Positions 1 to 64,000 of a DNA stretch of 64,000 nt are shown in pieces. How positions within the stretch are numbered: the first letter of the stretch is position 1; each line of letters opens with the position of its first letter. Both the position numbers and the translations under genes were made by a program. The stretch lies in contig RDXE01000025.1 in NCBI GenBank assembly GCA_004292755.1, forward strand, positions 124,001 to 188,000. The letters are read 5' to 3'. This DNA comes from Alphaproteobacteria bacterium. Its GTDB lineage: Bacteria > Pseudomonadota > Alphaproteobacteria > Elsterales > Elsteraceae. The notes beneath the pieces were generated by a model that had not been told where the DNA came from, did not search any database, and saw only the letters and a program-made list of their open reading frames with translations.

Positions 1-1
1 G

Positions 2-736
2 TGCGAGCACAATGCTGTTCTCGGTCGCAGTCAGTTAATGCTGATCAGCGATGAAGAACTAGCCCAGGCAGGCCAGCAAACCTGGGGCCAGATTCGGCGC
101 CAATATCGCCGCTCCGACAACGCCCAAATGCAGCGCCAGATTGATCGCATCGGCGACCGCGTGGTCGGCACCACTGAGATGACCAACTTGAACTGGGAGT
201 TTGAGGTGTTCGAGGGGCCGCCCAACGCCTTTGTGCTGCCCGGCGGTAAGGTTGGTTACTTCACCGGCATGCAATCGCTGGCCGACAATGATGCCAAAGT
301 CGCCAACATCCTCGGCCATGAATGTGGCCATGTGGCTGCGCGCCATGGGGCGGAGCGGATGAGCCAGCATCTGGCTGCTTCGCTGGTGGTGGGGGTGGCC
401 AGTGCATTCATCGCCGGTGCTGCTTCCAACCGGCGCCAAGCCTCGCTGCTGGCGGGGTTGCTGGGGGCGGGCGTTACCTATGGCGTGTTGATGCCCTACT
501 CGCGCCAGCATGAGTTCGAAGCAGACGCGCTGGGCCTGCGCTACATGGCGGGCGCTGGCTACGACCCGCGCGAGGCACCCCGCTTCTGGCAGGCCATGGA
601 AGCTGAAAGCCAACGCCGCGGCTCGCCGCCGGAGTTCCTTTCAACCCACCCAAGCGACGCCGCGCGCATCGCCGCCCTCAATGAACGGCTGCCGGAGGCC
701 GAGGCGCTGTTTCAACGCAGCCGCCGGGTTGGGTAG
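2..736 (+). CDS. M48 family metalloprotease, 5' end outside window
   Basis: Zinc-dependent endopeptidase of the M48 (Ste24/HtpX/BepA-like) family, probably lipid-anchored and acting on envelope proteins. The zinc motif HECGH lies near 317-331 and the third ligand region is EFEADALG. The reading frame is open to the window edge and starts with Cys (codon 2-4), followed by a run ending LGRSQLMLISDEE, which is the usual post-lipobox segment of periplasmic M48 lipoproteins. The Met at 38 is therefore unlikely to be the start, and the true start lies upstream. A hydrophobic stretch (LAASLVVGVASAFIAGA) follows the active site. The C-terminus with STHPSDAARIAAL is typical of the family. Family is certain, substrate unknown. 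Confidence 0.88.
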   Translation, partial: CEHNAVLGRSQLMLISDEELAQAGQQTWGQIRRQYRRSDNAQMQRQIDRIGDRVVGTTEMTNLNWEFEVFEGPPNAFVLPGGKVGYFTGMQSLADNDAKVANILGHECGHVAARHGAERMSQHLAASLVVGVASAFIAGAASNRRQASLLAGLLGAGVTYGVLMPYSRQHEFEADALGLRYMAGAGYDPREAPRFWQAMEAESQRRGSPPEFLSTHPSDAARIAALNERLPEAEALFQRSRRVG

Positions 737-809
737 AACCTAAATCATCAAGCATTGATTGGAACGGCGTCCAGCCTGCTACGACAGGAGGCTGGTTCGA
801 CTCGGAGGT

Positions 810-3191
810 ATGAGTGTGGGGACGTTCAATTTTACCGCCGGGCCGGATGCTTTCTCGTCCAGCCAGGGCGCCTATGATGACTATAAAGCCAACCCTTTGA
901 CCACTCTAACGAGTGCCGATACTGTTTGGGCCAGTGCTGGCGACCTGAACAGCGCGCGCGACGCACTGTATCTGTTTCCAGCCGCCAACGGCACGATGGC
1001 CGCCTTTACCGGTGCAGCGTTCCCGAACATGCGCGGCATCGAGATCATGCTGTGGAACAATGGCTTCGACGGCACGCTGACCCTCGACAACGCGTTTGTC
1101 GCGGCCAACCACTATGGCGACGGGCGCCTTGCCATGGTGTTGGAACCGACGGTGGCAACCGGGCTCAACACCCATGTCGATGCCTCCGCAGTGACCCGCT
1201 GGCAAGGGGTCGTGATCACTGGGTCAAATTCCGCCAACTCGCTGATCGGCTCTCAAGGCAACGATGTCATTGATGCGGCGTGGGGTGGGGATGACACCGT
1301 CGCCGGGAATGGCGGCGATGACTACGTCATCACCAAAGAAGCCAACCTAACCAATGCCGACATCATCAGCGGTGGCAGCGGCCTTGATACCTTTGAACTG
1401 TGGGACACCAACGGCTGGAGCTACACGACGGGCGCTGGAATCCTTGCCAATGTCACGGGGTTTGAGCGGTTCGGCTTCGGCGTGCGCGACCTCTACGCCA
1501 GCCCGAGTTACGCACCAGTCGGCTATAGCCAGGGAACCGGAACCTATCGCGAGTTGATTGTCACCGATGCCTATGTCGGCACCCTGGCCAACAGTCGCTT
1601 GGAAATCCAGATTGGCAGTCAGGCAGCAATCAGCACCAAAATCGTCGCTAGCGGCCTATCAGTCGGCAAGTCGATCCACGTCATCGAGAACCGGTCCACC
1701 CAGGCGGTGGACATTCTCGGGGGCGCTGGCCATGACACGCTGCGCGGTGGCTTGGGGAACGACACGCTGGATGGCGGCACCGGCATCAATGTGATCGACG
1801 CTGGACCCGGTGACGACACCATCTATAGCGGCGGCGGCACCGACACCGTGATCGGTGGCTTCTCGATTGATACGCTGATTCCGTCGGCCGCAGGCGGTGT
1901 GGTGCGCTTTGCCGATGCGAATTTCGGTGACCGGATCGGCATCAACCTCGGCGGCGGTGTGACCGGCATGGGGGCAGGCAGCGGCACCAACATGGCCGCG
2001 AACAGTGTTGAGATCGGCTCTGCAGTCAACAACGAGACACCGGTCTATGTCCGCGCGATTGGCTCGGTCGGTCCGGCCACCACCGTGTATTGGCTGCCAG
2101 GGGATCGTCCCGTTGGAACCTTTCTGCTAACAGGTGGCTTCGTCACCATCAATGTGAACCCGACCTCGACCACCGCCACTGCCGGCGACGTCATCACTGG
2201 CAGTTCTGGCGACGATATTCTGGTTACCACAGAAACCACTCTACAGGCTGGCGACAGCTTTTCCGGTGGTGCTGGCATGAACGCCGTCCGGATGAGCGGC
2301 GGCGGTCCCTACAATTTCACCGGCGTTACCCTGACCAACATCCACCAGATTCTGGGGGCGAAGGACGGCGCCTCGACCGTGACCCTGCCCGAAACCTGGA
2401 CGGGCACCTACATCGCCGGTGCCAGCAACGAAACCATCAGCTTCAACGCCGGTGCCGGCAGCACCGCCTTCGTGGGCGGCGGCACTGACAGCATCACACT
2501 TGGCACCAAGAGCGCCACGGTGGTGGTCGATAATGGCGGGGCGACCACCATCACGCTTGGCAGTGCGCAAGCAACTGTGTTCGCTGGGTTGCCTGGGCGT
2601 GGCACCGCGACCATCAACGGCGGTGCTGGCGATGCCACCATCGTGATTGGCACTGCGCCCACCGCAGTCGCGCTCAACTTGGCTGGTGCCAGTGGTAACC
2701 TGTTGGTATTCCGTCAGGAGGGCACCAATCAGACCATAACCACTGGCAGCGGCGCCGATACGCTGGTCGGCGGCGCTGGCGACCAGACCTTGGTTGGCGG
2801 AATGGGTGACGATGTGCTGTTTGGCGGGGGCGGTCTGGACAACCTGTCCGGTGGCGGCGGCAACGACACGTTGGTCGGCGGCGATCAGTCCGACGTTCTA
2901 GATGCCGGCCTCGGCACTGACGTGATCTTCACCGGTGGTGGAGCGGACGTGGTTGCATTCGCCGCAGGCGCAAGCAGCAAAATCACAGTTGCCGACTTCT
3001 CGATCGCAGGCGGGGATCGCCTTAACATCACATCGCTCTGGACCAATTTTGCCACGTTCCAAGCCGAAACCACGGTGGAGGTGCTGGGCAACGGCGTGCG
3101 CTACACCACCCTGGCTGGCGCCGTACCTGCGGGTATGGTGATTGAGTTGGTTGGGCTGACGGCGCCCCTGACGGCGGCAGACGTGGTGTAA
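810..3191 (+). CDS. RTX-type calcium-binding repeat protein (secreted)
   Basis: Large Gly/Asp-rich protein of about 790 residues with hemolysin-type nonapeptide repeats (GGxGxDxLx). One cluster is around residues 300-345 and a second around 650-720. There is no N-terminal signal peptide, as expected for type I secretion through a C-terminal signal; the C-terminus is acidic/hydrophobic. A module of roughly 75 residues (GG-D-D-Y-V-I-T-K-E-A-N-L...) seems to recur near residues 165-240 and 475-555. Start: ATG 810 is only one base from GGAGG (804-808), so GTG 816 at 7-nt spacing may be the real start. The TTG at 759 has no support. No TolC/HlyBD genes are in the window. The role is unknown; adhesin or surface protein is a guess. 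Confidence 0.82.
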   Translation: MSVGTFNFTAGPDAFSSSQGAYDDYKANPLTTLTSADTVWASAGDLNSARDALYLFPAANGTMAAFTGAAFPNMRGIEIMLWNNGFDGTLTLDNAFVAANHYGDGRLAMVLEPTVATGLNTHVDASAVTRWQGVVITGSNSANSLIGSQGNDVIDAAWGGDDTVAGNGGDDYVITKEANLTNADIISGGSGLDTFELWDTNGWSYTTGAGILANVTGFERFGFGVRDLYASPSYAPVGYSQGTGTYRELIVTDAYVGTLANSRLEIQIGSQAAISTKIVASGLSVGKSIHVIENRSTQAVDILGGAGHDTLRGGLGNDTLDGGTGINVIDAGPGDDTIYSGGGTDTVIGGFSIDTLIPSAAGGVVRFADANFGDRIGINLGGGVTGMGAGSGTNMAANSVEIGSAVNNETPVYVRAIGSVGPATTVYWLPGDRPVGTFLLTGGFVTINVNPTSTTATAGDVITGSSGDDILVTTETTLQAGDSFSGGAGMNAVRMSGGGPYNFTGVTLTNIHQILGAKDGASTVTLPETWTGTYIAGASNETISFNAGAGSTAFVGGGTDSITLGTKSATVVVDNGGATTITLGSAQATVFAGLPGRGTATINGGAGDATIVIGTAPTAVALNLAGASGNLLVFRQEGTNQTITTGSGADTLVGGAGDQTLVGGMGDDVLFGGGGLDNLSGGGGNDTLVGGDQSDVLDAGLGTDVIFTGGGADVVAFAAGASSKITVADFSIAGGDRLNITSLWTNFATFQAETTVEVLGNGVRYTTLAGAVPAGMVIELVGLTAPLTAADVV

Positions 3192-3290
3192 ACGCGGATA
3201 TCGACGCGCTCCGACCGAAGCGCCATTGAAGCCGCGCGCAGCATCGGCTACACCCGCCGCCGTTCCGTCATTCGGCAGAGGACCAGTCCT

Positions 3291-4220
3291 ATGCGCATCA
3301 CCCGCGCCGTCAAACGCATCCTCGACAACTACGAGAGCGATAGCCCCGGCACCAAGGCCAATCTTGCCCGCATCCTGATGGAGGGCAAGCTGGGCGGCAC
3401 CGGCAAGCTGGTGATCCTGCCCGTCGACCAGGGCTTCGAGCATGGCCCGGCGCGGTCCTTCCAGCCGAATCCAGATGCCTACGACCCCCACTACCACTTC
3501 CAACTGGCGATTGACGCGGGCCTGTCGGCCTATGCTGCCCCGCTGGGCATGCTGGAAGCGGGTGCCGATGCCTTCGCGGGAGCCATTCCGACCATCCTGA
3601 AGATCAATTCCTCCAACTCGCTGTCGCGCTTGAAGGAAGACGCCTGTCAGGCGATCACCGCCTCGGTGCAGGATGCGTTGCGGCTCGGTTGCTCGGCGAT
3701 CGGGTTTACGATCTATCCAGGCTCCGACAATCAGTTCCAGATGATCGAGCAGTTGCGCGAGCTGGCAGAAGAGGCAAAGGCGTGCGGCCTGGCCGTCGTC
3801 GTGTGGTCTTATCCGCGCGGCGGCAACCTGTCGAAGGAGGCCGAGACGGCCGTCGACATCTGCGCCTACGCGGCCCACATGGCGGCTCTGCTGGGTGCCC
3901 ATATCATCAAAGTGAAGCCGCCGACTGGCGTGATTGGCCTGGATGCGGCCAAGAAGAGCTACGAAGGCGGCAAGATCGCCATCGGCACGCTGGCCGAGCG
4001 GGTGAAGCACGTGACCGAAGCCTGCTTTGCAGGCAAGCGCATCGTCGTGTTCTCCGGCGGTGAGGCGAAGGATCTGGACGGCATCTACAACGAATGCCGT
4101 GGCATTCGTGACGGTGGCGGCAATGGCTCGATCATTGGTCGCAACACCTTCCAGCGTCCGCGCGACGAGGCCCTCGCCATGCTCGACCAGATCATCAAGA
4201 TCTACCAGGGCAAGGCGTGA
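3291..4220 (+). CDS. fbaB: class I fructose-bisphosphate aldolase (DhnA/FbaB type)
   Basis: Cytosolic glycolytic/gluconeogenic aldolase of 309 residues, cleaving fructose-1,6-bisphosphate through a lysine Schiff base. It shows the DhnA-type hallmarks VDQGFEHGP near residue 45, a SNSL segment, and the Schiff-base lysine region HIIKVKPP about residue 205. The C-terminal phosphate-binding segment is VVFSGGEAKDLD followed by GGNGSIIGRNTFQR. Length matches the family. ATG 3291 follows AGAGGA. The stop overlaps the start of the ThiE-like gene, so the two are co-translated. Family is very likely; aldolase of another sugar phosphate cannot be excluded. Confidence 0.9.
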   Translation: MRITRAVKRILDNYESDSPGTKANLARILMEGKLGGTGKLVILPVDQGFEHGPARSFQPNPDAYDPHYHFQLAIDAGLSAYAAPLGMLEAGADAFAGAIPTILKINSSNSLSRLKEDACQAITASVQDALRLGCSAIGFTIYPGSDNQFQMIEQLRELAEEAKACGLAVVVWSYPRGGNLSKEAETAVDICAYAAHMAALLGAHIIKVKPPTGVIGLDAAKKSYEGGKIAIGTLAERVKHVTEACFAGKRIVVFSGGEAKDLDGIYNECRGIRDGGGNGSIIGRNTFQRPRDEALAMLDQIIKIYQGKA

Positions 4221-4861
4221 GCGAGCTGGAGGAGGTTTCCCCTCCCCCTCGGTTGTTGCTGATCACGCCGCCGCAGATCGATCTTGCGGTCTTCGCAGCG
4301 GCATTGCCAGAGGTGCTGGACGCGGGCGATGTCGCCTGCGTCCAGCTCCGCTTCCCCGACCTGCCGGTGGAGGCGCGCATCGCCGCCATCCGGCACTTGG
4401 TGCCACTGATCCAGGCCCAGGACATCGCCGTCACCATCGCCAATGACGTGGCGCTGGCCGTCCAAGTCGGCGCGGACGGAGTGCATCTGGAGGCCCCCAG
4501 CCTGAAAGCGGTGCGGGCGGCGCGCAAAGCGCTACCCGATGGCATCGTCGGCATATCTGCTGGTGGATCGCGCCATCTGGCGCTGGAACTGGCGGAGGAA
4601 GGCGTCGACTACGTTTCCTTCGGGCCCTGTTTCGCCAGCGCCACTGTCGACACGCCGCCGCTGGAGAGCCTGGAGCCGCTGTTGTGGTGGGCAGAGATCA
4701 TGACCGTGCCCGCCGTCGCCGTCGGTGGCATCACAGCCGAGCGCGCGACCGACATCGCCAGCACAGGTGTTGAATTCCTGGCCGTGTGCAGCTTCGTGTG
4801 GTCCCACCCAGACGGGCCAGCCACGGCTGTTGCAGCATTGACAGCAGCCGTGGCGTCTTAG
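4217..4861 (+). CDS. thiamine phosphate synthase-like protein (ThiE/TenI fold)
   Basis: TIM-barrel protein of 214 residues related to ThiE/TenI. The core elements are visible: QLRFPDLP (beta 2), IANDVALAVQVGADGVHL, VGISAGGSRHLALELAEEGVDYVSFGP read in segments, and the phosphate-binding AVGGI. ThiE joins HMP-PP and thiazole phosphate. The usual ThiE motif QLR-K-x is altered here to QLRFPDL, and the phosphate-loop FxTxTK is replaced by CFASATVD, so catalysis as ThiE is not assured. The GTG start (4217) overlaps the aldolase stop (GTGA). A ThiE-like gene coupled to a class I aldolase recurs in alphaproteobacteria as far as I recall. Divergent function or TenI-like activity is possible. Confidence 0.72.
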   Translation: MSELEEVSPPPRLLLITPPQIDLAVFAAALPEVLDAGDVACVQLRFPDLPVEARIAAIRHLVPLIQAQDIAVTIANDVALAVQVGADGVHLEAPSLKAVRAARKALPDGIVGISAGGSRHLALELAEEGVDYVSFGPCFASATVDTPPLESLEPLLWWAEIMTVPAVAVGGITAERATDIASTGVEFLAVCSFVWSHPDGPATAVAALTAAVAS

Positions 4862-4904
4862 GCAGGGTGCCGCGTGGTGGCGTCTCACAGCCGCAGGCGG
4901 GGGC

Positions 4905-6032
4905 CTACGGCCACGTCTGCTGCTTGCGTTGCGCAGAGGTCAGTGGTGGTTGAGGGACAGGAATTCCAGCAATGTCACCGTAGGCAGCAGCACCTGCACT
5001 GGCGTTGAACCCCTCGACGATGCCAAGAGAGCGCAGGAAACTCGGGGTCATGCCCGGATCACTCAACAGCATCCTGATAAAGCGCTGATTTTCCGGCGCG
5101 CGATAGTTGATCCAATGCGGGCCCCGTTGGCTATCAGGACCACTCTCGATCGTGAACTGGCCTAAGGCCTTGAACACCGCCTTCTGTTTCTTTTGTTGGG
5201 CCGTCTGGGTGGGGACCATTGCGATGTCAATCCAGGTCTCGGTTGGCCGCACGCCGCGATAGCCAATGACCCAAGACTCGCGCATGGTTTGAGCACGAAA
5301 CGGCACCGCAGCCTGTTCGGCAAAGGTCGACAAGACTGCATCGTTGCTATTGACCAGATTGAAGACATGTGTCGCCGCGCCCTCAATGGCATCACGGGCG
5401 TCAATCGAATACTCCGCGCCATTCAGCAGCACCATCCGGCGAACAGCTGAGGGCTTGGTCTTGCCATCAAGATAGCCCATCGCTTTCAGAGCAACCCGCG
5501 TCCCGAGGGAGTGGGCCAGGATATCGATGGTGATGCCATTCGCGTGCAACGCCTGGATCACCCCTGCCAACGCGCGGGCCGCCTGGGGTGCCAGATCAAA
5601 CAGCGGATAGAGGTATGGGTTGCTCCAGGATGCGCGGGCCCAAGCCCCGCGGGAGGTCCAGCAGAAGCACAGCAGCGGCGCATCGGCAGCTGCCGTGGCA
5701 TCGCGCACATTGAAGATGGGCAGCCAGCTTTCGCCAGGTTGACGCTCTTTTCCAGGAACTGCGAAGACGCCTGTCCGCGGATCATCGGAGTCGCTTGGGT
5801 CTGGCTCCTGTTCAGAGGGATCGAACAAGAACCCATGCACCAGGATGGTGATATGGTTCTGGTGCTGCCCCTCGGTATGCGCCTTGACCAGCGCCATCAG
5901 CTCGTCCACGTAGGCAGTCGAGAGGGTGGGTGCGCGATCGCCTCGAGGAATCTGAACCGAGGTCGCCTGATTGTGCCACGCGAGCGTTTTGCCATAGTCG
6001 GACAGCGTTAGCGTGTCCTTGACTCGGTCCAA
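4905..6032 (-). CDS. alpha/beta hydrolase, DUF900-like, with probable N-terminal frameshift
   Basis: Serine hydrolase of the alpha/beta fold (375 residues as read). Oxyanion segment ITILVHGFLFD is followed by a CFCWTSRGAW strand and the nucleophile elbow AHSLGTR, the layout of DUF900 proteins. No signal peptide. The only start in this frame is TTG 6030-6032 directly after a stop at 6039-6041, without a good ribosome site. An ATG at 6088 with GGAG about 9 nt upstream opens M-F-A-T-L-W-H-G-T-D-A-L-A-P-G-D-K-P-G-W in another frame. One extra G after TGG near 6030 would join it to DRVKDTLTLS. I infer a one-base deletion (real or sequencing) close to the 5' end. Substrate unknown. Confidence 0.72.
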   Translation of the reverse strand: MDRVKDTLTLSDYGKTLAWHNQATSVQIPRGDRAPTLSTAYVDELMALVKAHTEGQHQNHITILVHGFLFDPSEQEPDPSDSDDPRTGVFAVPGKERQPGESWLPIFNVRDATAAADAPLLCFCWTSRGAWARASWSNPYLYPLFDLAPQAARALAGVIQALHANGITIDILAHSLGTRVALKAMGYLDGKTKPSAVRRMVLLNGAEYSIDARDAIEGAATHVFNLVNSNDAVLSTFAEQAAVPFRAQTMRESWVIGYRGVRPTETWIDIAMVPTQTAQQKKQKAVFKALGQFTIESGPDSQRGPHWINYRAPENQRFIRMLLSDPGMTPSFLRSLGIVEGFNASAGAAAYGDIAGIPVPQPPLTSAQRKQQTWP

Positions 6033-6251
6033 CCGGGCTTATCGCCTGGTGCCAGCGCATCCGTACCGTGCCACAGCGTTGCGAACATGATCCGCTACTC
6101 CAGCGGGGTCGCCGAGGACACCATGTACCGACAGACCAAGCCGCCGAGGATCAGCGTGACAGTTGGCTTAGAAAGTGCAATATCAGTTCATAGTATTTGA
6201 TCTCGTAATAAAGTGCATCAACTCGCACATCACGCTTTTAATGACAAGCAC

Positions 6252-7247
6252 TCAACTAAGAAATCGAATTATTGGTATAGCACCATACCCGGTTACAATC
6301 CCGACGACCAATCCGGCGAGGAACCACAGCCAACGGGACTGTCCCCCGCCTGCGGCGGCCCTGGATTGCCCGGCGAAGCTCGGTGCCGAGACAGGCGTCG
6401 TCTTAGGACGATCCGCCAACGCCTCCTGCCACTGCGTGAGCCGTGCCAACGCGTCCTCACGCGAGACACCGGGTGGCGGGGCTGGACGGTGGCGTGCAAT
6501 CAGCTGCGCCAAGGCGAGATAGCCAAGGCTGGCCGGTGCCATGGGGCTGGTCACCACCACTGGCAGATCGCGCGTGCTGGCGCGCACCACGTCACGATCA
6601 CGCGGGATTTCGATATCCAGCACGGTCTTGTGCTCCCGCCGATACGCAGTCGCGAATTCTTTGGCGACTGGATCGTCTTCCATCAGCGTGAGCAGAATAC
6701 CCTCAAGGGTAAGGTCTTTGTTGATGCCTGCCTGCAGCTTCTTCACCAGTTCCAGCGTGCGGCCCAGCCCCTGCCAGGAGAAGGCACTTGGCGCCACGGG
6801 CACCAACACCGCGTCGGCAGCAACCAAGGCATTGACGCTCAACAGACCAAAGGCAGGTGGACAATCGAACAGCACAAAATCAAACGGCAGGGCCGAGCTA
6901 TACAGAAGATGCTGCAGGGAGCGCTGCGTCTTCAACTGATCCATCAAACCAGTCTCAATCGCTGCCAGCCTAAGGGTGGCGGGCAACAGGGACACCCCCG
7001 GCAGGCGGGTGGGGACAATGCCGCGATCCATCGGGCCAGCCCCTTCGATCAGCGCGAACAGATCAACATCCGCTGCCTCATCCACGGGTAGCGAGCGGGT
7101 CGCGTTGCCCTGACTGTCTAGGTCAATCACCAGGACCGACCGGCCCAGCGCCGCCAGCCCCGCGGCAAGATTCACGGTGGTGGTGGTTTTGGCGATGCCA
7201 CCCTTTTGGTTATAGATCGCTAGGCGAAACTCCGCAGTCGCTGGCAT
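6252..7247 (-). CDS. ParA/MinD-type ATPase with C-terminal membrane segment
   Basis: P-loop ATPase of 331 residues with the deviant Walker A KGGIAKTTTTVN (residues 15-26), the Walker A' strand VLVIDLDSQGNATRS and Walker B region VLFDCPPAFG. It belongs to the ParA/Soj group that positions cellular cargo. No ParB/Spo0J partner lies beside it. The C-terminal 25 residues (about 303-327) form a single hydrophobic helix after a Pro/Ala-rich linker, which is not typical of ParA and suggests membrane anchoring. ATG 7247 follows a GGGGAGGG ribosome site. It is read as a separate transcription unit; the 160 bp beyond its 3' end are AT-rich and empty. Confidence 0.88.
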   Translation of the reverse strand: MPATAEFRLAIYNQKGGIAKTTTTVNLAAGLAALGRSVLVIDLDSQGNATRSLPVDEAADVDLFALIEGAGPMDRGIVPTRLPGVSLLPATLRLAAIETGLMDQLKTQRSLQHLLYSSALPFDFVLFDCPPAFGLLSVNALVAADAVLVPVAPSAFSWQGLGRTLELVKKLQAGINKDLTLEGILLTLMEDDPVAKEFATAYRREHKTVLDIEIPRDRDVVRASTRDLPVVVTSPMAPASLGYLALAQLIARHRPAPPPGVSREDALARLTQWQEALADRPKTTPVSAPSFAGQSRAAAGGGQSRWLWFLAGLVVGIVTGYGAIPIIRFLS

Positions 7248-7291
7248 GCGTCCCCCCTCCCCGCTGCGGGACCGACCGCGGGAGCGCGCCG

Positions 7292-8197
7292 TTACTGGTG
7301 CGCAGGCGGATCGAACAGCGTGTAGAGGGCGGAATGATCCAGCGCACCGCCACCAACTTCAACCAAAGCGTCAAATCGAGCGCGCACGGCGCTGAGCACC
7401 GACAGGTCAATCCCACTGGCAGACGCCAGCGCCTCGGCCTGCATCAAGTCCTTCACCTGGGTGGTCACCTTGCCGCCGGGTGTAAAGCTGCGCTCAATCA
7501 TGCGCTGACCATGCAGGTCTAGAATGCGCGATTCAGCAAAACCACCGCGAATCGCATCGCGCACCAGGGCGGGGTCAACCCCCGCCGCACGGGCAAGGGC
7601 GAGCGCTTCTGACACGGCCGCGATCGTCAACCCAACGATCAGCTGATTGCAGGTCTTCGCCACCTGCCCGGCCCCAACCGAGCCGACATCGGTGATCCGC
7701 CGCCCGATCGCCTGAAAGAACGGGCGGGCTGCGGCCAAAGCCTCCGGCGCCCCGCCCGCCATGATGGTCAGCGTGCCAGCCTCAGCGGCGACGGTACCAC
7801 CCGACACTGGCGCATCGACCCAGCTTGCGCCAAGGGCCGCCAGACGCTGGGCAAAGCCGCGCGTTGCCGCCACAGCCGTGGTGCCCATGTCAATCACCAG
7901 CGAGCCGTGGGAGAGGCCTCCGGCCACCCCCTCCGGCCCAAACACCACCGCCTCAACGGCAGGTGTGTCAGCCAGCATCAGGATCAGCCGATCCGCCCGC
8001 CGCGCAACTGCCAGCGGTGTGGCAGCCGCTGTCACAGTGCTGGGCAGTGCGCCCGAGCGGGTCCAGCCAATTACCTCCGCCCCAGCGGCGACCAAGCGTG
8101 CCGCCATAGGCCGACCCATCAGGCCGAAGCCCAGGAAGCCGACGGTGCGACCGCTCAGGTCAACCGCCCCGGCGCTATCCAGCGCGCTCTCGGTCAT
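7292..8197 (-). CDS. NAD(P)-dependent beta-hydroxyacid dehydrogenase (3-hydroxyisobutyrate dehydrogenase family)
   Basis: Soluble oxidoreductase of 301 residues. The N-terminal Rossmann motif is GFLGFGLMGRPMAARL (about residues 19-34). The substrate-binding signature is DAPVSGGTVAAEAGTL and the catalytic Lys sits in GAGQVAKTCNQL. These define the HIBADH/tartronate semialdehyde reductase/GarR superfamily, which oxidises or reduces beta-hydroxyacids. Substrate cannot be told from sequence. Its start overlaps the stop of the upstream TerB gene by 4 nt (ATGA), so both are translated from one message. Confidence 0.87.
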   Translation of the reverse strand: MTESALDSAGAVDLSGRTVGFLGFGLMGRPMAARLVAAGAEVIGWTRSGALPSTVTAAATPLAVARRADRLILMLADTPAVEAVVFGPEGVAGGLSHGSLVIDMGTTAVAATRGFAQRLAALGASWVDAPVSGGTVAAEAGTLTIMAGGAPEALAAARPFFQAIGRRITDVGSVGAGQVAKTCNQLIVGLTIAAVSEALALARAAGVDPALVRDAIRGGFAESRILDLHGQRMIERSFTPGGKVTTQVKDLMQAEALASASGIDLSVLSAVRARFDALVEVGGGALDHSALYTLFDPPAHQ

Positions 8198-8598
8198 GGC
8201 CTTGTGTAGCGGGCGCGCGCGCCACGCTCAATGGCCGCAGCCGTCAGCCGGTCCACCCCGATCTCGTGGCGCAGCATCTCGAGAATCCGCAACTCTTCCT
8301 GTGAAGCCGAACCATCTGCCGCGACAATGTCACACGCAAGCGCATAGGCCGTTTCCCGCCAGCGCTGCGGCAGCGTGGTTTTCAACCGCTCCAGCGCTTC
8401 GTCGATGCCGTCTTCCCGTTCCAGCACGGCAATCAAGCGGTTGGCGGTATCTTCCAGACTGTCGAGGTCAAAACCATCAAACACGGGCAGGCCGACAACA
8501 ATATCGCTCATCGCACGCAATTCACTGTCCGTCATCCGCCCGTCAGAGGCCGACACCAGCACCATGGTTTCCACCAACGCATCTTGCAACTGACGCAT
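8194..8598 (-). CDS. TerB-family protein
   Basis: Small helical cytosolic protein of 134 residues. Acidic, EF-hand-like metal-binding repeats are visible: VSASDGRMTDSELRAM near the N-terminus and IVAADGSASQEELRIL in the second half, the paired signature of the TerB/DUF533 fold. TerB-like domains occur in tellurite resistance and general envelope-stress modules, but a single TerB without TerZDCE does not imply tellurite resistance. It is the first gene of a two-gene unit with the dehydrogenase (4-nt overlap). The 190-bp gap to the divergent carrier gene is the only place for its promoter. Confidence 0.8.
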   Translation of the reverse strand: MRQLQDALVETMVLVSASDGRMTDSELRAMSDIVVGLPVFDGFDLDSLEDTANRLIAVLEREDGIDEALERLKTTLPQRWRETAYALACDIVAADGSASQEELRILEMLRHEIGVDRLTAAAIERGARARYTRP

Positions 8599-8791
8599 CC
8601 GACGGCGGCTCCTTCGACCCTGTGGTTCGACCCCGACGCCGCACCCTGCCCTGCCCTGCCCCAGCGCGCAAGGTGGGCTTTCCCCCGTGCCGTCCCACCT
8701 TTGCCTTCCCGCCGCATAGCCACCCCCATGAGGTGGGGCTGGACAGCGGGCGGGGGAGCCGGGATGGTCGGGGGGTGCGGGAGGTGGTGCA

Positions 8792-9724
8792 GTGGGTGCT
8801 GTTGTCTCGGTCGGGTTGCCGGTGTTCGGCTTGATCTTCCTGGGCTGGGTGGCGGCACGCAGGGGGATTTTGGGGCCAGCGTCAACCGATGCACTAAACC
8901 GGTTTGTCTATTGGTTCGCCCTGCCCGCGATGATGTTCTCCGCCATGTTTCGCGTTCCGATGGCGGAGTTGCTGAACCTCAACTTCGCCATCGCCTTTTG
9001 CGGCGGCATTGTCTGCACGCTCGTGCTGTGGGGTCTGGCGCAGGCGCTGGTGTTTCGCGACTCTGCGGCCAAGGCTGCCACTCTCGGCCACGCTGCGGGC
9101 TATGCCAACACTGGATATATGGGCATTCCGCTTGCGGGGCTGGCCTTTGGTCCTGCTGGCCTCGCACCCGCGATCATCGCCACGGTGTTGACGGCTGCTG
9201 TGGTCTTTGCCGTTGGCATCATTGCGATCGAGGCTGGGCTGTCGCGCGGCGGGCTTGGCAGTACGCTGGTCCGCATCGGCCGCAGCTTGGTGACCAACCC
9301 AACCTTGATCGCCCCGGCCCTTGGGGCGTTGTGGGCAGCCTCCGGCGTGCCGATGCTGGCGCCGCTGAAAACCTTTGCGGACATCCTGGCCGGGGCGGCG
9401 GGGCCGTGCGCGCTGTTCGCGCTGGGCCTGTTCCTGGCCGGCCAGCCGGTGCGCCGAGGCCTCGATGGGCTTGGCTGGCTGGTGTTCCTGAAGCTGATCG
9501 TCAGCCCGTATTTCACCTGGCTGATCGCCTTCCACGTACTGAGCATGGAGCCGCTGTGGGCAAAGGTGGCGGTGCTGATGAATGCCCTGCCGACAGGTGC
9601 GGGTGCCTTCGTTCTGGCCCAGCAATACGGGCTGAAGGTGGCTGAGACGTCCGCGGTGATTCTGGTCTCGACCATTGTGTCGGTCGTGACCGTGTCGATC
9701 CTGCTGGCGCTCTACGCAGGATAG
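8792..9724 (+). CDS. auxin efflux carrier (AEC) family transporter
   Basis: Inner-membrane carrier of 310 residues with about ten hydrophobic helices. It has the AEC pattern: N-terminal VGLPVFGLIFLGWVAARRG, then NRFVYWFALPAMMF and AAGYANTGYMGIPLA (the broken-helix region), and a C-terminal half with a second crossover, MNALPTGAGAFVLAQQYG. Bacterial members export or import organic acids such as malate or malonate. GTG 8792 is preceded by GGGAGG (8779-8784). Its 3' end overlaps the convergent AroM-like gene by 13 bp. Substrate unknown. Confidence 0.88.
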   Translation: MGAVVSVGLPVFGLIFLGWVAARRGILGPASTDALNRFVYWFALPAMMFSAMFRVPMAELLNLNFAIAFCGGIVCTLVLWGLAQALVFRDSAAKAATLGHAAGYANTGYMGIPLAGLAFGPAGLAPAIIATVLTAAVVFAVGIIAIEAGLSRGGLGSTLVRIGRSLVTNPTLIAPALGALWAASGVPMLAPLKTFADILAGAAGPCALFALGLFLAGQPVRRGLDGLGWLVFLKLIVSPYFTWLIAFHVLSMEPLWAKVAVLMNALPTGAGAFVLAQQYGLKVAETSAVILVSTIVSVVTVSILLALYAG

Positions 9725-10323
9725 GTCGAAAGCCGCCGGGCCAGGGCGTGGCGCGGCAGGAAGACCGGGCGGCCCGACAACCGCTCTACCATCTCCGCCT
9801 GTGCTGCGGTGAAGCCATAGCTCCACAGCGCAATCAAATCGCACCGCTTCAAATCCATCGCTGCCACGCCCAACCGCTCTGGATCGAAGGGGGAGGCGTG
9901 GGTGACCCGCTCAGGCGCCAGCGGCGGCAGGTCGGCCTTCACCATCCGCGCAACCGGCACAATCACGCCCAGCAGGCCACGCACCTCGGCCAACTCCGCG
10001 GCGATCACGCGTCCATCGATCAACCGACTGGTCGCGATGCGCGGGTCGTCCAGGCGGAACGCATCCAGACTGGCCAGCACCACGGTTGTCGCCGTCAGAT
10101 TGGCCAGGGCCGCGGCCACTGCCGCCTCGGCCCGCCCATGGGCAACCACCTGCTCCGCCCCTGTCGCGCCGCGGATGCAGACACCCACTTCTCCGCGCCG
10201 GGGCATCCCCTCAATCGGGGCGAGACCGGCGAGGCTGGGCACCACCGGCACATCGGGCCATCCCAACTCCACCGCCAGCCGGTCGGGCGCCATGGCATCG
10301 GGGCACAGAATCGCGCGCGTCAT
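9712..10323 (-). CDS. AroM-like protein
   Basis: Predicted cytosolic protein of 203 residues. The C-terminal part (DLIALWSYGFTAAQAEMV, then LSGRPVFLPRHALARRLS) resembles the end of AroM/Asp-Glu racemase-fold proteins, and the middle contains GVIVPVARM like their second-domain strand. The N-terminus lacks the GQSPR motif of classical AroM, so this is a distant member at best. I chose ATG 10323; the longer open frame upstream lies antisense to the CoA-transferase gene and is a shadow. The gene is divergent from the CoA-transferase with 75 bp between, so co-regulation is plausible. Confidence 0.6.
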   Translation of the reverse strand: MTRAILCPDAMAPDRLAVELGWPDVPVVPSLAGLAPIEGMPRRGEVGVCIRGATGAEQVVAHGRAEAAVAAALANLTATTVVLASLDAFRLDDPRIATSRLIDGRVIAAELAEVRGLLGVIVPVARMVKADLPPLAPERVTHASPFDPERLGVAAMDLKRCDLIALWSYGFTAAQAEMVERLSGRPVFLPRHALARRLSTYPA

Positions 10324-10398
10324 GGCATCCACATGCCAGGGTTGCTGGCCCCACGGCAAGGCTTGATCAAAGGCCGCGGGTTGGGGAGGCTGCTGTCT

Positions 10399-11607
10399 AT
10401 GACACAGCCTCCCCTCGGCGCGCTTGCAGGCGTGCGCGTGCTTGATCTCTCCCGTCTGGTGGCGGGCAATGCCCTGACGGGTCATCTGGCCGACCACGGC
10501 GCCGATGTGGTGAAGATTGAAGACCCTGGTCAAGGCGATGATCTTAGAGCATGGCGCTGCCAAGGGGTCGCGACCTACTGGAAGCAGTACAGCCGCAACA
10601 AACGCTCTCTCTCGCTCGACCTGCGCCGGTCGGAGGGCAAGGCCTTGCTGCTGCGGCTGGTGGACCATGCGGCCGTGCTGGTGGAAAACTTCCGTCCCGG
10701 CACGCTGGAGAAATGGGGCCTCGGCCCAAGCGTTCTGTGGCAGCGCAATCCCAAGCTGATCATCGTGCGCATCTCCGGCTGGGGCCAAACCGGCCCCTAT
10801 CGGGAGAAGCCCGGCTTTGGCAGCTTGGTCGAGGCAATGAGCGGCTTTGCCGCCATGAACGGGTTTGAGGATCGCCCGCCAGTGCTGCCGCCGCTGCCCT
10901 TGGCGGATCAGGTGGCGGGCATCACGGGGGCGACGGCAGTCTTGGCCGCCCTGCGCCATGTCGAGGTGCAGGGCGGTGCGGGCCAGGAGCTCGATCTCGC
11001 GCTGTTTGATCCGCTGCTCGCGATTCTGGGGCCACTGGCAGCCAATCACCGGTTGACCGGGACAGTGGCGCCACGCTGCGGTTCGCGCATTGGCACGACG
11101 GCACCGCGCAATGTCTATCGGACCCAGGATGGCGGCTGGGTTGCGTTGTCGGCCTCCATGCAAAGCATGGTCGACAAGCTGTTCGACACCATCGGCCAGC
11201 CGGAGCTGAAAACCGATCCACGCTTCGCCACCAACGCCGGGCGGGTCCATCATGTCGAGGCGTTGGATGCCCTGCTGCAGCAGTGGATTGGCCAGCGCAG
11301 CACCGCAGACAATCTCGCCCGCTTCGACGCCGCAGGCGTCACGGTCGGCCCGGTGTGCAGCATCGCTGATCTGATTGACCACCCGTTCATCACCGGTCGT
11401 GGCGTGCTGGTCGATGTACCGGACCCGGAGCTTGGCACCCTGCCGATGCCAGCCGTCCCGGTACGCCTGTCGGCCACCCCAGGCACCATCCGCCGCCCGG
11501 CCCCAGCGCTTGGCCAGGACACCACGTCCGTCTTGAGCGAGGCAGGGCTGAGCGACACCGAGATCGCCCGCCTGATCGCCAACGGCGTGGTCACCAGCGC
11601 TGGCTGA
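10399..11607 (+). CDS. family III CoA-transferase (CaiB/BaiF/Frc)
   Basis: Cytosolic CoA-transferase of 402 residues, moving CoA between carboxylic acids through an aspartyl-CoA intermediate. The N-terminal signature GVRVLDLSRLVAGN is followed by LADHGADVVKIEDP, SRNKRSLSLDLR, VLVENFRPGTLEKWG and ISGWGQTGPY, all hallmark blocks. The catalytic Asp lies in QELDLALFD (about residue 200). ATG 10399 follows GGGAGG at 10383-10388. The donor and acceptor are unknown. The open frame upstream of 10399 is antisense to the AroM-like gene and is not coding. Confidence 0.92.
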   Translation: MTQPPLGALAGVRVLDLSRLVAGNALTGHLADHGADVVKIEDPGQGDDLRAWRCQGVATYWKQYSRNKRSLSLDLRRSEGKALLLRLVDHAAVLVENFRPGTLEKWGLGPSVLWQRNPKLIIVRISGWGQTGPYREKPGFGSLVEAMSGFAAMNGFEDRPPVLPPLPLADQVAGITGATAVLAALRHVEVQGGAGQELDLALFDPLLAILGPLAANHRLTGTVAPRCGSRIGTTAPRNVYRTQDGGWVALSASMQSMVDKLFDTIGQPELKTDPRFATNAGRVHHVEALDALLQQWIGQRSTADNLARFDAAGVTVGPVCSIADLIDHPFITGRGVLVDVPDPELGTLPMPAVPVRLSATPGTIRRPAPALGQDTTSVLSEAGLSDTEIARLIANGVVTSAG

Positions 11608-11629
11608 GGGCGGTTCGGCGAACCCCTTT

Positions 11630-12184
11630 CTAGGTCGCCGGTCGGCGACGGGGTCCCCGCTCGGAGGAGCGTTGGATCAGCACGCGGAGCGCTGTCTTCA
11701 ACGCGGCCACTTCGTCGTCGGAATAGCCGCTTAAGATGTTGCGCTCATTGGCATGGGCACGTTGCACCAGCTCTGCCACATCGCTGCGACCCTTGGCGGT
11801 GATGAACACCAGCACCTTGCGGCGATCCTCGGCAGCGGCGCGACGCTCCACAAGGCCTTGACGCTCCATCCGGTCGATCACTTTCGTGAGGGTCGGCTGT
11901 TTGAACAGGCAGACCCGCGCCAAATCCGTGATGCCGACACCATCTTCTTCCGCCAATTGCGACAAGACCCGCCAGACTGGCACGGGAACGCCGCGCGGCC
12001 TCAGCTGGGAATGAAAACTTTCCGTCACCGCATGGGCGGCGCGTTGCAAAAGATTGGCGAGATGCTCGTCGCAAAACCGCGGCGCTGACCCGTCGGCTGG
12101 TGCCGTCGCGGCACCAACGTCGGTTGTCCCCCCACGGCCACTGCGTCGAACGGGCGGCGCCAGCCGATCCGCGTGCAGTTGCAT
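11630..12184 (-). CDS. MarR family transcriptional regulator
   Basis: Winged-helix repressor/activator of 184 residues. It shows the MarR core: VPVWRVLSQLAEEDGVGITDL, then QPTLTKVIDRMERQGLVERR as recognition helix, and the wing DRRKVLVFIT, followed by a dimerisation helix. An Ala/Arg-rich N-terminal extension of about 40 residues is unusual. ATG 12184 follows GAGGAGG. It is divergent from the molybdopterin oxidoreductase. The 197-bp gap holds an inverted repeat GTCCCTG/CAGGGAC (12258-12280) that could be an operator. The ligand is probably a small aromatic or phenolic compound, by family only. Confidence 0.88.
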   Translation of the reverse strand: MQLHADRLAPPVRRSGRGGTTDVGAATAPADGSAPRFCDEHLANLLQRAAHAVTESFHSQLRPRGVPVPVWRVLSQLAEEDGVGITDLARVCLFKQPTLTKVIDRMERQGLVERRAAAEDRRKVLVFITAKGRSDVAELVQRAHANERNILSGYSDDEVAALKTALRVLIQRSSERGPRRRPAT

Positions 12185-12257
12185 CGGTTTCCTCCTCTCC
12201 CTCCGGCTGGTCGGGTACAGCTCCGCCAGTCCGCTCGGTCGAAACAGGTCAGAGTTG

Positions 12258-12280
12258 GTCCCTGATCCCGCAGCAGGGAC
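12258..12280. promoter_or_regulatory. inverted repeat in marR/molybdopterin oxidoreductase divergent gap
   Basis: GTCCCTG (12258-12264) and CAGGGAC (12274-12280) form a perfect 7-bp inverted repeat separated by 9 bp, between the divergent MarR gene and the oxidoreductase. Dyads of this size are usual for MarR dimers. A single occurrence is weak evidence. Confidence 0.3.
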
Positions 12281-12381
12281 ACTACCACCACGCCCCATCA
12301 CGTACCAAGACAAACGCAACGCACCATTGAGCGAGCGATCGCACCTCTTGTCGCGGCGCGATCCACCCGCAACACTGAGCC

Positions 12382-14372
12382 ATGGCTCCGTTGGATCTGT
12401 CGAGCGCGTGGCGCTTCTCCGCTTGTCCCCATGATTGCCCATCCACCTGCGCGCTGGAGGTGGAAGTGCTGGACGGCACCCGCATGGGCCGGGTGCGCGG
12501 CGCGGAAGCCAATCCCTACACTGCAGGCGTGATCTGCGCCAAAGTTGCGCGCTACGCTGAACGGTTGACGGGAGCCAACCGCATCACCGAGCCCCTGCTG
12601 CGGACCGGCCCCAAAGGCACCGGCCAGTTTCACCCGATCAGTTGGGAGGAGGCGCTGGACCGCGCCACGGCTGGCATTCAGCACGCCATCACCACCCACG
12701 GGCCGGAGAGTTTCTGGCCCTACTACTACGCTGGCACGATGGGCCAGGTGCAGCGTGACGGCATCAACCGGCTGCGCCATGTGTTGAAGGCCAGCCGGAT
12801 GGACAAGACCATCTGCACCCGTTTGGCCGAGACCGGCTGGTACGCGGGCACCGGGGCTTGGGGTGGTCCTGATAGTCGGGAGATGGCGGAGGCAGACGTG
12901 ATTCTCGTCTGGGGCGGCAATCCCGTTGCCACCCAGGTGAATGTGATGACCCACATTACAACCGCGCGCAAAACCCGCGGCGCGCAGCTGGTGGTGATTG
13001 ACCCCTATCGCAGCGGCACCGCGGCCGTGGCAGACCTGCACCTCGCCCTGCGCCCTGGAACCGACGATGCCCTGGCCCATGGTGTCGCCCACTGTCTGCT
13101 GCGCGATGGTTTGGTGGATCGCGACTATCTCGCCCAGTTCAGTGACTTCTCCCCTGCGGTGGAGGATGCCTATCGCCGGTGCTCGCCTGCCTGGGCGGCC
13201 GAGATCACTGGCCTGTCTGTCGATGCAATTGAGGCGCTGGCCCGGCTGATTGGTGAGACCCAGCGCTGCTACATCCGCCTGGGCTATGGCCTTAGTCGAA
13301 CCCGCAACGGCGCCAATGCGCTTCACGCCATCACCTGTCTGCCAACCCTCACCGGCAGTTGGCGGCACCGTGGCGGCGGGGCGTTCTGGTCGCAGCGGGA
13401 CCTCTACCACCTGGACAAAACACTGGTGGAGGGGCTGGACATGGTCGACCGCTCCACCCGCTTGATTGATATGTGCTTGATTGGTCGGGCGCTAACTGGT
13501 GACCCAGAGGTGTTGGCGGGTGGCCCGCCCATTCAGGCGATGCTGGTGCAGAACACCAATCCCGCCGTCGTTGCCCCCAACACAAGCGCCGTGCTGGCTG
13601 GATTGGCGCGGGAGGACTTGTTCTTGATCGTTCACGAACAAGTGATGACCGACACTGCCCGCTATGCCGACCTTGTGCTTCCGGCCACGATGTTCGTGGA
13701 GCACGACGATCTTTACACAGCTGGCGGCCACACCCACCTGCAGGCCGGGCCGAAGCTGGTGGACCCACCGGGCCAGTGTCGCACCAACCACTGGCTGATC
13801 AACCAATTGGCCGAACGGCTGGGAGTGGCTGACCGCTCGCCCGCCTTCACCATGACCGATGTGGAGCTTGCGGACGCCACCCTCACCCGCTCCGGCTGGG
13901 GCAGCTATGGCGATCTGGTGGCGGCGCGCTGGATTGATTGCGCGCGCAGCGAGGATGCCTGCCACTTCCGCGCTGGGTTCGGCTGGCCCGATGGCCGGTT
14001 TCGGTTCCAGCCGGACTGGCCCGCACTGGGCCGGTTTGGCGGCGAGATGCCAACACTGCCAATGAAACGCCAACCGCACAAGCGCGCGAAGGCCGCCCGA
14101 CTGTGCTGATCGCCGAGGCCGACGCCATCCACCTCGGCATTGCCGACGGCGACCGGGTGGCATTGTCCAATGATCTGGGCCGGGTAATCGTGCACGCCAA
14201 ACGCGTCGCCAGTGGTCAGGCCCCTGGTACCGTGGTGGTCGAAGGCCTGTGGTCCAACCACGCCTTTGAGGGCGGTCTCGGCATCAACACCCTGGTCTCA
14301 GACGAACCGGGCTGGCCCGCCGGTGGCGGCATCTTTCACGACACCGCCGTTGCGATCGACCGGATCGGGTAA
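12382..14372 (+). pseudogene. molybdopterin oxidoreductase with internal out-of-frame deletion
   Basis: Cytosolic DMSO-reductase-superfamily oxidoreductase. The N-terminus carries the [4Fe-4S] motif CPHDCPSTC plus a later Cys in GVICAK, then the Mo-bisMGD core (SWEEALDRA, LVWGGNPVATQ, QNTNPAVVAPN). The frame ends at 14109 after GEMPTLP followed by an unrelated tail. A second frame (from about 14052) resumes with ANETPTAQAREGRPTVLI and continues as a normal Mo-cofactor-binding domain to HDTAVAIDRIG at 14372. Related proteins have about 25-35 residues between these blocks, so a segment is missing at the repeat AACACTGCCA (14052-14061). It is divergent from marR. It was once a catalytic protein and is now probably inactive unless the deletion is an assembly error. 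Confidence 0.8.
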
Positions 14373-14446
14373 GGGGTGAGCGCGCACGATCAACGCCTCC
14401 GCCCGCGATCCAAAGCCAACGGTTGGCGCGAAACCAGGTGCATCCA

Positions 14447-15587
14447 TTAGCTCTGAGGCGGCGGTGACTTCGGCTGTAAGCTGTCGAGCAAGCGCTCCAC
14501 TTGATTGCCGTTGGTGCCGAACCCGGCTTCGGCGAGCAGCTTGTCAATCACCGGGGCATTCGCGCGATAGGCCAACAGCGTGCTCAAAAGATTGTCGGCA
14601 GGCGCATCACCCGCACGCCCGCCAGAGGGCATGCCGGAGCCAGTATCAAAAATCCGCACATCCCCGATTTTCTCTAGCGGGCGAACGCTCTCCGCCAGAA
14701 CTGCTGGCAGAATGCGCAGCCGCTCGCGCATGACTTCCAGTTCAATGATCGCAGGTGACATCAAGTTGCGCGCCTCGTTCAGCAGACGCTGACCGGCGGC
14801 ATCAACCTCGTAGGTCTTGGCCGCAGCATCTGCGCGCAGCTTCGCCGCTTCGGCCTCAGCCTCCGCCTTGATGCGCAGGGCATCGGCAGCCGCTTGTGCT
14901 TCCGTGCGGATGGCTTCTGACCGATCCAGCGCAGCGCGCTTTTCGCCATCGGCTGTGACGACAAGTTTGGTTGCGTCTTGTTCGGCTTCCTGGCGCGCGA
15001 TGATCACGGCCTTTTGCCGTTCGCGCTCCGCAATTGCGACTTGCTGTGCTGTCAGCACAGACTCGCTTGCAGCAACGGCGTCTGCACGCGCGCGCTCCGC
15101 GGCGGCGCGCGCTTCAGACTCAGCGCGGCTCTTGTCGGCGATTGCGATCGCCCGCATCTGGTCTGCCAGTTGAATGTCGCGCTGCTTTTCGATGTCGGCA
15201 GTCGCGGCTTGGCGGTCGCTCTCGATCTGGCGCTGCTTGATCGCAAGGTCGGCATCGATCCGAGCCATTTCCTCCACGCGCTTGGCCGCCGCCCGCCGCT
15301 CCGCAATCGTCTGCGCCGTCGCAATCATGGCTTCTTGTTCAAGCAGTTGGGCGCTTGCCTCACGCTCAGCTGCCGCGGCGCGCGTCTCGGCGGTTTTGTT
15401 CACAATGTCCCGGCGTTGACTGAGTTCGGCCTCTTGCTTCTGGCGCTCGATCTCGAGTGTCTTTGTCCGCGCCTCCAGATTAGGCTTTGTCCTTGGCTGC
15501 TCGGCGATACAGCCTGGATAGAGCATAGCCAATACAAGTAAATATAAAGAGAAAAAGAAACACGGTCGGAAACAACGCACTACTCAT
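14447..15587 (-). pseudogene. flotillin (YqiK/FloT-like) lacking its SPFH domain
   Basis: Remains of a membrane-scaffold flotillin. From ATG 15587 one frame gives M-S-S-A-L-F-P-T-V-F then a membrane helix and SRLYRRAAKDKA, then a stop at about 15480. This is the flotillin N-terminus that normally continues FVRTG. The adjoining frame to 14447 gives NLEARTKTLEIERQ and about 220 residues of Ala/Glu coiled coil. It ends with the flotillin tail (LLAYRANAPVIDKLLAEAGF). About 200 residues, the whole SPFH domain, are missing and the two parts are out of frame. The long frame could still be read from GTG 15580 as a 377-aa coiled-coil protein with a hydrophobic start. The partner YqiJ-like gene lies 17 bp upstream. 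Confidence 0.78.
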
Positions 15588-15603
15588 GTCATAGATTTCT
15601 ACG

Positions 15604-16149
15604 TTATTCATGGAACCCCACTACTTCAAGGACGTTGCCTTTGACGGCAACCACCAATACCTGACGCCCTGCGGCGATCTCGACATCCGGTGCTTCTGGC
15701 TCCACGCGCGGGAAGTGCATGTTGCCGTACTGATCGAAGAAGCGCGCCCGTGCAACCCGACCAATCACCGCCGGTCCGACTGTCACCTCCCCAACCCGTC
15801 CAATCAGATCGCTGCCGTTCTGGACGTAAGTTTCAGCGCGGGGAAACCAGCGGCCCAGGATACGGGAGAGATGGCGCGCCACCGGCAGTGCGGTGATTGC
15901 CGCAACCGGGACTGCTATCCAAGTGGGCAGAGCAACCGCGAGGCCGATTGCACTGGCTTGAATGGTACAGCCGAGTGCCGCAAAGGCACCGCCGAGAATC
16001 TTGAGGTAAATTGACCAAGGCATTCCAGTCGGATTCAATGCATCGAACAGCGATCCAGACGTAGCGTCAGGCACGATTACATGGAGCAACGCCGACAAGG
16101 GCTTCGCGATCAAAGCCAACACGACCTCAAGGATCACCAGCGCCAACAC
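15604..16149 (-). CDS. YqiJ/YuaF-like OB-fold membrane protein
   Basis: Inner-membrane protein of 181 residues of the DUF1449 (YqiJ) family, NfeD-like partner of flotillins. Three hydrophobic segments (about residues 1-25, 47-75 and 78-92) precede a C-terminal OB-fold (QNGSDLIGRVGEVTVGP, RQVLVVAVKGNVLEVV). The only usable start in frame is GTG 16149 (or TTG 16146), without a strong ribosome site, and the N-terminus is shorter than in E. coli YqiJ. It forms an operon with the damaged flotillin, as yqiJ-yqiK does elsewhere. The partner domain it would contact is gone. Confidence 0.78.
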   Translation of the reverse strand: MLALVILEVVLALIAKPLSALLHVIVPDATSGSLFDALNPTGMPWSIYLKILGGAFAALGCTIQASAIGLAVALPTWIAVPVAAITALPVARHLSRILGRWFPRAETYVQNGSDLIGRVGEVTVGPAVIGRVARARFFDQYGNMHFPRVEPEAPDVEIAAGRQVLVVAVKGNVLEVVGFHE

Positions 16150-16265
16150 TGTCGGGGTGAGGGCGAGATGCCGTGGAATGCAAGCCAGTTGGTATGCGTC
16201 GATGCCGAGGAGTATGTCAGCAGAGTCGACGCCTAGGGGCCGCTACCACCGGACTGATCCCAGAG

Positions 16266-16919
16266 CTAACCGTCAAAGAATCCGGGCAAAGGCGTCGTAT
16301 CAAACGGACGGGACGGTGATGGATCGGACGGACGTGTTGGGGTCGAGTCAAATGGGCGTGATGGTGACGAATCAAATGGAACACGTGTACGCCCCATGTT
16401 CCTGATACAAGAAACCATCGCAGCAGCAGCCGCGTTACTTCCTGTGAGGCTGACCCGCCACGTTCCTTCATTACCTGTCACGAACGTCAAACGCCCCTCA
16501 TTTGCTTGACGAAATGCCGACCAGAATTCTTGAGATCCTTCGGTCGCTACAAGCACTTCGACAACTGCTGGCGATTGCCCCTGACCTGGCAAAGCTTTTC
16601 CACCCCAATCTGCCGACCTGTAACCAGAGCCGAGTTCAATGCGTATTCGCACCGGCATTTCTTTATCAATATGCCAATCATTTTTGAAAAGGTGGATTGT
16701 CCAGTGCTGATTACCTGAAAAATACTTGATGTGAAAACTTCTTTGCTGTCCAGATGTCCTTAAGCCGCACACATCTTTACCAGACGATATTCGGCCAGCA
16801 TACGCTGTCCATACTCCAAACTGCCCGATGTCGGCTATCTGACCCTGCGCCGGACCGAAGGGCCAGGATACGGAAAGCACAATAGCGCCAAACACCGCTC
16901 TGATTGCATCTTTTGCCAT
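16266..16919 (-). CDS. exported protein with C-terminal octapeptide repeats
   Basis: Predicted periplasmic protein of 217 residues. The N-terminus M-A-K-D-A-I-R then a hydrophobic run ending G-P-A-Q-G-Q is a signal peptide. The mature part has W-T-A-Y, two Cys (about 51 and 166) and a beta-rich pattern reminiscent of the IalB-like exported proteins. The last 40 residues are four 8-residue repeats: PFDSSPSR, PFDSTPTR, PSDPSPSR and PFDTTPLP. No function can be assigned. Base composition is lower in GC than the flanking genes, which may mean transfer or low expression. Confidence 0.65.
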   Translation of the reverse strand: MAKDAIRAVFGAIVLSVSWPFGPAQGQIADIGQFGVWTAYAGRISSGKDVCGLRTSGQQRSFHIKYFSGNQHWTIHLFKNDWHIDKEMPVRIRIELGSGYRSADWGGKALPGQGQSPAVVEVLVATEGSQEFWSAFRQANEGRLTFVTGNEGTWRVSLTGSNAAAAAMVSCIRNMGRTRVPFDSSPSRPFDSTPTRPSDPSPSRPFDTTPLPGFFDG

Positions 16920-17037
16920 TTATCTAACCCACACCGCCATGTGGACTAACTGTTTATGATGGTATCGGAACATCTCGGCTGGTTCAAGCCCCCGCTATGC
17001 GACCGTTTTTCTCTCTCCTGAAACAACGGATTTGATA

Positions 17038-17060
17038 CGATCAGCCCTTGATCGCTTTTT
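17038..17060 (+). terminator. orphan rho-independent terminator-like hairpin
   Basis: CGATCA (17038-17043), loop GCCCT, TGATCG (17049-17054), then CTTTTT. Flanking genes run on the minus strand, so on the plus strand this hairpin would end an unannotated transcript. The 6-bp stem is modest, hence low confidence. Confidence 0.35.
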
Positions 17061-17210
17061 GATATGTTGATGGACGTGACTGGACTCAACAGGCCGCCAG
17101 CCTAAATGGTCTTTTCCCAGAACGATGCCGACTCAAAACAGAGCTGAAACAACCAGTGCTCAGTCAGCCAAATAGAAAGACCATCCCAGGAAACTGCAGA
17201 TACAAGAAGC

Positions 17211-17235
17211 GCGGGTCGCCGTTGCCGACGCCCGC
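17211..17235 (-). terminator. hairpin downstream of phoX
   Basis: On the minus strand GCGGG-C-GTCG, loop GCAA, CGGC-GA-CCCGC forms a stem of about ten pairs with one bulge, 28 bp beyond the phoX stop. There is no good T-run after it, so it may be a processing or stability element instead of a classical terminator. Confidence 0.35.
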
Positions 17236-17262
17236 GCCTCCCGACTGGAGAGGATGGTGTGG

Positions 17263-19278
17263 TTAGCTTCCGATCACACCGCCATCGGTCTTGCGCACCA
17301 TGACCACCGACGGACGCGGCGGCATGTTGGGCTGGAAGTCCGGCCAACGGGTGGCCGGGTCTTCAAAGGTGCTTTCCCGTGCGAAGGGGCGGAAATCGCC
17401 GGTGCCGTCGACACCGGGGTGCTGCACGGCGATGGTCATCGCGCGGTCACCCGGCAGGAAGTGCATGCCGCAGATTTCCGCGCCAATCGGCGTGCGGAAG
17501 AACAGCTTGGAGGTGCCACGTCCCGTACCATGGGTCTCGACTGCATAGACACCGTCGGCACGACCAGAAGCGCGCGACCAAGAACCACCCTGGTCGGTAC
17601 CGACCCACAGACGACCCTGACCGTCGATCGCCATGTTGTCCGGGCAGGCCATCCAACCATTGGCCGAGGTGGCCGGGTTGTACATGGCACCAACCGCGGC
17701 AATCGTCGGGTTGCCGCAGCGGATCAGGATTTCCCAGCGGAACGTGGTCGCCGCGTGGTCGTCGTTGGTGTTGATCATCTCAAGCACCTGGCCCCACTCA
17801 TTGGCCGGGCGGCTGTTCGGACCGTTCAACTGGTCCGGACGGCGACGATCATTGTTGGTGAGCGCAACATAGACGCGACCGGTGGTGGCGTTCGGCTCCA
17901 CGTCTTCGGGGCGGTCCATCGGGGTGGCGCCCAGCAGGTCCGCCGCGCGGCGGGCTTCGATCATCACGTCGGCTTGGCTGTTGAAGCCATTGGCCGCAGT
18001 CAGCGGGCCGGTGCCGAACACCAGCGGCATCCACACGCCGGTTCCGTCGTCATTGTACTTGGCAACGAACAGCGTGCCGTCATCCAACAGGCTGCGGTTG
18101 GCGCGACGGTCCGTGCGGTTGATGCGGTTCCGGCTGACGAACTTGTAAACATACTCGAAACGCTCGTCGTCGCCCATGTAGACGACCACGCGACCATCTC
18201 TGTTGACGATGGACTCGGCGCCTTCGTTCTTCTTGCGGCCGAGGGCGGTGCGCTTCACCGGCATGGACGTCGGATCATAGGGATCGATCTCGACAATCCA
18301 GCCGAAGCGGTTGCTTTCCATCGGCTCCTTGGTCGCATCCCAGCGGTCGTAATAGTCCGCCCAGTTATACCAGCGCTCACCCACGCCATAGCGGCGCTGA
18401 TTGCGGAATTCCGGATGGCCTTCTGGGACGCGGTTGGAGCTGTAGCCGTGGAAGTTCTCTTCCGCGGTCAGGTAGGTGCCCCAGGGGGTCATGCCGCCAG
18501 CACAGTTGTTGACGGTGCCGATGACGCGGGTGCCAGTCGGGTCAGCCGTGGTGCGCATCCGCGGATGGCCAGCGGCCGGGCCGGAGATTGCCATCACAGT
18601 GTCGCCAGTGGTCAGGCGACGGTTGTAGCGGCTGTTGCGAACATAAGTGTACTTGCCGTCGCGACCGCGCTGGATTTCGACGACCGAGCAGCCATGCGCG
18701 GCCATCTCGATGTCCACCAAGTCCTTGGTCATCTTGCCGAAGCCAGCGCGCTCGCCCTGGCGACCGACACCAGCGAACATCACCTCTTCGGAGGTGTACT
18801 CGTGGTTGATGCACAGAAGACCACGATCGGCATTGCGGCTACCCCACTCTGGCAGCGGTGCATAGCCGACATAGTCGCAATTGTAGCCGAATTGACGGCG
18901 CTGTGCTGCCGCGCTCTGACGGGTCGGATCGAACTCCGGCGCATCGGCAAACAGCGGGTCACCCCACCGCAGCACGACATCGACGGTATAGCCCGGAGCG
19001 ACATGATGGGTTTGGTCCACCCCGTGCTCTGGCTCGGCGAAGCGGAATCCAGCGCGCGGTGCACCGGCAGCCTCGGCCTCGCCTGCCGCCAGTGCCAACG
19101 GAGCGGCCACGGCCGTGATGGCCGCAGCACCCAGCGCCCCCTTCAGCATCTCGCGACGACCAAAGCGTTGGTTGATGACGTCGCCGATGGTCGGCTCAGT
19201 GGACGGATTGACGCCGACATCCTGCGACAGCTCATAAGCTTGTGCGCGGGTCAGGCCGTCATAATTGCGTTCGGTCAT
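17263..19278 (-). CDS. phoX: PhoX-family alkaline phosphatase (DUF839), Tat-exported
   Basis: Periplasmic phosphomonoesterase of 671 residues releasing phosphate from organic esters; PhoX enzymes use Ca and Fe. A twin-arginine signal sits unusually deep: about 40 residues of leader (including TRAQAYELSQDVGVNPSTEP), then FGRREMLKG and a hydrophobic stretch to LALAAGEAEA. Family motifs include GYTVDVVLRWGDPLF, NHEYTSEE, NNCAGGMTPWGTYLTAEEN in segments, and ACPDNMAIDGQGRLWVGTDQ in segments. The start region is tandemly duplicated. ATG 19278 overlaps the stop of an 8-codon leader peptide, and a Pho-box-like site lies about 100 bp upstream. Both point to phosphate-controlled expression with translational coupling. 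Confidence 0.92.
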   Translation of the reverse strand: MTERNYDGLTRAQAYELSQDVGVNPSTEPTIGDVINQRFGRREMLKGALGAAAITAVAAPLALAAGEAEAAGAPRAGFRFAEPEHGVDQTHHVAPGYTVDVVLRWGDPLFADAPEFDPTRQSAAAQRRQFGYNCDYVGYAPLPEWGSRNADRGLLCINHEYTSEEVMFAGVGRQGERAGFGKMTKDLVDIEMAAHGCSVVEIQRGRDGKYTYVRNSRYNRRLTTGDTVMAISGPAAGHPRMRTTADPTGTRVIGTVNNCAGGMTPWGTYLTAEENFHGYSSNRVPEGHPEFRNQRRYGVGERWYNWADYYDRWDATKEPMESNRFGWIVEIDPYDPTSMPVKRTALGRKKNEGAESIVNRDGRVVVYMGDDERFEYVYKFVSRNRINRTDRRANRSLLDDGTLFVAKYNDDGTGVWMPLVFGTGPLTAANGFNSQADVMIEARRAADLLGATPMDRPEDVEPNATTGRVYVALTNNDRRRPDQLNGPNSRPANEWGQVLEMINTNDDHAATTFRWEILIRCGNPTIAAVGAMYNPATSANGWMACPDNMAIDGQGRLWVGTDQGGSWSRASGRADGVYAVETHGTGRGTSKLFFRTPIGAEICGMHFLPGDRAMTIAVQHPGVDGTGDFRPFARESTFEDPATRWPDFQPNMPPRPSVVMVRKTDGGVIGS

Positions 19279-19301
19279 CCGTCATAATTGCGTTCGGTCA
19301 T
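19258..19301. repeat. 23-bp tandem duplication over the phoX start
   Basis: The bases 19258-19280, which cover the first codons and start of phoX, are repeated from 19281 to 19301 (21 of 23 bases, up to the second start codon). Because 23 is not a multiple of three, the upstream start codon is in a different frame from phoX. Confidence 0.9.
19275..19301 (-). CDS. 8-codon leader peptide overlapping the phoX start
   Basis: ATG 19301 opens a peptide identical to the phoX N-terminus, M-T-E-R-N-Y-D-G, then TGA at 19277-19275, which overlaps the phoX ATG (19278-19276) as ATGA. The ribosome site GAGGG is about 7-8 nt before ATG 19301. phoX itself has no separate purine-rich site other than GAC-GG, so ribosomes likely start here and reinitiate at phoX. 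It arises from the 23-bp duplication. Translation is inferred, not shown. Confidence 0.5.
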   Translation of the reverse strand: MTERNYDG

Positions 19302-19379
19302 GGAGCATCCCTCATGCTGCACCCAAGGCGCCGTCCCCCCCGAGGGTGCGGCGCGGTCGCCGCTGGATACCAGTCGATC

Positions 19380-19397
19380 ATGACGGTTCCGTTACGG
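19380..19397 (-). promoter_or_regulatory. putative Pho box upstream of phoX
   Basis: On the minus strand CCGTAAC-GGAA-CCGTCAT: two 7-mers in an 11-bp direct repeat, each differing from the PhoB consensus CTGTAAC/CTGTCAT by one base. It lies about 80 bp before the leader-peptide start. PhoB control would fit a PhoX phosphatase. Confidence 0.5.
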
Positions 19398-19482
19398 ACT
19401 TATTGCTCTCTCATGGGGTTCCGGAAAGCCTTGATACAACAGGGGGCTGGTGCCAGCCGAGGCGCGCTCTATCTCACCGGTC

Positions 19483-20223
19483 ATGTCGCTCGTTTGGATC
19501 ACTGGCGCCTCCCAGGGCTTGGGCCGCGCCACCGCCCTTGATCATGCCGACGCTGGCTGGCAGGTTGTTGCCAGTGCGCGGTCATCCCAGCGCTTGGGGG
19601 ACCTAGTCGCCGCTAGGCCAGCGATCATCAGCCATCCGTTGGACGTGACGGATCGCGCAGCAACGCATGCCGCCGTGGCGGCAATCGAAGCTGAGTACGG
19701 CCCCATCGACCGGGCGGTTCTGAATGCGGGCACCCACCAGCCGATGGCGGTTGATGCCTTCGATGCCACGGTGTTCGACCAGTTGTTCGCCCTGAACGTG
19801 GGCGGCGTTGTGAATTGTCTGGCCGCACTGGTGCCCCGGATGGTGGCCCGTCGCCAGGGCAACATCGCCCTGGTCAGTTCTGTTGCCGGCTATCGCGGCT
19901 TGCCGACGGCCGCCGCCTATGGGGCGACCAAAGCCGCGCTGATCAACATGGCTGAGAGCCTGGCGATGGACCTGAAACCGTTCGGCGTCCGGGTCCAATT
20001 GGTCAATCCCGGCTTCATCCGCACGCCGTTGACCGACCGCAATGACTTCGCCATGCCAGCGCTGATGGAGCCCGATGTCGCGGCCCGGCGCCTGCGCCAG
20101 GGTTTGGACAGCGGTCGCTTCGAGGTGACCTTCCCCAAGCGGTTCACTTGGGTGCTGAAGGCGTTGCGACTGTTGCCCAACGCAATCTACCTGCCCCTGA
20201 TTGCCCGAAGCACCCGGCGATGA
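19483..20223 (+). CDS. short-chain dehydrogenase/reductase (SDR)
   Basis: Classical SDR of 246 residues. The cofactor motif WITGASQGLGRATA is at the N-terminus, VLNAGTHQP is the NAG motif, the catalytic Ser is in ALVSSVAGYRG and the YGATKAAL block supplies Tyr and Lys. NPGFIRTPLTD follows. The C-terminus is hydrophobic/basic. ATG 19483 is preferred to GTG 19450 because the conserved fold begins at residue 3 from it. The stop overlaps the SnoaL-like gene (ATGA). SDR/SnoaL pairs occur in several alphaproteobacteria; the substrate is unknown. Confidence 0.88.
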   Translation: MSLVWITGASQGLGRATALDHADAGWQVVASARSSQRLGDLVAARPAIISHPLDVTDRAATHAAVAAIEAEYGPIDRAVLNAGTHQPMAVDAFDATVFDQLFALNVGGVVNCLAALVPRMVARRQGNIALVSSVAGYRGLPTAAAYGATKAALINMAESLAMDLKPFGVRVQLVNPGFIRTPLTDRNDFAMPALMEPDVAARRLRQGLDSGRFEVTFPKRFTWVLKALRLLPNAIYLPLIARSTRR

Positions 20224-20636
20224 CCGACACGCTGTTGAGCGCCTATGTCGACTATTGGCAAACCCTCACGCCGCAGTCGGTACCGCAGTTGCGCACGCTG
20301 GTGACGCCGGATTTTCACTTCCGCGATCCATTCCACGACATCATCGGCCTACCAGCCGCTGAGGCGATGCTGCAGCGAATGTTTCAGCGCCTGGACGCGG
20401 TGCGCTCAGAGATGCTGGACTGCGCTCACGGCCAACATGCCGTTTACCTGCGCTGGCGATTCACCGCCACGCATCGGGGCAAACCCTTGGTGCTGGACGG
20501 CATGACCGAGTTGCTGCGCACCGAGCAAGGCTTGATCCGCGCTCACTTGGACCACTGGGATGCCAGTCGCCAAGTGTATGAGGGTGTCCCGGTGCTCGGT
20601 GCTGCGATCCGCCTGTGTCGACGCTTCGCCAGTTAA
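20220..20636 (+). CDS. SnoaL-like (NTF2 fold) protein
   Basis: Small NTF2-fold protein of 138 residues: VDYWQTLTPQSVPQLRTLVT, then FHFRDPFHDIIGLPAAEAML, the core of SnoaL-like nuclear transport factor 2 domains, and a C-terminal LDHWDASRQVYEG strand. Members are isomerases, hydrolases or simple ligand binders. ATG 20220 overlaps the SDR stop, so both are translated together. A physical or metabolic link with the SDR is likely. Confidence 0.83.
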   Translation: MTDTLLSAYVDYWQTLTPQSVPQLRTLVTPDFHFRDPFHDIIGLPAAEAMLQRMFQRLDAVRSEMLDCAHGQHAVYLRWRFTATHRGKPLVLDGMTELLRTEQGLIRAHLDHWDASRQVYEGVPVLGAAIRLCRRFAS

Positions 20637-20668
20637 GCGAGGCGCCAACCTCTCTAGATCGACGGGCT

Positions 20669-21328
20669 CTACTCGGCTAGCGCGGCACGCAGGAACTGGT
20701 CACTGCGGGTCCAGGCAAGCTTGGCGGATCCGGGCTCGTAATGGTCACGCTCATCGCAGTTGAAGCCATGGCCGGCGGGATAAACATAGACCGGCAGCAT
20801 GGGATGCTTGGAGCGGATCAGGGTCACGTCCGCCATCGGGATGCTGCCATCCTGTTCGCCAAAATGCAGGATCACGGGGCATTTTGGGGCCTCAGCGCCG
20901 AAAGCAGCGATCTGACCGCCGTAGTAGCCAACGGCCGCATCGGCGCCAAGGCGGCTGGCTGCAAGCCATGCCAGTGTGCCGCCCCAGCAATAGCCGATCA
21001 CCCCAACCTTCGCCGGACGCAGATAGGCGATGGCGGCAGCGAGGTCAGCCAAAGCACCTTCGAGCGGCACTTCGGCCCGAATTTCACGGCCCTGCTTGAT
21101 GCCGTCCGGGGTGTAGCCAAGCTCAACGCCTGGCCGTACGCGGTCAAACAAGGCCGGAGCCAACGCGCGGTAGCCCGCCTTCGCCCAAGCGTCGCAGACG
21201 CGGCGGATGTGCCGATTGACGCCAAAAATCTCCTGCACCACCACCAGGGAGCCAATCGGCGTCCCGTCCGGTTCTGCCAGATAAGCGCCTGAGACATGGC
21301 CATCGGCAGCAGTCAAGGTCAGCGACAT
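20669..21328 (-). CDS. dienelactone hydrolase family protein
   Basis: Cytosolic alpha/beta hydrolase of 219 residues. The catalytic triad is Cys in GVIGYCWGG (about residue 117), Asp in HFGEQDGSIP and His in AGHGFNCDER, as in ClcD-type dienelactone hydrolase. The N-terminus with VVVQEIFGVNRHIR is the second family block. Two ATGs are possible: 21337 lies against GAGG, while 21328 has 9-nt spacing and was chosen. Substrates of paralogues range from dienelactone to various esters, so the name is by family. Confidence 0.87.
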   Translation of the reverse strand: MSLTLTAADGHVSGAYLAEPDGTPIGSLVVVQEIFGVNRHIRRVCDAWAKAGYRALAPALFDRVRPGVELGYTPDGIKQGREIRAEVPLEGALADLAAAIAYLRPAKVGVIGYCWGGTLAWLAASRLGADAAVGYYGGQIAAFGAEAPKCPVILHFGEQDGSIPMADVTLIRSKHPMLPVYVYPAGHGFNCDERDHYEPGSAKLAWTRSDQFLRAALAE

Positions 21329-21379
21329 CGGCAACATCCTCGCACGGGCTCAAGTGACCCCAAGGCAAACGGCAGGCCG

Positions 21380-21427
21380 GGGCACGGCATGGCAGCGCGG
21401 TCGCGACTGCGTGGCCATGCCGTGCCC
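21380..21427 (-). terminator. 14-bp perfect inverted repeat after the chemoreceptor gene
   Basis: GGGCACGGCATGGC (21380-21393) and its exact complement at 21414-21427, with a 20-nt loop, between the chemoreceptor stop and the dienelactone hydrolase start (both minus strand). No T-run follows. It probably insulates the two genes or stabilises the upstream mRNA end. Confidence 0.45.
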
Positions 21428-21444
21428 GGTGGCCCGAACGGCTG

Positions 21445-23373
21445 CTATGTAGCAGAGCTGCCGGCCCGGCGCACCCCAGCAAGGAAGCGATCCACCGATC
21501 CCGACAAGCTGCCCGCATCAAGCGAGAGGGCACTGGCAGCCGACAGCACCTGACTGGCCGCTGCGCCGGTATCAGCCGCAGCGCGGGTGACGTCGCCGAT
21601 GATGCGGGCAACCTCCTCCGTGCTGGCCGCAGCAGCGGCGACTGTGCGGGCAATCTCGCCCGTTGCTGCCCCTTGTTGGGCGACGGCGGCATCAATGCCG
21701 CGGGCGAGGCCATTCATGCGCTCAATTGTGCTGCCAACACCCCGGATCGCGGACACGGCATCTCCCGTTGCTGAGCGAATGGTGTCGATCTGCCGGGTGA
21801 TGTCCTCGGTTGCTTTGGCAGTCTGGTTGGCCAGCGCTTTCACCTCATTGGCGACCACGGCAAAACCACGCCCGGCTTCACCGGCGCGCGCCGCCTCAAT
21901 GGTGGCGTTCAGGGCCAGCAGATTGGTCTGTTCGGCGATCTCATGGATCAGGCGCACCACATCACCGATGCGTTGAGCGGCTGTCGACAGGCCGTCCACC
22001 GTGCGGCTGGCGCGGTCGGCTTCGTCATTCGCCACTTCGGCGATGCGGGTGGATTCACCAGCCTGCCGCCCGATCTCAGCGATGGAGGCGGACAACTCCT
22101 CCGTCGCAGCGGCCACCGTGCCGACATGGCCAGACAAATCCTCGGCCGCTGCGGCGACTGTGCCGGATTGACGCTCGGAGGAATCGGCGCTGCCGCGCAT
22201 GCTGTCGGCTGCCTGACGCAGATTGAGTGCCCGATCAGCCAGCCCGTCGACCAGCGCCTTCACGCTGGCCTCAAAGTCACCCGCCAAACGCTCCTGCCCG
22301 GTAACCATGGTGACGGCAGCCATCGCGCCAGCCGAGCGGCCTTGGGCGTCGACCAGCGGTGAGCACAAAACCTCCCACGTCTCGCCTCCCCGTGCCACCC
22401 GCGCCTCGGCCGGAGGCGCCAGCGGATCGGCACCATCGGGCAGCAGGGCGGCAATCGACGCCCCCTCTAACTGCCGGGGCTGACCTGGCAAGCTGGCAGC
22501 CAGCGGCTCCAGCACATCAATCGCAGCAGCGTTGCAATAGTCGATCAACCCTGTGGCTGGATCAAAGCGCACCACGGGGTTTGGCGTTTGCTCCACCATC
22601 TGGCGAAGCTGGAAGGCTGAGGCGACGGTTGCGCGCAGCGAGGCTGCCGCCCGCAGCATCGCCCCCACTTCGTCAGACCGGGTGGAGGTGGCGACCGGTG
22701 CGCCAGCATCCCCCTCCGCCAACCGTTGCAAGGTTTCAGTCACGCCCCGGATCGGGGCCACCAACCGCCGCATCAGCACCAGGGCTACGACAACGCCGAT
22801 GCCAAGACCAATGGCAGCAATCACCAACCCCGCCTGCTGGGCGAACTTGGTGAAGGTCCGTTGATCTGTCACCGCGGCTTGCTGGCGCCGCCACTCGAAA
22901 ATGCCGAGTTCCGTTGCCAGCCGCGGCATGTCAGCGGCGATGGCGCCGGACCGGTCAGCCAATCGTGTTGCCTCGACCGTGTTGCCAGCTTCGACTGCTT
23001 GGCGCCACTGCTGAAAATTGGCGGCGTAGGCGTCCACGACGCGCCCGATCTCGCGCCCCTTGTCCTGCATTTCGGGGCGTAGCTTTGGCACCATGTCAGC
23101 GGCAAACTTGGCGGTGGTCGCCAACTGGCCCTCATAAGCCCTCAGACGCTCGGGCGTCGGCCCCATCGCCCAGGTCCGCGCCAACACCTGCACCTCGCGC
23201 AGTTGGGTTGCGATATCCCACGCGCGGGACACATCGTCCGATGCCGCTGCGACCAACTCCAACTGCCGTTCACTCTCCGTCAGCGCCCGGTGGTTCCACC
23301 ACGCAGACGCGGCCACCACGGCCAAAAGTGTTGCGATGCCCAGAATGATCTGGCGCCCAACTGTCAATGACAT
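21445..23373 (-). CDS. methyl-accepting chemotaxis protein (membrane-bound)
   Basis: Chemoreceptor of 642 residues. TM1 is about residues 8-24, then a roughly 165-residue helical periplasmic sensor, TM2 ([18 protein letters not shown]), a HAMP region ([20 protein letters not shown]) and a PAS-like block ([20 protein letters not shown]). The signalling domain has the conserved hairpin [23 protein letters not shown] 23373 follows GGGAGG at 9 nt. The longer open frame upstream runs through relic sequence and is not coding. It would report to CheA/CheW made elsewhere. Ligand unknown. Confidence 0.9.
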
Positions 23374-23524
23374 GACGACTGACCTCCCGCTGGTCGACGT
23401 AATGCTGATACCGTCGATGCCCCGCCATGGATGCAGCAGGTGATCTATCATAAGGTGTAGGTGTTTCAAGCTTCCTTGTCTGACAGATGCGTTGCATCTT
23501 GCTGCCAGCGCGTGAGGGTCAATC

Positions 23525-23880
23525 TCAAAGGGGTCGATCAAGCCACATCCCAGCAACCCCTGGGAGCGCGCGCACAGCCATGATCGCCTCGGCCGAACCC
23601 TCGACCACTGCGAAGGGGATCGCCGTTGCACCGCCAACCTGCAGGCCAAGCGAGCGCAATTGAGAGAGTGTCTCACCGTGTGCGACGGCCAGCGCCGTCT
23701 AGCACTGTCATCAAAATGCCGCCCGACTGTTTACCAAACCATATCCCTGACGCGACGCCAGACCACCGATAGGGTAGCAGCGTTCGAGGATCCGCTCGAT
23801 AACTTCCTGCACGTCCATATCAGGATAGCGACTGCAAATGAAGCAAGCGATACCGCTAACACGGAGCTTGTGGTACAATA
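23525..23880 (-). pseudogene. relic of a subtilisin-like (S8) protease
   Basis: Minus strand, several frames. At 23880-23851 a damaged active-serine motif, TTSS then RVSG, is followed by VSGIACFICSRYPDMDV, QEVIERILERCYPIGGLA and [14 protein letters not shown] with a stop at 23711-23713. This reads like the last third of a subtilase. Right after it (23698-23525) an open stretch gives [39 protein letters not shown] and [18 protein letters not shown], then a stop; it resembles an I9-type propeptide. A one-base shift separates the latter from an overlapping ATG at 23711. I infer decayed protease sequence; the family call is by eye and tentative. Confidence 0.4.
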
Positions 23881-24302
23881 GTCACTTTCTTTCTGAAATC
23901 AAGTCCCATCATATCGGCCCCATGCGTTTTTGTATCTACCCCCCTGTCTTCATGATGATTACGGTTGCCAACATTGATCGTTACTTAACAATGCACTCGA
24001 CCGAGCCCTGTTCATGGGATCGCCGTCGCTGTGGAGTTGGAAGACCGCCTGCCTGTCAGTGTCAGAGAGACCCGGTGGTACTTCGCACCGTACTGCCAGA
24101 TTGGGCCATCGGGCTTGAGAACATTGATTGGCCGATCATAAAGCACTGTGACCTCATTCAAATCCCGTCGCATTTGATTGGCCGATCAGCTGCCGTTGGC
24201 AGGACGAGGAATCGTGGCATCGTCTGATCTCGCGCGATACGATGGATGTCGCTCGATCCTGTCGTGTTGCTCGTGTTTCACCCCAAGAAAGTTGCCCTTC
24301 TC
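23881..24302. other. gene-free stretch upstream of the trpF-like gene
   Basis: About 420 bp with no convincing reading frame on either strand and lower GC than the surroundings. It holds two copies of a 15-bp repeat with a dyad core (24124-24138 and 24174-24188). The 3' end of the protease relic borders it. Confidence 0.55.
24124..24188. promoter_or_regulatory. two direct copies of a dyad-symmetric 15-mer
   Basis: TTGATTGGCCGATCA occurs at 24124-24138 and again at 24174-24188, 50 bp apart. Its core is close to the palindrome TGATnGGCCnATCA. The spacing of nearly five helical turns upstream of the trpF-like gene resembles paired operator sites. The regulator is unknown. Confidence 0.4.
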
Positions 24303-24956
24303 ATGACGCGTGTGAAAATCTGCTGTATCTCCTCCAAAGGCGAGGCCGACCTTGCCATAGCAGCTGGAGCCTCGGCCCTTGGGCTGGTCGCGGCCATGCC
24401 CAGTGGGCCTGGGACGATTTCGGATGAGGCGATTGCAGCGATTGCCCAGCACATCCCGCCGGGTGTCAGCCGCTTCCTGTTGACCGCGCGCACCCAGCCC
24501 GAGGGCGTGGTGGCGCATGTGCGTGCCACGGGGGTGGAGGTGGTTCAGCTGGTCGCAACCGTGACGCCAGAGGTCTATCGCAGCCTGCGCGGGGCATGCC
24601 CTGGGGTGCGGATCGTCCAGGTGATCCATGTGGAGGATCAGCGGGCTGTCGCCGAGGCGCGGTCGGTTGCCGATCATGTCGACGCCTTGCTGCTGGACAG
24701 CGGTCGACCCAGCGCAGCGATTCCGGAACTGGGGGGCACGGGACGCCAGCACGATTGGTCGATCAGTCGAGAGATCGTGCGCGCAAGCCGCCTGCCTGTC
24801 TGGCTGGCAGGAGGATTGACCGCCAGCAACGCCGCCGATGCTATCGCCGCCGTGCGGCCCTTTGGATTGGACCTGTGCTCTGGCGTGCGCACCGATGGCG
24901 CGTTGGACCCCGTGCGCCTGGATGCCTTCATGGCCGCGGTGCGCCAAGCAGCCTGA
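24303..24956 (+). CDS. phosphoribosylanthranilate isomerase-like protein (TrpF family)
   Basis: TIM-barrel protein of 217 residues. The N-terminal VKICCIS corresponds to the VKICGI block with catalytic Cys of TrpF, and DALLLDSG supplies the catalytic Asp region. WLAGGLTASNAADAI is the phosphate-binding strand and GLDLCSGVRTDGALD the family's DVSSGVE position. The third residue of the KICG motif is changed to Cys and the R of the usual S-x-R is missing (SGPGTISD), so it may be a paralogue with altered activity and not the main TrpF. No trpB/trpA next to it. ATG 24303 was chosen; the extension to 24246 is not conserved-looking. Confidence 0.7.
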   Translation: MTRVKICCISSKGEADLAIAAGASALGLVAAMPSGPGTISDEAIAAIAQHIPPGVSRFLLTARTQPEGVVAHVRATGVEVVQLVATVTPEVYRSLRGACPGVRIVQVIHVEDQRAVAEARSVADHVDALLLDSGRPSAAIPELGGTGRQHDWSISREIVRASRLPVWLAGGLTASNAADAIAAVRPFGLDLCSGVRTDGALDPVRLDAFMAAVRQAA

Positions 24957-25002
24957 TGGGGCGGCGCCAGACTAAGGCGAAGGCTGGGTCTCTGGCAGAG
25001 AC

Positions 25003-25422
25003 TTATGGCTGACTGCCAAGACGCTCGATAATGCGGTCGAGGTGGCGATCCATCGCCAGGGCGATCACGGCGAGCCTTGCCCACAGCACGCCAATCACCG
25101 CGAGCAACGGCAGGCCGAGCCAGGGAAACGCCACCGACAGGGCGAGTGCCAGAGGTGCCGCGAACAGGCTGATCATCAAGCGGCGGCGTCGCGGGGGGTC
25201 GAAGGCGAGGTCGTGCAAGGCCGTCGCACTTTCCTCCCGCCCCGTCTCGTGATCGTACAGGCGGGCGAGCGTTGGGTCACGCTCCCCCTCGCGCTGGATC
25301 AGCACGGCTGTGACCAGTGTGGAGGCAGCGCCGCGGCGCCAACTGGCAGTCAGGAACCGGCAGCCCGGCACCTGGGGCGAGGTTGCCAGCCACTCCGGCA
25401 GCGCCTGTGGCGGGCTGGTCAT
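25003..25422 (-). CDS. small membrane protein of unknown function
   Basis: Protein of 139 residues with an N-terminal soluble half (LPEWLATSPQVPGCRFLTAS, then HETGREESATALHDLAFDP) and a C-terminal hairpin of two membrane helices (about residues 86-120) after an RRRRL stop-transfer-like cluster. The family is not recognised. ATG 25422 overlaps the stop of the upstream acetyltransferase (ATGA), so it is the last gene of a unit cyclase-GNAT-this gene. Confidence 0.6.
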   Translation of the reverse strand: MTSPPQALPEWLATSPQVPGCRFLTASWRRGAASTLVTAVLIQREGERDPTLARLYDHETGREESATALHDLAFDPPRRRRLMISLFAAPLALALSVAFPWLGLPLLAVIGVLWARLAVIALAMDRHLDRIIERLGSQP

Positions 25423-25925
25423 GCTCCCTCGCCGGACCCCAATGCCATGAGATACAAGTGGTGGAGCCCCGTCGGCGGCGTATCGAAGGATGGCCCGCTG
25501 GGCACAAAGCCAGCGCGGCGATAGAAGCGGTCGGCTGTCAGCCGACCATAGCACCACACGAGATCTGCAGCGCGGCGACGCACCTCGGCCACGGCAGCCT
25601 CAATCAACAGTGCGCCGATGCCCAGGCTTTGCTGATCCGGCAGCACAGCCATGCCCCGCACACGCCAGCCGCTGCGCCCGGCCCAGAGGGAGTCCACGAT
25701 CGGATTGATCGGGGGCGGGTTGCCGGGCAAGCGGGGCGGCACTCGTTGGGGCAGAATGGTCACGCAGCCGACCACGGCGCCACCCGTCCGGGCGGCCCAG
25801 TGGCAGGTTGCCGCTTCATCATCCTCGATCAGGCGGCATTGCTCGGGTGTGCGGTCAGGGCGTAACACCCGCGACCGTATGGCAAGGATCGCCTCAACTT
25901 GAACCGGCAGTATCTCAACTGCCAC
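25419..25925 (-). CDS. GNAT family N-acetyltransferase
   Basis: Acetyltransferase of 168 residues. The acetyl-CoA binding motif is VRGMAVLPDQQSLGIGALLI (V-x-x-x-x-Q-x-x-G-x-G), and the C-terminal block is FYRRAGFVPSG. The substrate is unknown. GTG 25925 is chosen, because earlier starts would run into the end of the cyclase gene (stop at 25946) and the N-terminus AVEILPVQVEAILAIR fits the family. It overlaps the next gene by 4 nt. Confidence 0.8.
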   Translation of the reverse strand: MAVEILPVQVEAILAIRSRVLRPDRTPEQCRLIEDDEAATCHWAARTGGAVVGCVTILPQRVPPRLPGNPPPINPIVDSLWAGRSGWRVRGMAVLPDQQSLGIGALLIEAAVAEVRRRAADLVWCYGRLTADRFYRRAGFVPSGPSFDTPPTGLHHLYLMALGSGEGA

Positions 25926-25945
25926 ACGCCCACCCGCGGCCACGA

Positions 25946-28285
25946 TTACTTGGTCTTGGCGACATAAACGCCGTTCCACACCTCGCCAGCAGGCACCGGC
26001 GGCTCCTTCTCATACTCGTCGATCCGGTGACGGTACTCTTCGTACAGCCCTTCCAGTTCGTATTCTGGTGCATAGGCGAGGCAGGCATCGATTGCCCGGC
26101 GCGCCCCTTGCCAATCCTGGCCGCGGTAACACACCATCAGTTGGTCGTTAAAGCGGTTGAGTTCCTGGAACGACTGGCTGTTCTTCACGGGTTTGTCGCC
26201 AACCAGGGTAAAGATGCGCACGGGCTCCGTCTTGCCCTTCACCTGGATCAAATCCACCTCCAGGAATGCGAAGTCGCTAACCTCGCGCACTGTGTTCTCA
26301 GAGATGATGTTGTCCACATGGTAGGGCTTCGACTGGCCTTCCAGGCGTGAGGCCAAGTTGACCGTGTCACCCATCACCGTATAGCCGAACTTCTGGGTCG
26401 ACCCCATGTTGCCGACCATGCACATCCCGGTATTGACGCCCATACCAATTGCCAGATGCGGGATTGGAATCGGATGGCCCTTTTCAATTGCTTTGCGCTC
26501 GGCAGCTTCCTTTAGCATCGGCGCCAATTCTTCCGACAGCGTTTTCATCCGGGCGCGCATCCGCAGCACTGTGCGACAGGCCGCGTCGGCATGCTTTGGC
26601 ACGTCCACTGGGGCGTTCCAGAAGGCCATGATGGCGTCGCCAATGTATTTGTCGATATAGGCGCGCTCCTCCAACGCGATGTCGGTCATCGGCGTCAGGT
26701 ACAGGTTCATGAAGTGTGCCAAGCCCTTCGCGTCAAACAGCTCCGACACCGTGGTGAACCCACGCACGTCGGAGAAGAACACCGTCATGCTTTTGTCTTC
26801 GCCACCCAGCTGCAGCTTGTCGGGCTCAGCCGCCAACTGCTCCACCAGCGCAGGCGACAAGTATTGCGCAAAGGCGCCCTTGATCTCTTTCCGCTTGGCT
26901 GCTTCCTGGGTGTAGTTCAGATACGTCAACACCACATAAATCAAGAATGAGGCCCCAATAGCGAAGGAGACGTCTAGCAAGGTACGTTCTTCGATGAATA
27001 GATACCAGGACAAGCCACCCAACCCACCGGCGACGACAAAGAAGAACAACAAGGTCCAGCGCGCACCCAGCAGGAACATGCCCAGCATCATCAGGGCAAT
27101 CGCCGCCATCACAATCAGATGTTCATAGCCAATCGTCCAGGGTGGCTGTTGCAACAGAGATTCAGTCAGGATGCTTTCCAGCAATTGAGCGTGAACCTCC
27201 ACCCCAGGGATCGCCCCTTCCAACGGCGTGGCACGAATGTCTCGCAGACCCGCCGCGGATGCGCCAACCAGAACCAGCTTCCCCTCCACCCGCTGGGCCA
27301 ACCGCAGGGTGGCCGCTTCAACGGTTTCAGGGTTTTCAAAGTCGGGCGACAAGATCTCCAACATCGAAATATAGCGTTCCCGCGGTGTCTTGGCGTAGTG
27401 CGGCAACAACCGACCATTGGAGTCGGTGGGGATGATATAGTTCGGCCCTTGCAACACCACGTCCTTGATGCCGCCGATCTCAGGATCGGCGCGCACGAGC
27501 AGGGTCGTTGCATTGGTTGCAACCCGCAGCATTTCAATCGACAGCGCGGGGTAGACATCATCACCAACCCGCGCGATGGCCGGAATGCGCCGCACCAGAC
27601 CGTCGACTTCTGACGCAACCGAGAACAGGCCGCGTCCAACGGCTGCGCGCTCAATCACTTCCAGGTTTGCCACCACCGAGGGGAAGCTCAGCATGTAGGG
27701 CCGCGGATCGAAGTTCAGCCACGCCAAAGCTGGCCGCGCTGGCCGCGGCCCCCCGGAGGTTGCCTCGATCCCACCGGTTTGGCCTAGAACGGAGCGATTG
27801 TTGCGGATGATTTCGGCAAACATCTGGTCGTTGGAGGGCAGGCTGCGCAGGCGGGCGCGTTCCTCCTCAGGCAGGCCGGGAATCTGATCTGCCAGCAGCG
27901 GCGGCGACAAGCGATCAGGCTCGGCGAACACCACGTCGAATCCCACCACGACGGCACCGGCCGACATCAGCCGTTCCACCACCTCCCCCACCACGGTGCG
28001 CGGCCACGGCCATTGCCCCAGTGCGCGCAGGCTTTCTTCATCAATATCGGCGACCATCACCTGCAGTTCCCCCGCCTCACGGGGGGAGAAGTTCTGATAG
28101 GCGTCAAACACCTGCATGCGCAGGATGTCCACCTGGGGAGGGTTCATCACCTTCAAGGTGATCAGCGCCGCGGCAACGCCCCAGGCAATCCAGCGTCCAC
28201 CGCCAAACAGCGCCCGAAACACCTTCACGACGAGATTGGCGCCGCTGCGCGCCTTGGGCTGCGCGCCTGCCGTTGCGTCAGTCAT
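25946..28285 (-). CDS. class III adenylate/guanylate cyclase with CHASE2 sensor
   Basis: Membrane sensor cyclase of 779 residues. TM1 is at about 25-45. An extracytoplasmic CHASE2 domain follows (VMVADIDEESLRALGQWPWP, then VGFDVVFAEPDRLSP). Three membrane helices are near 390-475. The class III catalytic domain has metal-binding FFSDVRGFT and KYIGDAIMAFWNAP and the base-recognition block YTVMGDTVNLASRLE. The C-terminal 80 residues look TPR-like (MVCYRGQDWQGARRAIDACL). It makes cAMP (or cGMP) in response to a periplasmic signal. ATG 28285 follows GGAGGA. It is divergent from a second CHASE2 cyclase unit. Confidence 0.92.
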   Translation of the reverse strand: MTDATAGAQPKARSGANLVVKVFRALFGGGRWIAWGVAAALITLKVMNPPQVDILRMQVFDAYQNFSPREAGELQVMVADIDEESLRALGQWPWPRTVVGEVVERLMSAGAVVVGFDVVFAEPDRLSPPLLADQIPGLPEEERARLRSLPSNDQMFAEIIRNNRSVLGQTGGIEATSGGPRPARPALAWLNFDPRPYMLSFPSVVANLEVIERAAVGRGLFSVASEVDGLVRRIPAIARVGDDVYPALSIEMLRVATNATTLLVRADPEIGGIKDVVLQGPNYIIPTDSNGRLLPHYAKTPRERYISMLEILSPDFENPETVEAATLRLAQRVEGKLVLVGASAAGLRDIRATPLEGAIPGVEVHAQLLESILTESLLQQPPWTIGYEHLIVMAAIALMMLGMFLLGARWTLLFFFVVAGGLGGLSWYLFIEERTLLDVSFAIGASFLIYVVLTYLNYTQEAAKRKEIKGAFAQYLSPALVEQLAAEPDKLQLGGEDKSMTVFFSDVRGFTTVSELFDAKGLAHFMNLYLTPMTDIALEERAYIDKYIGDAIMAFWNAPVDVPKHADAACRTVLRMRARMKTLSEELAPMLKEAAERKAIEKGHPIPIPHLAIGMGVNTGMCMVGNMGSTQKFGYTVMGDTVNLASRLEGQSKPYHVDNIISENTVREVSDFAFLEVDLIQVKGKTEPVRIFTLVGDKPVKNSQSFQELNRFNDQLMVCYRGQDWQGARRAIDACLAYAPEYELEGLYEEYRHRIDEYEKEPPVPAGEVWNGVYVAKTK

Positions 28286-28483
28286 GGTCGTCTGGTCCTC
28301 CACCAACACCCCTGCCGGGTCTGCGGAAATCAAACCAGAGCCCCGCCGCGCCTGCAATGGACTTAGGCGGCTGGACGACACCAGACCGGGAGATCAGGAC
28401 GCCAGAGCGTTGATCTGGCGCCGCTGGGAACGCCACGCTAAGGTGAGGTATCACCGGTGCAGCACGGGCGGAGAGAGGACCGA

Positions 28484-29173
28484 ATGGCCAGTTGGGCGAA
28501 ATGGCAGGGACGGACCGGGTGGCCCCTCGTTGCGGCGGTGATGCTGGTGGCGGGTCCTGTGCTCGCCCAAAGCGCTGCGCCGGTGGCCTTGGTGGAGGAT
28601 GTCGGCCAGGGCGTTACCCAAATCGAGGCGTGGGATAGCCTGACCGCTGGCACTGTGCTGCGCTTACCGCGCGGCGGCGTAGTCACCCTTGGGTATTTTC
28701 GCTCCTGCGTGCGGGAACTGATCACCGGGGGCACGGTCACAATCGGGCAGGACCGTTCGGAGGTGCAGGGTGGCACGGTTGCTCGGGAAGTCGTGCCCTG
28801 CAACACCGGGCGCCAGCAAGCCGATCAAGCGCGCCCGGGTGGCGTCGCCGTGTTCCGCGGCACGCCACAACCCAATGCCGCGCGGGTCGACGTGCTGCTG
28901 CATGCAACAGTGCCGCTGGTTGAGATGGGAGCGCCAGGCCCGCTGACCATTGACCGGTTGGATCAGGCGGTCGCGCGCATCTCGTTGCAAGTTCCCGCCA
29001 GTGCCTTGCGCCGTGGCTGGTTTGACTTTGCGCGCACGGGCGAGAGTTTGACGCCGGGTGCCACCTACCGCTTCACCACGGCACGCGGTCAATTGGTTGT
29101 CCGCGTCGATCCAAACGCCGGGCCACCGCGCTCCACTCTGTCGCGGATGGTGCGGTTCGGCACCACTGAGTGA
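28484..29173 (+). CDS. exported FecR-like protein coupled to a CHASE2 cyclase
   Basis: Periplasmic protein of 229 residues with a signal peptide (hydrophobic GWPLVAAVMLVAGPVLAQ). The mature part opens with PVALVEDVGQGVTQIEAWDS, then AGTVLRLPRGGVVTLGYFRS and GGTVTIGQDRSEVQGG, a pattern like the FecR beta-helix domain. Two Cys (about 82 and 115) may pair. ATG 28484 follows GAGAGAGGA. The stop overlaps the GTG start of the cyclase gene, so the products are made together. I infer that it supplies or modulates the signal read by CHASE2. Confidence 0.65.
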   Translation: MASWAKWQGRTGWPLVAAVMLVAGPVLAQSAAPVALVEDVGQGVTQIEAWDSLTAGTVLRLPRGGVVTLGYFRSCVRELITGGTVTIGQDRSEVQGGTVAREVVPCNTGRQQADQARPGGVAVFRGTPQPNAARVDVLLHATVPLVEMGAPGPLTIDRLDQAVARISLQVPASALRRGWFDFARTGESLTPGATYRFTTARGQLVVRVDPNAGPPRSTLSRMVRFGTTE

Positions 29174-31200
29174 CCCGCGCGGTTGCGCTGTGGTGTGCTG
29201 CCCTGGCGGTCGCCGCGGCGGTTTTCTCGTGGCTGCCACTGGTCCGTGATGGCACGGCTGGCGCCTCCATCGACCTCGCACTGGCGCTGCGCTACCACCT
29301 TGGGCTGGAGCCACCGCCCCGCCCCGCCCGCGCCACGGTGATTGCGATTGATGAGGCAACCTTCGCCTCCACCCGCCTGAGCGGCGTGCCCACAGTCGCC
29401 TGGGGTCCTGAGTTTGGCGCGGTGATCGATAAAGCGATCGCGGCTGGGGCTGCAGTGGTTGGCCTGGACGTAATCCTGCCAACCTCCATCGAGCGTTATG
29501 CCCCCAATCATGACCGCCCGCTCCGGCAGGCGCTGGCACGCGCCCGGCGCGCCGGGGAACGGGTGGTGTTGACCCAGGTGCAACTGCAGGACCAGCCGCT
29601 TGGCCCCCATGCTTCCCTCGTGCGGGTGGTGGGGCCAGAGAATGTGCGCTGGGCCACCCTCGACCCGGATCGTGACGGCATTGTCCGCCGCGCCCCGCTG
29701 TGGATCGCCCGCACCGATGGTCAGCAGGACCCGTCCCTCGCCCTCGACTTGGCCGCGCGCGCAGGCGGCACCCCGCCGATCCGTGCCGGAGCCACCACCA
29801 ACCTCGGTCCTCATGCCGTTGAGGGGGAGAGTGTGTTGCTCGACTTGCGCGGCGGTGGGTTTGACGTCGCCACCCACTCCTTCATCGATATTCTGGAGTG
29901 CGAGGACCCTGCCTTCCTCGCCCGCGCCTTCGCCAATCAAGTGGTGCTGATCGGCCTGGTGGTGGATGTGGAGGATCGCAAGCTGACCTCCAAGCGCTGG
30001 ATCACAGCACCGGAAGGGGCGGCGTCCGCTGAGAGTTGCACCGGTCAGCCACTGGTGGCGCAACGGTTTGCGCGAGCCGAGGTGGCGGGCGTCCAAGTGC
30101 ACGCAGCGGCCGTCGAAACCCTGCTGGCGGGCACCGCTCCGCAGGTGATCAGCCCGGTCACCAGCGCGGGAACCCACGGCCTCGTGGCTGGCGCCATCAC
30201 GGCTTGTCTGCTGCTGCTCGCCACCCCGCTGGCCGCCGCCATGATCACGCTCATCGCGGTTGCCCTGGTGCTGGCAACCGCCCTGGCCGCGGGTCAGGGC
30301 GTGATTCTGCCCCTGGCGAGCCTGATCGCCACTGTCGCCCTCGTCCTGGTGGCCGCGTCCGTGGTGCGGATCGGCGTGATGGATCGCGACAAGCGCACGC
30401 TCCGCCGCATGTTTGAGCTGTATCTCTCCCAGCAACTCGTCGACCGTCTGGTTGCCTCTGGCCGGATGCCAGAACTGGGCGGTGAGCGACGGGAAATGAC
30501 TGTGCTGTTCACCGACTTGGAGGGTTTCACCGGCCTGCTGGAAAGCGTCGATCCTCTGGACGTCACACCCGTGCTGCTGGAATACCTGACTGGAATTGCC
30601 GACTGCGTGATGCGCCACGGCGGCTATGTAAATGAATTCATTGGGGATGCAGTGCTTGCCTTCTTTGGTGCGCCAATGGGGGATGATAACCACCGCACCC
30701 AAGCCATGGCAGCAGCGCGCGCCATTGATGCGTTTGCTGAAGCCTTTCGCCAGCACCATCAAATCGGCGGGCGCAATCTTGGCGTCACCCGCATCGGGCT
30801 GCACACGGGCGTTGCCGTGGTGGGCAATTTCGGCTCCCGACAGCGGCTGAAATATTCCGCAATGGGGGACACGGTGAACACAGCCTCCCGCCTGGAGGGC
30901 TTGAACAAGCATCTGGGCACGCGCTGCATCGTCTCGGCGACGGTGCTGGAGGGAACGGAGGAAACCAGCCATCGCCCCCTGGCCCGCGTGGTACTGAAAG
31001 GTCGGCGCGATCCGCTGCTGGTCTGCGAACTGCTACCGGAAGGACAGGCTGCGGATCAGTGGACGGCGATTTGGCACCGGCTGGATGCTGGCGACCCAGC
31101 AGCCGCGGAGGCGCTGCTGCGCGCCTTTCCAAGCGATCTGGTGGCCCAGCGCCTGACCAGTACCAACGCCGCAACCCACCTCATCATGACGGAAAAGTAG
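29170..31200 (+). CDS. class III adenylate cyclase with CHASE2 sensor
   Basis: Sensor cyclase of 676 residues. An N-terminal helix (about 5-25) is followed by a periplasmic CHASE2 domain (TVIAIDEATFASTRLSGVP, then VVGLDVILPTSIERY). Three membrane helices lie about 335-405. The catalytic domain has LFTDLEGFTG and EFIGDAVLAFFGAP (metal Asp pair), LKYSAMGDTVNTASRLE with the adenine-type Lys and Asp, and Asn/Arg transition-state residues. It therefore looks active and adenine-specific. GTG 29170 overlaps the FecR-like gene stop. Shares architecture with the divergent 779-aa cyclase but is clearly a separate lineage. Confidence 0.92.
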   Translation: MTRAVALWCAALAVAAAVFSWLPLVRDGTAGASIDLALALRYHLGLEPPPRPARATVIAIDEATFASTRLSGVPTVAWGPEFGAVIDKAIAAGAAVVGLDVILPTSIERYAPNHDRPLRQALARARRAGERVVLTQVQLQDQPLGPHASLVRVVGPENVRWATLDPDRDGIVRRAPLWIARTDGQQDPSLALDLAARAGGTPPIRAGATTNLGPHAVEGESVLLDLRGGGFDVATHSFIDILECEDPAFLARAFANQVVLIGLVVDVEDRKLTSKRWITAPEGAASAESCTGQPLVAQRFARAEVAGVQVHAAAVETLLAGTAPQVISPVTSAGTHGLVAGAITACLLLLATPLAAAMITLIAVALVLATALAAGQGVILPLASLIATVALVLVAASVVRIGVMDRDKRTLRRMFELYLSQQLVDRLVASGRMPELGGERREMTVLFTDLEGFTGLLESVDPLDVTPVLLEYLTGIADCVMRHGGYVNEFIGDAVLAFFGAPMGDDNHRTQAMAAARAIDAFAEAFRQHHQIGGRNLGVTRIGLHTGVAVVGNFGSRQRLKYSAMGDTVNTASRLEGLNKHLGTRCIVSATVLEGTEETSHRPLARVVLKGRRDPLLVCELLPEGQAADQWTAIWHRLDAGDPAAAEALLRAFPSDLVAQRLTSTNAATHLIMTEK

Positions 31201-31279
31201 GAGCGGCTGCGTCCCCAGCGGTTGGCTCAGGCCGGTGCAGTGGTTGATGGTCGCCCTAAAACCGTCCTATAACCCCGGC

Positions 31280-31408
31280 ATGGCAAACTCACCTCCTGTC
31301 GCGGCGCGGCGGTCGTTTTTCGTGGCCGGATCGCTGGAGCGTCTCGCTCTGGTCGCTGCTGTTCTGGCGCCCTTGTGGCTGGCTGTCTGGTGGGCCTTGC
31401 ATGACTAA
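31280..31408 (+). CDS. 42-residue single-pass membrane protein ahead of metal ABC transporter
   Basis: Short frame M-A-N-S-P-P-V-A-A-R-R-S-F-F-V-A followed by GSLERLALVAAVLAPLWLAV and WWALHD, stop at 31406-31408. It has a basic N-terminus and one membrane helix of about 20 residues. The last 8 bp overlap the start of the ABC ATPase gene (ATGACTAA), which implies coupled translation. No Shine-Dalgarno is obvious (nearest purine run is poor). Too short for most gene finders. No family recognised; possibly a small regulatory subunit of the transporter. Confidence 0.5.
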   Translation: MANSPPVAARRSFFVAGSLERLALVAAVLAPLWLAVWWALHD

Positions 31409-32147
31409 GGGCCACGCGCTTGGCGGTGTGCGGCTGAACAATGTGACGGTGGCCTTCGATGGACATCCGGCGCTGCATCACATCTCCGGTCGGTTTCAGT
31501 CTGGCACCCTGACTGCTGTGGTGGGACCCAATGGGGCGGGCAAGTCCACGCTGCTGCGCGCCATCGTGGGTGATCTCACCCCCTCCAGTGGCACTGTCAC
31601 CACCGACAGTGATCGAATCGCCTATCTGCCCCAGGCGTCCCGCCTCAATCATGACCTGCCGATCACAGTGGCCGATGCTGTGCTGATGGGTCGTTGGCGC
31701 AGGCTCGGTTTGCATCAAGCCGCCCGACAGGAGGATCTCGCCGATGCGTCAGCGGCTTTGGCAGAGGTAGGGCTCGGCGGGTTTGAGCGGCGGGCGGTCT
31801 CCTCCCTCTCTGTGGGGCAGCGCCAGCGCGCCCTGTTTGCTCGGCTGATGCTCACCGACGCCGACACGGTGTTGCTGGACGAGCCCTTTGCCGCGATCGA
31901 CCAGCGCACCACCTCGGATCTGCTGCGCGTGGTTCAACAGTGGCACGCCAGCCGCCGCACGGTGATCGCCGTCCTCCACGATCTGGATCAGGTGCGCAGC
32001 GCCTTCCCGTTGACCCTGCTGGTCGCCCGCACCGTCGTGGAGTGGGGTGCCACAGAAACCGTGCTGACCGCCGCGAACCTTGCCCGCGCGCGCTCCATGA
32101 GCGAGGCAAGTGATACCCACGCGGATTGGTGTCGCGACGCCGCCTGA
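31401..32147 (+). CDS. metal ABC transporter ATP-binding protein (Zn/Mn type)
   Basis: Cytosolic ATPase subunit of 248 residues. Walker A is GPNGAGKST (about residue 44), Q-loop AYLPQAS, signature SSLSVGQRQRALFARLM with Walker B VLLDEPFAAID, and the H-switch VLHDLDQ. The closest architecture is ZnuC/AztA-type importers for Zn or Mn. It is read from an 8-nt overlap with the microprotein, and its stop overlaps the permease start (TGATG). There is no binding-protein gene in the cluster. Confidence 0.88.
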   Translation: MTKGHALGGVRLNNVTVAFDGHPALHHISGRFQSGTLTAVVGPNGAGKSTLLRAIVGDLTPSSGTVTTDSDRIAYLPQASRLNHDLPITVADAVLMGRWRRLGLHQAARQEDLADASAALAEVGLGGFERRAVSSLSVGQRQRALFARLMLTDADTVLLDEPFAAIDQRTTSDLLRVVQQWHASRRTVIAVLHDLDQVRSAFPLTLLVARTVVEWGATETVLTAANLARARSMSEASDTHADWCRDAA

Positions 32148-33031
32148 TGTCGGTGTTGGACGCCCTTTACGCGCTGCTCATCGCACCGCTGGTGGATTTC
32201 GCCTTCATGCGCCGGGCGTTGGTTGCCTGTGTGGCCTTGGCACTAGCCGGGGCGCCGCTGGGGACCTTGTTGATCGTCCGTCGGATGAGCCTGATGGGCG
32301 ATGCGTTGGCCCATGCTGTGCTGCCCGGTGTGGCGATGGGCCATCTGCTGGCAGGCATGTCGGCCTTCGCGATGGTGACGGGCGGGCTAATCGCTGGCCT
32401 GACCGTCGCTGTGTTGTCCGTGGTTGCCACCCGCACCACACCGCTGCGGGAAGATGCAGCCTTCGCTGGCTTCTACATTGCGTCTTTGTCGCTTGGCATC
32501 GCGATTCTGTCGATGTCGGCCACAACCACCGATCTGGTTCACATCCTGTTTGGCACTGTGCTGGCTGTGGATGATGTTGCGTTGTTGACGATCGCAGGCC
32601 TGGCCAGCGCGGTGTTGGTGGCTCTGGCGCTCAGCGCACGCGCCTTGATCATCGAGGCGTTTGATCCTGCGCTGCTGGATGTTGGCGGCGTGCGCTCCGG
32701 CGGGGTGTGGAATGGCGTGCTGCTGGGGTTGGTGGTGGTGTTGCTGGTGGCAGGGTATCAAGCGGTTGGCACCTTGATGACCGTCGGGCTGTTGATCCTG
32801 CCGCCACTGATCGCCCGGTTTTGGGCCGACACCTTGGAAGGACAAGTGGCAGCCGCGATGATCGCAAGCCTGCTTGGGGTCTATACCGGCCTGATGATGT
32901 CCTTCCACTGGAACCTGCCCACGGGCCCGGCAATCACACTTGGGCTGGCCGCAACTGCCATCGCCTCCGCTCTGTTAGGACCCGTCAGCAGCGTGCGGGT
33001 CCGGCGGCGCCAACGGCATCGGGTTGCTTGA
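32147..33031 (+). CDS. metal ABC transporter permease (ABC-3 family)
   Basis: Inner-membrane permease of 294 residues with about eight helices. Signature ABC-3 segments are FMRRALVACVALALAGAPLG, MGDALAHAVLPGVAMG, FDPALLDVGGVRSG and VGTLMTVGLLILPPLIARFWA. Family members import Zn, Mn or Fe. ATG 32147 overlaps the ATPase stop. The C-terminal tail is Arg-rich. A substrate-binding protein must be encoded elsewhere. A TTG at 33028 overlapping the stop could couple the following kinase. Confidence 0.88.
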   Translation: MSVLDALYALLIAPLVDFAFMRRALVACVALALAGAPLGTLLIVRRMSLMGDALAHAVLPGVAMGHLLAGMSAFAMVTGGLIAGLTVAVLSVVATRTTPLREDAAFAGFYIASLSLGIAILSMSATTTDLVHILFGTVLAVDDVALLTIAGLASAVLVALALSARALIIEAFDPALLDVGGVRSGGVWNGVLLGLVVVLLVAGYQAVGTLMTVGLLILPPLIARFWADTLEGQVAAAMIASLLGVYTGLMMSFHWNLPTGPAITLGLAATAIASALLGPVSSVRVRRRQRHRVA

Positions 33032-33060
33032 TCAACGCCAACCCGCCATCCTTAGCGGAT

Positions 33061-34815
33061 ATGATCGAGATGGCACCCGCGCCGGAGCGTCATGGCACGG
33101 CTGACCTGTGGTCGCGTTGGTCAACAGATCAACAGAGCGACTGGTTCGTTGCGCGCGGCTTGATCCCACCCTACGTGGCAGACGACCCGGATTTCAGCCA
33201 CCTGCCCCTGCCCAGCGTGCGCACAGATGTGGAAGCCTTACTGCCACACCTGAGCAGCGGCCTGGAGGCTGTGCTGGGCATGGTAACCAACGGCGGGCTG
33301 GCGGCACTGGCCGATCGATTGCACATCCTGGCCCCCGTGGAGGATGACTACCACTACCACCATTTCGGCAGTGCGCTGTTTTCGCTGGTCGGCCAGGATT
33401 GGCGCGGTCGACGCTTGACTGACTTGATCACCCGCACGCCGTTCGCGCCGTGGTTTTGGTGTCTCTACACTGCGGTGCGCCGCAGCGCTCGACCACTCTA
33501 TGCCGAGAACATCTCCGTGCCTGGGTTTGTCACCAACACCTGGGTCCGTCTGATCCTGCCCATCACCAATCCAGCGGGCGAGGTGGAGGCGATGGCAAGC
33601 TTTGCCGTCTATGTCCCTGGCGCCCCAACCTGGCCCGCCGTGTTGCCGCGCGGCGGGGACGAGACGGACAGGCTGCGCCACTGCCTTGTCCACCAGACCA
33701 TGATCTCGGCTGGACTGCGGCGTATGCTCAAGGAGCCGCTGCAGGAAGTCGATGAGCTGATGCAAAGCGGGCCAATTGCCTTGGCCCGGTTGAGCGCCGA
33801 TGGCCAGCGTGTGATGACTGCCAACTATCGCATGCGTGAAGTGCTGGCGATGGCGGGCCTGCAAAGCAACTGCCCAGCCAGCGCGCTGTTCGCCGACCCG
33901 ACTGTTCTCACCACCTTGCTGGCACAGCTGGACGCAAGCAGCGGAACGAGTGCACGCCTGGACGGAGATTTGGTCACCGCCAATGGACCGCGCCCCGTTG
34001 AGTTCACGCTGTCCCGAACGGTCCACTCAGGCTCCGACGGCTTGGCGCTGTGGGTGGTGGACTTGTCCGACCGTGTCGCGCTGCAGCGCCGCCTCACCCT
34101 CGCACTCGCTGAGGCGGAGGACCTGAACCGGCAGAAGAACCGCCTGTTTTCCATCGTTGCGCACGACCTCACCAATGGTCTGCACGGCTTGATCGGCTGG
34201 TCGGAGGTGCTGGAGACAGCGGCGCGCAAGTCCAATGCGACTGAGCTGGCTGACATCGCCGGGCAATTGACTGCTGCCGCCGACCGCACCCACACCCTGG
34301 TCGCCAATCTGCTTGCCTGGGCACGCAGTCAATTGCACGGGCCGCGCTTGGATTGTGCCGATCACGTGCTACGCCGGATCACGCGCGATGCACTGGTTAC
34401 CGTGCGACCCGTGGCCGAAGCCAAAGGGCTCACCATCATTGAACGCGGTTTGGACGCAGCGGTGCGCACCGATCGGGGGGTGCTGACCACGGTGTTGCGC
34501 AACCTAGTCGGCAATGCGGTGAAGTTCACGCCCAGTGGCGGCGAAGTGCGCATCATTGCCACCAGTGCGGGGCAGACGATCGATGTCGCCGTCAGTGACA
34601 CCGGCGTGGGCCTGAGTGCTGAGCAGATCGCGGCCGTTCTGGGCGGCACTTGGTCGACACCCGGCACGGCTGGGGAGACTGGGTCGGGTCTTGGCTTGCA
34701 ACTCTGCCGCCAGTTCCTGGCTGACATCGGCAGCACCCTCTGCGTTGAGTCCCGTCCCGCTGAGGGCGCCACCTTTCGCTTTTCATTGCCTGCTGCTGGA
34801 GTTCGACCGTCATGA
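33061..34815 (+). CDS. soluble PAS histidine kinase (orphan)
   Basis: Kinase of 584 residues without membrane helices. The N-terminal part resembles a PAS_5-type sensor (HFGSALFSLVGQDWRGRRL ... VRLILPITNPAGEVEAMASF). A second PAS-like block lies near 240-350 (IALARLSADGQRVMTANYRM). Phosphoacceptor His is in FSIVAHDLTNGLHG, N-box LRNLVGNAVKFTPS, G1 VSDTGVGLS and G2 GSGLGLQLC. No response regulator is adjacent. ATG 33061 is used; 33070 or a TTG at 33028 are alternatives. The stop overlaps the dehalogenase start. Signal unknown. Confidence 0.87.
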   Translation: MIEMAPAPERHGTADLWSRWSTDQQSDWFVARGLIPPYVADDPDFSHLPLPSVRTDVEALLPHLSSGLEAVLGMVTNGGLAALADRLHILAPVEDDYHYHHFGSALFSLVGQDWRGRRLTDLITRTPFAPWFWCLYTAVRRSARPLYAENISVPGFVTNTWVRLILPITNPAGEVEAMASFAVYVPGAPTWPAVLPRGGDETDRLRHCLVHQTMISAGLRRMLKEPLQEVDELMQSGPIALARLSADGQRVMTANYRMREVLAMAGLQSNCPASALFADPTVLTTLLAQLDASSGTSARLDGDLVTANGPRPVEFTLSRTVHSGSDGLALWVVDLSDRVALQRRLTLALAEAEDLNRQKNRLFSIVAHDLTNGLHGLIGWSEVLETAARKSNATELADIAGQLTAAADRTHTLVANLLAWARSQLHGPRLDCADHVLRRITRDALVTVRPVAEAKGLTIIERGLDAAVRTDRGVLTTVLRNLVGNAVKFTPSGGEVRIIATSAGQTIDVAVSDTGVGLSAEQIAAVLGGTWSTPGTAGETGSGLGLQLCRQFLADIGSTLCVESRPAEGATFRFSLPAAGVRPS

Positions 34816-35516
34816 CCATCAAAGCGCTGACCTTCGACGTGTTTGGCACAGTGGTGGATTGGCGCGGCTCGCTGATTCAAGAATTGACCCCCTGGTTTGC
34901 CAGCCGTGCTCCGGGTGTGGATGTGGTCAGTCTGGTGGATGATTGGCGCGGCGCCTATGTCCCCTCTATGGATCGCGTGCGGCGGGGCGAGCTGCCCTGG
35001 ACGGGCCTGGACACCCTGCACCGCCAATCCTTGGAGCAATTGCTTGCCGCAGCGGGCGCCCCCGCCTTCGGCGAGGAGGACTTGGTGTGGCTGACGCGCG
35101 CCTGGTGGCGCCTGACCCCATGGTCGGACTCAGTACCGGGCCTGCAGCGGCTGAAGAAGAAGTTCACCATCAGCCCGCTGTCCAATGGATCCGTTGCGTT
35201 GCTTACCGCGCTGGCGAAGCGGGCGGGTCTGCCGTGGGATTTGATTCTGTGTTCGGAGTTGTTCCGGCACTACAAGCGCGACCCTGAGGTGTATCTCGGT
35301 GCAGCGGCGTTGCTGCAACTGGACCCGGCCGAGATCATGATGGTCGCCGCCCACAATGATGACCTGCTGGCCGCCCAAAAGCTTGGCTTTGCCACGGCGT
35401 TCATTGGTCGCCCGACGGAGTATGGCCCGCGCCAGACCAAGGATTTCGGGCCAGAGGGCAGTTACACCCACGTGGCAGCCGATCTGGTTGACCTTGCTCA
35501 CCGGCTGGGCTGCTGA
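34812..35516 (+). CDS. haloacid dehalogenase type II (HAD family)
   Basis: HAD hydrolase of 234 residues. Motif I FDVFGTVVDWRG with nucleophile Asp, motif II SPLSNGSVALL, Lys in FRHYKRDPEVYLG, and motif IV VAAHNDDLLAAQKLG are all present, as in L-2-haloacid dehalogenase (hydrolysis of 2-haloacids to hydroxyacids). It could equally be another small HAD phosphatase. ATG 34812 overlaps the kinase stop (ATGA), so it is in the same operon; LysE follows 8 bp after. Confidence 0.85.
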   Translation: MTIKALTFDVFGTVVDWRGSLIQELTPWFASRAPGVDVVSLVDDWRGAYVPSMDRVRRGELPWTGLDTLHRQSLEQLLAAAGAPAFGEEDLVWLTRAWWRLTPWSDSVPGLQRLKKKFTISPLSNGSVALLTALAKRAGLPWDLILCSELFRHYKRDPEVYLGAAALLQLDPAEIMMVAAHNDDLLAAQKLGFATAFIGRPTEYGPRQTKDFGPEGSYTHVAADLVDLAHRLGC

Positions 35517-35524
35517 GCCCGCCG

Positions 35525-36151
35525 ATGACCTGGGACAGCTTTGGCCTGTATCTCATCGCCGCCATCGGTCTGTCGTTGACACCGGGGCCGAATGGGCTGC
35601 TGGCACTCACCCATGGCACGCGCTATGGCGTCCGCGCCACGACCGCAACCATTCTGGGCGGTGGTCTGGGCTTTCTGGTGTTGATTGCGCTGTCGCTGGC
35701 GGGAATGGGGGCGTTACTCGCCGCCTCTCACACCCTGTTCACGGTGGTGAAGTGGGTGGGTGGGCTGTATCTGGTCTGGCTTGGCATCCAGCTCTGGCGC
35801 GCGCCGCCAATGGCCGCGACACTGTTGATTGATCCAACAATTGAAACTGTCAAAGCATCCAAGCTGTTTCGCCAGGGATTCCTCGTTGCCGTGTCAAACC
35901 CGAAAGGCTTGATCTTTTTTTCAGCATTTCTGCCGCAGTTCATGAGCCCGGAAGCCGGGTTCTTGACCCACCTCGCCGTGTTCGGCGGCACGTTTGTGTG
36001 TGTTGAGATCTTGTATGAAGTGATGCTGGCGGCCACGGCCCGCCGCATCGCACCCGTATTGAGCCGCCATGGCCGGTGGTTCAACCGCACCACTGGCGCC
36101 ACCTTCATCGGCATGGGTGCGATTTTGGCGACGGGCTCTCGCACCAGCTAA
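35525..36151 (+). CDS. LysE family amino-acid exporter
   Basis: Inner-membrane exporter of 208 residues with six hydrophobic segments. The family N-terminus is seen (TPGPNGLLALTHGTRYG), then GGLYLVWLGIQLWR and RQGFLVAVSNPKGLIFFSAFLPQF read in two pieces, which are the RhtB/LysE blocks. It exports an amino acid or derivative. It closes the operon starting at the metal transporter or the kinase. The alpha-r8 sRNA gene begins 130 bp downstream. Confidence 0.9.
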   Translation: MTWDSFGLYLIAAIGLSLTPGPNGLLALTHGTRYGVRATTATILGGGLGFLVLIALSLAGMGALLAASHTLFTVVKWVGGLYLVWLGIQLWRAPPMAATLLIDPTIETVKASKLFRQGFLVAVSNPKGLIFFSAFLPQFMSPEAGFLTHLAVFGGTFVCVEILYEVMLAATARRIAPVLSRHGRWFNRTTGATFIGMGAILATGSRTS

Positions 36152-36270
36152 GCCCCTGATGCGTGTAAGAAAATCGTCTTTGTCGGGAGGCCCCACCCCC
36201 CTGCGACTGGCTGCCGCGCTGCGGCAATTGTCATACGTTCCCACTCTGGATTTGTTGGAAGGGCCATCCA

Positions 36271-36276
36271 TATACT
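36271..36276 (+). promoter_or_regulatory. -10 element of the alpha-r8 sRNA
   Basis: TATACT sits about 7 bases before the probable 5' end of the sRNA. A matching -35 is not clear (TTGTTG at 36252-36257 is 13 bp away), so the promoter call is tentative. Confidence 0.4.
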
Positions 36277-36280
36277 GCGT

Positions 36281-36363
36281 TGCACCATCCGCGATGGTGG
36301 TCCGCTTCGGCGGACGTTTCCTCCCTGAACTTTGCGGCCGCCTTTCGGGGCGGCCGTTTTTTT
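36281..36363 (+). ncRNA. alpha-r8 family small RNA (suhB / MmgR type)
   Basis: Trans-acting regulatory sRNA. Three hairpins in order: CACCATC-CGC-GATGGTG (36283-36299), TCCGC-TTCG-GCGGA (36301-36314) and a terminator (36335-36356) followed by seven T. Between the second and third is the unpaired pyrimidine core TTTCCTCCCT (36317-36326), followed by GAAC. This is the hallmark I recall for the alpha-r8 family (Rfam suhB RNA; Sinorhizobium MmgR). The core can pair with ribosome-binding sites, usually with Hfq. It lies alone between lysE and a binding-protein gene, on the same strand as both. Exact ends are inferred. Confidence 0.8.
36335..36363 (+). terminator. rho-independent terminator of the alpha-r8 sRNA
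   Basis: CGGCCGCC (36335-36342), loop TTTCGG, GGCGGCCG (36349-36356), then T7. A perfect 8-bp GC stem with a long T-run. Confidence 0.9.
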
Positions 36364-36441
36364 GCCGTGATGCTGGTTGCGCCCATGGGGCTTGGTTCGG
36401 CATCCTCCGCGCCGGATTTATGACATGCCGGAGGAAACATC

Positions 36442-37245
36442 ATGGACCGCCGCACGCTGCTGGCAGGATTGACCGGTCTGGGACTGCTGGCTGCGGCTCC
36501 GGCTGAGGCGCGCGGATGGGAGGCGATCCGCCGCTCTGGCCGCTTGCGTGTCGCAGTGGAGCCGGACGCCCCACCCTTCGCCTTCGCTCCACCCGCGGGC
36601 GGGCTTGTAGGCTATGACATTGATGTCGCGACCGCGATTGCCGCGCGGTTGGACGTGCAGGTGAGCTTCCTGGCGCCGGGCTGGAACCGCATTCTGGCAG
36701 GCGGCTGGGGCAATCTGGCGGACATTGCCGTCGCTGGCATCACCCCCACGTCGGTGCGTCGGCGCACGCTGGACCTGCCAGTTCGCTACGGCACGGCCGC
36801 TGTCGTGGCGATTGCACCGCGTGATGGCGCAGCTGGGCAAGCCGTTGATTTGGCTGGACAAACCGTCGCCGTCAGCGCCAACACCACAGCCGAGGCCTAC
36901 CTCGCCAATCGCTTGGTGCTGGACGACGCCGTGCGCGTGCCCCGCCGGTTCGAGGCGGCCGAGGTGCTGCGCCTCGTCAATGATCGCGATGTTATCGACC
37001 ATGTCACCCGTGGCAAGGTGGATGGCGGCGTGGTCACCTTGGCAGAGGCGTTGACCGCCGAACGCGCTGGGCTCAGCCTGAAAATCCTGCCGGGCCTGTT
37101 GTATGTCGAGCCGATTTCTGTGGCGGTTCCCCGCGGTCAGCGCGAGGTTGCCGCGCGTGTGCGTGATGCTGTCGACGGATTGCGTGCAGATGGCGTGCTT
37201 TCCCGTCTTTCTCAGACTTGGTTCGGCATCGATTTGGCGCAATAA
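36442..37245 (+). CDS. amino-acid-type ABC transporter substrate-binding protein
   Basis: Periplasmic binding protein of 267 residues (SBP_bac_3/PAAT family). The signal is Tat-like (MDRRTLLAGLTGLGLLAA then AAPAEARG). Mature part: RVAVEPDAPPFAFAPP, VGYDIDVATAIAARL and DIAVAGITPTSVRRRTLDL, matching polar amino-acid binders. No permease or ATPase of the PAAT type is next to it, so it is an orphan or feeds a transporter elsewhere. The sRNA precedes it by 80 bp. Confidence 0.85.
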   Translation: MDRRTLLAGLTGLGLLAAAPAEARGWEAIRRSGRLRVAVEPDAPPFAFAPPAGGLVGYDIDVATAIAARLDVQVSFLAPGWNRILAGGWGNLADIAVAGITPTSVRRRTLDLPVRYGTAAVVAIAPRDGAAGQAVDLAGQTVAVSANTTAEAYLANRLVLDDAVRVPRRFEAAEVLRLVNDRDVIDHVTRGKVDGGVVTLAEALTAERAGLSLKILPGLLYVEPISVAVPRGQREVAARVRDAVDGLRADGVLSRLSQTWFGIDLAQ

Positions 37246-37353
37246 TCGGGATGGGGGGTTGGCGATTGCGGTCCGGCCTCCCACCATCGTAAGAGAAAAC
37301 CAAGCGGATGCGGGGAGCGTCCGAAACACCATAAGCCGAGGGGGCTTCTAGGA

Positions 37354-38373
37354 ATGATGATGCGACGGACGTTTGGGCGGGCGGCACTGGTCGCCTCTGC
37401 CCTGCTGGCGGGTTTCGGTCCGGCCATGGCGCAAGATGTGGCTCCGGCCATCGTCTTCGACATGGGCGGCAAGTTCGACAAGAGCTTCAACGAAGCAGCC
37501 TACACTGGGGCAGAGCGCTTCAAGCGCGAGACCAACATCCAATACCGTGAGTTTGAGATCACCAACGAAGGCCAGCGCGAACAGGCACTGCGCAACATGG
37601 CGCGTCGTGGCGCTACGGTGGTGGTTGCGGTTGGCTTCTCCCAGCGCAGCGCGGTGGAACGGGTGGCCCCCGAATTTCCGCAAGTGAAGTTCTCGATCAT
37701 CGACAGCGTGATCGACATGCCGAACGTCAACTCCACCTTGTTCCGCGAGCATGAAGGCTCGTTCCTGGTGGGTGTTGCCGCTGGTCTCGCCACCCGCTCC
37801 AACCGGGTTGGCTTCGTGGGCGGCATGGACATCCCGCTGATCCGCTCCTTCGGGTGCGGCTTCATCCAGGGTGTGCGCTCGGTCAACCCGCAGATCGAAG
37901 TGTTCCAGAACATGACCGGCACCACGCCGGCTGCGTTCCGTGACCCGACCCGCGGTGGCGAGTTGGCGCGCAGCCAGTTTGATCGTGGTGCGGACGTGAT
38001 CTACGCCGCTGCAGGCGCCACAGGCCTGGGCGTGCTGCAGGCCGCCAAGGATGCTGGTCGCCTTGGTATCGGTGTGGACAGCAACCAAAACCACCTGCAC
38101 CCCGGTAGCGTGCTGACCTCGATGCTGAAGCGCGTCGACGTGGCCGTCTTCAACGCTTTCAAGTCCGCCCAGGATGGCTCCTGGCGTCCGGGCACCACGG
38201 TGCTGGGCCTGAAGGAAGAAGGCGTGGGTTGGGCGCTGGACGAACACAACCGCCGCCTGATCTCGGCTGACATGGAAACCCGCATAAATCAAGCGCGGCA
38301 GCAGATCATCGCAGGCACCATTCAGGTGATCGACAGCCGTACCCTTGAGGGCGGCAACTGCCCGATCCGCTAG
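37354..38373 (+). CDS. BMP-family nucleoside ABC transporter substrate-binding protein
   Basis: Periplasmic binding protein of 339 residues of the BMP/PnrA family that binds purine or other nucleosides. Signal peptide (ALVASALLAGFGPAMAQ). Mature: IVFDMGGKFDKSFNEAAYTG, VVAVGFSQRSAVERVAPEFP, then RVGFVGGMDIPLIRSFGCGF. Three ATGs in a row (37354, 37357, 37360) follow AGGA, so the exact start is uncertain by two codons. First gene of the nucleoside uptake/salvage operon. Confidence 0.92.
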   Translation: MMMRRTFGRAALVASALLAGFGPAMAQDVAPAIVFDMGGKFDKSFNEAAYTGAERFKRETNIQYREFEITNEGQREQALRNMARRGATVVVAVGFSQRSAVERVAPEFPQVKFSIIDSVIDMPNVNSTLFREHEGSFLVGVAAGLATRSNRVGFVGGMDIPLIRSFGCGFIQGVRSVNPQIEVFQNMTGTTPAAFRDPTRGGELARSQFDRGADVIYAAAGATGLGVLQAAKDAGRLGIGVDSNQNHLHPGSVLTSMLKRVDVAVFNAFKSAQDGSWRPGTTVLGLKEEGVGWALDEHNRRLISADMETRINQARQQIIAGTIQVIDSRTLEGGNCPIR

Positions 38374-38421
38374 ACGCCGATCAAGACTGACTTTTGGCAA
38401 GGGCCGGGGAGCGGCGCGCAC

Positions 38422-39978
38422 ATGGCATCCATCGCCACCGCACCCGGCCCAACGCCGCCAGCGGCTATTGAGGCTGTCGGCATCAACAAGCGCTTTGGCC
38501 CAGTGCAGGCCAACCGCGACGTGACCCTGTCGGTCGCGAAGGGCACCATTCACGGCATTATTGGGGAGAACGGGGCCGGGAAATCGACCCTGATGAGCAT
38601 TCTCTACGGCTATTATCAAGCGGACAGCGGCACGATCCGAGTCAATGGGCGCGAGGTGCGCATGGCCGACAGTGCCGAGGCGTTGAGCCACGGTGTCGGC
38701 ATGGTCCATCAGCATTTTATGTTGGTCGATACCTTCACGGCGCTGGAGAACATTGTCCTCGGCGTTGAGGGCGGGGCGTTGCTGGCCGCCGGTCTTGCCG
38801 CCGCCCGCACCCGGCTGGAGGCGCTGCAGCGGGACTATCAACTGGACGTCCCCCTCGACACAGTGGTGGGAGACCTGCCCGTTGGCCTGCGCCAACGCAT
38901 CGAGATTCTCAAGGCCCTGTTCCGCGGCGCCGACATCCTGATCCTGGATGAGCCAACCGGCGTGCTAACGCCGCAGGAGGCCGATCATCTGTTTCGCATC
39001 CTGCGCTCCCTCAAGGCGGAGGGCAAAACCGTCATCCTGATCACACACAAGCTGCGCGAGATCATGGATGTTACCGACGCGGTGACGGTGATGCGCCAAG
39101 GGACGGTGGTTGCCGAAGTGCGCACCGCAGAGACCAATCGCGAGGCGTTGGCGGAGTTGATGGTTGGCCGCAAGGTCGCAACCTCCCATACCCGCGGTGC
39201 GGCAGCACCGGGCGCGGCATTCCTGACGGTCAGCGACCTTGCCGTGCGCGATGACTTGGGCGTCGAGCGGGTGAAGGGCATTAGCTTTACGGTTCGGGCG
39301 GGCGAGATTGTCGGCATCGCTGGCGTGTCCGGCAATGGCCAGTCGGAACTGCTGGAAGCCCTGTCTGGCATCCGGGTGCCAAGCCGCGGCACCATCACGC
39401 TGCGCGGCACCACCCTCACCCCTGCGGCGCTGGACGCCCGTCGCCTGCGCGAGGCCAAGGTTGCCCATGTGCCGGAGGATCGCCAGCGCATGGGTTTGAT
39501 CACGGCCTTCGATGCCGATGAGAGTGCGATTCTGGGCTATCATCGCTCCAGTGCGGTCAGCGGGGCTGCGTTGTTGAAGCGCAGCACGATTGTGGAGCGC
39601 TGTCGCGATGCCATGCAGCGCTTTGACGTTCGGCCCAGCAATCCGCGTCTGCGCACCTCCCTGTTTTCTGGCGGCAATCAGCAGAAGATCGTGCTGGCGC
39701 GCGAAATCGATCAGGACCCCGATGTGTTGCTGGTGGGTCAACCAACCCGTGGGGTGGATATCGGCGCCATCGAATTCATCCATCGCAGACTGCTGGCGCT
39801 GCGCGATGCGGGCAAGGCGATCTTGCTGGTCTCGGTGGAGTTGGAGGAGATCTTGGCCTTGGCTGATCGCATTCTGGTGATGTTCGACGGCCACCTCGTG
39901 GGCGAAATGGATCGCAGCGCCGCTACCGAGCGTCGCCTCGGCTTGATGATGGCCGGCATTGCTGAGGAGGCGGCGTAA
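38422..39978 (+). CDS. nucleoside ABC transporter ATP-binding protein (tandem ATPase)
   Basis: Cytosolic subunit of 518 residues with two ABC domains. First: Walker A GENGAGKST, HQHFMLVDTFTALEN as Q-loop, Walker B ILILDEPTGVLTPQE. Second: degenerate Walker A GVSGNGQSE, signature FSGGNQQKIVLAREI, then VLLVGQPTRGVD. This is the RbsA/NupO-type arrangement used with BMP binding proteins. The signature of the first half is LPVGLRQRIEILKA. The stop overlaps the permease start (TAATG). Confidence 0.93.
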   Translation: MASIATAPGPTPPAAIEAVGINKRFGPVQANRDVTLSVAKGTIHGIIGENGAGKSTLMSILYGYYQADSGTIRVNGREVRMADSAEALSHGVGMVHQHFMLVDTFTALENIVLGVEGGALLAAGLAAARTRLEALQRDYQLDVPLDTVVGDLPVGLRQRIEILKALFRGADILILDEPTGVLTPQEADHLFRILRSLKAEGKTVILITHKLREIMDVTDAVTVMRQGTVVAEVRTAETNREALAELMVGRKVATSHTRGAAAPGAAFLTVSDLAVRDDLGVERVKGISFTVRAGEIVGIAGVSGNGQSELLEALSGIRVPSRGTITLRGTTLTPAALDARRLREAKVAHVPEDRQRMGLITAFDADESAILGYHRSSAVSGAALLKRSTIVERCRDAMQRFDVRPSNPRLRTSLFSGGNQQKIVLAREIDQDPDVLLVGQPTRGVDIGAIEFIHRRLLALRDAGKAILLVSVELEEILALADRILVMFDGHLVGEMDRSAATERRLGLMMAGIAEEAA

Positions 39979-41078
39979 TGGCAGCGGCTGGCGGTCCAAC
40001 CGATACCCTGCCGCGCTGGGCCAGCTTGGCCTTGTTGCCTGCTCTGAACATCTCTGCCGCGCTGCTGCTGTCTGGACTGGTGGTCTGGCTGATCGGGGAA
40101 GACCCCGTGGAGGCCATGGTCCTGCTGGTTCAAGGGGCGGTCGGCTATCCAGAGGCGATCGGCTACACGCTGTACTATGCCACCTCCTACATCCTCACTG
40201 GGCTTGCCGTCGCCATCGCGTTCCACGCCGGGCTGTTCAACATCGGAGGCGAGGGCCAGGCCTACATTGCCGGTCTGGGGGTAACACTGGTTGCCCTTGG
40301 CCTGTTCGGCTATCCCTGGTGGCTGGTGCTGCCAGTCGCGATCCTGGCCGGGGCGCTGTTCGGTGCGGCCTGGGCATTTTTGCCCGGCTGGCTGCAGGCC
40401 TATCGCGGCAGCCACGTGGTAGTAACCACCATCATGTTCAACTTCATCGCCTCGTCGGTGATGGTGTGGCTGCTGGTAGAGGTCCTGATTGCACCGGGCC
40501 AGCAGAGCCCGGAAAGCCGCCCCTTCTCTCCAGCCAGCGTGTTGCCCGCGATGCACACGCTGTTCGGCGCCATCGGGGTGAAGATCGGCAACTCACCCCT
40601 CAATCTGTCGCTGGTGGTGGCGTTGCTGGCGGCGCTTGGCTTTCACATCTTCATCTGGCACACGCGCTGGGGTTATGAGGTGCGGGCGGTTGGGCACAAT
40701 GAAACTGCGGCCGTCTATGCAGGCATTCCCGTCAAGCGCACCATTGTGCTGGCGATGGCACTGTCTGGCGCGCTGGCGGGGTTGATGCCGTTGAACGAGG
40801 TGCTGGGCGTACAGCACCGCCTGCTGGTGAACTTCACGGGTGGCGCTGGGTTCGTTGGCATTGCCGTCGCCTTGATGGGGCGCAACCACGCCGTCGGCAT
40901 TGTGCTGGCCGCAATCCTGTTTGGTGCCTTAACCCAGGGCGGGTCGGAGTTAGCCTTTGAGAAACCAGCGATCTCTCGCGATATGATCGTCGTGATCCAG
41001 GGCTTGATCATCCTGTTCTCCGGCGCGCTGGAGAATCTGTTCCGGGCGCCGCTGGCGCGCCTGTTGCGCACGGCTTGA
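39978..41078 (+). CDS. nucleoside ABC transporter permease (first)
   Basis: Inner-membrane permease of 366 residues, about ten helices, of the BPD_transp_2 family. Segments HAGLFNIGGEGQAYIAGLG, FGAAWAFLPGWLQAYRGSHV and VGHNETAAVYAGIPVKRT are characteristic of the NupP/YufP type, which imports nucleosides. It begins at the overlapping TAATG and is followed 12 bp later by the second permease. Confidence 0.93.
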   Translation: MAAAGGPTDTLPRWASLALLPALNISAALLLSGLVVWLIGEDPVEAMVLLVQGAVGYPEAIGYTLYYATSYILTGLAVAIAFHAGLFNIGGEGQAYIAGLGVTLVALGLFGYPWWLVLPVAILAGALFGAAWAFLPGWLQAYRGSHVVVTTIMFNFIASSVMVWLLVEVLIAPGQQSPESRPFSPASVLPAMHTLFGAIGVKIGNSPLNLSLVVALLAALGFHIFIWHTRWGYEVRAVGHNETAAVYAGIPVKRTIVLAMALSGALAGLMPLNEVLGVQHRLLVNFTGGAGFVGIAVALMGRNHAVGIVLAAILFGALTQGGSELAFEKPAISRDMIVVIQGLIILFSGALENLFRAPLARLLRTA

Positions 41079-41090
41079 GGGGAGCGGGCG

Positions 41091-42065
41091 ATGGAAGACA
41101 CGCTAGGCCTGATCGTCTCCCTGGCGGCCGCGACCTTGCGGGTGGCGACGCCGCTGATCCTGGCCGCACTGGCTGGCATGTTCTCCGAACGATCCGGCGT
41201 GGTGGATATCGGGTTGGAAGGCAAGATGCTGGCGGCTGCGTTCTTTTCCGCCAGCACAGCCTTGGTGACGGGATCGGCTTGGCTGGGCCTGTGCGCTGGG
41301 GTCGCAAGTGCGGTGGCGCTGGCGATGGTCCATGGGTTGGCCTCCATCACCTACAACGGAAATCAGATGGTCTCCGGCCTTGCGCTCAACGTGTTGGTGG
41401 CGGGCTTGACGCCATTGCTGGCGACAGTGTGGTTCCAGCAAGCCGGACGCACCCCAACCGTGCCGAATGGGGCGCGCTTCCTGCCCGTCAGTCTGCCGGG
41501 AGCTGAGGCTTTCGGCACAGTTCCGCTGCTGGGGCCGCTGTATCGCAGCGTGGTCTCCGGGCACAATGTCCTGGTGTATCTGGCAATCGCTGCGGTGCCG
41601 CTGGCCGCGTGGATACTGTTCCGCACCCGCTTTGGGTTGCGGTTGCGCGCCGTGGGAGAAAACCCGCACGCGCTGGACACAGCTGGCGTCAATGTCGCGT
41701 GGATGCGGTATCGCGCGTTGGCCATTGGTGGCGTGCTGTGCGGCTTTGCCGGCACGTACCTGTCGATTGGTCAGGGTGCTGGCTTCATTCAAGACATGAC
41801 GGCGGGCCGGGGGTTCCTTGCGCTGGCGGCGTTGATCTTCGGCAAGTGGCTGCCTGTGCCAACCTTGCTGGCGTGCTTTTTGTTTGCGTTCACCGATGCG
41901 GTGCAGGTGCGCCTGCAAGGCGTACCGCTGCCGGGCATTGGCGTCATTCCGGTCCAGTTCATTCAGGCGATACCCTATGTGCTGACGGTGCTGCTGCTGG
42001 CGGGCTTTGTTGGTAAGGCCGTGGCGCCGAAGGCCATTGGCCTGCCTTACGTGAAGAGCCGCTGA
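41091..42065 (+). CDS. nucleoside ABC transporter permease (second)
   Basis: Inner-membrane permease of 324 residues (NupQ/YufQ type). Signature segments are VATPLILAALAGMFSERSGV, VDIGLEGKMLAAAFF and GLRLRAVGENPHALDTAGVN. It forms a heterodimer with the preceding permease. Cytidine deaminase starts 2 bp after its stop, linking uptake with salvage. Confidence 0.93.
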   Translation: MEDTLGLIVSLAAATLRVATPLILAALAGMFSERSGVVDIGLEGKMLAAAFFSASTALVTGSAWLGLCAGVASAVALAMVHGLASITYNGNQMVSGLALNVLVAGLTPLLATVWFQQAGRTPTVPNGARFLPVSLPGAEAFGTVPLLGPLYRSVVSGHNVLVYLAIAAVPLAAWILFRTRFGLRLRAVGENPHALDTAGVNVAWMRYRALAIGGVLCGFAGTYLSIGQGAGFIQDMTAGRGFLALAALIFGKWLPVPTLLACFLFAFTDAVQVRLQGVPLPGIGVIPVQFIQAIPYVLTVLLLAGFVGKAVAPKAIGLPYVKSR

Positions 42066-42067
42066 CG

Positions 42068-42478
42068 ATGGACGCGCTTCGCCCCCTGATCACTGCAGCC
42101 CTGGCGGCGCGGCAGAATGCGTACGCGCCATACTCCCGCTTTCTGGTGGGTGCCGCAGTGTTGGCCGATGGCGCCATCTTCGCCGGTTCGAATGTGGAGA
42201 ATGCCGCCTATCCGCAGGGCCAATGCGCCGAAGCGTCCGCAATCGGTGCGATGGTGACGGCTGGCAAACGCACCTTGTCCTGCGTCGTGGTGGTTGGAAC
42301 GGGCGAGGCGCTGTGTACGCCCTGCGGTGGCTGTCGCCAACGTCTGCGGGAATTCGGCGCCCCTGACCTCCCGATCCATTTGGTGGGGGAGGATGGCGCC
42401 CTGCGCCGCACCGTAACCCTTGCTGACTTGCTACCGCTGTCGTTTGGACCAGACAATCTGGGGCTCAATCATGACTGA
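42068..42478 (+). CDS. cdd: cytidine deaminase
   Basis: Zn-dependent enzyme of 136 residues converting (deoxy)cytidine to (deoxy)uridine. The substrate block is YAPYSRFLVGAA, the zinc ligand and proton shuttle are in GQCAEASAIGAMV (Cys-Ala-Glu), and CTPCGGCRQRLREF gives the other two Cys. Length fits the homotetrameric class. The stop overlaps the phosphorylase start by 8 bp (ATGACTGA). Confidence 0.95.
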   Translation: MDALRPLITAALAARQNAYAPYSRFLVGAAVLADGAIFAGSNVENAAYPQGQCAEASAIGAMVTAGKRTLSCVVVVGTGEALCTPCGGCRQRLREFGAPDLPIHLVGEDGALRRTVTLADLLPLSFGPDNLGLNHD

Positions 42479-43298
42479 GGACGTTGCCGCCGCTCGCATC
42501 CGCACCCTGTGTGGCCCTCTGACTCCGCGCCTCGGGCTGGTGTTGGGCTCTGGCCTTGGGGGGCTGGCAAGCCAAGTGACCGAGGCGCAGCGCCTCTCCT
42601 ACACAGATCTGCCGGGCTTCCCCCGCCCTGGCGGCGTGGCGGGCCATGCGGGTGAATTGGTGGTGGGGCGGCTGGCAGGCGTGCCGGTGATCTGCCTGAA
42701 CGGGCGCGCCCATTTCTACGAGGGCCACGGGGCTGGTGTGATGGCACCGGCCATCCGGTCACTGAAGGCCGCCGGGTTGACTGGCCTGATCCTCACCAAC
42801 GCCGCTGGCAGCTTGCGACGGGAGGTGGCGCCGGGCCGGGTCTCGCTGATCTCGGATCACATCAACTTCCTGCCCGGCAATCCGCTGGTAGGCCCGAACG
42901 ACGACACCATCGGCCCGCGCTTCTTCTCCATGCGCGACGCCTATGACCCGGCGCTGCGCAAACTGATCCGCGCCGTCGCAGCTGACCTGGGCGTTGACTT
43001 GGCAGAAGGCGTGTACCTTGCCTATTCCGGCCCGAACTTTGAAACGCCTGCGGAAATCCGCGCGTTTCGCGTGCTGGGCGCTGATCTGGTTGGCATGTCG
43101 ACGGTACCGGAGGTGCTGGTTGCCCGGCATTGCGGCCTGCGCGTCGCCGCTTTCTCGGTGGTGACCAATCTGGCTGAAGGGATGGGTGACGAGACCCTCA
43201 GCCACGAGCACACCCAATCCCAGGCAGTTGTCGGCGGCGCTGTCCTGGCATCGATCCTGATCGCCGCCCTTCCCCGTCTTGAGGCCTTGGTATCATGA
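42471..43298 (+). CDS. punA: purine nucleoside phosphorylase
   Basis: Phosphorylase of 275 residues splitting purine (deoxy)nucleosides with phosphate into base and (deoxy)ribose-1-P. Family blocks of the trimeric type: LVLGSGLGGLASQV (phosphate loop), GRAHFYEGHG, LTNAAGSLRREVAPGRVSLI in segments with SDHINFLPGNPLVGPN, and MSTVPEVLVARHCGLRV. The purine-contact Glu/Asn regions (GPNFETPAEIRA and SVVTNLAEG) are intact. ATG 42471 was chosen by the 8-bp overlap with cdd. The stop overlaps deoC (ATGA). Confidence 0.94.
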   Translation: MTEDVAAARIRTLCGPLTPRLGLVLGSGLGGLASQVTEAQRLSYTDLPGFPRPGGVAGHAGELVVGRLAGVPVICLNGRAHFYEGHGAGVMAPAIRSLKAAGLTGLILTNAAGSLRREVAPGRVSLISDHINFLPGNPLVGPNDDTIGPRFFSMRDAYDPALRKLIRAVAADLGVDLAEGVYLAYSGPNFETPAEIRAFRVLGADLVGMSTVPEVLVARHCGLRVAAFSVVTNLAEGMGDETLSHEHTQSQAVVGGAVLASILIAALPRLEALVS

Positions 43299-44080
43299 CC
43301 ACTACCGCCCCTTCAGCTGCAGCGCTGGCCGCTGTTGCGCGCCGGGCGTTGCCCCTGCTCGACCTCACCCTGTTGAACGACGATGATGACGAGGCGCGGA
43401 TACGCGGCCTTGCCGCCCGGGCGACCACGCCAGTCGGCTCCGTCGCCGCGCTGTGCGTTTGGCCGAGGCTTGTAAAAACCGCATACACTGAGCGGCCAGC
43501 TGGTGTTCGTCTGGCAACCGTGGTCAACTTTCCCCAGGGAACCGATGCACCGGGCCAAGTGATTGACACAATTCTTGACGCCTTTAACTATGGCGTCGAA
43601 GAAATTGATGTTGTTTTCCCACACGTTTACTTTCGCCATGGCAGTGTAGAGTATTGCCGCCAGGTTCTAACGGCCTATCGGCAGGTGACAACGGGGCGCA
43701 CACTCAAGGTCATCCTGGAAACTGGGCTGATCCCAGACCCAGGCACCTTGCGCACGATGTGCCAAATCGCCATTGAGTGCGGTGCCGATTTTCTGAAAAC
43801 CTCAACCGGTAAGGTTCCCGTTGGGGCAACCTTGCCCGCGGCTGAGGTGATGCTGCGCACCATCATCGGCTCCGGGCGCCCGGTCGGCCTGAAAATCTCT
43901 GGCGGGCTGCGCACCGCAGAGCAAATTGCCCCCTACCTCACGCTGGCGGATCGGTTGATGGGGGTGTCGTGGGTGTCGCCACAAACCTTTCGCATTGGCG
44001 CCTCCAGCTTGATCGACGACTTGATCCGCCATCTGGGTGAGACCCCAACGCCGTCTGCGGCGACCAAAGGAGGCTATTGA
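43295..44080 (+). CDS. deoC: deoxyribose-phosphate aldolase
   Basis: Class I aldolase of 261 residues splitting deoxyribose-5-P into glyceraldehyde-3-P and acetaldehyde. Schiff-base Lys is in DFLKTSTGKVPVGAT (second Lys in the DeoC pattern), with the relay Lys in VGLKISGGLRT, and EIDVVFPHVYF supplies the Asp. The region 43480-43700 is lower in GC than the rest of the operon. ATG overlaps the PNP stop; the stop overlaps deoA (TGATG). Confidence 0.94.
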   Translation: MTTTAPSAAALAAVARRALPLLDLTLLNDDDDEARIRGLAARATTPVGSVAALCVWPRLVKTAYTERPAGVRLATVVNFPQGTDAPGQVIDTILDAFNYGVEEIDVVFPHVYFRHGSVEYCRQVLTAYRQVTTGRTLKVILETGLIPDPGTLRTMCQIAIECGADFLKTSTGKVPVGATLPAAEVMLRTIIGSGRPVGLKISGGLRTAEQIAPYLTLADRLMGVSWVSPQTFRIGASSLIDDLIRHLGETPTPSAATKGGY

Positions 44081-45399
44081 TGGCGTGGCTGCCGCAGGAA
44101 CTGATCCGCAAGAAACGCGACGGCGGCGTCCTGTCCGAGGCTGAGATCGCATCGCTGGTCACGGGTCTGGTGACAGGTGACCTGACCGAGGGTCAGGCGG
44201 CAGCCTTTGCCATGGCGGTGTTCTTTCGCGGCATGACCATGGCGGAGCGGGTGGCGCTGACCCGCGCCATGGCGCATTCCGGTCGCACCATGACCTGGTC
44301 GGGGATTGACCGGCCCGTCGTAGACAAGCACTCGACGGGCGGGGTTGGCGACAAGGTCAGCCTGATGCTAGGGCCGATGGCCGCTGCCTGTGGGCTGGCG
44401 GTGCCGATGATCTCTGGCCGTGGCCTCGGCCACACCGGTGGCACGCTCGACAAGCTACAAAGCATCCCAGGCTATGACGCCACACCCGACCACGCCACCT
44501 TTGACCGGGTGGTGCGGAGCGTTGGCTGCGCGATCATCGGCCAGACCAGTGACCTCGCGCCCGCCGACCGCAGGCTTTATGCCATTCGCGATGTCACTGC
44601 CACGGTTGAGTCGATCGACCTGATCACCGCCTCCATCCTGTCGAAAAAACTCGCGGCCGGGCTGGACGGGCTGGTGATGGACGTGAAGACCGGCACCGGC
44701 GCGTTCATGGCACGGCAGGAGGATGCCGAGGCCCTGGCCCGCTCCATCGCCACGGTGGCGACCGGGGCTGGCACCAAGACCCGCGCCATCATCACGGACA
44801 TGAACCAAGTATTGGGCCTCACGGCAGGCAATGCTGTCGAAGTGCGCGAGGCGATTGACTATCTGACGGGTGCTGTGCAGGAGCCGCGCCTGCACCAAGT
44901 GACCCTGGCGCTGACGGCCGACATGCTGGTGATCGGCGGGCTCGCAGCAGATCGCGTGGCTGGGACGGCGATGCTGGAGCGCGCGCTGGCCGACGGCTCG
45001 GCCGCGCGAACCTTCCAAGCTATGGTGACAGCACTGGGCGGACCCGCAGACTTGGTGGCCCATCCCGACCGCTATCTGCCGCAAGCGCCCGTGGTGGTTC
45101 CCGTACCAGCCTCCGCCGACGGCGTGCTGGTGGCAGAGGATTGTCGCGCCATCGGCCTTGCTGTGGTGGCGATGCGCGGCGGGCGCACGGCACCAGCCGA
45201 TGTGATTGACCCACGGGTTGGCTTCTCCGGCATTCGCCCCCTGGGCACAGCCGTCAGCCGCGGCGAGCCCCTGGCCTTTGTGCACGCCGTCGATGCCGAT
45301 CAGGCTGCAATGGCCGTGACGCTGTACCAGAATGCCGTTACCCTTGGGTCTCACGCACCAGAGAGCGCCGCACCGGTTGGCATCGCCATCGACGGCTAA
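44080..45399 (+). CDS. deoA: thymidine phosphorylase
   Basis: Pyrimidine phosphorylase of 439 residues releasing thymine/uracil and deoxyribose-1-P. N-terminal LIRKKRDGGVLSEAEIASLV, then KHSTGGVGDKVSLMLGPMAA (phosphate block), SGRGLGHTGGTLDKLQSIPG and MDVKTGTGAFMA are all present. ATG 44080 is preferred to TTG 44077 because it overlaps the deoC stop as TGATG. Last salvage gene of the operon. A phosphopentomutase is not in the window and must be elsewhere for deoC to use the deoxyribose-1-P. Confidence 0.95.
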   Translation: MAWLPQELIRKKRDGGVLSEAEIASLVTGLVTGDLTEGQAAAFAMAVFFRGMTMAERVALTRAMAHSGRTMTWSGIDRPVVDKHSTGGVGDKVSLMLGPMAAACGLAVPMISGRGLGHTGGTLDKLQSIPGYDATPDHATFDRVVRSVGCAIIGQTSDLAPADRRLYAIRDVTATVESIDLITASILSKKLAAGLDGLVMDVKTGTGAFMARQEDAEALARSIATVATGAGTKTRAIITDMNQVLGLTAGNAVEVREAIDYLTGAVQEPRLHQVTLALTADMLVIGGLAADRVAGTAMLERALADGSAARTFQAMVTALGGPADLVAHPDRYLPQAPVVVPVPASADGVLVAEDCRAIGLAVVAMRGGRTAPADVIDPRVGFSGIRPLGTAVSRGEPLAFVHAVDADQAAMAVTLYQNAVTLGSHAPESAAPVGIAIDG

Positions 45400-45427
45400 C
45401 GGGGGCGCGTCACGACAGGGGGCTCCG

Positions 45428-45949
45428 ATGGGACGGTTCGTCATCGCACTCGGGTTGTTGCTGGCGCTGCCGGTAACATCTGCACTGGCCCAGGGGGCAG
45501 TGGAAAAATCGTCCCCACGCGCTCCGACCGCTGGAGCAATGCTGGAGCGTTTGACAGCAGAGGGGATACAGGCATTGCTCCGCACCCAGGGGCTCGCCTC
45601 TCGCATCGGACGGGATCCAACGGGCGACCCCATGGTGACCGTCGACCAAGTGCCGGGTGCGGCGGAGATGCGGGTGATCTTCTTCCAATGCGCCCAAACT
45701 GGCTGCGAGAGCGCCACGCTCTGGGCCTATGTGCGCAAGCGCGGCAGTTCGCTATCGGTGCAGACTGCCAATGAGTGGAATCGCGATCAGCGCTGGACCC
45801 GCGCCTACATCGACAAGGACGGCGATGCCGTGCTGGAGATGGATTTGAACGCCGATGGGGGCATCGGGCGGCGCTCGATGGAGCAGTTGGTGCGCACCTA
45901 TCTCAGCCAATTGCGGGCGTTTTCGCGCAAGTTCGATCAGGAAACCTGA
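45428..45949 (+). CDS. exported YbjN-domain protein
   Basis: Predicted periplasmic protein of 173 residues with signal peptide (MGRFVIALGLLLALPVTSALAQ in two parts). The mature domain starts MLERLTAEGIQALLRTQGLA and contains VIFFQCAQTGCESATLW and ANEWNRDQRWTRAYIDKDGD, which fit the YbjN sensory-transduction-regulator fold. Function is unknown. It follows deoA by 28 bp on the same strand, but the next gene is 150 bp away, so it ends that unit. Confidence 0.75.
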   Translation: MGRFVIALGLLLALPVTSALAQGAVEKSSPRAPTAGAMLERLTAEGIQALLRTQGLASRIGRDPTGDPMVTVDQVPGAAEMRVIFFQCAQTGCESATLWAYVRKRGSSLSVQTANEWNRDQRWTRAYIDKDGDAVLEMDLNADGGIGRRSMEQLVRTYLSQLRAFSRKFDQET

Positions 45950-46100
45950 CGCCCGCAATAGGCACCGGCGAGGGTGCTGGCGCGTGCCATTGTCATGTCG
46001 GCGCCACAATCTGTTTGCGGCCACGCGACCCCTCGGCTAGCGTGCCCGCCAATGGGGGCCGGACCACAGGGGGCCGGTTGGGGAAAAGACTGACGGATCA

Positions 46101-47015
46101 ATGGATTACTTTCTTCAGCAGCTCGTCAATGGGCTGACGCTGGGGGCGATCTACGGGTTGATCGCCATCGGCTACACCATGGTCTATGGCATCCTCGGCA
46201 TGATCAACTTCGCCCATGGCGAGGTGTATATGATCGGCGCCTTCCTCTCGATGATCTGCTTGCTGGTGCTGGGGGCCGTGGGCATCACCTGGATTCCCTT
46301 CGCATTGGCCATCACGCTGGTCATTGCGATGGCATTCGCCGCCGCCTATGGCTGGACGATTGAGCGAATAGCCTATCGACCCCTGCGCGGGTCGTTCCGC
46401 CTGGCGCCACTGATTTCGGCCATCGGCGTTTCGATCTTCCTGCAAAACTATGTCCAGCTGGCCCAGGGCGCGCGACCGAAGCCGATCCCACCCGTGATCT
46501 CAGGTCGGGTGACCTTGCTGGATACGGGCGGCCTGACGGTCGCCATGTCCTACACCCAGATGCTGATCATTGCGATCACCATACTACTGCTGGTGGGCTT
46601 TACCTGGTTGATCACCTCCACCCCGCTGGGCCGGGCGCAGCGTGCGACGGAGCAAGATCAGACCATGGCGGCGTTGGTGGGCATCGACGTCAACCGCACG
46701 ATCTCCATCACCTTCGTGATGGGCGCAGCGCTGGCGGCAGTCGCTGGGTTGATGGTCACGCTGTATTATGGCGTGATCGATTTCTTCCTGGGCTTCCTGG
46801 CAGGCGTCAAAGCCTTCACTGCGGCAGTTCTGGGGGGGATTGGCTCCTTACCGGGTGCTGTGTTGGGTGGGTTGTTGATTGGCCTGATCGAGGCGTTCTG
46901 GTCCGGTTACTTCTCCATCGAGTACAAGGACGTGGCCGTGTTCTCGATCCTGGTGCTGGTGTTGATTTTCCGCCCGACCGGCCTGTTGGGCCGCCCGGAA
47001 ATCGAGAAGGTCTAG
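46101..47015 (+). CDS. livH: branched-chain amino-acid ABC permease LivH
   Basis: Inner-membrane permease of 304 residues. The N-terminus LQQLVNGLTLGAIYGLIAIG and GMINFAHGEVYMIGAF are signature LivH segments, followed by STPLGRAQRATEQDQTMAAL and LGGIGSLPGAVLGGLLIG. It imports Leu/Ile/Val or related amino acids with LivM, LivG and LivF. First gene of the liv operon. Confidence 0.95.
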   Translation: MDYFLQQLVNGLTLGAIYGLIAIGYTMVYGILGMINFAHGEVYMIGAFLSMICLLVLGAVGITWIPFALAITLVIAMAFAAAYGWTIERIAYRPLRGSFRLAPLISAIGVSIFLQNYVQLAQGARPKPIPPVISGRVTLLDTGGLTVAMSYTQMLIIAITILLLVGFTWLITSTPLGRAQRATEQDQTMAALVGIDVNRTISITFVMGAALAAVAGLMVTLYYGVIDFFLGFLAGVKAFTAAVLGGIGSLPGAVLGGLLIGLIEAFWSGYFSIEYKDVAVFSILVLVLIFRPTGLLGRPEIEKV

Positions 47016-47019
47016 CGCC

Positions 47020-48285
47020 ATGGCTGAGACATCCGGGCGGTTTGCCAGTGCCATCAAAGAGGCGTTGCTGGCTGGGTTGTTGGCAGCCGTGCTGGCGCTG
47101 CCGATCATTGGCCTGAAAACCGTGGATCGCGGCGGTCGACTGATCATCGACCCGCAGTGGACTGCAGTTGCGTGGTGCATCGGCATCGTGATCCTGGGTC
47201 GGCTGCTGGTCGCACTCTGGCGCAGCCGGGCCGGCGCAGACGTGGTCAAGGGACCGGGACGGATCGCGCTTGCCTTCCAGGCCCAGGGCAAATGGCTGGG
47301 GCCGCTGCTGATTGGCTTTGCCGCCATCCTGCCATTCATGCCGTTCGCTGATCGCCAGATCATCGATGTTGGCATCGTGGTGTTGACCTACGTGATGCTG
47401 GCATGGGGCCTGAACATCGTGGTTGGCCTGGCCGGACTGCTGGATCTGGGCTTCGTTGCCTTCTATGCGGTCGGCGCCTACACAGTGGCACTGTTTGCTT
47501 TGCACCTGGACCTGGGGTTCTGGGTTGCTTTGCCACTGGCGGGGGTGTTTGCCGCGCTGTTCGGCGTGCTGCTGGGCTTTCCAGTCCTGCGCTTGCGCGG
47601 TGACTATTTTGCAATCGTCACCCTTGGGTTCGGCGAGATCATCCGCATCGTGCTGATCAACTGGGTGGAAGTGACTGGCGGACCGCAGGGCCTGGGCAAC
47701 ATTCCGCGCCCAACTCTGTTTGGCATGCCGTTCGCCCGCACAGCCCCGCCTGGAGTGACCCCCGCCCACGAGTTCCTGGGGCTGGAGTTCAACCCCGTCC
47801 ACCGGGTGATTTTTTTCTACTACATCATCCTCGTGCTTGCCTTGTTGACGGCCGCGATTGCCATACGCCTGCGCCGTCTGCCCATTGGCCGGGCGTGGGA
47901 GGCACTGCGCGAGAATGACATCGCAGCCCAGGCCCTGGGCATCAATCGCACCAATGCCAAGCTGGCCGCCTTTGCGATTGGCGCTGCGATTGCGGGCTTT
48001 GCGGGCAGCTTCTTTGGCACCCGTCAGGGCTTCATCAGCCCGGAAAGCTTCACCTTCATCGAAAGCGCGATCATCCTTGCCATTGTGGTGCTGGGAGGTA
48101 TGGGCAGTCTGTTGGGCATTGTGATTGCGACAGTGCTGATTATCGGCCTGCCTGAATTGTTCCGCGACTTGCAAGAGTTCCGCATGTTGGGCTTTGGCGC
48201 TGCCATGGTGCTAATCATGATCTGGCGCCCGCGCGGAATCCTATCGCATCGCGAGCCGACTGTTCGCCTGGGGGCAAAGCCATGA
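47020..48285 (+). CDS. livM: branched-chain amino-acid ABC permease LivM
   Basis: Permease of 421 residues, longer than LivH because of an N-terminal extension with two extra membrane helices (about residues 14-85). Core: LNIVVGLAGLLDLGFVAFYA, then GDYFAIVTLGFGEIIRIVL and GRAWEALRENDIAAQALGIN. The stop overlaps livG (ATGA). It pairs with LivH. Confidence 0.94.
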   Translation: MAETSGRFASAIKEALLAGLLAAVLALPIIGLKTVDRGGRLIIDPQWTAVAWCIGIVILGRLLVALWRSRAGADVVKGPGRIALAFQAQGKWLGPLLIGFAAILPFMPFADRQIIDVGIVVLTYVMLAWGLNIVVGLAGLLDLGFVAFYAVGAYTVALFALHLDLGFWVALPLAGVFAALFGVLLGFPVLRLRGDYFAIVTLGFGEIIRIVLINWVEVTGGPQGLGNIPRPTLFGMPFARTAPPGVTPAHEFLGLEFNPVHRVIFFYYIILVLALLTAAIAIRLRRLPIGRAWEALRENDIAAQALGINRTNAKLAAFAIGAAIAGFAGSFFGTRQGFISPESFTFIESAIILAIVVLGGMGSLLGIVIATVLIIGLPELFRDLQEFRMLGFGAAMVLIMIWRPRGILSHREPTVRLGAKP

Positions 48286-49079
48286 CCGCGCTGTTGACGG
48301 TTGAGCACTTGACCATGCGCTTCGGCGGCTTGACCGCCGTGGACGATGTCTCCTTCACCGCCCTGGCCAGCGATATCACTGGTGTGATCGGCCCAAATGG
48401 TGCAGGCAAAACCACCTGCTTCAACTGCATCACTGGCTTCTACAAGCCGACCGTGGGACAGGTCACGCTCGCCGGTCGCAATGGCATCGTGCAGTTGGAA
48501 CAGTTGCCCGGCGCGAAGATCGCCCGTCAGGGGGTGGCGCGCACCTTCCAGAACATCCGACTGTTCGACGGCATGACTGTGCTGGAAAACCTGCTGGTCG
48601 CCCAGCACCACGCACTGATGCGTGCCTCCGGGTTCACGGTGCTTGGCCTGATTGGCTGGCCCGGCTACACCCGGGCAGAACGAGCGGCCATCGACAAGGC
48701 CCGCTATTGGCTGCAACAGGCCGGGCTGGAGGCGGAGGCGGATCGCGAGGCAGGCACCCTGCCCTATGGCGCCCAGCGCCGGGTTGAGATCGCGCGCGCG
48801 ATGTGCACCGATCCCGTGCTGCTGTGCCTGGACGAACCCGCCGCGGGCCTCAACCCGCGGGAAAGCGCTGATTTGAATCAGCTGCTGTACACCATTCGCG
48901 ATCAGCACACCTGCGGTATCTTGTTGATCGAGCACGACATGAGCGTGGTCATGACTGTGTGCGACCACATCGTCGTGTTGGATTATGGCCGCAAGATCGC
49001 CGATGGCACGCCTGCGGAGGTGAAAGCCGATCCCGCCGTGATCCGCGCCTATCTGGGCGAGGATGAGGAGGCCGCTTGA
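48282..49079 (+). CDS. livG: branched-chain amino-acid ABC ATP-binding protein LivG
   Basis: ATPase subunit of 265 residues. Walker A GPNGAGKTTC, FQNIRLFDGMTVLENLLVAQ as the Q-loop region, LPYGAQRRVEIARAMC as signature (degenerate, as usual for LivG) and LCLDEPAAGLNPRES as Walker B. The stop overlaps the livF start (TGATG). Confidence 0.95.
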   Translation: MTALLTVEHLTMRFGGLTAVDDVSFTALASDITGVIGPNGAGKTTCFNCITGFYKPTVGQVTLAGRNGIVQLEQLPGAKIARQGVARTFQNIRLFDGMTVLENLLVAQHHALMRASGFTVLGLIGWPGYTRAERAAIDKARYWLQQAGLEAEADREAGTLPYGAQRRVEIARAMCTDPVLLCLDEPAAGLNPRESADLNQLLYTIRDQHTCGILLIEHDMSVVMTVCDHIVVLDYGRKIADGTPAEVKADPAVIRAYLGEDEEAA

Positions 49080-49789
49080 TGCTGCACATTCGCGGACTGC
49101 GCACCTTCTATGGCGCGATTGAAGCGCTGAAGGGGGTTGACCTTGATGTCGCCGAAGGCGAGATCGTCACCATCATCGGCGCCAACGGGGCTGGCAAATC
49201 CACCCTGCTGATGTCGATCTGCGGCAAACCAAAGCCACGGGAAGGAAGCGTCAGCTTCCTGGGCGAGCGGATCAACGGACTGCCGATCCATCACATCATG
49301 CGGCGCGGCATTGCCCAGTCGCCGGAGGGGCGGCGCATCTTCCCGCGCATGACCGTGCGCGAGAACTTGATGATGGGTGCAACCTCAGCCGACCCCCAAT
49401 ACTTCGACCAGGATCTGGACCGCGTGTTCCATATGTTCCCGCGCTTGAAGGAGCGCGAGAGCCAGCGCGGTGGCACGCTGTCTGGCGGTGAACAGCAAAT
49501 GCTGGCCATTGGCCGCGCCTTGATGGCCCGCCCGCGTCTGTTGTTGCTGGATGAGCCGTCACTGGGCCTCGCCCCGCTGATCGTCAAGCAAATCTTTCAA
49601 GTGATCCGCCAGATCAATGCGGATCAAAAGATGACCGTGCTGCTGGTGGAACAGAACGCCCACCACGCCCTGCGGCTGGCCCATCGCGGCTATGTCCTGG
49701 TCAATGGCCGCATCACCTTGAGTGGCACCGGTGCCGAGCTGTTGGCCAATCCAGAAATCCAGGCAGCATACCTGGAAGGAGGGCACTGA
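49079..49789 (+). CDS. livF: branched-chain amino-acid ABC ATP-binding protein LivF
   Basis: ATPase subunit of 236 residues. Walker A GANGAGKST, signature LSGGEQQMLAIGRALM, Walker B LLLDEPSLGLAP, H-switch LLVEQNAHHALR. ATG 49079 is chosen over TTG 49076 because it gives the TGATG overlap with livG. DUF6867 follows after one base. Confidence 0.95.
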   Translation: MLHIRGLRTFYGAIEALKGVDLDVAEGEIVTIIGANGAGKSTLLMSICGKPKPREGSVSFLGERINGLPIHHIMRRGIAQSPEGRRIFPRMTVRENLMMGATSADPQYFDQDLDRVFHMFPRLKERESQRGGTLSGGEQQMLAIGRALMARPRLLLLDEPSLGLAPLIVKQIFQVIRQINADQKMTVLLVEQNAHHALRLAHRGYVLVNGRITLSGTGAELLANPEIQAAYLEGGH

Positions 49790-49790
49790 G

Positions 49791-50144
49791 ATGACCCTGA
49801 CCGACTTGCTGGGCGCGCACCCCGGCGCATTCCTGCTGCTGACGGTGGTGATGTTCGGCCTGTTGTCTGCTCTCACAGGGCAAATGCTGGCGGAGGGTTG
49901 GCGGCCCCAGTGGCAGGTTGTTCCCTGGACATTGCTGCTGGGCCTCGGCGACCGCTTCTTGCATTTCGCCATGTTCAAGGGCGAGCTTTGGCACGTGTCT
50001 GGTTACATAACCCACACGCTTTGGATGCTGTTTGTAGCGTTCCTGGCGTTCCGCTGGGTTCGTGCCCGCAAGATGGCCCGGCAATATCCCTGGAAGATTG
50101 AACTTGCCGGGCCGTTCTCCTGGCGGGAAAAGCAGGGTCGCTGA
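49791..50144 (+). CDS. DUF6867 family membrane protein
   Basis: Small protein of 117 residues with three hydrophobic segments (about 12-33, 43-58, 67-90) and a basic C-terminus (KMARQYPWKIELAGPF). This small protein regularly follows livHMGF in alphaproteobacteria, as I recall, and is called DUF6867. Its role is unknown, perhaps in assembly or stability of the Liv permease. It begins one base after livF. Confidence 0.75.
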   Translation: MTLTDLLGAHPGAFLLLTVVMFGLLSALTGQMLAEGWRPQWQVVPWTLLLGLGDRFLHFAMFKGELWHVSGYITHTLWMLFVAFLAFRWVRARKMARQYPWKIELAGPFSWREKQGR

Positions 50145-50153
50145 TCGCGCGCG

Positions 50154-50537
50154 CTACTCCGCCAGGGCCGGTTGGGCCACCGGGACCGACTGACGTCGGC
50201 TGAGGCCGATCCAACCGACCAAGGTGTAGAGCACAATCGTGCTGCCGATTGCACCCACCACCCAGACCAAGAACAACAGTACCCAATCGGCCGGGCCACC
50301 CGCGGCTGTCACGCTGGTCAAGGTGATGGCCGGGGCGATGAACACGCCTGAGAACCCGCCGATCAGACCAATGATGTAGCACCGCACGAGGCGGGCATAC
50401 ATCACACCGCGCTCGCGGATCACCAGCACCACCACGGCCAGCGCAAACGCAACCGCGGCCGCGAGCCCGAGATAGAGCCAAGCGCCCAGCATTTCGTGAA
50501 ACACCGCCCACAGGGCGGCAAAGGTCAGTTCCTTCAT
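50154..50537 (-). CDS. DUF5368 family membrane protein
   Basis: Protein of 127 residues with three membrane helices (about 18-40, 52-75, 82-108). The N-terminus KELTFAALWAVFHEMLG and the RLVRCYIIGLIGGFSGVFIA core are the pattern I associate with DUF5368. It lies directly downstream of the SQR-like flavoprotein gene on the same strand with a 144-bp gap. Association with sulfide or quinone chemistry is inferred from that neighbour only. ATG 50537 is chosen. Confidence 0.65.
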   Translation of the reverse strand: MKELTFAALWAVFHEMLGAWLYLGLAAAVAFALAVVVLVIRERGVMYARLVRCYIIGLIGGFSGVFIAPAITLTSVTAAGGPADWVLLFLVWVVGAIGSTIVLYTLVGWIGLSRRQSVPVAQPALAE

Positions 50538-50681
50538 GGTCGGTCTCCAGGTGGATGCCAGCAAACGGCTCAGGCTGTCTGCAGCGGGCCACAAAGCATT
50601 GGTTTGGTTGTTTTCTCGCAGTGAGACAGTTCCCACCGGATGGCGAGACGAGGTGCGAGAGCCACAGGATGGTTGAGCGGA

Positions 50682-51986
50682 TCAGGCCTGGCCGTGAAGC
50701 ATGGCGAAGTAGGTCGGCTTAAGCGCCGCCTCCTTCATCACCCAGGTCACCCACAATTCTTCCAGCGGTGCGACTACCCCTGGGAAGGACGGGGTCAAGT
50801 TATCATTATAGTCAAACTCCACCAGCATGGCGCGACCGATCCTGGTGATCAGCGGGCAGGAGGTGTAGCCGTTGTAAACCTCGCTCGAAGTCTTGTCCTG
50901 CAAGGCTGCGATCAGGTGGTCGACCACCACGGGTGTCTGCCATTTCACTGATGCTGCGGTTTTTCCCTTGGGCACACCAGCAACATCCCCCAACGCAAAC
51001 ACGTTGCGGTAGGTGACATGGCGAAGCGTTGGCTTCTCCACTTCCATCCAGCCATCAGCCTTCCACGGGCCGGTTCGCCAGCCCAGCGGGCTGTTGCGCA
51101 CCGCAGCGGGCGCGCGCATCGGCGGGACCACGTTGATGAAGGTCCACGGCAGGTCAACCATGCCCGCGGGGGTGCGAAAGGTGGCGCGGCGCTTGGCCGG
51201 GTCGATTGCAGTCAGCACATGGTCGTAGCGCACGGAGACGTCGCGGTCCTGGAACAGCATGCGCACCTTCTCCGAGACGATCGGGACGCTGAACAGGCCA
51301 CGATTTTGCGCCGTGAAGGTCAGCTTTGCCTTGCCGCGGGTGCCGGCCCGGCGCATCAGATCATCGGTGATGAAGGTGTATTTCAGCGGTGCGCCAGCGC
51401 ACTTCATCTCCGTCGCCGGACGACCGAACAGGCCATCACCGCCCTTTTCCACAAACTCCGCCTGCAGGCGGCGGGTGGTGATCGCCGCATCCGGGCTTGC
51501 GTAGATGCTGCCAATGCCCTCGCGCCCGATCAGACTTATATCCATGCCCTCAATGCTGGCATAGTCCAGGTGCAGCCCCGTTGCGACGATCAAGTAGTCA
51601 TAAGTGATCCGGGTGCCGCGCTCCGTCGTCAGACTGTTGCTTTCCGGATCAAAGGCGGCAACCTGCTCCTGCACCCAATTGACGCCCGCGGCAACATGCT
51701 CGGCCGTGGTGGACAGCACATAATCCTTTGGCTTCAGGCCTGAGGCGACCAACGTGAAGCCGGGCTGATACAGATGCTCCCGACGGGCATCCACCAGCGT
51801 GATCTTTGCACCATCCAACCGGGCAGACAGCTGTGCCGCCGCCGCCAAGCCGCCCGCGCCCGCACCGGCGATCACGATGTGCGCCTTGGTCTTCACAGGT
51901 GCCGCTCTGCTGCGGGACAGGCCCGCCCCCAACGTTCCCGTAGCAGCCAAAGCGGCCAGAAGCTGACGGCGATTCAAGGCGAGCAT
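50682..51986 (-). CDS. sulfide:quinone oxidoreductase-like flavoprotein with Tat signal
   Basis: FAD-dependent oxidoreductase of 434 residues. The N-terminus NRRQLLAALAATGTLGAG is a Tat signal. FAD motif IVIAGAGAGGLAAAA (about residues 37-51). Two conserved Cys are present: EMKCAGAPLKY and NGYTSCPLITRIG, the redox pair of SQR. C-terminal quinone region MLVEFDYNDNLTPSFPG. SQR oxidises sulfide and reduces quinone; a Tat-exported form is less common than the cytosolic type. DUF5368 lies downstream. Flavocytochrome-type sulfide dehydrogenase is the alternative. Confidence 0.85.
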   Translation of the reverse strand: MLALNRRQLLAALAATGTLGAGLSRSRAAPVKTKAHIVIAGAGAGGLAAAAQLSARLDGAKITLVDARREHLYQPGFTLVASGLKPKDYVLSTTAEHVAAGVNWVQEQVAAFDPESNSLTTERGTRITYDYLIVATGLHLDYASIEGMDISLIGREGIGSIYASPDAAITTRRLQAEFVEKGGDGLFGRPATEMKCAGAPLKYTFITDDLMRRAGTRGKAKLTFTAQNRGLFSVPIVSEKVRMLFQDRDVSVRYDHVLTAIDPAKRRATFRTPAGMVDLPWTFINVVPPMRAPAAVRNSPLGWRTGPWKADGWMEVEKPTLRHVTYRNVFALGDVAGVPKGKTAASVKWQTPVVVDHLIAALQDKTSSEVYNGYTSCPLITRIGRAMLVEFDYNDNLTPSFPGVVAPLEELWVTWVMKEAALKPTYFAMLHGQA

Positions 51987-52426
51987 GCTGTCCTCCCACA
52001 GTTTGTGACTTGCGTTATTGCTATCTTTCTAATGCATGAAGTGCTTTAACAACCCCGCCTTCCGTCTAGTCCCCCTGCGCAGAATGCCGCAGCATCGAAA
52101 AGCGGTGTCGGCTCCCTCTCTGTGTCTTTATCGGCTGTGTGGTGATGGCCGCTCACGCCCTGTGTCCCTCCGCTCAGGCCTCTCGCGGCTCCGGCGATGC
52201 TGACGGATGGTGAGGTGTGCCTTGCGCGACGTCGGCTGTGATGGGGCCGGGCCACCACCGTCGTCGACGTCGCGCACGCGCGAGCGCGGCTTATCGCTTG
52301 CGAGTGTCGGTGGTCGTGGTTAGCGTGGCGCTCTGCCTGTCGGTAGCGGGCGCCCTGGGGAGGGCGACGCCGCATGGAGACCGCCGGGTATGAAGTGTCA
52401 AAGCTCCAGGCTCTGGAGGGAGGATC
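51987..52426. other. 440-bp divergent intergenic region with strong hairpins
   Basis: No credible coding frame. It separates the SQR-like gene from the binding-protein gene, so it holds both promoters. A 12-bp perfect inverted repeat (TGCGCGACGTCG 52223-52234 and 52265-52276) with further pairing inside the loop could fold in the binding-protein leader. Smaller hairpin-forming GC runs lie near 52355-52380. Confidence 0.5.
52223..52276. repeat. 12-bp inverted repeat with 30-bp spacer
   Basis: TGCGCGACGTCG at 52223-52234 and its exact complement at 52265-52276. The spacer contains GTGATGG and CCACCAC, which can extend the stem with one mismatch. It is 150 bp before the binding-protein start and may be a leader structure or an intergenic palindromic unit. 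Confidence 0.55.
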
Positions 52427-53551
52427 ATGTCCATGACCCAGTTTTCGCGCCGGACGCTGGCCGCGTCCGTTCTCGCGCTTGGCCTCGCCGGTCCGGCGAT
52501 GGCCCAGCAGGAGATTGTGATTGCCGTTGCTGGCCCGATCACCGGCCAATACGCTGCGTTTGGTGAGCAGATGAAGCGTGGCGCCGAAATGGCTGTCGCC
52601 GATCTGAACGCCGCGGGTGGCATCAATGGCCGCCGCGTCCGCTTGGAAGTGGGCGACGACGCCTGCGACCCACGTCAGGCCGTGGCCGTGGCCAACCAGT
52701 TCGTCTCCCGCCGGGTGGCGTTCGTGGCTGGTCACTTCTGCTCGGGTTCGTCGATTCCGGCGTCCGCAGTCTATGCCGAGGAAGGCATCCTGCAGATCTC
52801 GCCCGCCTCGACCAATCCGCGCTTGACCGAAGAAGCTGCTGCCAAGGGTTGGACCAACGTGCTGCGCGTCTGCGGCCGTGACGATATCCAGGGCCAAGTG
52901 GCTGCCGCCTACACGGTGCGCAACTTCGCTGGCAAGCGCGTAGCCGTGCTGCATGACCGCTCCGCCTACGGCCAGGGCCTAGCGATCGAGTTCCAGAAGG
53001 CCTATCGCGCCGCTGGCGCTCAGGAAGCGATGTTTGAAGCCTATACCCCGGGCGAGCGTGACTACACCGCGCTGGTCAGCCGGATGCGTCAGCAGAACAT
53101 CGACGTCATCTACCTCGGCGGCTATCACACCGAGGGTGGCTTGATCATCCGTCAAGCGCGCGAGCAGGGTCTGCAAGCGCAGATGATCGCCGCTGACGCG
53201 CTGGTGACTGACGAGTTCTGGTCGATCTCCGGCCCGGCTGGTCAGGGCACCTTGATGACCTTCGCGCCGGATCCGCGCAACAAGCCGACGGCTGCGCCCG
53301 TGGTCGCGAAGTTCCAGGCTGCCAACTACAACCCGGAAGGCTACACGCTGTACACCTACGCTGCCGTGCAGGTGTGGGCCGAGGCTGCTCGCAAGGCGAA
53401 TTCCGTCGATGCCAAGGCGCTGGGTGCCTTCATCCGGGCCAACAAGTTCCAGACCGTGATCGGCGAGCTGGGCTTTGACGCCAAGGGTGACGTGCTGAAC
53501 CCGGAATACGTCATGTACGTCTGGCGCGACGGCAAGTACGCCCAGCAATAA
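52427..53551 (+). CDS. branched-chain amino-acid ABC transporter substrate-binding protein
   Basis: Periplasmic binding protein of 374 residues (LivJ/LivK type, peripla_BP_6). Signal peptide (RTLAASVLALGLAGPAMAQQ). Mature: IVIAVAGPITGQYAAFGEQM, GGINGRRVRLEVGDDACDP and SGSSIPASAVYAEEGILQIS. ATG 52427 follows GGAGGGAGG. Serves the livHMGF operon upstream (46-50 kb), from which it is separated by the SQR-like unit. A GC hairpin terminator follows. Confidence 0.94.
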   Translation: MSMTQFSRRTLAASVLALGLAGPAMAQQEIVIAVAGPITGQYAAFGEQMKRGAEMAVADLNAAGGINGRRVRLEVGDDACDPRQAVAVANQFVSRRVAFVAGHFCSGSSIPASAVYAEEGILQISPASTNPRLTEEAAAKGWTNVLRVCGRDDIQGQVAAAYTVRNFAGKRVAVLHDRSAYGQGLAIEFQKAYRAAGAQEAMFEAYTPGERDYTALVSRMRQQNIDVIYLGGYHTEGGLIIRQAREQGLQAQMIAADALVTDEFWSISGPAGQGTLMTFAPDPRNKPTAAPVVAKFQAANYNPEGYTLYTYAAVQVWAEAARKANSVDAKALGAFIRANKFQTVIGELGFDAKGDVLNPEYVMYVWRDGKYAQQ

Positions 53552-53582
53552 CCTCCGCCCCTCTCGGCGTCAGGTGATCGGA

Positions 53583-53610
53583 CCCCCGCTGGCGCTGCCA
53601 GCGGGGGTTT
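53583..53610 (+). terminator. GC-stem terminator after the binding-protein gene
   Basis: CCCCCGCTGGC, short loop, GCCAGCGGGGG, then TTT (with CGCGTTTT after), about 32 bp beyond the stop. The stem is perfect and 11 bp long; the T-run is short. Confidence 0.75.
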
Positions 53611-53722
53611 CGCGTTTTGGGCCGGTGGCCAGCCAATGGGATGGCCTTGACCGCACGGCAGAGCGATGCCTAATGTCGGGCATGGGTAAGGGATATTCCG
53701 GTCTCGGTCTGCGAATTCGCCG

Positions 53723-53746
53723 CCCGGTCTCCTAACGGAGGCCGGG
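53723..53746 (+). promoter_or_regulatory. leader hairpin upstream of the ACT-domain gene
   Basis: CCCGGTCTCC, loop TAAC, GGAGGCCGGG, a 10-bp stem with one G-T pair, ending 42 bp before the ATG of the ACT gene. Could be an attenuator-like or mRNA-stabilising element. There is no T-run. Confidence 0.35.
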
Positions 53747-53788
53747 ATACTGCGATACGCCGTGATCAGACCTTGCATCGGGATACCC

Positions 53789-54109
53789 ATGTTGACCCTG
53801 AACGCTGCCGCCACCTCGGCGGCCTCCCTCCCCAGCGCTGCCGAAGATGCTGGCGCGGTTGAGTCCACAGCCACCTACTGCTTTTCCGTCTCGGCGCGCC
53901 GTGATGTTGGCGTGCTGCCGCGACTGGTTGGCTTTTTCGCCAAGCGCGACTTGATCCCAACCCGCCTGCATCTCGCCGACGAGGGGGACGACACCCTGTC
54001 AATCGATCTGCAACTGCCAGCGCTGGACCAGCCGCTGGCTCATCTGATCGCGGCGAATTTTCGCCAGATCATTGGCGTGCAGACGGTCCTGGTCAGCGCG
54101 AAGACGTGA
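53789..54109 (+). CDS. ACT-domain protein (IlvM/IlvN-like)
   Basis: Small protein of 106 residues. Residues about 28-100 (YCFSVSARRDVGVLPRLVGF, FAKRDLIPTRLHLADEGDD, LSIDLQLPALDQPLAHLIA) form a single ACT domain like the regulatory subunit of acetolactate synthase. No IlvB-type large subunit is here. The ATG 53789 is preferred over GTG 53762. The next gene starts within its stop (GTGA). Regulates or senses an amino acid, by family. Confidence 0.7.
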   Translation: MLTLNAAATSAASLPSAAEDAGAVESTATYCFSVSARRDVGVLPRLVGFFAKRDLIPTRLHLADEGDDTLSIDLQLPALDQPLAHLIAANFRQIIGVQTVLVSAKT

Positions 54110-54948
54110 GCGACCTGCAGGCCCATATCCGTCACTGCACGGCTTGGCAGCGGCAAGACTATCGCACGCTCTGGCTGGGCGGCACCGCCATTGGCTTGAT
54201 TCGCCCCGATGTGGCAGCCAGCCTGCCCTCTCTGCTCGCAGAGGGGGCGGATTGGCGCGTTGCAGTCGATCCTAAGGAGCCAGACAGCGTCGGGGATGCG
54301 ATGGATGCCCTGACGCGCGAGTTGCTGGCGGCGGGATGGATTCGCAAGCACCGGCGAGAGCGCTATCCCCTGCTGACCCAGTGGGGCGGACCACTGCTCG
54401 GCTCCCTTGACCGGGCGGCGGTGGCCGCGCTGGGCGTCAAGGCCTTCGGTGTGCATCTGAACGGCTATGTCCGGCGCGCCGATGGTGTGCACCTGTGGAT
54501 CGGCAAACGCGCGGATGACAAAGCTGTCGCCCCCGGCGAATTGGACAACATGGTCGCGGGCGGCCAACCCGTCGACCTTAGCCTGTTCGAGAATTTGCTG
54601 AAGGAGTGTTGGGAGGAGGCGGCCCTGCCCGCCACAGTCGCCAGCGCAGCCCTCCCGGTGGGGGCGATCGGCTACACCATGGCGGTGCACGAAGGGCTAC
54701 GCCGCCACACCCTGTTCCTCTACGATCTTGAACTTCCGGAAGATGTTATCCCCCACCCCAATGATGATGAAATGCAGTGGTTTCAGCTGTGGCCGGCTAC
54801 CCGCGTGCTGGCAGCCCTGACCGATGGCACACGCTTTAAGTTCAATGTTGCCCTGGTGCTGATCGATTTCCTGATCCGCCACGGAGTGATTGGACCGGAT
54901 CACCCGGAGTATCTTGCCTTAATCGCAGGGTTGCGGCAGTTCCCATGA
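54106..54948 (+). CDS. DUF4743-NUDIX hydrolase
   Basis: Protein of 280 residues with an N-terminal DUF4743 (HIRHCTAWQRQDYRTLWLGG, then WIRKHRRERYPLLTQWGGP) and a C-terminal NUDIX fold. The NUDIX box is GELDNMVAGGQPVD ... LLKECWEEAAL: G-x5-E-x7-REUxEExGU in modified form (KECWEEAAL). This two-domain type resembles fungal/plant TNR3-like and Nudt-like enzymes. Substrate unknown (a nucleoside diphosphate compound). GTG 54106 overlaps the ACT gene; the stop overlaps cobM. Confidence 0.8.
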   Translation: MSDLQAHIRHCTAWQRQDYRTLWLGGTAIGLIRPDVAASLPSLLAEGADWRVAVDPKEPDSVGDAMDALTRELLAAGWIRKHRRERYPLLTQWGGPLLGSLDRAAVAALGVKAFGVHLNGYVRRADGVHLWIGKRADDKAVAPGELDNMVAGGQPVDLSLFENLLKECWEEAALPATVASAALPVGAIGYTMAVHEGLRRHTLFLYDLELPEDVIPHPNDDEMQWFQLWPATRVLAALTDGTRFKFNVALVLIDFLIRHGVIGPDHPEYLALIAGLRQFP

Positions 54949-55706
54949 CCGTCTACTTCATTGGCGCTGGCCCTGGTGATCCTGATCTGATCACGGTGAA
55001 GGGCTTGCGCCTGATCCAGCGCTGCCCGGTGGTGCTCTATGCAGGCTCCCTGGTGCCGCAGGAGATCGTGGCAGCCGCCGCCCCCTCCGCCCAAGTGGTG
55101 GATACGGCACCGCTGCACCTGGACCAGATCATCGATTTGATCGCCGCGGCCAGCCGCGCAGGCCAGGACGTCGCCCGCGTCCACTCGGGGGATCCATCGC
55201 TCTATGGCGCGATTGGGGAGCAGATGCGCCGACTGGATGCCTTGGGACTTGACTGGCAGGTCATCCCCGGTGTGCCAGCCTTCGCCGCTGCCGCCGCAGC
55301 CCTGGGTCGGGAGCTGACGCTGCCGGAGGTGGCGCAAACGGTTATTCTGACGCGCACCGCGACCCGCTCCTCCGCCATGCCGGAGGGGGAGGAGTTGACG
55401 ACCCTCGCCCGCGGCAGCGCCACGCTGGCGATCCATCTCTCGATCACGAATCTGGCTGTCATCGTGCGGGAATTGACGCCCCTGCGCGGCGCTGACTGCC
55501 CCGTGGTTGTGGCCTATCGCGTTGGCTGGCCGGATCAACTGTTCCTGACTGGCACACTGGCAACCATTCGCGACCAGGTGAAAGCGGCAGGTATCACCCG
55601 TACGGCCTTGATCCTGGTCGGTCAGGTGCTGGCACCCGGCGGCTTTCGCGACAGCGCGCTCTACGATGCCAGCCACAGCCACGTGCTGCGCAAACACACA
55701 CGCTAA
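54945..55706 (+). CDS. cobM: precorrin-4 C11-methyltransferase
   Basis: SAM-dependent tetrapyrrole methylase of 253 residues in the aerobic cobalamin pathway (precorrin-4 to precorrin-5). FIGAGPGDPDLITVKG is the SAM/tetrapyrrole fold start, ARVHSGDPSLYGAIGEQM the second block, and QVIPGVPAFAAAAAALG the third. Length and order fit CobM/CbiF. It is coupled to the NUDIX gene (ATGA overlap). No other cob gene is in the window. Confidence 0.93.
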   Translation: MTVYFIGAGPGDPDLITVKGLRLIQRCPVVLYAGSLVPQEIVAAAAPSAQVVDTAPLHLDQIIDLIAAASRAGQDVARVHSGDPSLYGAIGEQMRRLDALGLDWQVIPGVPAFAAAAAALGRELTLPEVAQTVILTRTATRSSAMPEGEELTTLARGSATLAIHLSITNLAVIVRELTPLRGADCPVVVAYRVGWPDQLFLTGTLATIRDQVKAAGITRTALILVGQVLAPGGFRDSALYDASHSHVLRKHTR

Positions 55707-55744
55707 CCCCTTTTCCCTGGGCTGCGGCGCTCTACATCCAACCT

Positions 55745-56206
55745 ATGGAAAGCGTCCTCGACCATCCGCGGCCGCCGCGCCTGGAGCGCACCACCCGCCG
55801 CATCATCATCGAGCATCGCGGTGTCGTGATTGCCGACACCACCAATGCGTGGGTTGTCTCCCGCGCTGGGCAGGCACCCAGCTATTATCTACCGCCCGTG
55901 GATGTGCGGCGGGACTTGCTGCGCCAAGTCGCTCGTCAGACCTTCTGTGAGTGGAAGGGCCGGGCAGTGTATTGGGATTTGGTCAGCGGTGAGGAGATTG
56001 TGTCGCTGGTCGGCTGGTCCTACCCACGTCCAGTGCCGGGCTTCGCGGCGATTGCCAACCATCTCGCCTTCTACGCGGCCCCATTTGACAGTGTGACAGT
56101 CGATGGCGTGCCGGTGACGGCCCAGCCGGGGGGCCTCTATCCCGGCTGGATTACAGCCGATTCTGCGGCATCAGTGTCAGGTATCCCCGCCGCCGCCCAC
56201 TGCTAG
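55745..56206 (+). CDS. DUF427 domain protein
   Basis: Cytosolic protein of 153 residues of the DUF427 fold: IIIEHRGVVIADTTNAWVVS, APSYYLPPVDVRRDLL, FCEWKGRAVYWDLVSGEEI and GFAAIANHLAFYAAPFDSVTVDG in segments. Beta-rich, biochemical role unknown. It lies 38 bp beyond cobM on the same strand and could be co-transcribed. Confidence 0.85.
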   Translation: MESVLDHPRPPRLERTTRRIIIEHRGVVIADTTNAWVVSRAGQAPSYYLPPVDVRRDLLRQVARQTFCEWKGRAVYWDLVSGEEIVSLVGWSYPRPVPGFAAIANHLAFYAAPFDSVTVDGVPVTAQPGGLYPGWITADSAASVSGIPAAAHC

Positions 56207-56286
56207 CGCCGATCCCTGCATCGTGTGCACGTGCGACGGCGCTTTCGGCGCTTGGCGCGGGCGTGCCAGCCCGCTAGGTCGGGCGG

Positions 56287-56850
56287 ATGGAACCTGTCCT
56301 TGTCTCAACCCTCGCGGTCGCTCTGGCCGAAATGGGGGACAAAACCCAGCTGCTGGCGTTGGTGCTGGCGGTGCGGTTTCGCGCGCCACTGGCGGTCTGC
56401 CTTGGCATCCTGGTGGCCACTCTTGCCAATCATGCTGCTGCTGCCTTTGTCGGCACGCTGGCAGCCGATGCCTTGACTGGAGCGTGGCTGCGCTGGGCGG
56501 TTGGTCTGTCCTTCCTGGCGATGGCCGGGTGGACCTTGATCCCCGACAAATTGGACGACGCACCGTCGGTGCAGGACCGCTTCGGCGCCTTCCTCGCCAC
56601 AACCATAGCCTTCTTCCTGGTGGAGATTGGCGACAAAACCCAGATCGCAACCGTTGCCCTGGCAGCGCGGTTTGACAGCGTGCTGATGGTCACCATCGGC
56701 ACCACTGTTGGCATGCTGCTGGCGAATGTGCCGGTGGTGCTGGGCGGCGATGCCTTGGCCAAGCGCGTGAACTTCACGTGGCTGCGCTATGCCGCAGCCG
56801 CGCTGTTCGCAGCGCTGGGCATCGCCATTCTGATCGGTGTCGGCCTTTAG
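56287..56850 (+). CDS. GDT1/TMEM165 family cation transporter
   Basis: Membrane protein of 187 residues with six hydrophobic segments. Two copies of the family motif E-x-G-D-K-T: LAEMGDKTQLLALVLAVRF and VEIGDKTQIATVALAARF, about 105 residues apart, typical of the UPF0016/GDT1 antiporters for Mn or Ca. Member of the Mn homeostasis group MneA in bacteria. No yybP-ykoY element is evident in the 80-bp gap upstream. Confidence 0.9.
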   Translation: MEPVLVSTLAVALAEMGDKTQLLALVLAVRFRAPLAVCLGILVATLANHAAAAFVGTLAADALTGAWLRWAVGLSFLAMAGWTLIPDKLDDAPSVQDRFGAFLATTIAFFLVEIGDKTQIATVALAARFDSVLMVTIGTTVGMLLANVPVVLGGDALAKRVNFTWLRYAAAALFAALGIAILIGVGL

Positions 56851-56922
56851 CTCTGTGGCAAGCGGGCTTGCCCGTCGCGTGGGGCTGTCGCAGTCTCCGG
56901 CAGTCTGAGCGGGGAGAGTATC

Positions 56923-58380
56923 ATGGGTGGACCGACACCGACACAGGGCGGCCATGGCGGGGCAACTGACCTGGTGGCAGTGACCACTGCTGACGCGGCT
57001 GTGCAGCGCATCAAGGCGCTTTGGGAGGAGAGCGTAGGGGCAATCCGTGCAGGCTTTGCCGACAGCGGGGCCACCGGACGGGTCACGGCCCCCTACCCCT
57101 ATGTTGGCATCGCCGTCGGAGCCGAAGATTTGATGCCCGATGCGCGCAGCGCCTATGGTCAACTGCTGGACCCAGGCGTGTACGGCACCACGCTGACCCG
57201 TCCGGACTTGTTCGAGGATTATTACAAGACACAAATCCAGCTTCTGCTGAATCATCACCGCGTCCCGGTGCTGGTCGGGCGCTCCAACCGCCCGGTGCCG
57301 CTGCCGTTTGTCATTGAGGATGCCGTTGCCGACATCACCGAAGATCGCGTGCGCAGCTTGCAGGCCCGATTTGCCCTGCCCGATCTGGCTGTCACCACCG
57401 ACGACATCGCCAATGGCACGTGGCTGCCGGCGGATGGTGAGCCAAAGCCGCTTGCGCTCTTTACAGCGGAACGCGTGGATTACTCCCTCCATCGGCTGGC
57501 GCACTACACCGCGACAGTGCCAAGTCAGTTCCAGCGCTTCGTCCTCTTGACCAACTATCAGCGCTATGTCGACGCCTTCCGCACTTGGGCGCGCGAGCAG
57601 CTGGAGACCGGCGGCTATGACAGTTTCGTCGAGCCCGGCCCGATGATCACCCATGCTGGCGGTCGGCAGGAGGGCACTGCCCTTGCCCATCTGCCACAGA
57701 TGCCAGCCTATCACCTCACCCGGCCGGACCGCCTGGGTATCACCTTGGTTAACATCGGCGTTGGCCCCTCCAATGCCAAAACCATCACGGACCATCTGGC
57801 GGTGTTACGCCCGCACTGCTGGCTGATGCTTGGGCACTGTGCGGGGCTCCGGCGCTCCCAGTTCCTGGGCGACTATGTCCTGGCCCACGGCTATGTTCGT
57901 GATGACCATGTGCTTGATCGCGATATTCCACTCTTCGTACCAGTCCCGCCCATCGCGGAGGTGCAGGTCGCATTGCAGGAGGCGGTGGCGCGCATCACGG
58001 GTCTGGCTGGTGCCGATCTCAAAACCCGCATGCGCACCGGAACTGTGTTCACCACCGACAACCGCAATTGGGAATTGCGCTACCGCGATCTGTTCGAGCG
58101 CCTGAACCAAAGCCGGGCCATCGCCGTGGATATGGAAAGCGCCACGCTTGCAGCCAATGGTTTCCGGTTTCGCGTGCCGTACGGCACGCTGCTGTGTGTG
58201 TCAGACAAGCCCTTGCACGGCGAGATCAAGCTGCGCGGCATGGCCAACGCCCTGTACCGCGAGCGGATCAATCAGCACCTGCTGATCGGGCTGGAAACGG
58301 TACGCATCCTGCGGGATCAGGGGGTGCAACAATTGCATTCCCGCAAACTGCGCAGCTTCGACGAGCCCGCCTTCCGCTAA
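56923..58380 (+). CDS. amn: AMP nucleosidase
   Basis: Enzyme of 485 residues cleaving AMP to adenine and ribose-5-phosphate. The N-terminal Amn-specific domain (AYGQLLDPGVYGTTLTRPDL) is followed by the nucleoside phosphorylase fold with ITLVNIGVGPSNAKTITDHL, PHCWLMLGHCAGLRRSQ, YVLAHGYVRDDHVLD and AIAVDMESATLAANGFRFRV. Length matches E. coli Amn. Start: ATG 56923 with GGGGAGAG at 56910-56917. Purine salvage role complements the nucleoside operon elsewhere in the window. Confidence 0.94.
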   Translation: MGGPTPTQGGHGGATDLVAVTTADAAVQRIKALWEESVGAIRAGFADSGATGRVTAPYPYVGIAVGAEDLMPDARSAYGQLLDPGVYGTTLTRPDLFEDYYKTQIQLLLNHHRVPVLVGRSNRPVPLPFVIEDAVADITEDRVRSLQARFALPDLAVTTDDIANGTWLPADGEPKPLALFTAERVDYSLHRLAHYTATVPSQFQRFVLLTNYQRYVDAFRTWAREQLETGGYDSFVEPGPMITHAGGRQEGTALAHLPQMPAYHLTRPDRLGITLVNIGVGPSNAKTITDHLAVLRPHCWLMLGHCAGLRRSQFLGDYVLAHGYVRDDHVLDRDIPLFVPVPPIAEVQVALQEAVARITGLAGADLKTRMRTGTVFTTDNRNWELRYRDLFERLNQSRAIAVDMESATLAANGFRFRVPYGTLLCVSDKPLHGEIKLRGMANALYRERINQHLLIGLETVRILRDQGVQQLHSRKLRSFDEPAFR

Positions 58381-58549
58381 GCCAACCGGGCCATCGGCCG
58401 GGCCAGCGCGTTCTGCCGAATGAAATATCCGCGCGGTTTTAAACCCTTTAGGTTGATAAGGTTTTTGCTTGACCACAATCTGCTTCCGACCCAGTCTGTT
58501 TCAGACGGGACATAGTCCTGTCCCCTGCTCTCTCAGAAAGGCCATCGCG

Positions 58550-60046
58550 ATGCAGTTCGCCCGGTTGTTTGCCAAGACAAGTGGCCAGAACGCGCAAGCC
58601 ATGATCGACGCGCTCAACAATTCTCTCGCGATCATCGAGTTTACGGCGGATGGGTTGGTGTTGAACGCAAACGCGAACTTCTTGCAGGCACTGGGCTATA
58701 CTGCTGCGGAAGTGGTGGGCCAGCACCACGCCCTGTTCATTGCGCCGGAGGAACGCGACACCCCCGCCTATCGCGCATTTTGGACTGCGCTTGCCAATGG
58801 CGAGGCGCAGGTGGCCGAATTCCGCCGCGTGAGCAAGACCGGCCAGGAGGTGTGGATCGAAGCGAGCTATAACCCGGTGCGTGACGGGGGCGGGCGGGTC
58901 ACCCGGGTTGTCAAGCTGGCCACAGTCGTGACGGACAAGGTGCAGGAGCGGGCCGATCTGCGCAGCCAAGTGGAGGCGATTGCACGCTCAACCGCCACCA
59001 TCACCTTCTCCCTCGACGGCACCGTGCTGGATGCCAATGAGCGATTTCTGGACGCGCTGGGTTATCGCAAGGACGAAATCGCCGGGGCCCATCATCGCCA
59101 GTTTATGCCCGCTGGCGAAGCGGATACGCCTGCCTACCGTGCGTTCTGGGAGGATTTGCGCGCCGGTCGCTTCCGTGCGGGCCAGTTCCGTCGGATAGGC
59201 AAGGGCGGTCGGGTGGTGTGGATTGAGGCGAGCTACAATCCAATCCTGGATGGCGCAGGCCGTCCTTACAAAGTGATCAAGATCGCAACCGACATCACCC
59301 GTCAGATGACGCTATTGGATGACCTCCGGGTGATCCTGGAACGGAACTTCAGCACCATCGACACGGCCGTGTCGGACCTGACCGGCAAGTCCAGCGTCAC
59401 CATCGGCGCGACCGATGTCACAGCGGGCACCGTGCAGTCCGTCGCCACGGCCGCAGAGGAACTGTCAGCCTCGATTCAGGAGATCGCCAACCGCATGGCC
59501 GAGTCGCGGGCAGCTGTTGATGCCGCAGCGGCCAGCACGGCGGAGGCCGATGGCGCCACGCGGCATCTGACCACTTCGGCCGAGGCGATGGGCGGAATCG
59601 CGCGGGTGATCTCCGACATTGCCAATCAGATCAACCTGTTGGCCTTGAATGCAGCCATCGAGTCCGCTCGGGCTGGTGAGGCAGGGCGCGGCTTTGCCGT
59701 GGTCGCCAATGAAGTGAAGTCGCTGGCCAATCAAGCCTCGGCCGCCACGACGCGAATCGCGGGCGAGATCAGCGATATGCAAAATCGTGTTGGTGCAGTG
59801 GTCGGCACGCTCGGCTCGATCGCTGGCGCAGTGTCCACTGTGCGGGACTTTGTTGTCGCCATCGCCGGTGCCGTGGAAGAACAAACCGCTGTGACAGCCG
59901 AAATGGCACGGACCATGGCGTCCGCCTCGACGGCTGTGACCGACATACAGGTCAACCTGACGGGGATGAGTGCTGCCGTCGACCAAACCCGCAGCGCTGT
60001 CGCGGAAACCCGCAATGCGGCTCAGGTTTTGGTGCGATCCGCGTGA
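58550..60046 (+). CDS. soluble PAS-PAS methyl-accepting chemotaxis protein
   Basis: Chemoreceptor of 498 residues without membrane helices. Two tandem PAS domains ([20 protein letters not shown] and [20 protein letters not shown]), each with a downstream PAC ([10 protein letters not shown]). The signalling domain has the [20 protein letters not shown] hairpin. Such Aer-like cytoplasmic receptors sense oxygen, redox or a soluble ligand; the PAS cores show no obvious heme His, so FAD or another ligand is open. The leader holds two small hairpins (58494-58506, 58508-58525). Followed by HD-GYP after 217 bp. Confidence 0.9.
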
Positions 60047-60263
60047 TCTTCCATTCCTGGTAGCAGGCCCAGAAAGAAGCAATAAAAGCAAAAACCCTTT
60101 GCGTCGCAGGCGGTTCCGTCGCTTGTGCAACTCCGTCGCATTGCGCCGATCACGAAAGCGTCACACCGTCACGGTTGCAAACACAGAAACACGCCATCGC
60201 TGGCGGGTGTTGATTGGCTGGAATTGGCAGGTCCCAGCCGATTGACGTGGGGAGGACGACGCA

Positions 60264-61586
60264 GTGATGGACGCGGCTGCAGGGTATCGTGAACCGGAAC
60301 GAACCAAACTGGGAGAGGTGCTGGTCGCCCTGTCAACGGCCATCGACCTCGTCCGACCTCGTCTGGTTGATCACGAACGCCGCGTCGCCATGCTTGCGCA
60401 CGCCATTGGCTGTTCGCTTGGCCTGGACCCAGTGGAGCTGGCCGAATTGGTGATGGCTGCCCTGGTGCATGACATTGGCGGCCTTACCATCTCCAGCGCC
60501 AAGCGAGACCGCTTGCTGGACTATGGGTTCGAGGACCATACCCATGCCGCCTCTGGCGCAGCCCTTGTCGAGGCAGTGCCGCTGTTGACCCACTTGGCAC
60601 CCATCATCCGCGAGCATCACACCAGTTGGCTGGTTAGTCGCAACCGCCCGGTGTCGCTCGCCTCACACATCATCCATCTGGCTGATCGGATCGAGGTGGT
60701 GATCAACCGAGAAATCTCGGTGCTGGCGCAGATGACGCAAATCCGCCAGCGGATTGCGCCCAACCATGATGGTCGCTTCCACCCCGACGTGATCCAAGCG
60801 TTCTTGCGCGCCTCCCAGTCGGAGGCCTTCTGGTTGATGCTGGACCTGCCGGACAGTCTGCCGCGCTTGCGCACGGCCATGGCGCCGGGTGATCGGGACC
60901 TGGCAGAAGAAGACCTGCTGTCGCTGGCGCTGATCTTCGCCATCGTGGTGGACATGAAAAGCCCGTTCACCGGCACCCATTCCTGCGGTGTGGCCGAAGT
61001 GGCCGGGGTGATGGCGGAGCTGGCCGGTCGGCCGGAGCGGCTGTGTCGCCGCCTCCAAGTTGCTGGCTATCTGCACGATGTCGGCAAGGTTGGTGTCCCC
61101 GTTGAAATTCTGGAAAAGCACGGACCGCTGACAGCGGATGAAATGCCCCAGATCCGCGGCCACAGCTTCCACACGTGGCGCATCCTGTCCAGCGTGCCGG
61201 GACTGGCAGACATTTCCACATGGGCATCCCAGCATCACGAGCAACCCAATGGCGAGGGGTATCCCTATGGCATCGGGGGTGCGGATCTGTGCTGGGAATC
61301 ACGCCTGATTGCGGTTGCCGACAAATTCACTGCACTGGCAGAAAACCGCCCCTACCGTGCCGCGATGCCCGCCATGAAGGCGATGGAGGTGATGCGCGAC
61401 ATGGCTGCCAAGGGCATGGTTGATCCCGGCATCACCAGCCTGTTGGAGCTGAACCTCGGCATGATTGATCAGCGCCGCCGCCTTGCTCAGTCGCGCGAGA
61501 CGCGCTTTGAGAAGGCGATCTTGGAGGTGCTGCGTCAGGCTGAGTTGGTGCGCGAAGACCACGCCGAACCGATCCCTGCTGAATAG
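60264..61586 (+). CDS. tandem-HD protein with C-terminal HD-GYP phosphodiesterase
   Basis: Cytosolic protein of 440 residues. N-terminal HD domain (DHERRVAMLAHAIG, LVHDIGGLT, IIREHHTSW), then a C-terminal HD-GYP domain with all signature elements: TGTHSCGVAEVA, AGYLHDVGKVGVP, EMPQIRGHSFHTWRIL and HHEQPNGEGYPYGIGG. HD-GYP enzymes hydrolyse c-di-GMP to GMP or pGpG. The first HD is degenerate (GG instead of GK). GTG 60264 has GGGGAGG at 8 nt; ATG 60267 is the alternative. Located after the chemoreceptor, so c-di-GMP and chemotaxis may be linked. Confidence 0.88.
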   Translation: MMDAAAGYREPERTKLGEVLVALSTAIDLVRPRLVDHERRVAMLAHAIGCSLGLDPVELAELVMAALVHDIGGLTISSAKRDRLLDYGFEDHTHAASGAALVEAVPLLTHLAPIIREHHTSWLVSRNRPVSLASHIIHLADRIEVVINREISVLAQMTQIRQRIAPNHDGRFHPDVIQAFLRASQSEAFWLMLDLPDSLPRLRTAMAPGDRDLAEEDLLSLALIFAIVVDMKSPFTGTHSCGVAEVAGVMAELAGRPERLCRRLQVAGYLHDVGKVGVPVEILEKHGPLTADEMPQIRGHSFHTWRILSSVPGLADISTWASQHHEQPNGEGYPYGIGGADLCWESRLIAVADKFTALAENRPYRAAMPAMKAMEVMRDMAAKGMVDPGITSLLELNLGMIDQRRRLAQSRETRFEKAILEVLRQAELVREDHAEPIPAE

Positions 61587-61696
61587 GCAGAACGGTTGCG
61601 CTTTCACCCCTGACACCGTTACATCTCAGTGCGACATCTCGCCTGAGCCAACAGGCGGATGGTGCCGGGAGCCACCGGATTTTGGGGAGGAAACGC

Positions 61697-63457
61697 GTGG
61701 AGCATGTGTGGATGCGGCGCCTGCTGGCGTCGGCCGCAATTGCGGCGTTGAGCGCACCGATGAACGCCGTTGCGTTGGAGTGGACCAGCGGCGAAACCTC
61801 GATCCGCTTTGATACAACGCTCAGTCTGGGTGCCGCATGGCGCGTGCAAGACCGAGATCGCAGCTTGATCGGGGTGGCCAATGGCGGGAGCGCGTACTCC
61901 CTCAACGCCGATGATGGCAACCTGAACTATGGCCGCGGCCTGATCTCGTTTGTACCGAAGGCAACCCATGATCTTGAAGTGAAGTACCGCGGTCGCCACG
62001 GCTTGTTTGTGCGCACCAGCTACTTCTGGGACTTTGTGCAGGCAGACCGGTCATCGGCCGACCGTACCCGGCTAACCGATGCAGCCGTGGACCGCACCGG
62101 ACGTGCCTTCTCCCTCCTCGACGCATATGCGTTCACGCGACTGGACCTGGGCGGCCTGCCGCTCGATCTGCGCATCGGTCAGCAGGTGCTGAGCTGGGGT
62201 GAGAGCACCTTCATCCCCAACGGCATCAACATCATCAGCCCCTTTGACGTCGGCAAGCTGCGTCAGGCTGGGGCAGAGTTGAAGGAAGCCTTCCTGCCGG
62301 TGCCGATGATCTCCGCCTCGCTTGGCTTGACGCCAAACCTGCGGGTGGAGGGCTTTTGGCAGGTGCGCCACCGCAACACCGAGTTGGAGCCTCTGGGCAC
62401 GCCATTCTCCACCAACGATGTGTTGAGCCCAGGCGCCCAGACGGCGTTCCTGGCCTTTGGCCTGCCGCCCTCACGCGATACCCTGCCCTTCTCACCGGGC
62501 ACCGCGATTGCCCGCGACCCGGACCGCGACGCCAAGCACGCCAATCAATTCGGTGTGGCCGCGCGGTTGCTGGTGCCCGCCCTGAACGACACCGAGTTCG
62601 GCGTCTATTTCATCAATTACAACAGCCGCGCGCCGATTCTGTCCGCACGCACGGGCTCGTGGACCAATCCGTTGACCAGTCAGGTGCAGCTGGTCGGCTC
62701 GTCGCGCTACTTCGCTGAGTATCCGAATGACATCCAGCTGTATGGCGGCAGCTTCAACACCAGCCTGCCCGGTGGCATCTCGCTGCAGGGTGAAATCGCC
62801 TACCGCACCGGCCAGCCGCTCCAGATCGATGATTCAGAGATGCTGTTCTCGGCCCTGTCGTCTCTGCCTGGCACGGCAGGCGCTGCGTTCAGCCGGTCGC
62901 AGCTGGGTCCGACTGGCCAGAATCGCGAGATCAGTGGCTTTCGGCGCCATGATGTGATCACAGCCCAGGCCACCGCGACGAAGGTGTTTTCCCAGGTGCT
63001 GGGCGCGGACCAATTGTCTGTGGTTGGCGAGGTTGGCTTCACCCAAGTGCGCGACATGCCCAGCAAAGGCGTGCTGCGGTACGAGGGGCCGGGAGCCAAC
63101 ACATCGGGCAATCCCTTCTTCACCTCGGCCCGGCTGCAACCTGCCACCCAGGGTGATGGCTTTGCTGACGGCTTTTCCTGGGGTTATCGCCTGTCGGCCC
63201 GGCTGGATTACTCTAACGCCATCGGGCCGATTGCCGTCTCCCCCAGCGCATCCTTCGCCCATGATGTCAGCGGCACAACACCCCTGCCGCTTGGCACCTT
63301 CGTTGACGGGCGCATGGCGGCCACCGTCGGTGTCAGCTTCAACTATTTGAGCCGCTACACGCTTGACCTCAGCTACACCCGCTTCTGGGGTGCAGGCGAC
63401 AAGAACCTGTTGAGCGACCGCGACTTTGTCGCCGCGGTCGGTCGTTTCTCGTTCTAG
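61697..63457 (+). CDS. DUF1302 family outer-membrane-type protein
   Basis: Protein of 586 residues with a signal peptide (RRLLASAAIAALSAPMNAVA). The rest is a beta-rich, aromatic-containing barrel: IRFDTTLSLGAAWRVQDRD, NYGRGLISFVPKATHDLEVK, then YTLDLSYTRFWG and a terminal Phe (GRFSF), typical of outer-membrane beta-barrels of the DUF1302 family. GTG 61697 has GGGGAGG six bases before; the TTG at 61682 is without support. DUF1302 genes usually pair with DUF1329, as here, and often occur with lipid or sterol metabolism genes. Confidence 0.85.
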   Translation: MEHVWMRRLLASAAIAALSAPMNAVALEWTSGETSIRFDTTLSLGAAWRVQDRDRSLIGVANGGSAYSLNADDGNLNYGRGLISFVPKATHDLEVKYRGRHGLFVRTSYFWDFVQADRSSADRTRLTDAAVDRTGRAFSLLDAYAFTRLDLGGLPLDLRIGQQVLSWGESTFIPNGINIISPFDVGKLRQAGAELKEAFLPVPMISASLGLTPNLRVEGFWQVRHRNTELEPLGTPFSTNDVLSPGAQTAFLAFGLPPSRDTLPFSPGTAIARDPDRDAKHANQFGVAARLLVPALNDTEFGVYFINYNSRAPILSARTGSWTNPLTSQVQLVGSSRYFAEYPNDIQLYGGSFNTSLPGGISLQGEIAYRTGQPLQIDDSEMLFSALSSLPGTAGAAFSRSQLGPTGQNREISGFRRHDVITAQATATKVFSQVLGADQLSVVGEVGFTQVRDMPSKGVLRYEGPGANTSGNPFFTSARLQPATQGDGFADGFSWGYRLSARLDYSNAIGPIAVSPSASFAHDVSGTTPLPLGTFVDGRMAATVGVSFNYLSRYTLDLSYTRFWGAGDKNLLSDRDFVAAVGRFSF

Positions 63458-63474
63458 ATCGGGGAGGACTGACC

Positions 63475-64000
63475 ATGCGCCTTGCTCTCGCTGCTTTGCT
63501 GGCCTTGGTGCCACAAGCCGTCATCGCTCCCTCCGGCGCCGCTGATCCTCGGCTGTCGGGGGAATTGACCCCGATAGGGGCCATTCGCGCCGCCAGTGCC
63601 GATGGCCGCATTCCCGCCTGGGACGGCGGAATAAAGACCCCACCAGCAGGCTTCCGCCAGGGTCAACACCATCCAGATCCGTTCGCGTCAGACCGGCCGC
63701 TGGTGGAGATCACCGCCGCCAACGCGGCGCAATTCGCCAACCAACTGCCCGCTGGTCTGCAGGCGATGCTGCGGACCTATCCGCAAAGCTACAAGCTGGT
63801 GGTCTATCCGACCCGTCGCTCCGCAGCCTTTCCCGAGCACGTCTATCAAGCGACGATCGCAAATGCCGGGCGCGCGCGGCTAACCCCCGACGGCAATGGC
63901 GTCGATGGCGCGGCCATTGGGGTGCCGTTCCCCATTCCAGAAAACGGCTTGCAGGCCATCTGGAACCATCTTCTGCGCTACCGCGGCGAAACCCTGCGGC
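63475..64000 (+). CDS. DUF1329 family exported protein, 3' end outside window
   Basis: Visible 175 residues of a DUF1329 (LolA-like fold) protein. Signal peptide (ALAALLALVPQAVIAPSGA), then LTPIGAIRAASADGRIPAWD, the family's start. It continues to the window end in an open frame, so the gene is truncated by the window. GGGGAGG precedes ATG 63475 and the gap to the DUF1302 gene is 17 bp. The product is thought to act in the periplasm with the DUF1302 barrel, possibly in hydrophobic ligand transport. Confidence 0.85.
   Translation, partial: MRLALAALLALVPQAVIAPSGAADPRLSGELTPIGAIRAASADGRIPAWDGGIKTPPAGFRQGQHHPDPFASDRPLVEITAANAAQFANQLPAGLQAMLRTYPQSYKLVVYPTRRSAAFPEHVYQATIANAGRARLTPDGNGVDGAAIGVPFPIPENGLQAIWNHLLRYRGETLR

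Follow-up and report, generated by a model that had tools for sequence, protein, structure and literature searches.

Prokaryotic flotillins of the SPFH2 group, including YqiK of Escherichia coli and YuaG (FloT) of Bacillus subtilis, are described as having an NfeD-like operon partner, YqiJ or YuaF (PMC2636767). The locus described below lies within the window, a stretch of 64,000 nucleotides. Like the SPFH2-group flotillins, it combines an N-terminal anchor, a coiled coil and a Flot domain with a YqiJ-like gene upstream, but it lacks the SPFH domain and the gene is split into two frames.

Bacterial pseudogenes formed by internal out-of-frame deletion are a second known kind to which the locus can be compared. 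As in those, intact homologues are present elsewhere, both flanks are preserved and the frame is broken; nothing notable sets the locus apart from them, save a similar lesion in the neighbouring gene. We conclude that this is very probably a YqiK/FloT-type flotillin pseudogene, inactivated by a recent deletion in a locally decaying region.

Organization of the flotillin locus

The locus is read from the minus strand: after the yqiJ-like gene come a 43-residue ORF and then, in another frame, the C-terminal part of the flotillin (Table 1). The ATG of the 43-residue ORF, at 15611, overlaps the end of the yqiJ-like gene. The ORF reads the flotillin anchor to LYRRAAKDKA, with a best 19-residue hydropathy mean of 2.21, and then meets a TAA at 15482-15480, while the second frame starts NLEARTKTLEIE. 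The initial annotation had described the two frames in just this way; its range for the feature, 14447-15587, takes in the C-terminal ORF but leaves the start of the anchor ORF outside. The Flot domain of the C-terminal ORF is complete (PF15975, E 4.1e-31, profile 1-124 of 124) and is its sole Pfam domain. In a codon-usage scan, the C-terminal coding signal starts at 15481, right at the joint, and the part of the 377-aa ORF upstream of ~15481 is an out-of-frame reading of the old anchor.

Measured against a prokaryotic flotillin (YqiK/FloT), the locus has the membrane anchor, which aligns with those of its homologues, the coiled coil with the Flot domain (PF15975 and alignment) and, directly upstream, the NfeD-like partner of the operon (YqiJ; PF07290, E 6.1e-15). 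The SPFH/Band_7 domain is missing, with 193 residues gone and no Band_7 match at the locus, and the single continuous frame is interrupted by the stop at 15482-15480, beyond which the C-terminal part lies in another frame.

The surviving anchor piece (15484-15611, minus strand) is markedly AT-rich, with GC by codon position of 0.41/0.36/0.46. GC3 of the flotillin C-terminal part is 0.73, and the anchor region has a GC of 0.56-0.70 across the 14 homologues compared. The anchor ORF may have come under relaxed constraint or may be of different origin.

Table 1. Coordinates of the features at and beside the flotillin locus, numbered within the window
Feature	Position	Strand	Basis
Convergent molybdopterin oxidoreductase gene, broken by a ~91-bp out-of-frame deletion near 14046-14062	12382..14372	+	Homologue comparison, Pfam, coding signal
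377-aa ORF from GTG, with coiled coil and Flot domain from ~15481 down	14447..15580	-	PF15975, coding signal 14483-15481
Deletion joint, ~578 bp (193 residues minus one base) gone	15479..15484	-	193 residues in 6/6 homologues measured; alignment
43-residue ORF, flotillin N-terminal membrane anchor	15480..15611	-	Aligns with anchor of full-length homologues; TAA just past deletion joint
yqiJ-like partner gene, open frame	15607..16212	-	Pfam, homologue alignment, coding signal

Size and nature of the deletion

Exactly 193 residues separate a KDRA-like motif from a D/N-L-E/D-A motif in each of the six intact homologues measured (G192, G044, G411, G468, G365 and G005); the motif was not found in a seventh, G046. 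The region absent from the window is the SPFH region. Because this interval is the same in every homologue measured and one base of it is kept in the window, the missing length is 3 x 193 - 1 = 578 bp, out of frame, provided that no other indel occurred. Both the missing length and the frame break are direct observations, and they bear out the earlier estimate of about 200 residues lost out of frame. When the translated halves were aligned, a check suggested at the outset, both fragments matched single full-length homologues, and chance is therefore excluded.

The event had initially been ascribed to deletion between short repeats at the joint. The string pointed out there is part of an 8-bp repeat, CTTTGTCC, present at 15461-15468 and 15485-15492, 24 bp start to start. 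A repeat-mediated event leaves one copy, and here both survive, so this origin is unsupported and we rejected it. Judging by the residues of the homologues at the two ends, about one base of overlap would be permitted at the joint. A programmed +1 frameshift at the joint was likewise rejected, by reasoning only, because the P-site tRNA would re-pair poorly with the shifted codon.

Neighbouring genes

The YqiJ partner had been called intact. Its frame is open and the OB-fold domain PF07290 is found, but YqiJ_N falls just below the Pfam cut-off (20.6 vs 23) and there is no recognised start at the conserved column. The start Met of the homologues aligns with the window codon at ~16203 (within 16201-16215), which is none of ATG, GTG or TTG, in 8/9 cases, and the ninth homologue begins one column later. 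The first usable codon is GTG 16149, 18 residues inside, and the coding signal in the codon-usage scan still reaches 16212. The yqiJ-like gene is not clearly intact.

The convergent neighbour, a molybdopterin oxidoreductase gene, carries a second lesion, 1.4 kb from the flotillin joint. PF00384 lies in 12382-14106 and PF01568, the C-terminal binding domain, in another frame, in 13938-14369, and the coding signal changes frame near 14046-14062 in the codon-usage scan. At this same place the gene is ~30 residues short of the homologues in five family members (G002, G003, G005, G007 and G008, the copy in G008 being itself split over two frames). The remaining coding segments of the window look orderly in the codon-usage scan. 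The best explanation is a locally decaying stretch, comprising a yqiJ without a recognised start at the conserved place and a convergent neighbour with a second out-of-frame deletion.

On the far side of the yqiJ-like gene, ~1 kb (16213-17271) is without clear coding signal. An ORF at 16266-16919 (minus strand) has no Pfam match, a GC3 of 0.45 and a repetitive RPFDSTPTRP-like tail. A genome of the same genus (G001:C300 = L022/L091; G001:C56 = L016/L029/L092) lacks yqiJ and flotillin after the PhoX 3' end, where other genes follow, and has a MarR-like stretch upstream of PhoX. The neighbourhood therefore differs between the two species.

Search of the assembly for the missing piece

The genome assembly consists of 95 contigs and is 99.91% complete, and the joint occurs in it once, within a 367-kb contig. 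The SPFH piece of G192, which found its own source at E 1.7e-120, gave no match better than E 0.55 in the window's genome. No second flotillin was found in this assembly; the initial annotation had recommended seeking a complete one in the rest of the genome. Pfam Band_7 matches only two places, both on contig C75, in adjacent genes that we take to be hflK/hflC.

Were the gap an assembly artefact or a minority variant, the organism would have an intact flotillin and the contig would skip ~578 bp of it. A draft assembly in this many contigs leaves room for such an error, and the presence of two similar gaps within 1.4 kb might point to local trouble. However, the joint is unique and lies inside its large contig, the missing piece is absent from all other contigs, and the repeats near the joint are <=10 bp, too short for assembler joining. 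As skipping 578 bp would require a longer shared word than is present, we consider an artefact or minority variant very unlikely.

Flotillin relatives

Among the loci collected for comparison, relatives were surveyed by blastp at E 1e-10 or better, and rows with identical last 150 residues were dropped. Of the 58 distinct flotillin ORFs that remained, a contig end truncates 2, and 56 have a complete 5' side. The region lost in the window is kept in 54/56, so that intact homologues elsewhere can be set against the broken frame here. These 54 have at least 222 residues ahead of the coiled coil, including 6 without an exact VRTG-type motif that are full length all the same; the exceptions are the window and G341. 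In a sample of 398 genomes from the phylum, 36 match at E 1e-30, the window's own included, and the other 35/35 are open frames of at least 552 aa.

Closer to the window, the one other genome of its genus has no homologue, and a 39-40% relative is all that 3/7 other family members possess. Sister strains, sought by one scan of genome contigs, returned a single distant match, from Bacillota, at 28%. Plasmid matches amounted to 290 records, all of <60% identity.

Homologues naturally lacking SPFH with the same junction, the case that the initial annotation had set against its own proposal, were looked for among the 56 ORFs and in the phylum sample, and no other genome has the window's joint. A natural lineage of SPFH-lacking flotillins with the window as a member was set aside on this ground and is extremely improbable. 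G341 alone speaks for such a lineage, and its deletion differs: it is in frame, with ~114 residues gone and the second half of SPFH kept, whereas the window is without the whole region and out of frame.

G341 comes from a different family within the same class, and the part that its flotillin lost is the anchor and the first part of SPFH. The gene (L037/L098, G341:C8) lies at ~1004-2134 on the minus strand of its contig, behind a complete yqiJ. The two loci are alike in having a flotillin beside YqiJ that has lost part of its N-terminal region, but that of G341 keeps the ATG and AGGAGG as well as its frame, and it may be a working short flotillin. Only G341 matches among 10 genomes of its family. 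In relative-rate tests of G341, p was 0.003 when the window served as outgroup (2/2), but 0.34 and 0.80 when G365 did (2/2).

Selection, age and possible expression

The C-terminal frame had been described as undamaged, which holds: it is open over 344 codons, with PF15975 complete. Relative-rate comparisons over 314 aligned codons from 15 sequences gave no excess of position 1+2 changes in this frame (6/6, p 0.18 to 1.0); none would be expected after a recent break. Under neutrality and with indels ignored, the frame would still be open with a 50% chance after 0.024 substitutions/site and with a 5% chance after ~0.105. The explanation is either a recent deletion or a fragment still in use; the selection data fit both and do not decide. 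As the C-terminal frame has not decayed, the deletion was probably fairly recent. In 3/4 three-taxon codon-model fits, branch lengths reached or approached the upper bound, and no conclusion was drawn from these fits. The deep nodes of the protein tree have low support (13 to 68), and the dating makes no use of it.

The C-terminal ORF might instead encode a working SPFH-less protein, starting at GTG 15580 with a new hydrophobic N-terminus or at ATG 15268 as a soluble coiled-coil/Flot protein. Its 344-codon open frame, with divergence weighted to codon position 3 as in intact homologues, is consistent with this, and the alternative N-terminus read from GTG 15580 is indeed hydrophobic (best 19-residue mean 2.07). 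The internal ATG 15268 has a strong ribosome-binding-like sequence (-9.3), and in G341 a complete yqiJ does adjoin an in-frame flotillin that is partly SPFH-less. Yet the strong 15268 site is made of Glu codons in the coiled coil and could have arisen by chance, the genes next door are decaying, and the ribosome-binding energy at GTG 15580, -2.2 kcal/mol, is no better than at 300 random positions (median -2.5). Expression from GTG 15580, as proposed earlier, is thus possible on paper, but from a weak start. Taken together, a working C-terminal protein seems unlikely, and we favour the pseudogene, counting against it the strong site at ATG 15268 and the C-terminal frame's showing no sign of relaxed selection.

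At the anchor ORF, the ATG overlapping the end of yqiJ has a ribosome-binding energy of -5.7. Since the stop and start overlap here and this ribosome-binding site is the better one, the 43-residue membrane peptide is probably still made by translational coupling to the end of yqiJ, and there is probably little, if any, synthesis of the coiled coil.

Discussion

The arrangement of the locus suggests the following course for the pseudogene. A chromosomal deletion of ~578 bp would have removed the SPFH region and shifted the coiled coil out of frame with the anchor. Ribosomes finishing yqiJ would then restart at the overlapping ATG, make the 43-residue membrane peptide and stop. Neither piece should act as a flotillin, because the SPFH (PHB) domain of B. 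subtilis YuaG (FloT) suffices for oligomerisation (PMC4312047). By this analogy, neither fragment would be expected to form the flotillin scaffold.

A bolder reading is that the deletion made a new protein, in which the coiled coil and Flot domain gained a hydrophobic N-terminus from another frame (GTG 15580), giving an SPFH-less flotillin that works beside YqiJ. On this view, G341 would independently have taken a second step towards SPFH-poor flotillins. We regard this as very unlikely.

Loss of a flotillin is biologically plausible, given that the growth of E. coli SPFH mutants, single and quadruple, was not significantly impaired in either rich or minimal medium (PMC10434171), and that P. 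aeruginosa SPFH genes are reported to be largely dispensable (PMC13086221). The locus would then be one more loss of a dispensable flotillin. It matters chiefly for annotation, since gene-calling software could report a 377-aa 'flotillin domain protein' without an SPFH domain. Proof that the C-terminal piece is produced and used would allow the role of the coiled coil to be told apart from that of the SPFH domain.

Follow-up and report, generated by a model that had tools for sequence, protein, structure and literature searches.

Does the short intergenic segment downstream of a lysE-type gene encode a genuine small regulatory RNA (sRNA), and if so, which signal would govern it and on what would it act? 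In the window, i.e., the whole 64-kb stretch of DNA analyzed here, the covariance model RF00519 (suhB, now described as MmgR) gave a significant match at 36295-36370 on the plus strand (43.6 bits vs. a gathering score of 41, E = 1.1e-5 over the whole 64-kb window), at the very place where the initial annotation had proposed an alpha-r8 sRNA, and it was the only Rfam family above its gathering score within the window. Positions 36283-36363 thereby combine a covariance score above gathering with a single-stranded 10-mer following a hairpin and a Rho-independent terminator, the features by which alpha-r8 RNAs are recognized. The gene, its parts and its neighbors are arranged as follows.

35525-36151, plus strand: lysE-type translocator gene, upstream neighbor (PF01810, 111.5 bits).
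36283-36363, plus strand: alpha-r8 (MmgR/SisA-type) sRNA gene, transcript of about 81 nt with a predicted 5' end (RF00519 match, fold z-score).
36283-36299, plus strand: hairpin 1, CACCATC/GATGGTG (fold, homologue covariation).
36300-36315, plus strand: hairpin 2, GTCCGC-TTCG-GCGGAC (fold, homologue covariation).
36317-36326, plus strand: single-stranded 10-mer TTTCCTCCCT, the anti-Shine-Dalgarno core (sequence and fold; invariant in seven same-build copies).
36334-36363, plus strand: intrinsic terminator, a 10-pair stem at 36334-36357 with seven T at 36357-36363 (fold and consensus scan).
36442-37245, plus strand: family-3 solute-binding protein (SBP) gene, downstream neighbor (PF00497, synteny).

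Folding of 36281-36363 gave a minimum free energy (MFE) of -41.5 kcal/mol, compared with -28.6 +/- 2.96 kcal/mol for dinucleotide shuffles (z = -4.35), and none of 200 shuffles was as stable. The stretch UUUCCUCCCU at 36317-36326 is unpaired in both the MFE and the centroid structures and belongs to an open region, 36316-36333, between hairpin 2 and the terminator stem. The single-stranded core and the run of seven T described from the sequence were thus both found in place, while the claim of three hairpins needs rewording: three stems are present, but the third is the terminator itself, leaving two hairpins plus a terminator. The RF00519 match begins within the 3' arm of hairpin 1, which is thus not covered by the Rfam model. 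A consensus scan also recovered the terminator, albeit near chance level (1 found vs. 0.6 expected). AbcR1 and AbcR2 (alpha-r15) are likewise alphaproteobacterial Hfq-type sRNAs with CU-rich anti-Shine-Dalgarno motifs and partial similarity to RF00519, but they carry two such motifs on transcripts of 114-120 nt (PMC7143759), whereas the shorter RNA studied here has one; with this single motif and RF00519 as the sole family above cut-off, an AbcR identity was rejected.

Seven copies of the same build as the window's were aligned from the upstream palindrome (see below) through the terminator. The core is invariant among them. Hairpin 1 has 95.9% of its cells paired and two pairs changed on both sides, and hairpin 2 has one pair changed on both sides with 81% paired, an underestimate because two of the sequences are shifted by one column in the alignment there. 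The covariation score was reached by one of 500 shuffles, and slid controls stayed well below it; given seven sequences, we regard these compensatory changes as modest support for the predicted stems. One might argue from the Rfam score, which lies just above the cut-off, that this is a silent or decaying copy devoid of function, yet the compensatory changes, the invariant core and a promoter motif kept in six relatives speak against this and make it scarcely credible. Upheld by covariance model, core, terminator and homologues alike, 36283-36363 is a genuine new copy of the alpha-r8 family (MmgR, SisA-D) and, in itself, an ordinary additional member of a well-described family. The sRNA and the relatives together mark the organism as an alphaproteobacterium. 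Besides, an alpha-r8 subtype with ATTCCTCCCT replacing TTTCCTCCCT, preceded by GGTGGCG or a similar motif and by a longer 5' region, was observed in several genera of the bacterial family and once outside it (L001, L091, L093, L086, and L075).

The placement of the sRNA between lysE and an amino-acid binding-protein gene, as initially described, is confirmed by the matches to PF01810 and PF00497. The SBP gene opens a run of genes comprising Bmp, ABC transporter parts, cdd, and a PNP-like gene. A genome of the same genus (L037) shows the order histidine kinase, HAD hydrolase, sRNA, solute-binding protein, and Bmp, with no lysE between the HAD gene and the sRNA. In other genera of the bacterial family, sRNAs of the same build follow znuC-znuB (two genomes) or precede cdd (two genomes), genes that the window also contains at a distance from the sRNA (znuCB at 31401-33031, cdd at 42068-42478), while in one further genome the sRNA follows pssA near a contig end. 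This order of neighbors in relatives suggests that the sRNA site is probably old in the bacterial family and that lysE was gained or lost later, so that the window's locus is probably an old locus of the family rather than a stray or unique insertion. As a side observation, the cytidine deaminase gene lies directly downstream of the same-build sRNA in two other genera (L038, 4483-5010; L041, 3990-4553), and the window's cdd lies toward the end of the run of nucleoside-uptake genes downstream of the sRNA.

The RF00519 cut-off is exceeded by three copies in the genome, one each on C78, C2 (the contig holding the window), and C67; the C67 copy has a same-genus counterpart in the same place, and the neighbors of both other copies are unrelated to those of the window copy. 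Six N-formylglutamate amidohydrolase (FGase, PF05013) genes were found, on C42, C3, C52 (two), C57, and C72, none of them beside an sRNA copy. Assignment to the FGase-linked subfamily alpha-r8s1 was rejected, as no such gene adjoins any of the three copies. The locus had been called unfamiliar for the family, which holds insofar as it is not the FGase-linked alpha-r8s1 locus, but the lysE-SBP setting itself is ordinary and shared with relatives.

Could the RNA instead work chiefly in cis, serving the SBP gene as a leader or attenuator? The two share a strand, 78 bases separate the T run from the start codon, and nine bases of the sRNA core region are complementary to the SBP ribosome site GGAGGAAAC (36430-36438), with which the core pairs at -17.1 kcal/mol. 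However, a strong terminator ends the RNA ahead of the SBP gene, the same-build sRNA of other genera stands before cdd or after znuCB, and the two further copies of this genome lie among unrelated genes, and we consider a predominantly cis-acting role very improbable.

We then turn to the control of this trans-acting candidate. A simple sigma-70 scan of the region upstream of the sRNA returned no passing promoter; inspection of the sequence pointed to the following elements.

36271-36276, plus strand: probable -10 element TATACT, with the same spacing kept in a same-genus copy (L026) and a weak -35 (sequence).
36276-36284, no strand assigned: palindrome TGCGTTGCA, putative PhaR/AniA operator over the -10/+1 region, fitting YGCRNYGCR and overlapping the last base of the -10 element.

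In Sinorhizobium meliloti, the PhaR (AniA) operator contains YGCRNYGCR within a longer consensus, and PhaR shifts the mmgR promoter in EMSA, a shift abolished by mutation of the palindrome (PMC12542648). Fifteen distinct alpha-r8 copies were counted in the bacterial family, and each has the palindrome at 20-90 nt upstream of its core; these are not 15 independent events, and binomial values, which treat related copies as independent, overstate the significance. Of 29 copies from the remaining families of the class, 19 carry it and 10 do not. Flanking 70-nt windows contain the palindrome at a background of 7.5% (bacterial family) and 6.9% (other families), and shuffled upstream stretches gave mean counts of 1.15 against the 15/15 and 2.26 against the 19/29. 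The enrichment nonetheless remains large, since the palindrome accompanies the paralogues regardless of their locus and spacing. Outside the bacterial family, linkage to FGase proved irrelevant, as 9/14 linked and 10/15 unlinked copies have it. Judged from these sequence patterns, the palindrome is likely a PhaR binding site in the sRNA promoter. A separate locus (L010; G041 contig C7, 54432-55030) packs three alpha-r8 genes in tandem into some 600 bases, and a separate PhaR-type palindrome precedes each of them.

The genome encodes one PhaR (on C70), one Hfq, and two phasins. Upstream of phasin 1 we found TGCACTGCA and TGCACCGCA, and TGCGGTGCA lies 51 nt before the start of phasin 2. The strict palindrome TGCRNYGCA occurs at 594 sites in 4.21 Mb, most of which are surely not operators; at this density of one site per 7 kb, chance would not be expected to place it ahead of each of the three sRNA genes and of both phasin genes. 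Of 36 genomes checked, 32 have PhaR, and among them are most of the genomes in which the alpha-r8 copy is devoid of the palindrome, so that PhaR presence alone does not predict the palindrome. Absence of PhaR as a test of the palindrome was likewise uninformative, since nearly all alpha-r8 genomes have PhaR.

These observations also bear on the proposal of an alpha-r8 antisense sRNA whose promoter is independent of PhaR (e.g., NtrC-controlled or constitutive), with the palindrome serving another factor or the 5' end of the RNA. The S. meliloti promoter dyad also serves NtrC-dependent control (PMC8401924), the promoters of the Caulobacter siblings are reportedly unrelated (PMC12559287), and a third of the copies outside the bacterial family have no palindrome despite PhaR. 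In addition, the palindrome of the window copy overlaps the predicted 5' end of the transcript, and hence some of its conservation could serve the RNA itself. Nevertheless, the palindrome is kept throughout the family copies at distances from the core that range between 41 and 73 nt, which argues against its being a mere part of the transcript, and both phasin genes of the genome carry it upstream as well. PhaR-independent control thus appears unlikely to us, albeit a competitor to be taken seriously.

As to targets, the initial annotation held that the core could pair with ribosome sites of many genes in the window. Against the 59 called start regions of the window, the core indeed reached a mean of -11.2 kcal/mol, compared with -7.5 kcal/mol for random 30-mers; the anti-Shine-Dalgarno tail of 16S rRNA, however, gained likewise (-10.1 vs. 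-7.4 kcal/mol), and a shuffled version of a longer sRNA segment paired with the start regions equally well as the native one. The strongest local pairing was with the DUF1302 gene (61682; Pfam match), where 0.07% of random 30-mers were as strong, with 59 genes tested; its start region GGGGAGGAAACG (61680-61700) is complementary to the sRNA core region over 11 contiguous bases. DUF1302 was dropped as a conserved target, as its same-genus orthologue has GGGGAGGAGAGA in place of GGGGAGGAAACG, which leaves a match of no more than Shine-Dalgarno length. Pairing stronger than with random DNA therefore stands, while the idea of many local target genes does not: the pairing is what any Shine-Dalgarno sequence gives, and the extended DUF1302 match is lost in the same-genus genome. 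Exact 10-mer targets occur at eight places genome-wide. Two of these are sRNA genes, and a single one, belonging to a binding protein on C17, qualifies as a convincing start region; this candidate was rejected as well, its same-genus orthologue retaining only GGGAGGAA, a match of Shine-Dalgarno length. The start regions of the phasin genes pair weakly with the core. No conserved target was found among the start regions of the window and the genome-wide exact 10-mer sites when compared with same-genus orthologues.

Characterized relatives point to how the RNA may act. SisA of Caulobacter crescentus represses CCNA_03574 through the 10-mer by direct pairing, as proven by compensatory mutations (PMC12559287), and MmgR limits phasins and the storage polymer PHB, both of which rise upon loss of its core (PMC8401924). 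As the studied alpha-r8 RNAs work in this manner, we infer action through the 10-mer here as well, and by this analogy the sRNA at 36283-36363 probably blocks ribosome-binding sites. We favor, with a probability of roughly 0.7, a PhaR-repressed, Hfq-assisted antisense alpha-r8 sRNA that occludes Shine-Dalgarno sites as storage polymer builds up. When little PHB is present, PhaR would sit on TGCGTTGCA and keep the sRNA gene off; once PHB granules form, PhaR would be drawn onto them, and the phasin and alpha-r8 genes would be released together. The RNA, helped by Hfq, would then pair via UUUCCUCCCU with the Shine-Dalgarno regions of selected mRNAs, probably those of transport and storage genes, and block their translation.

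The window copy resembles MmgR of S. meliloti (alpha-r8s1, RF00519) in its match to the covariance model, the single-stranded UUUCCUCCCU, the terminator and the PhaR-type promoter palindrome. It differs in not lying beside an FGase gene, whereas mmgR is FGase-linked, in carrying the palindrome on the -10/+1 region instead of between -35 and -10, and in being one of three copies, compared with one in the S. meliloti genome. With SisA-D of C. crescentus it shares the occurrence of several dispersed siblings, the same core and a likely Hfq-assisted anti-Shine-Dalgarno action; SisA-D, however, were reported to have unrelated promoters with no common upstream motif (PMC12559287), while all copies counted in the bacterial family share the palindrome. 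This shared PhaR-type palindrome is the sole point that goes beyond what we found described, and parts of it may be contained in Lagares 2016 and Ceizel Borella 2018.

On these sequence comparisons, the palindrome would extend the mmgR link known from S. meliloti to paralogues and to other families. We surmise, with slightly more confidence than doubt, that alpha-r8 sRNAs, together with their paralogues, make up a branch of the PhaR regulon that is both old and widespread, and that PhaR controls both phasins and alpha-r8 RNAs across much of the Alphaproteobacteria. The shared palindrome predicts that one carbon-storage sensor drives most alpha-r8 RNAs, which, if true, would bring together two connections of this family with carbon metabolism that were each observed on their own, one to PHB in Sinorhizobium and one to carbon starvation in Caulobacter.
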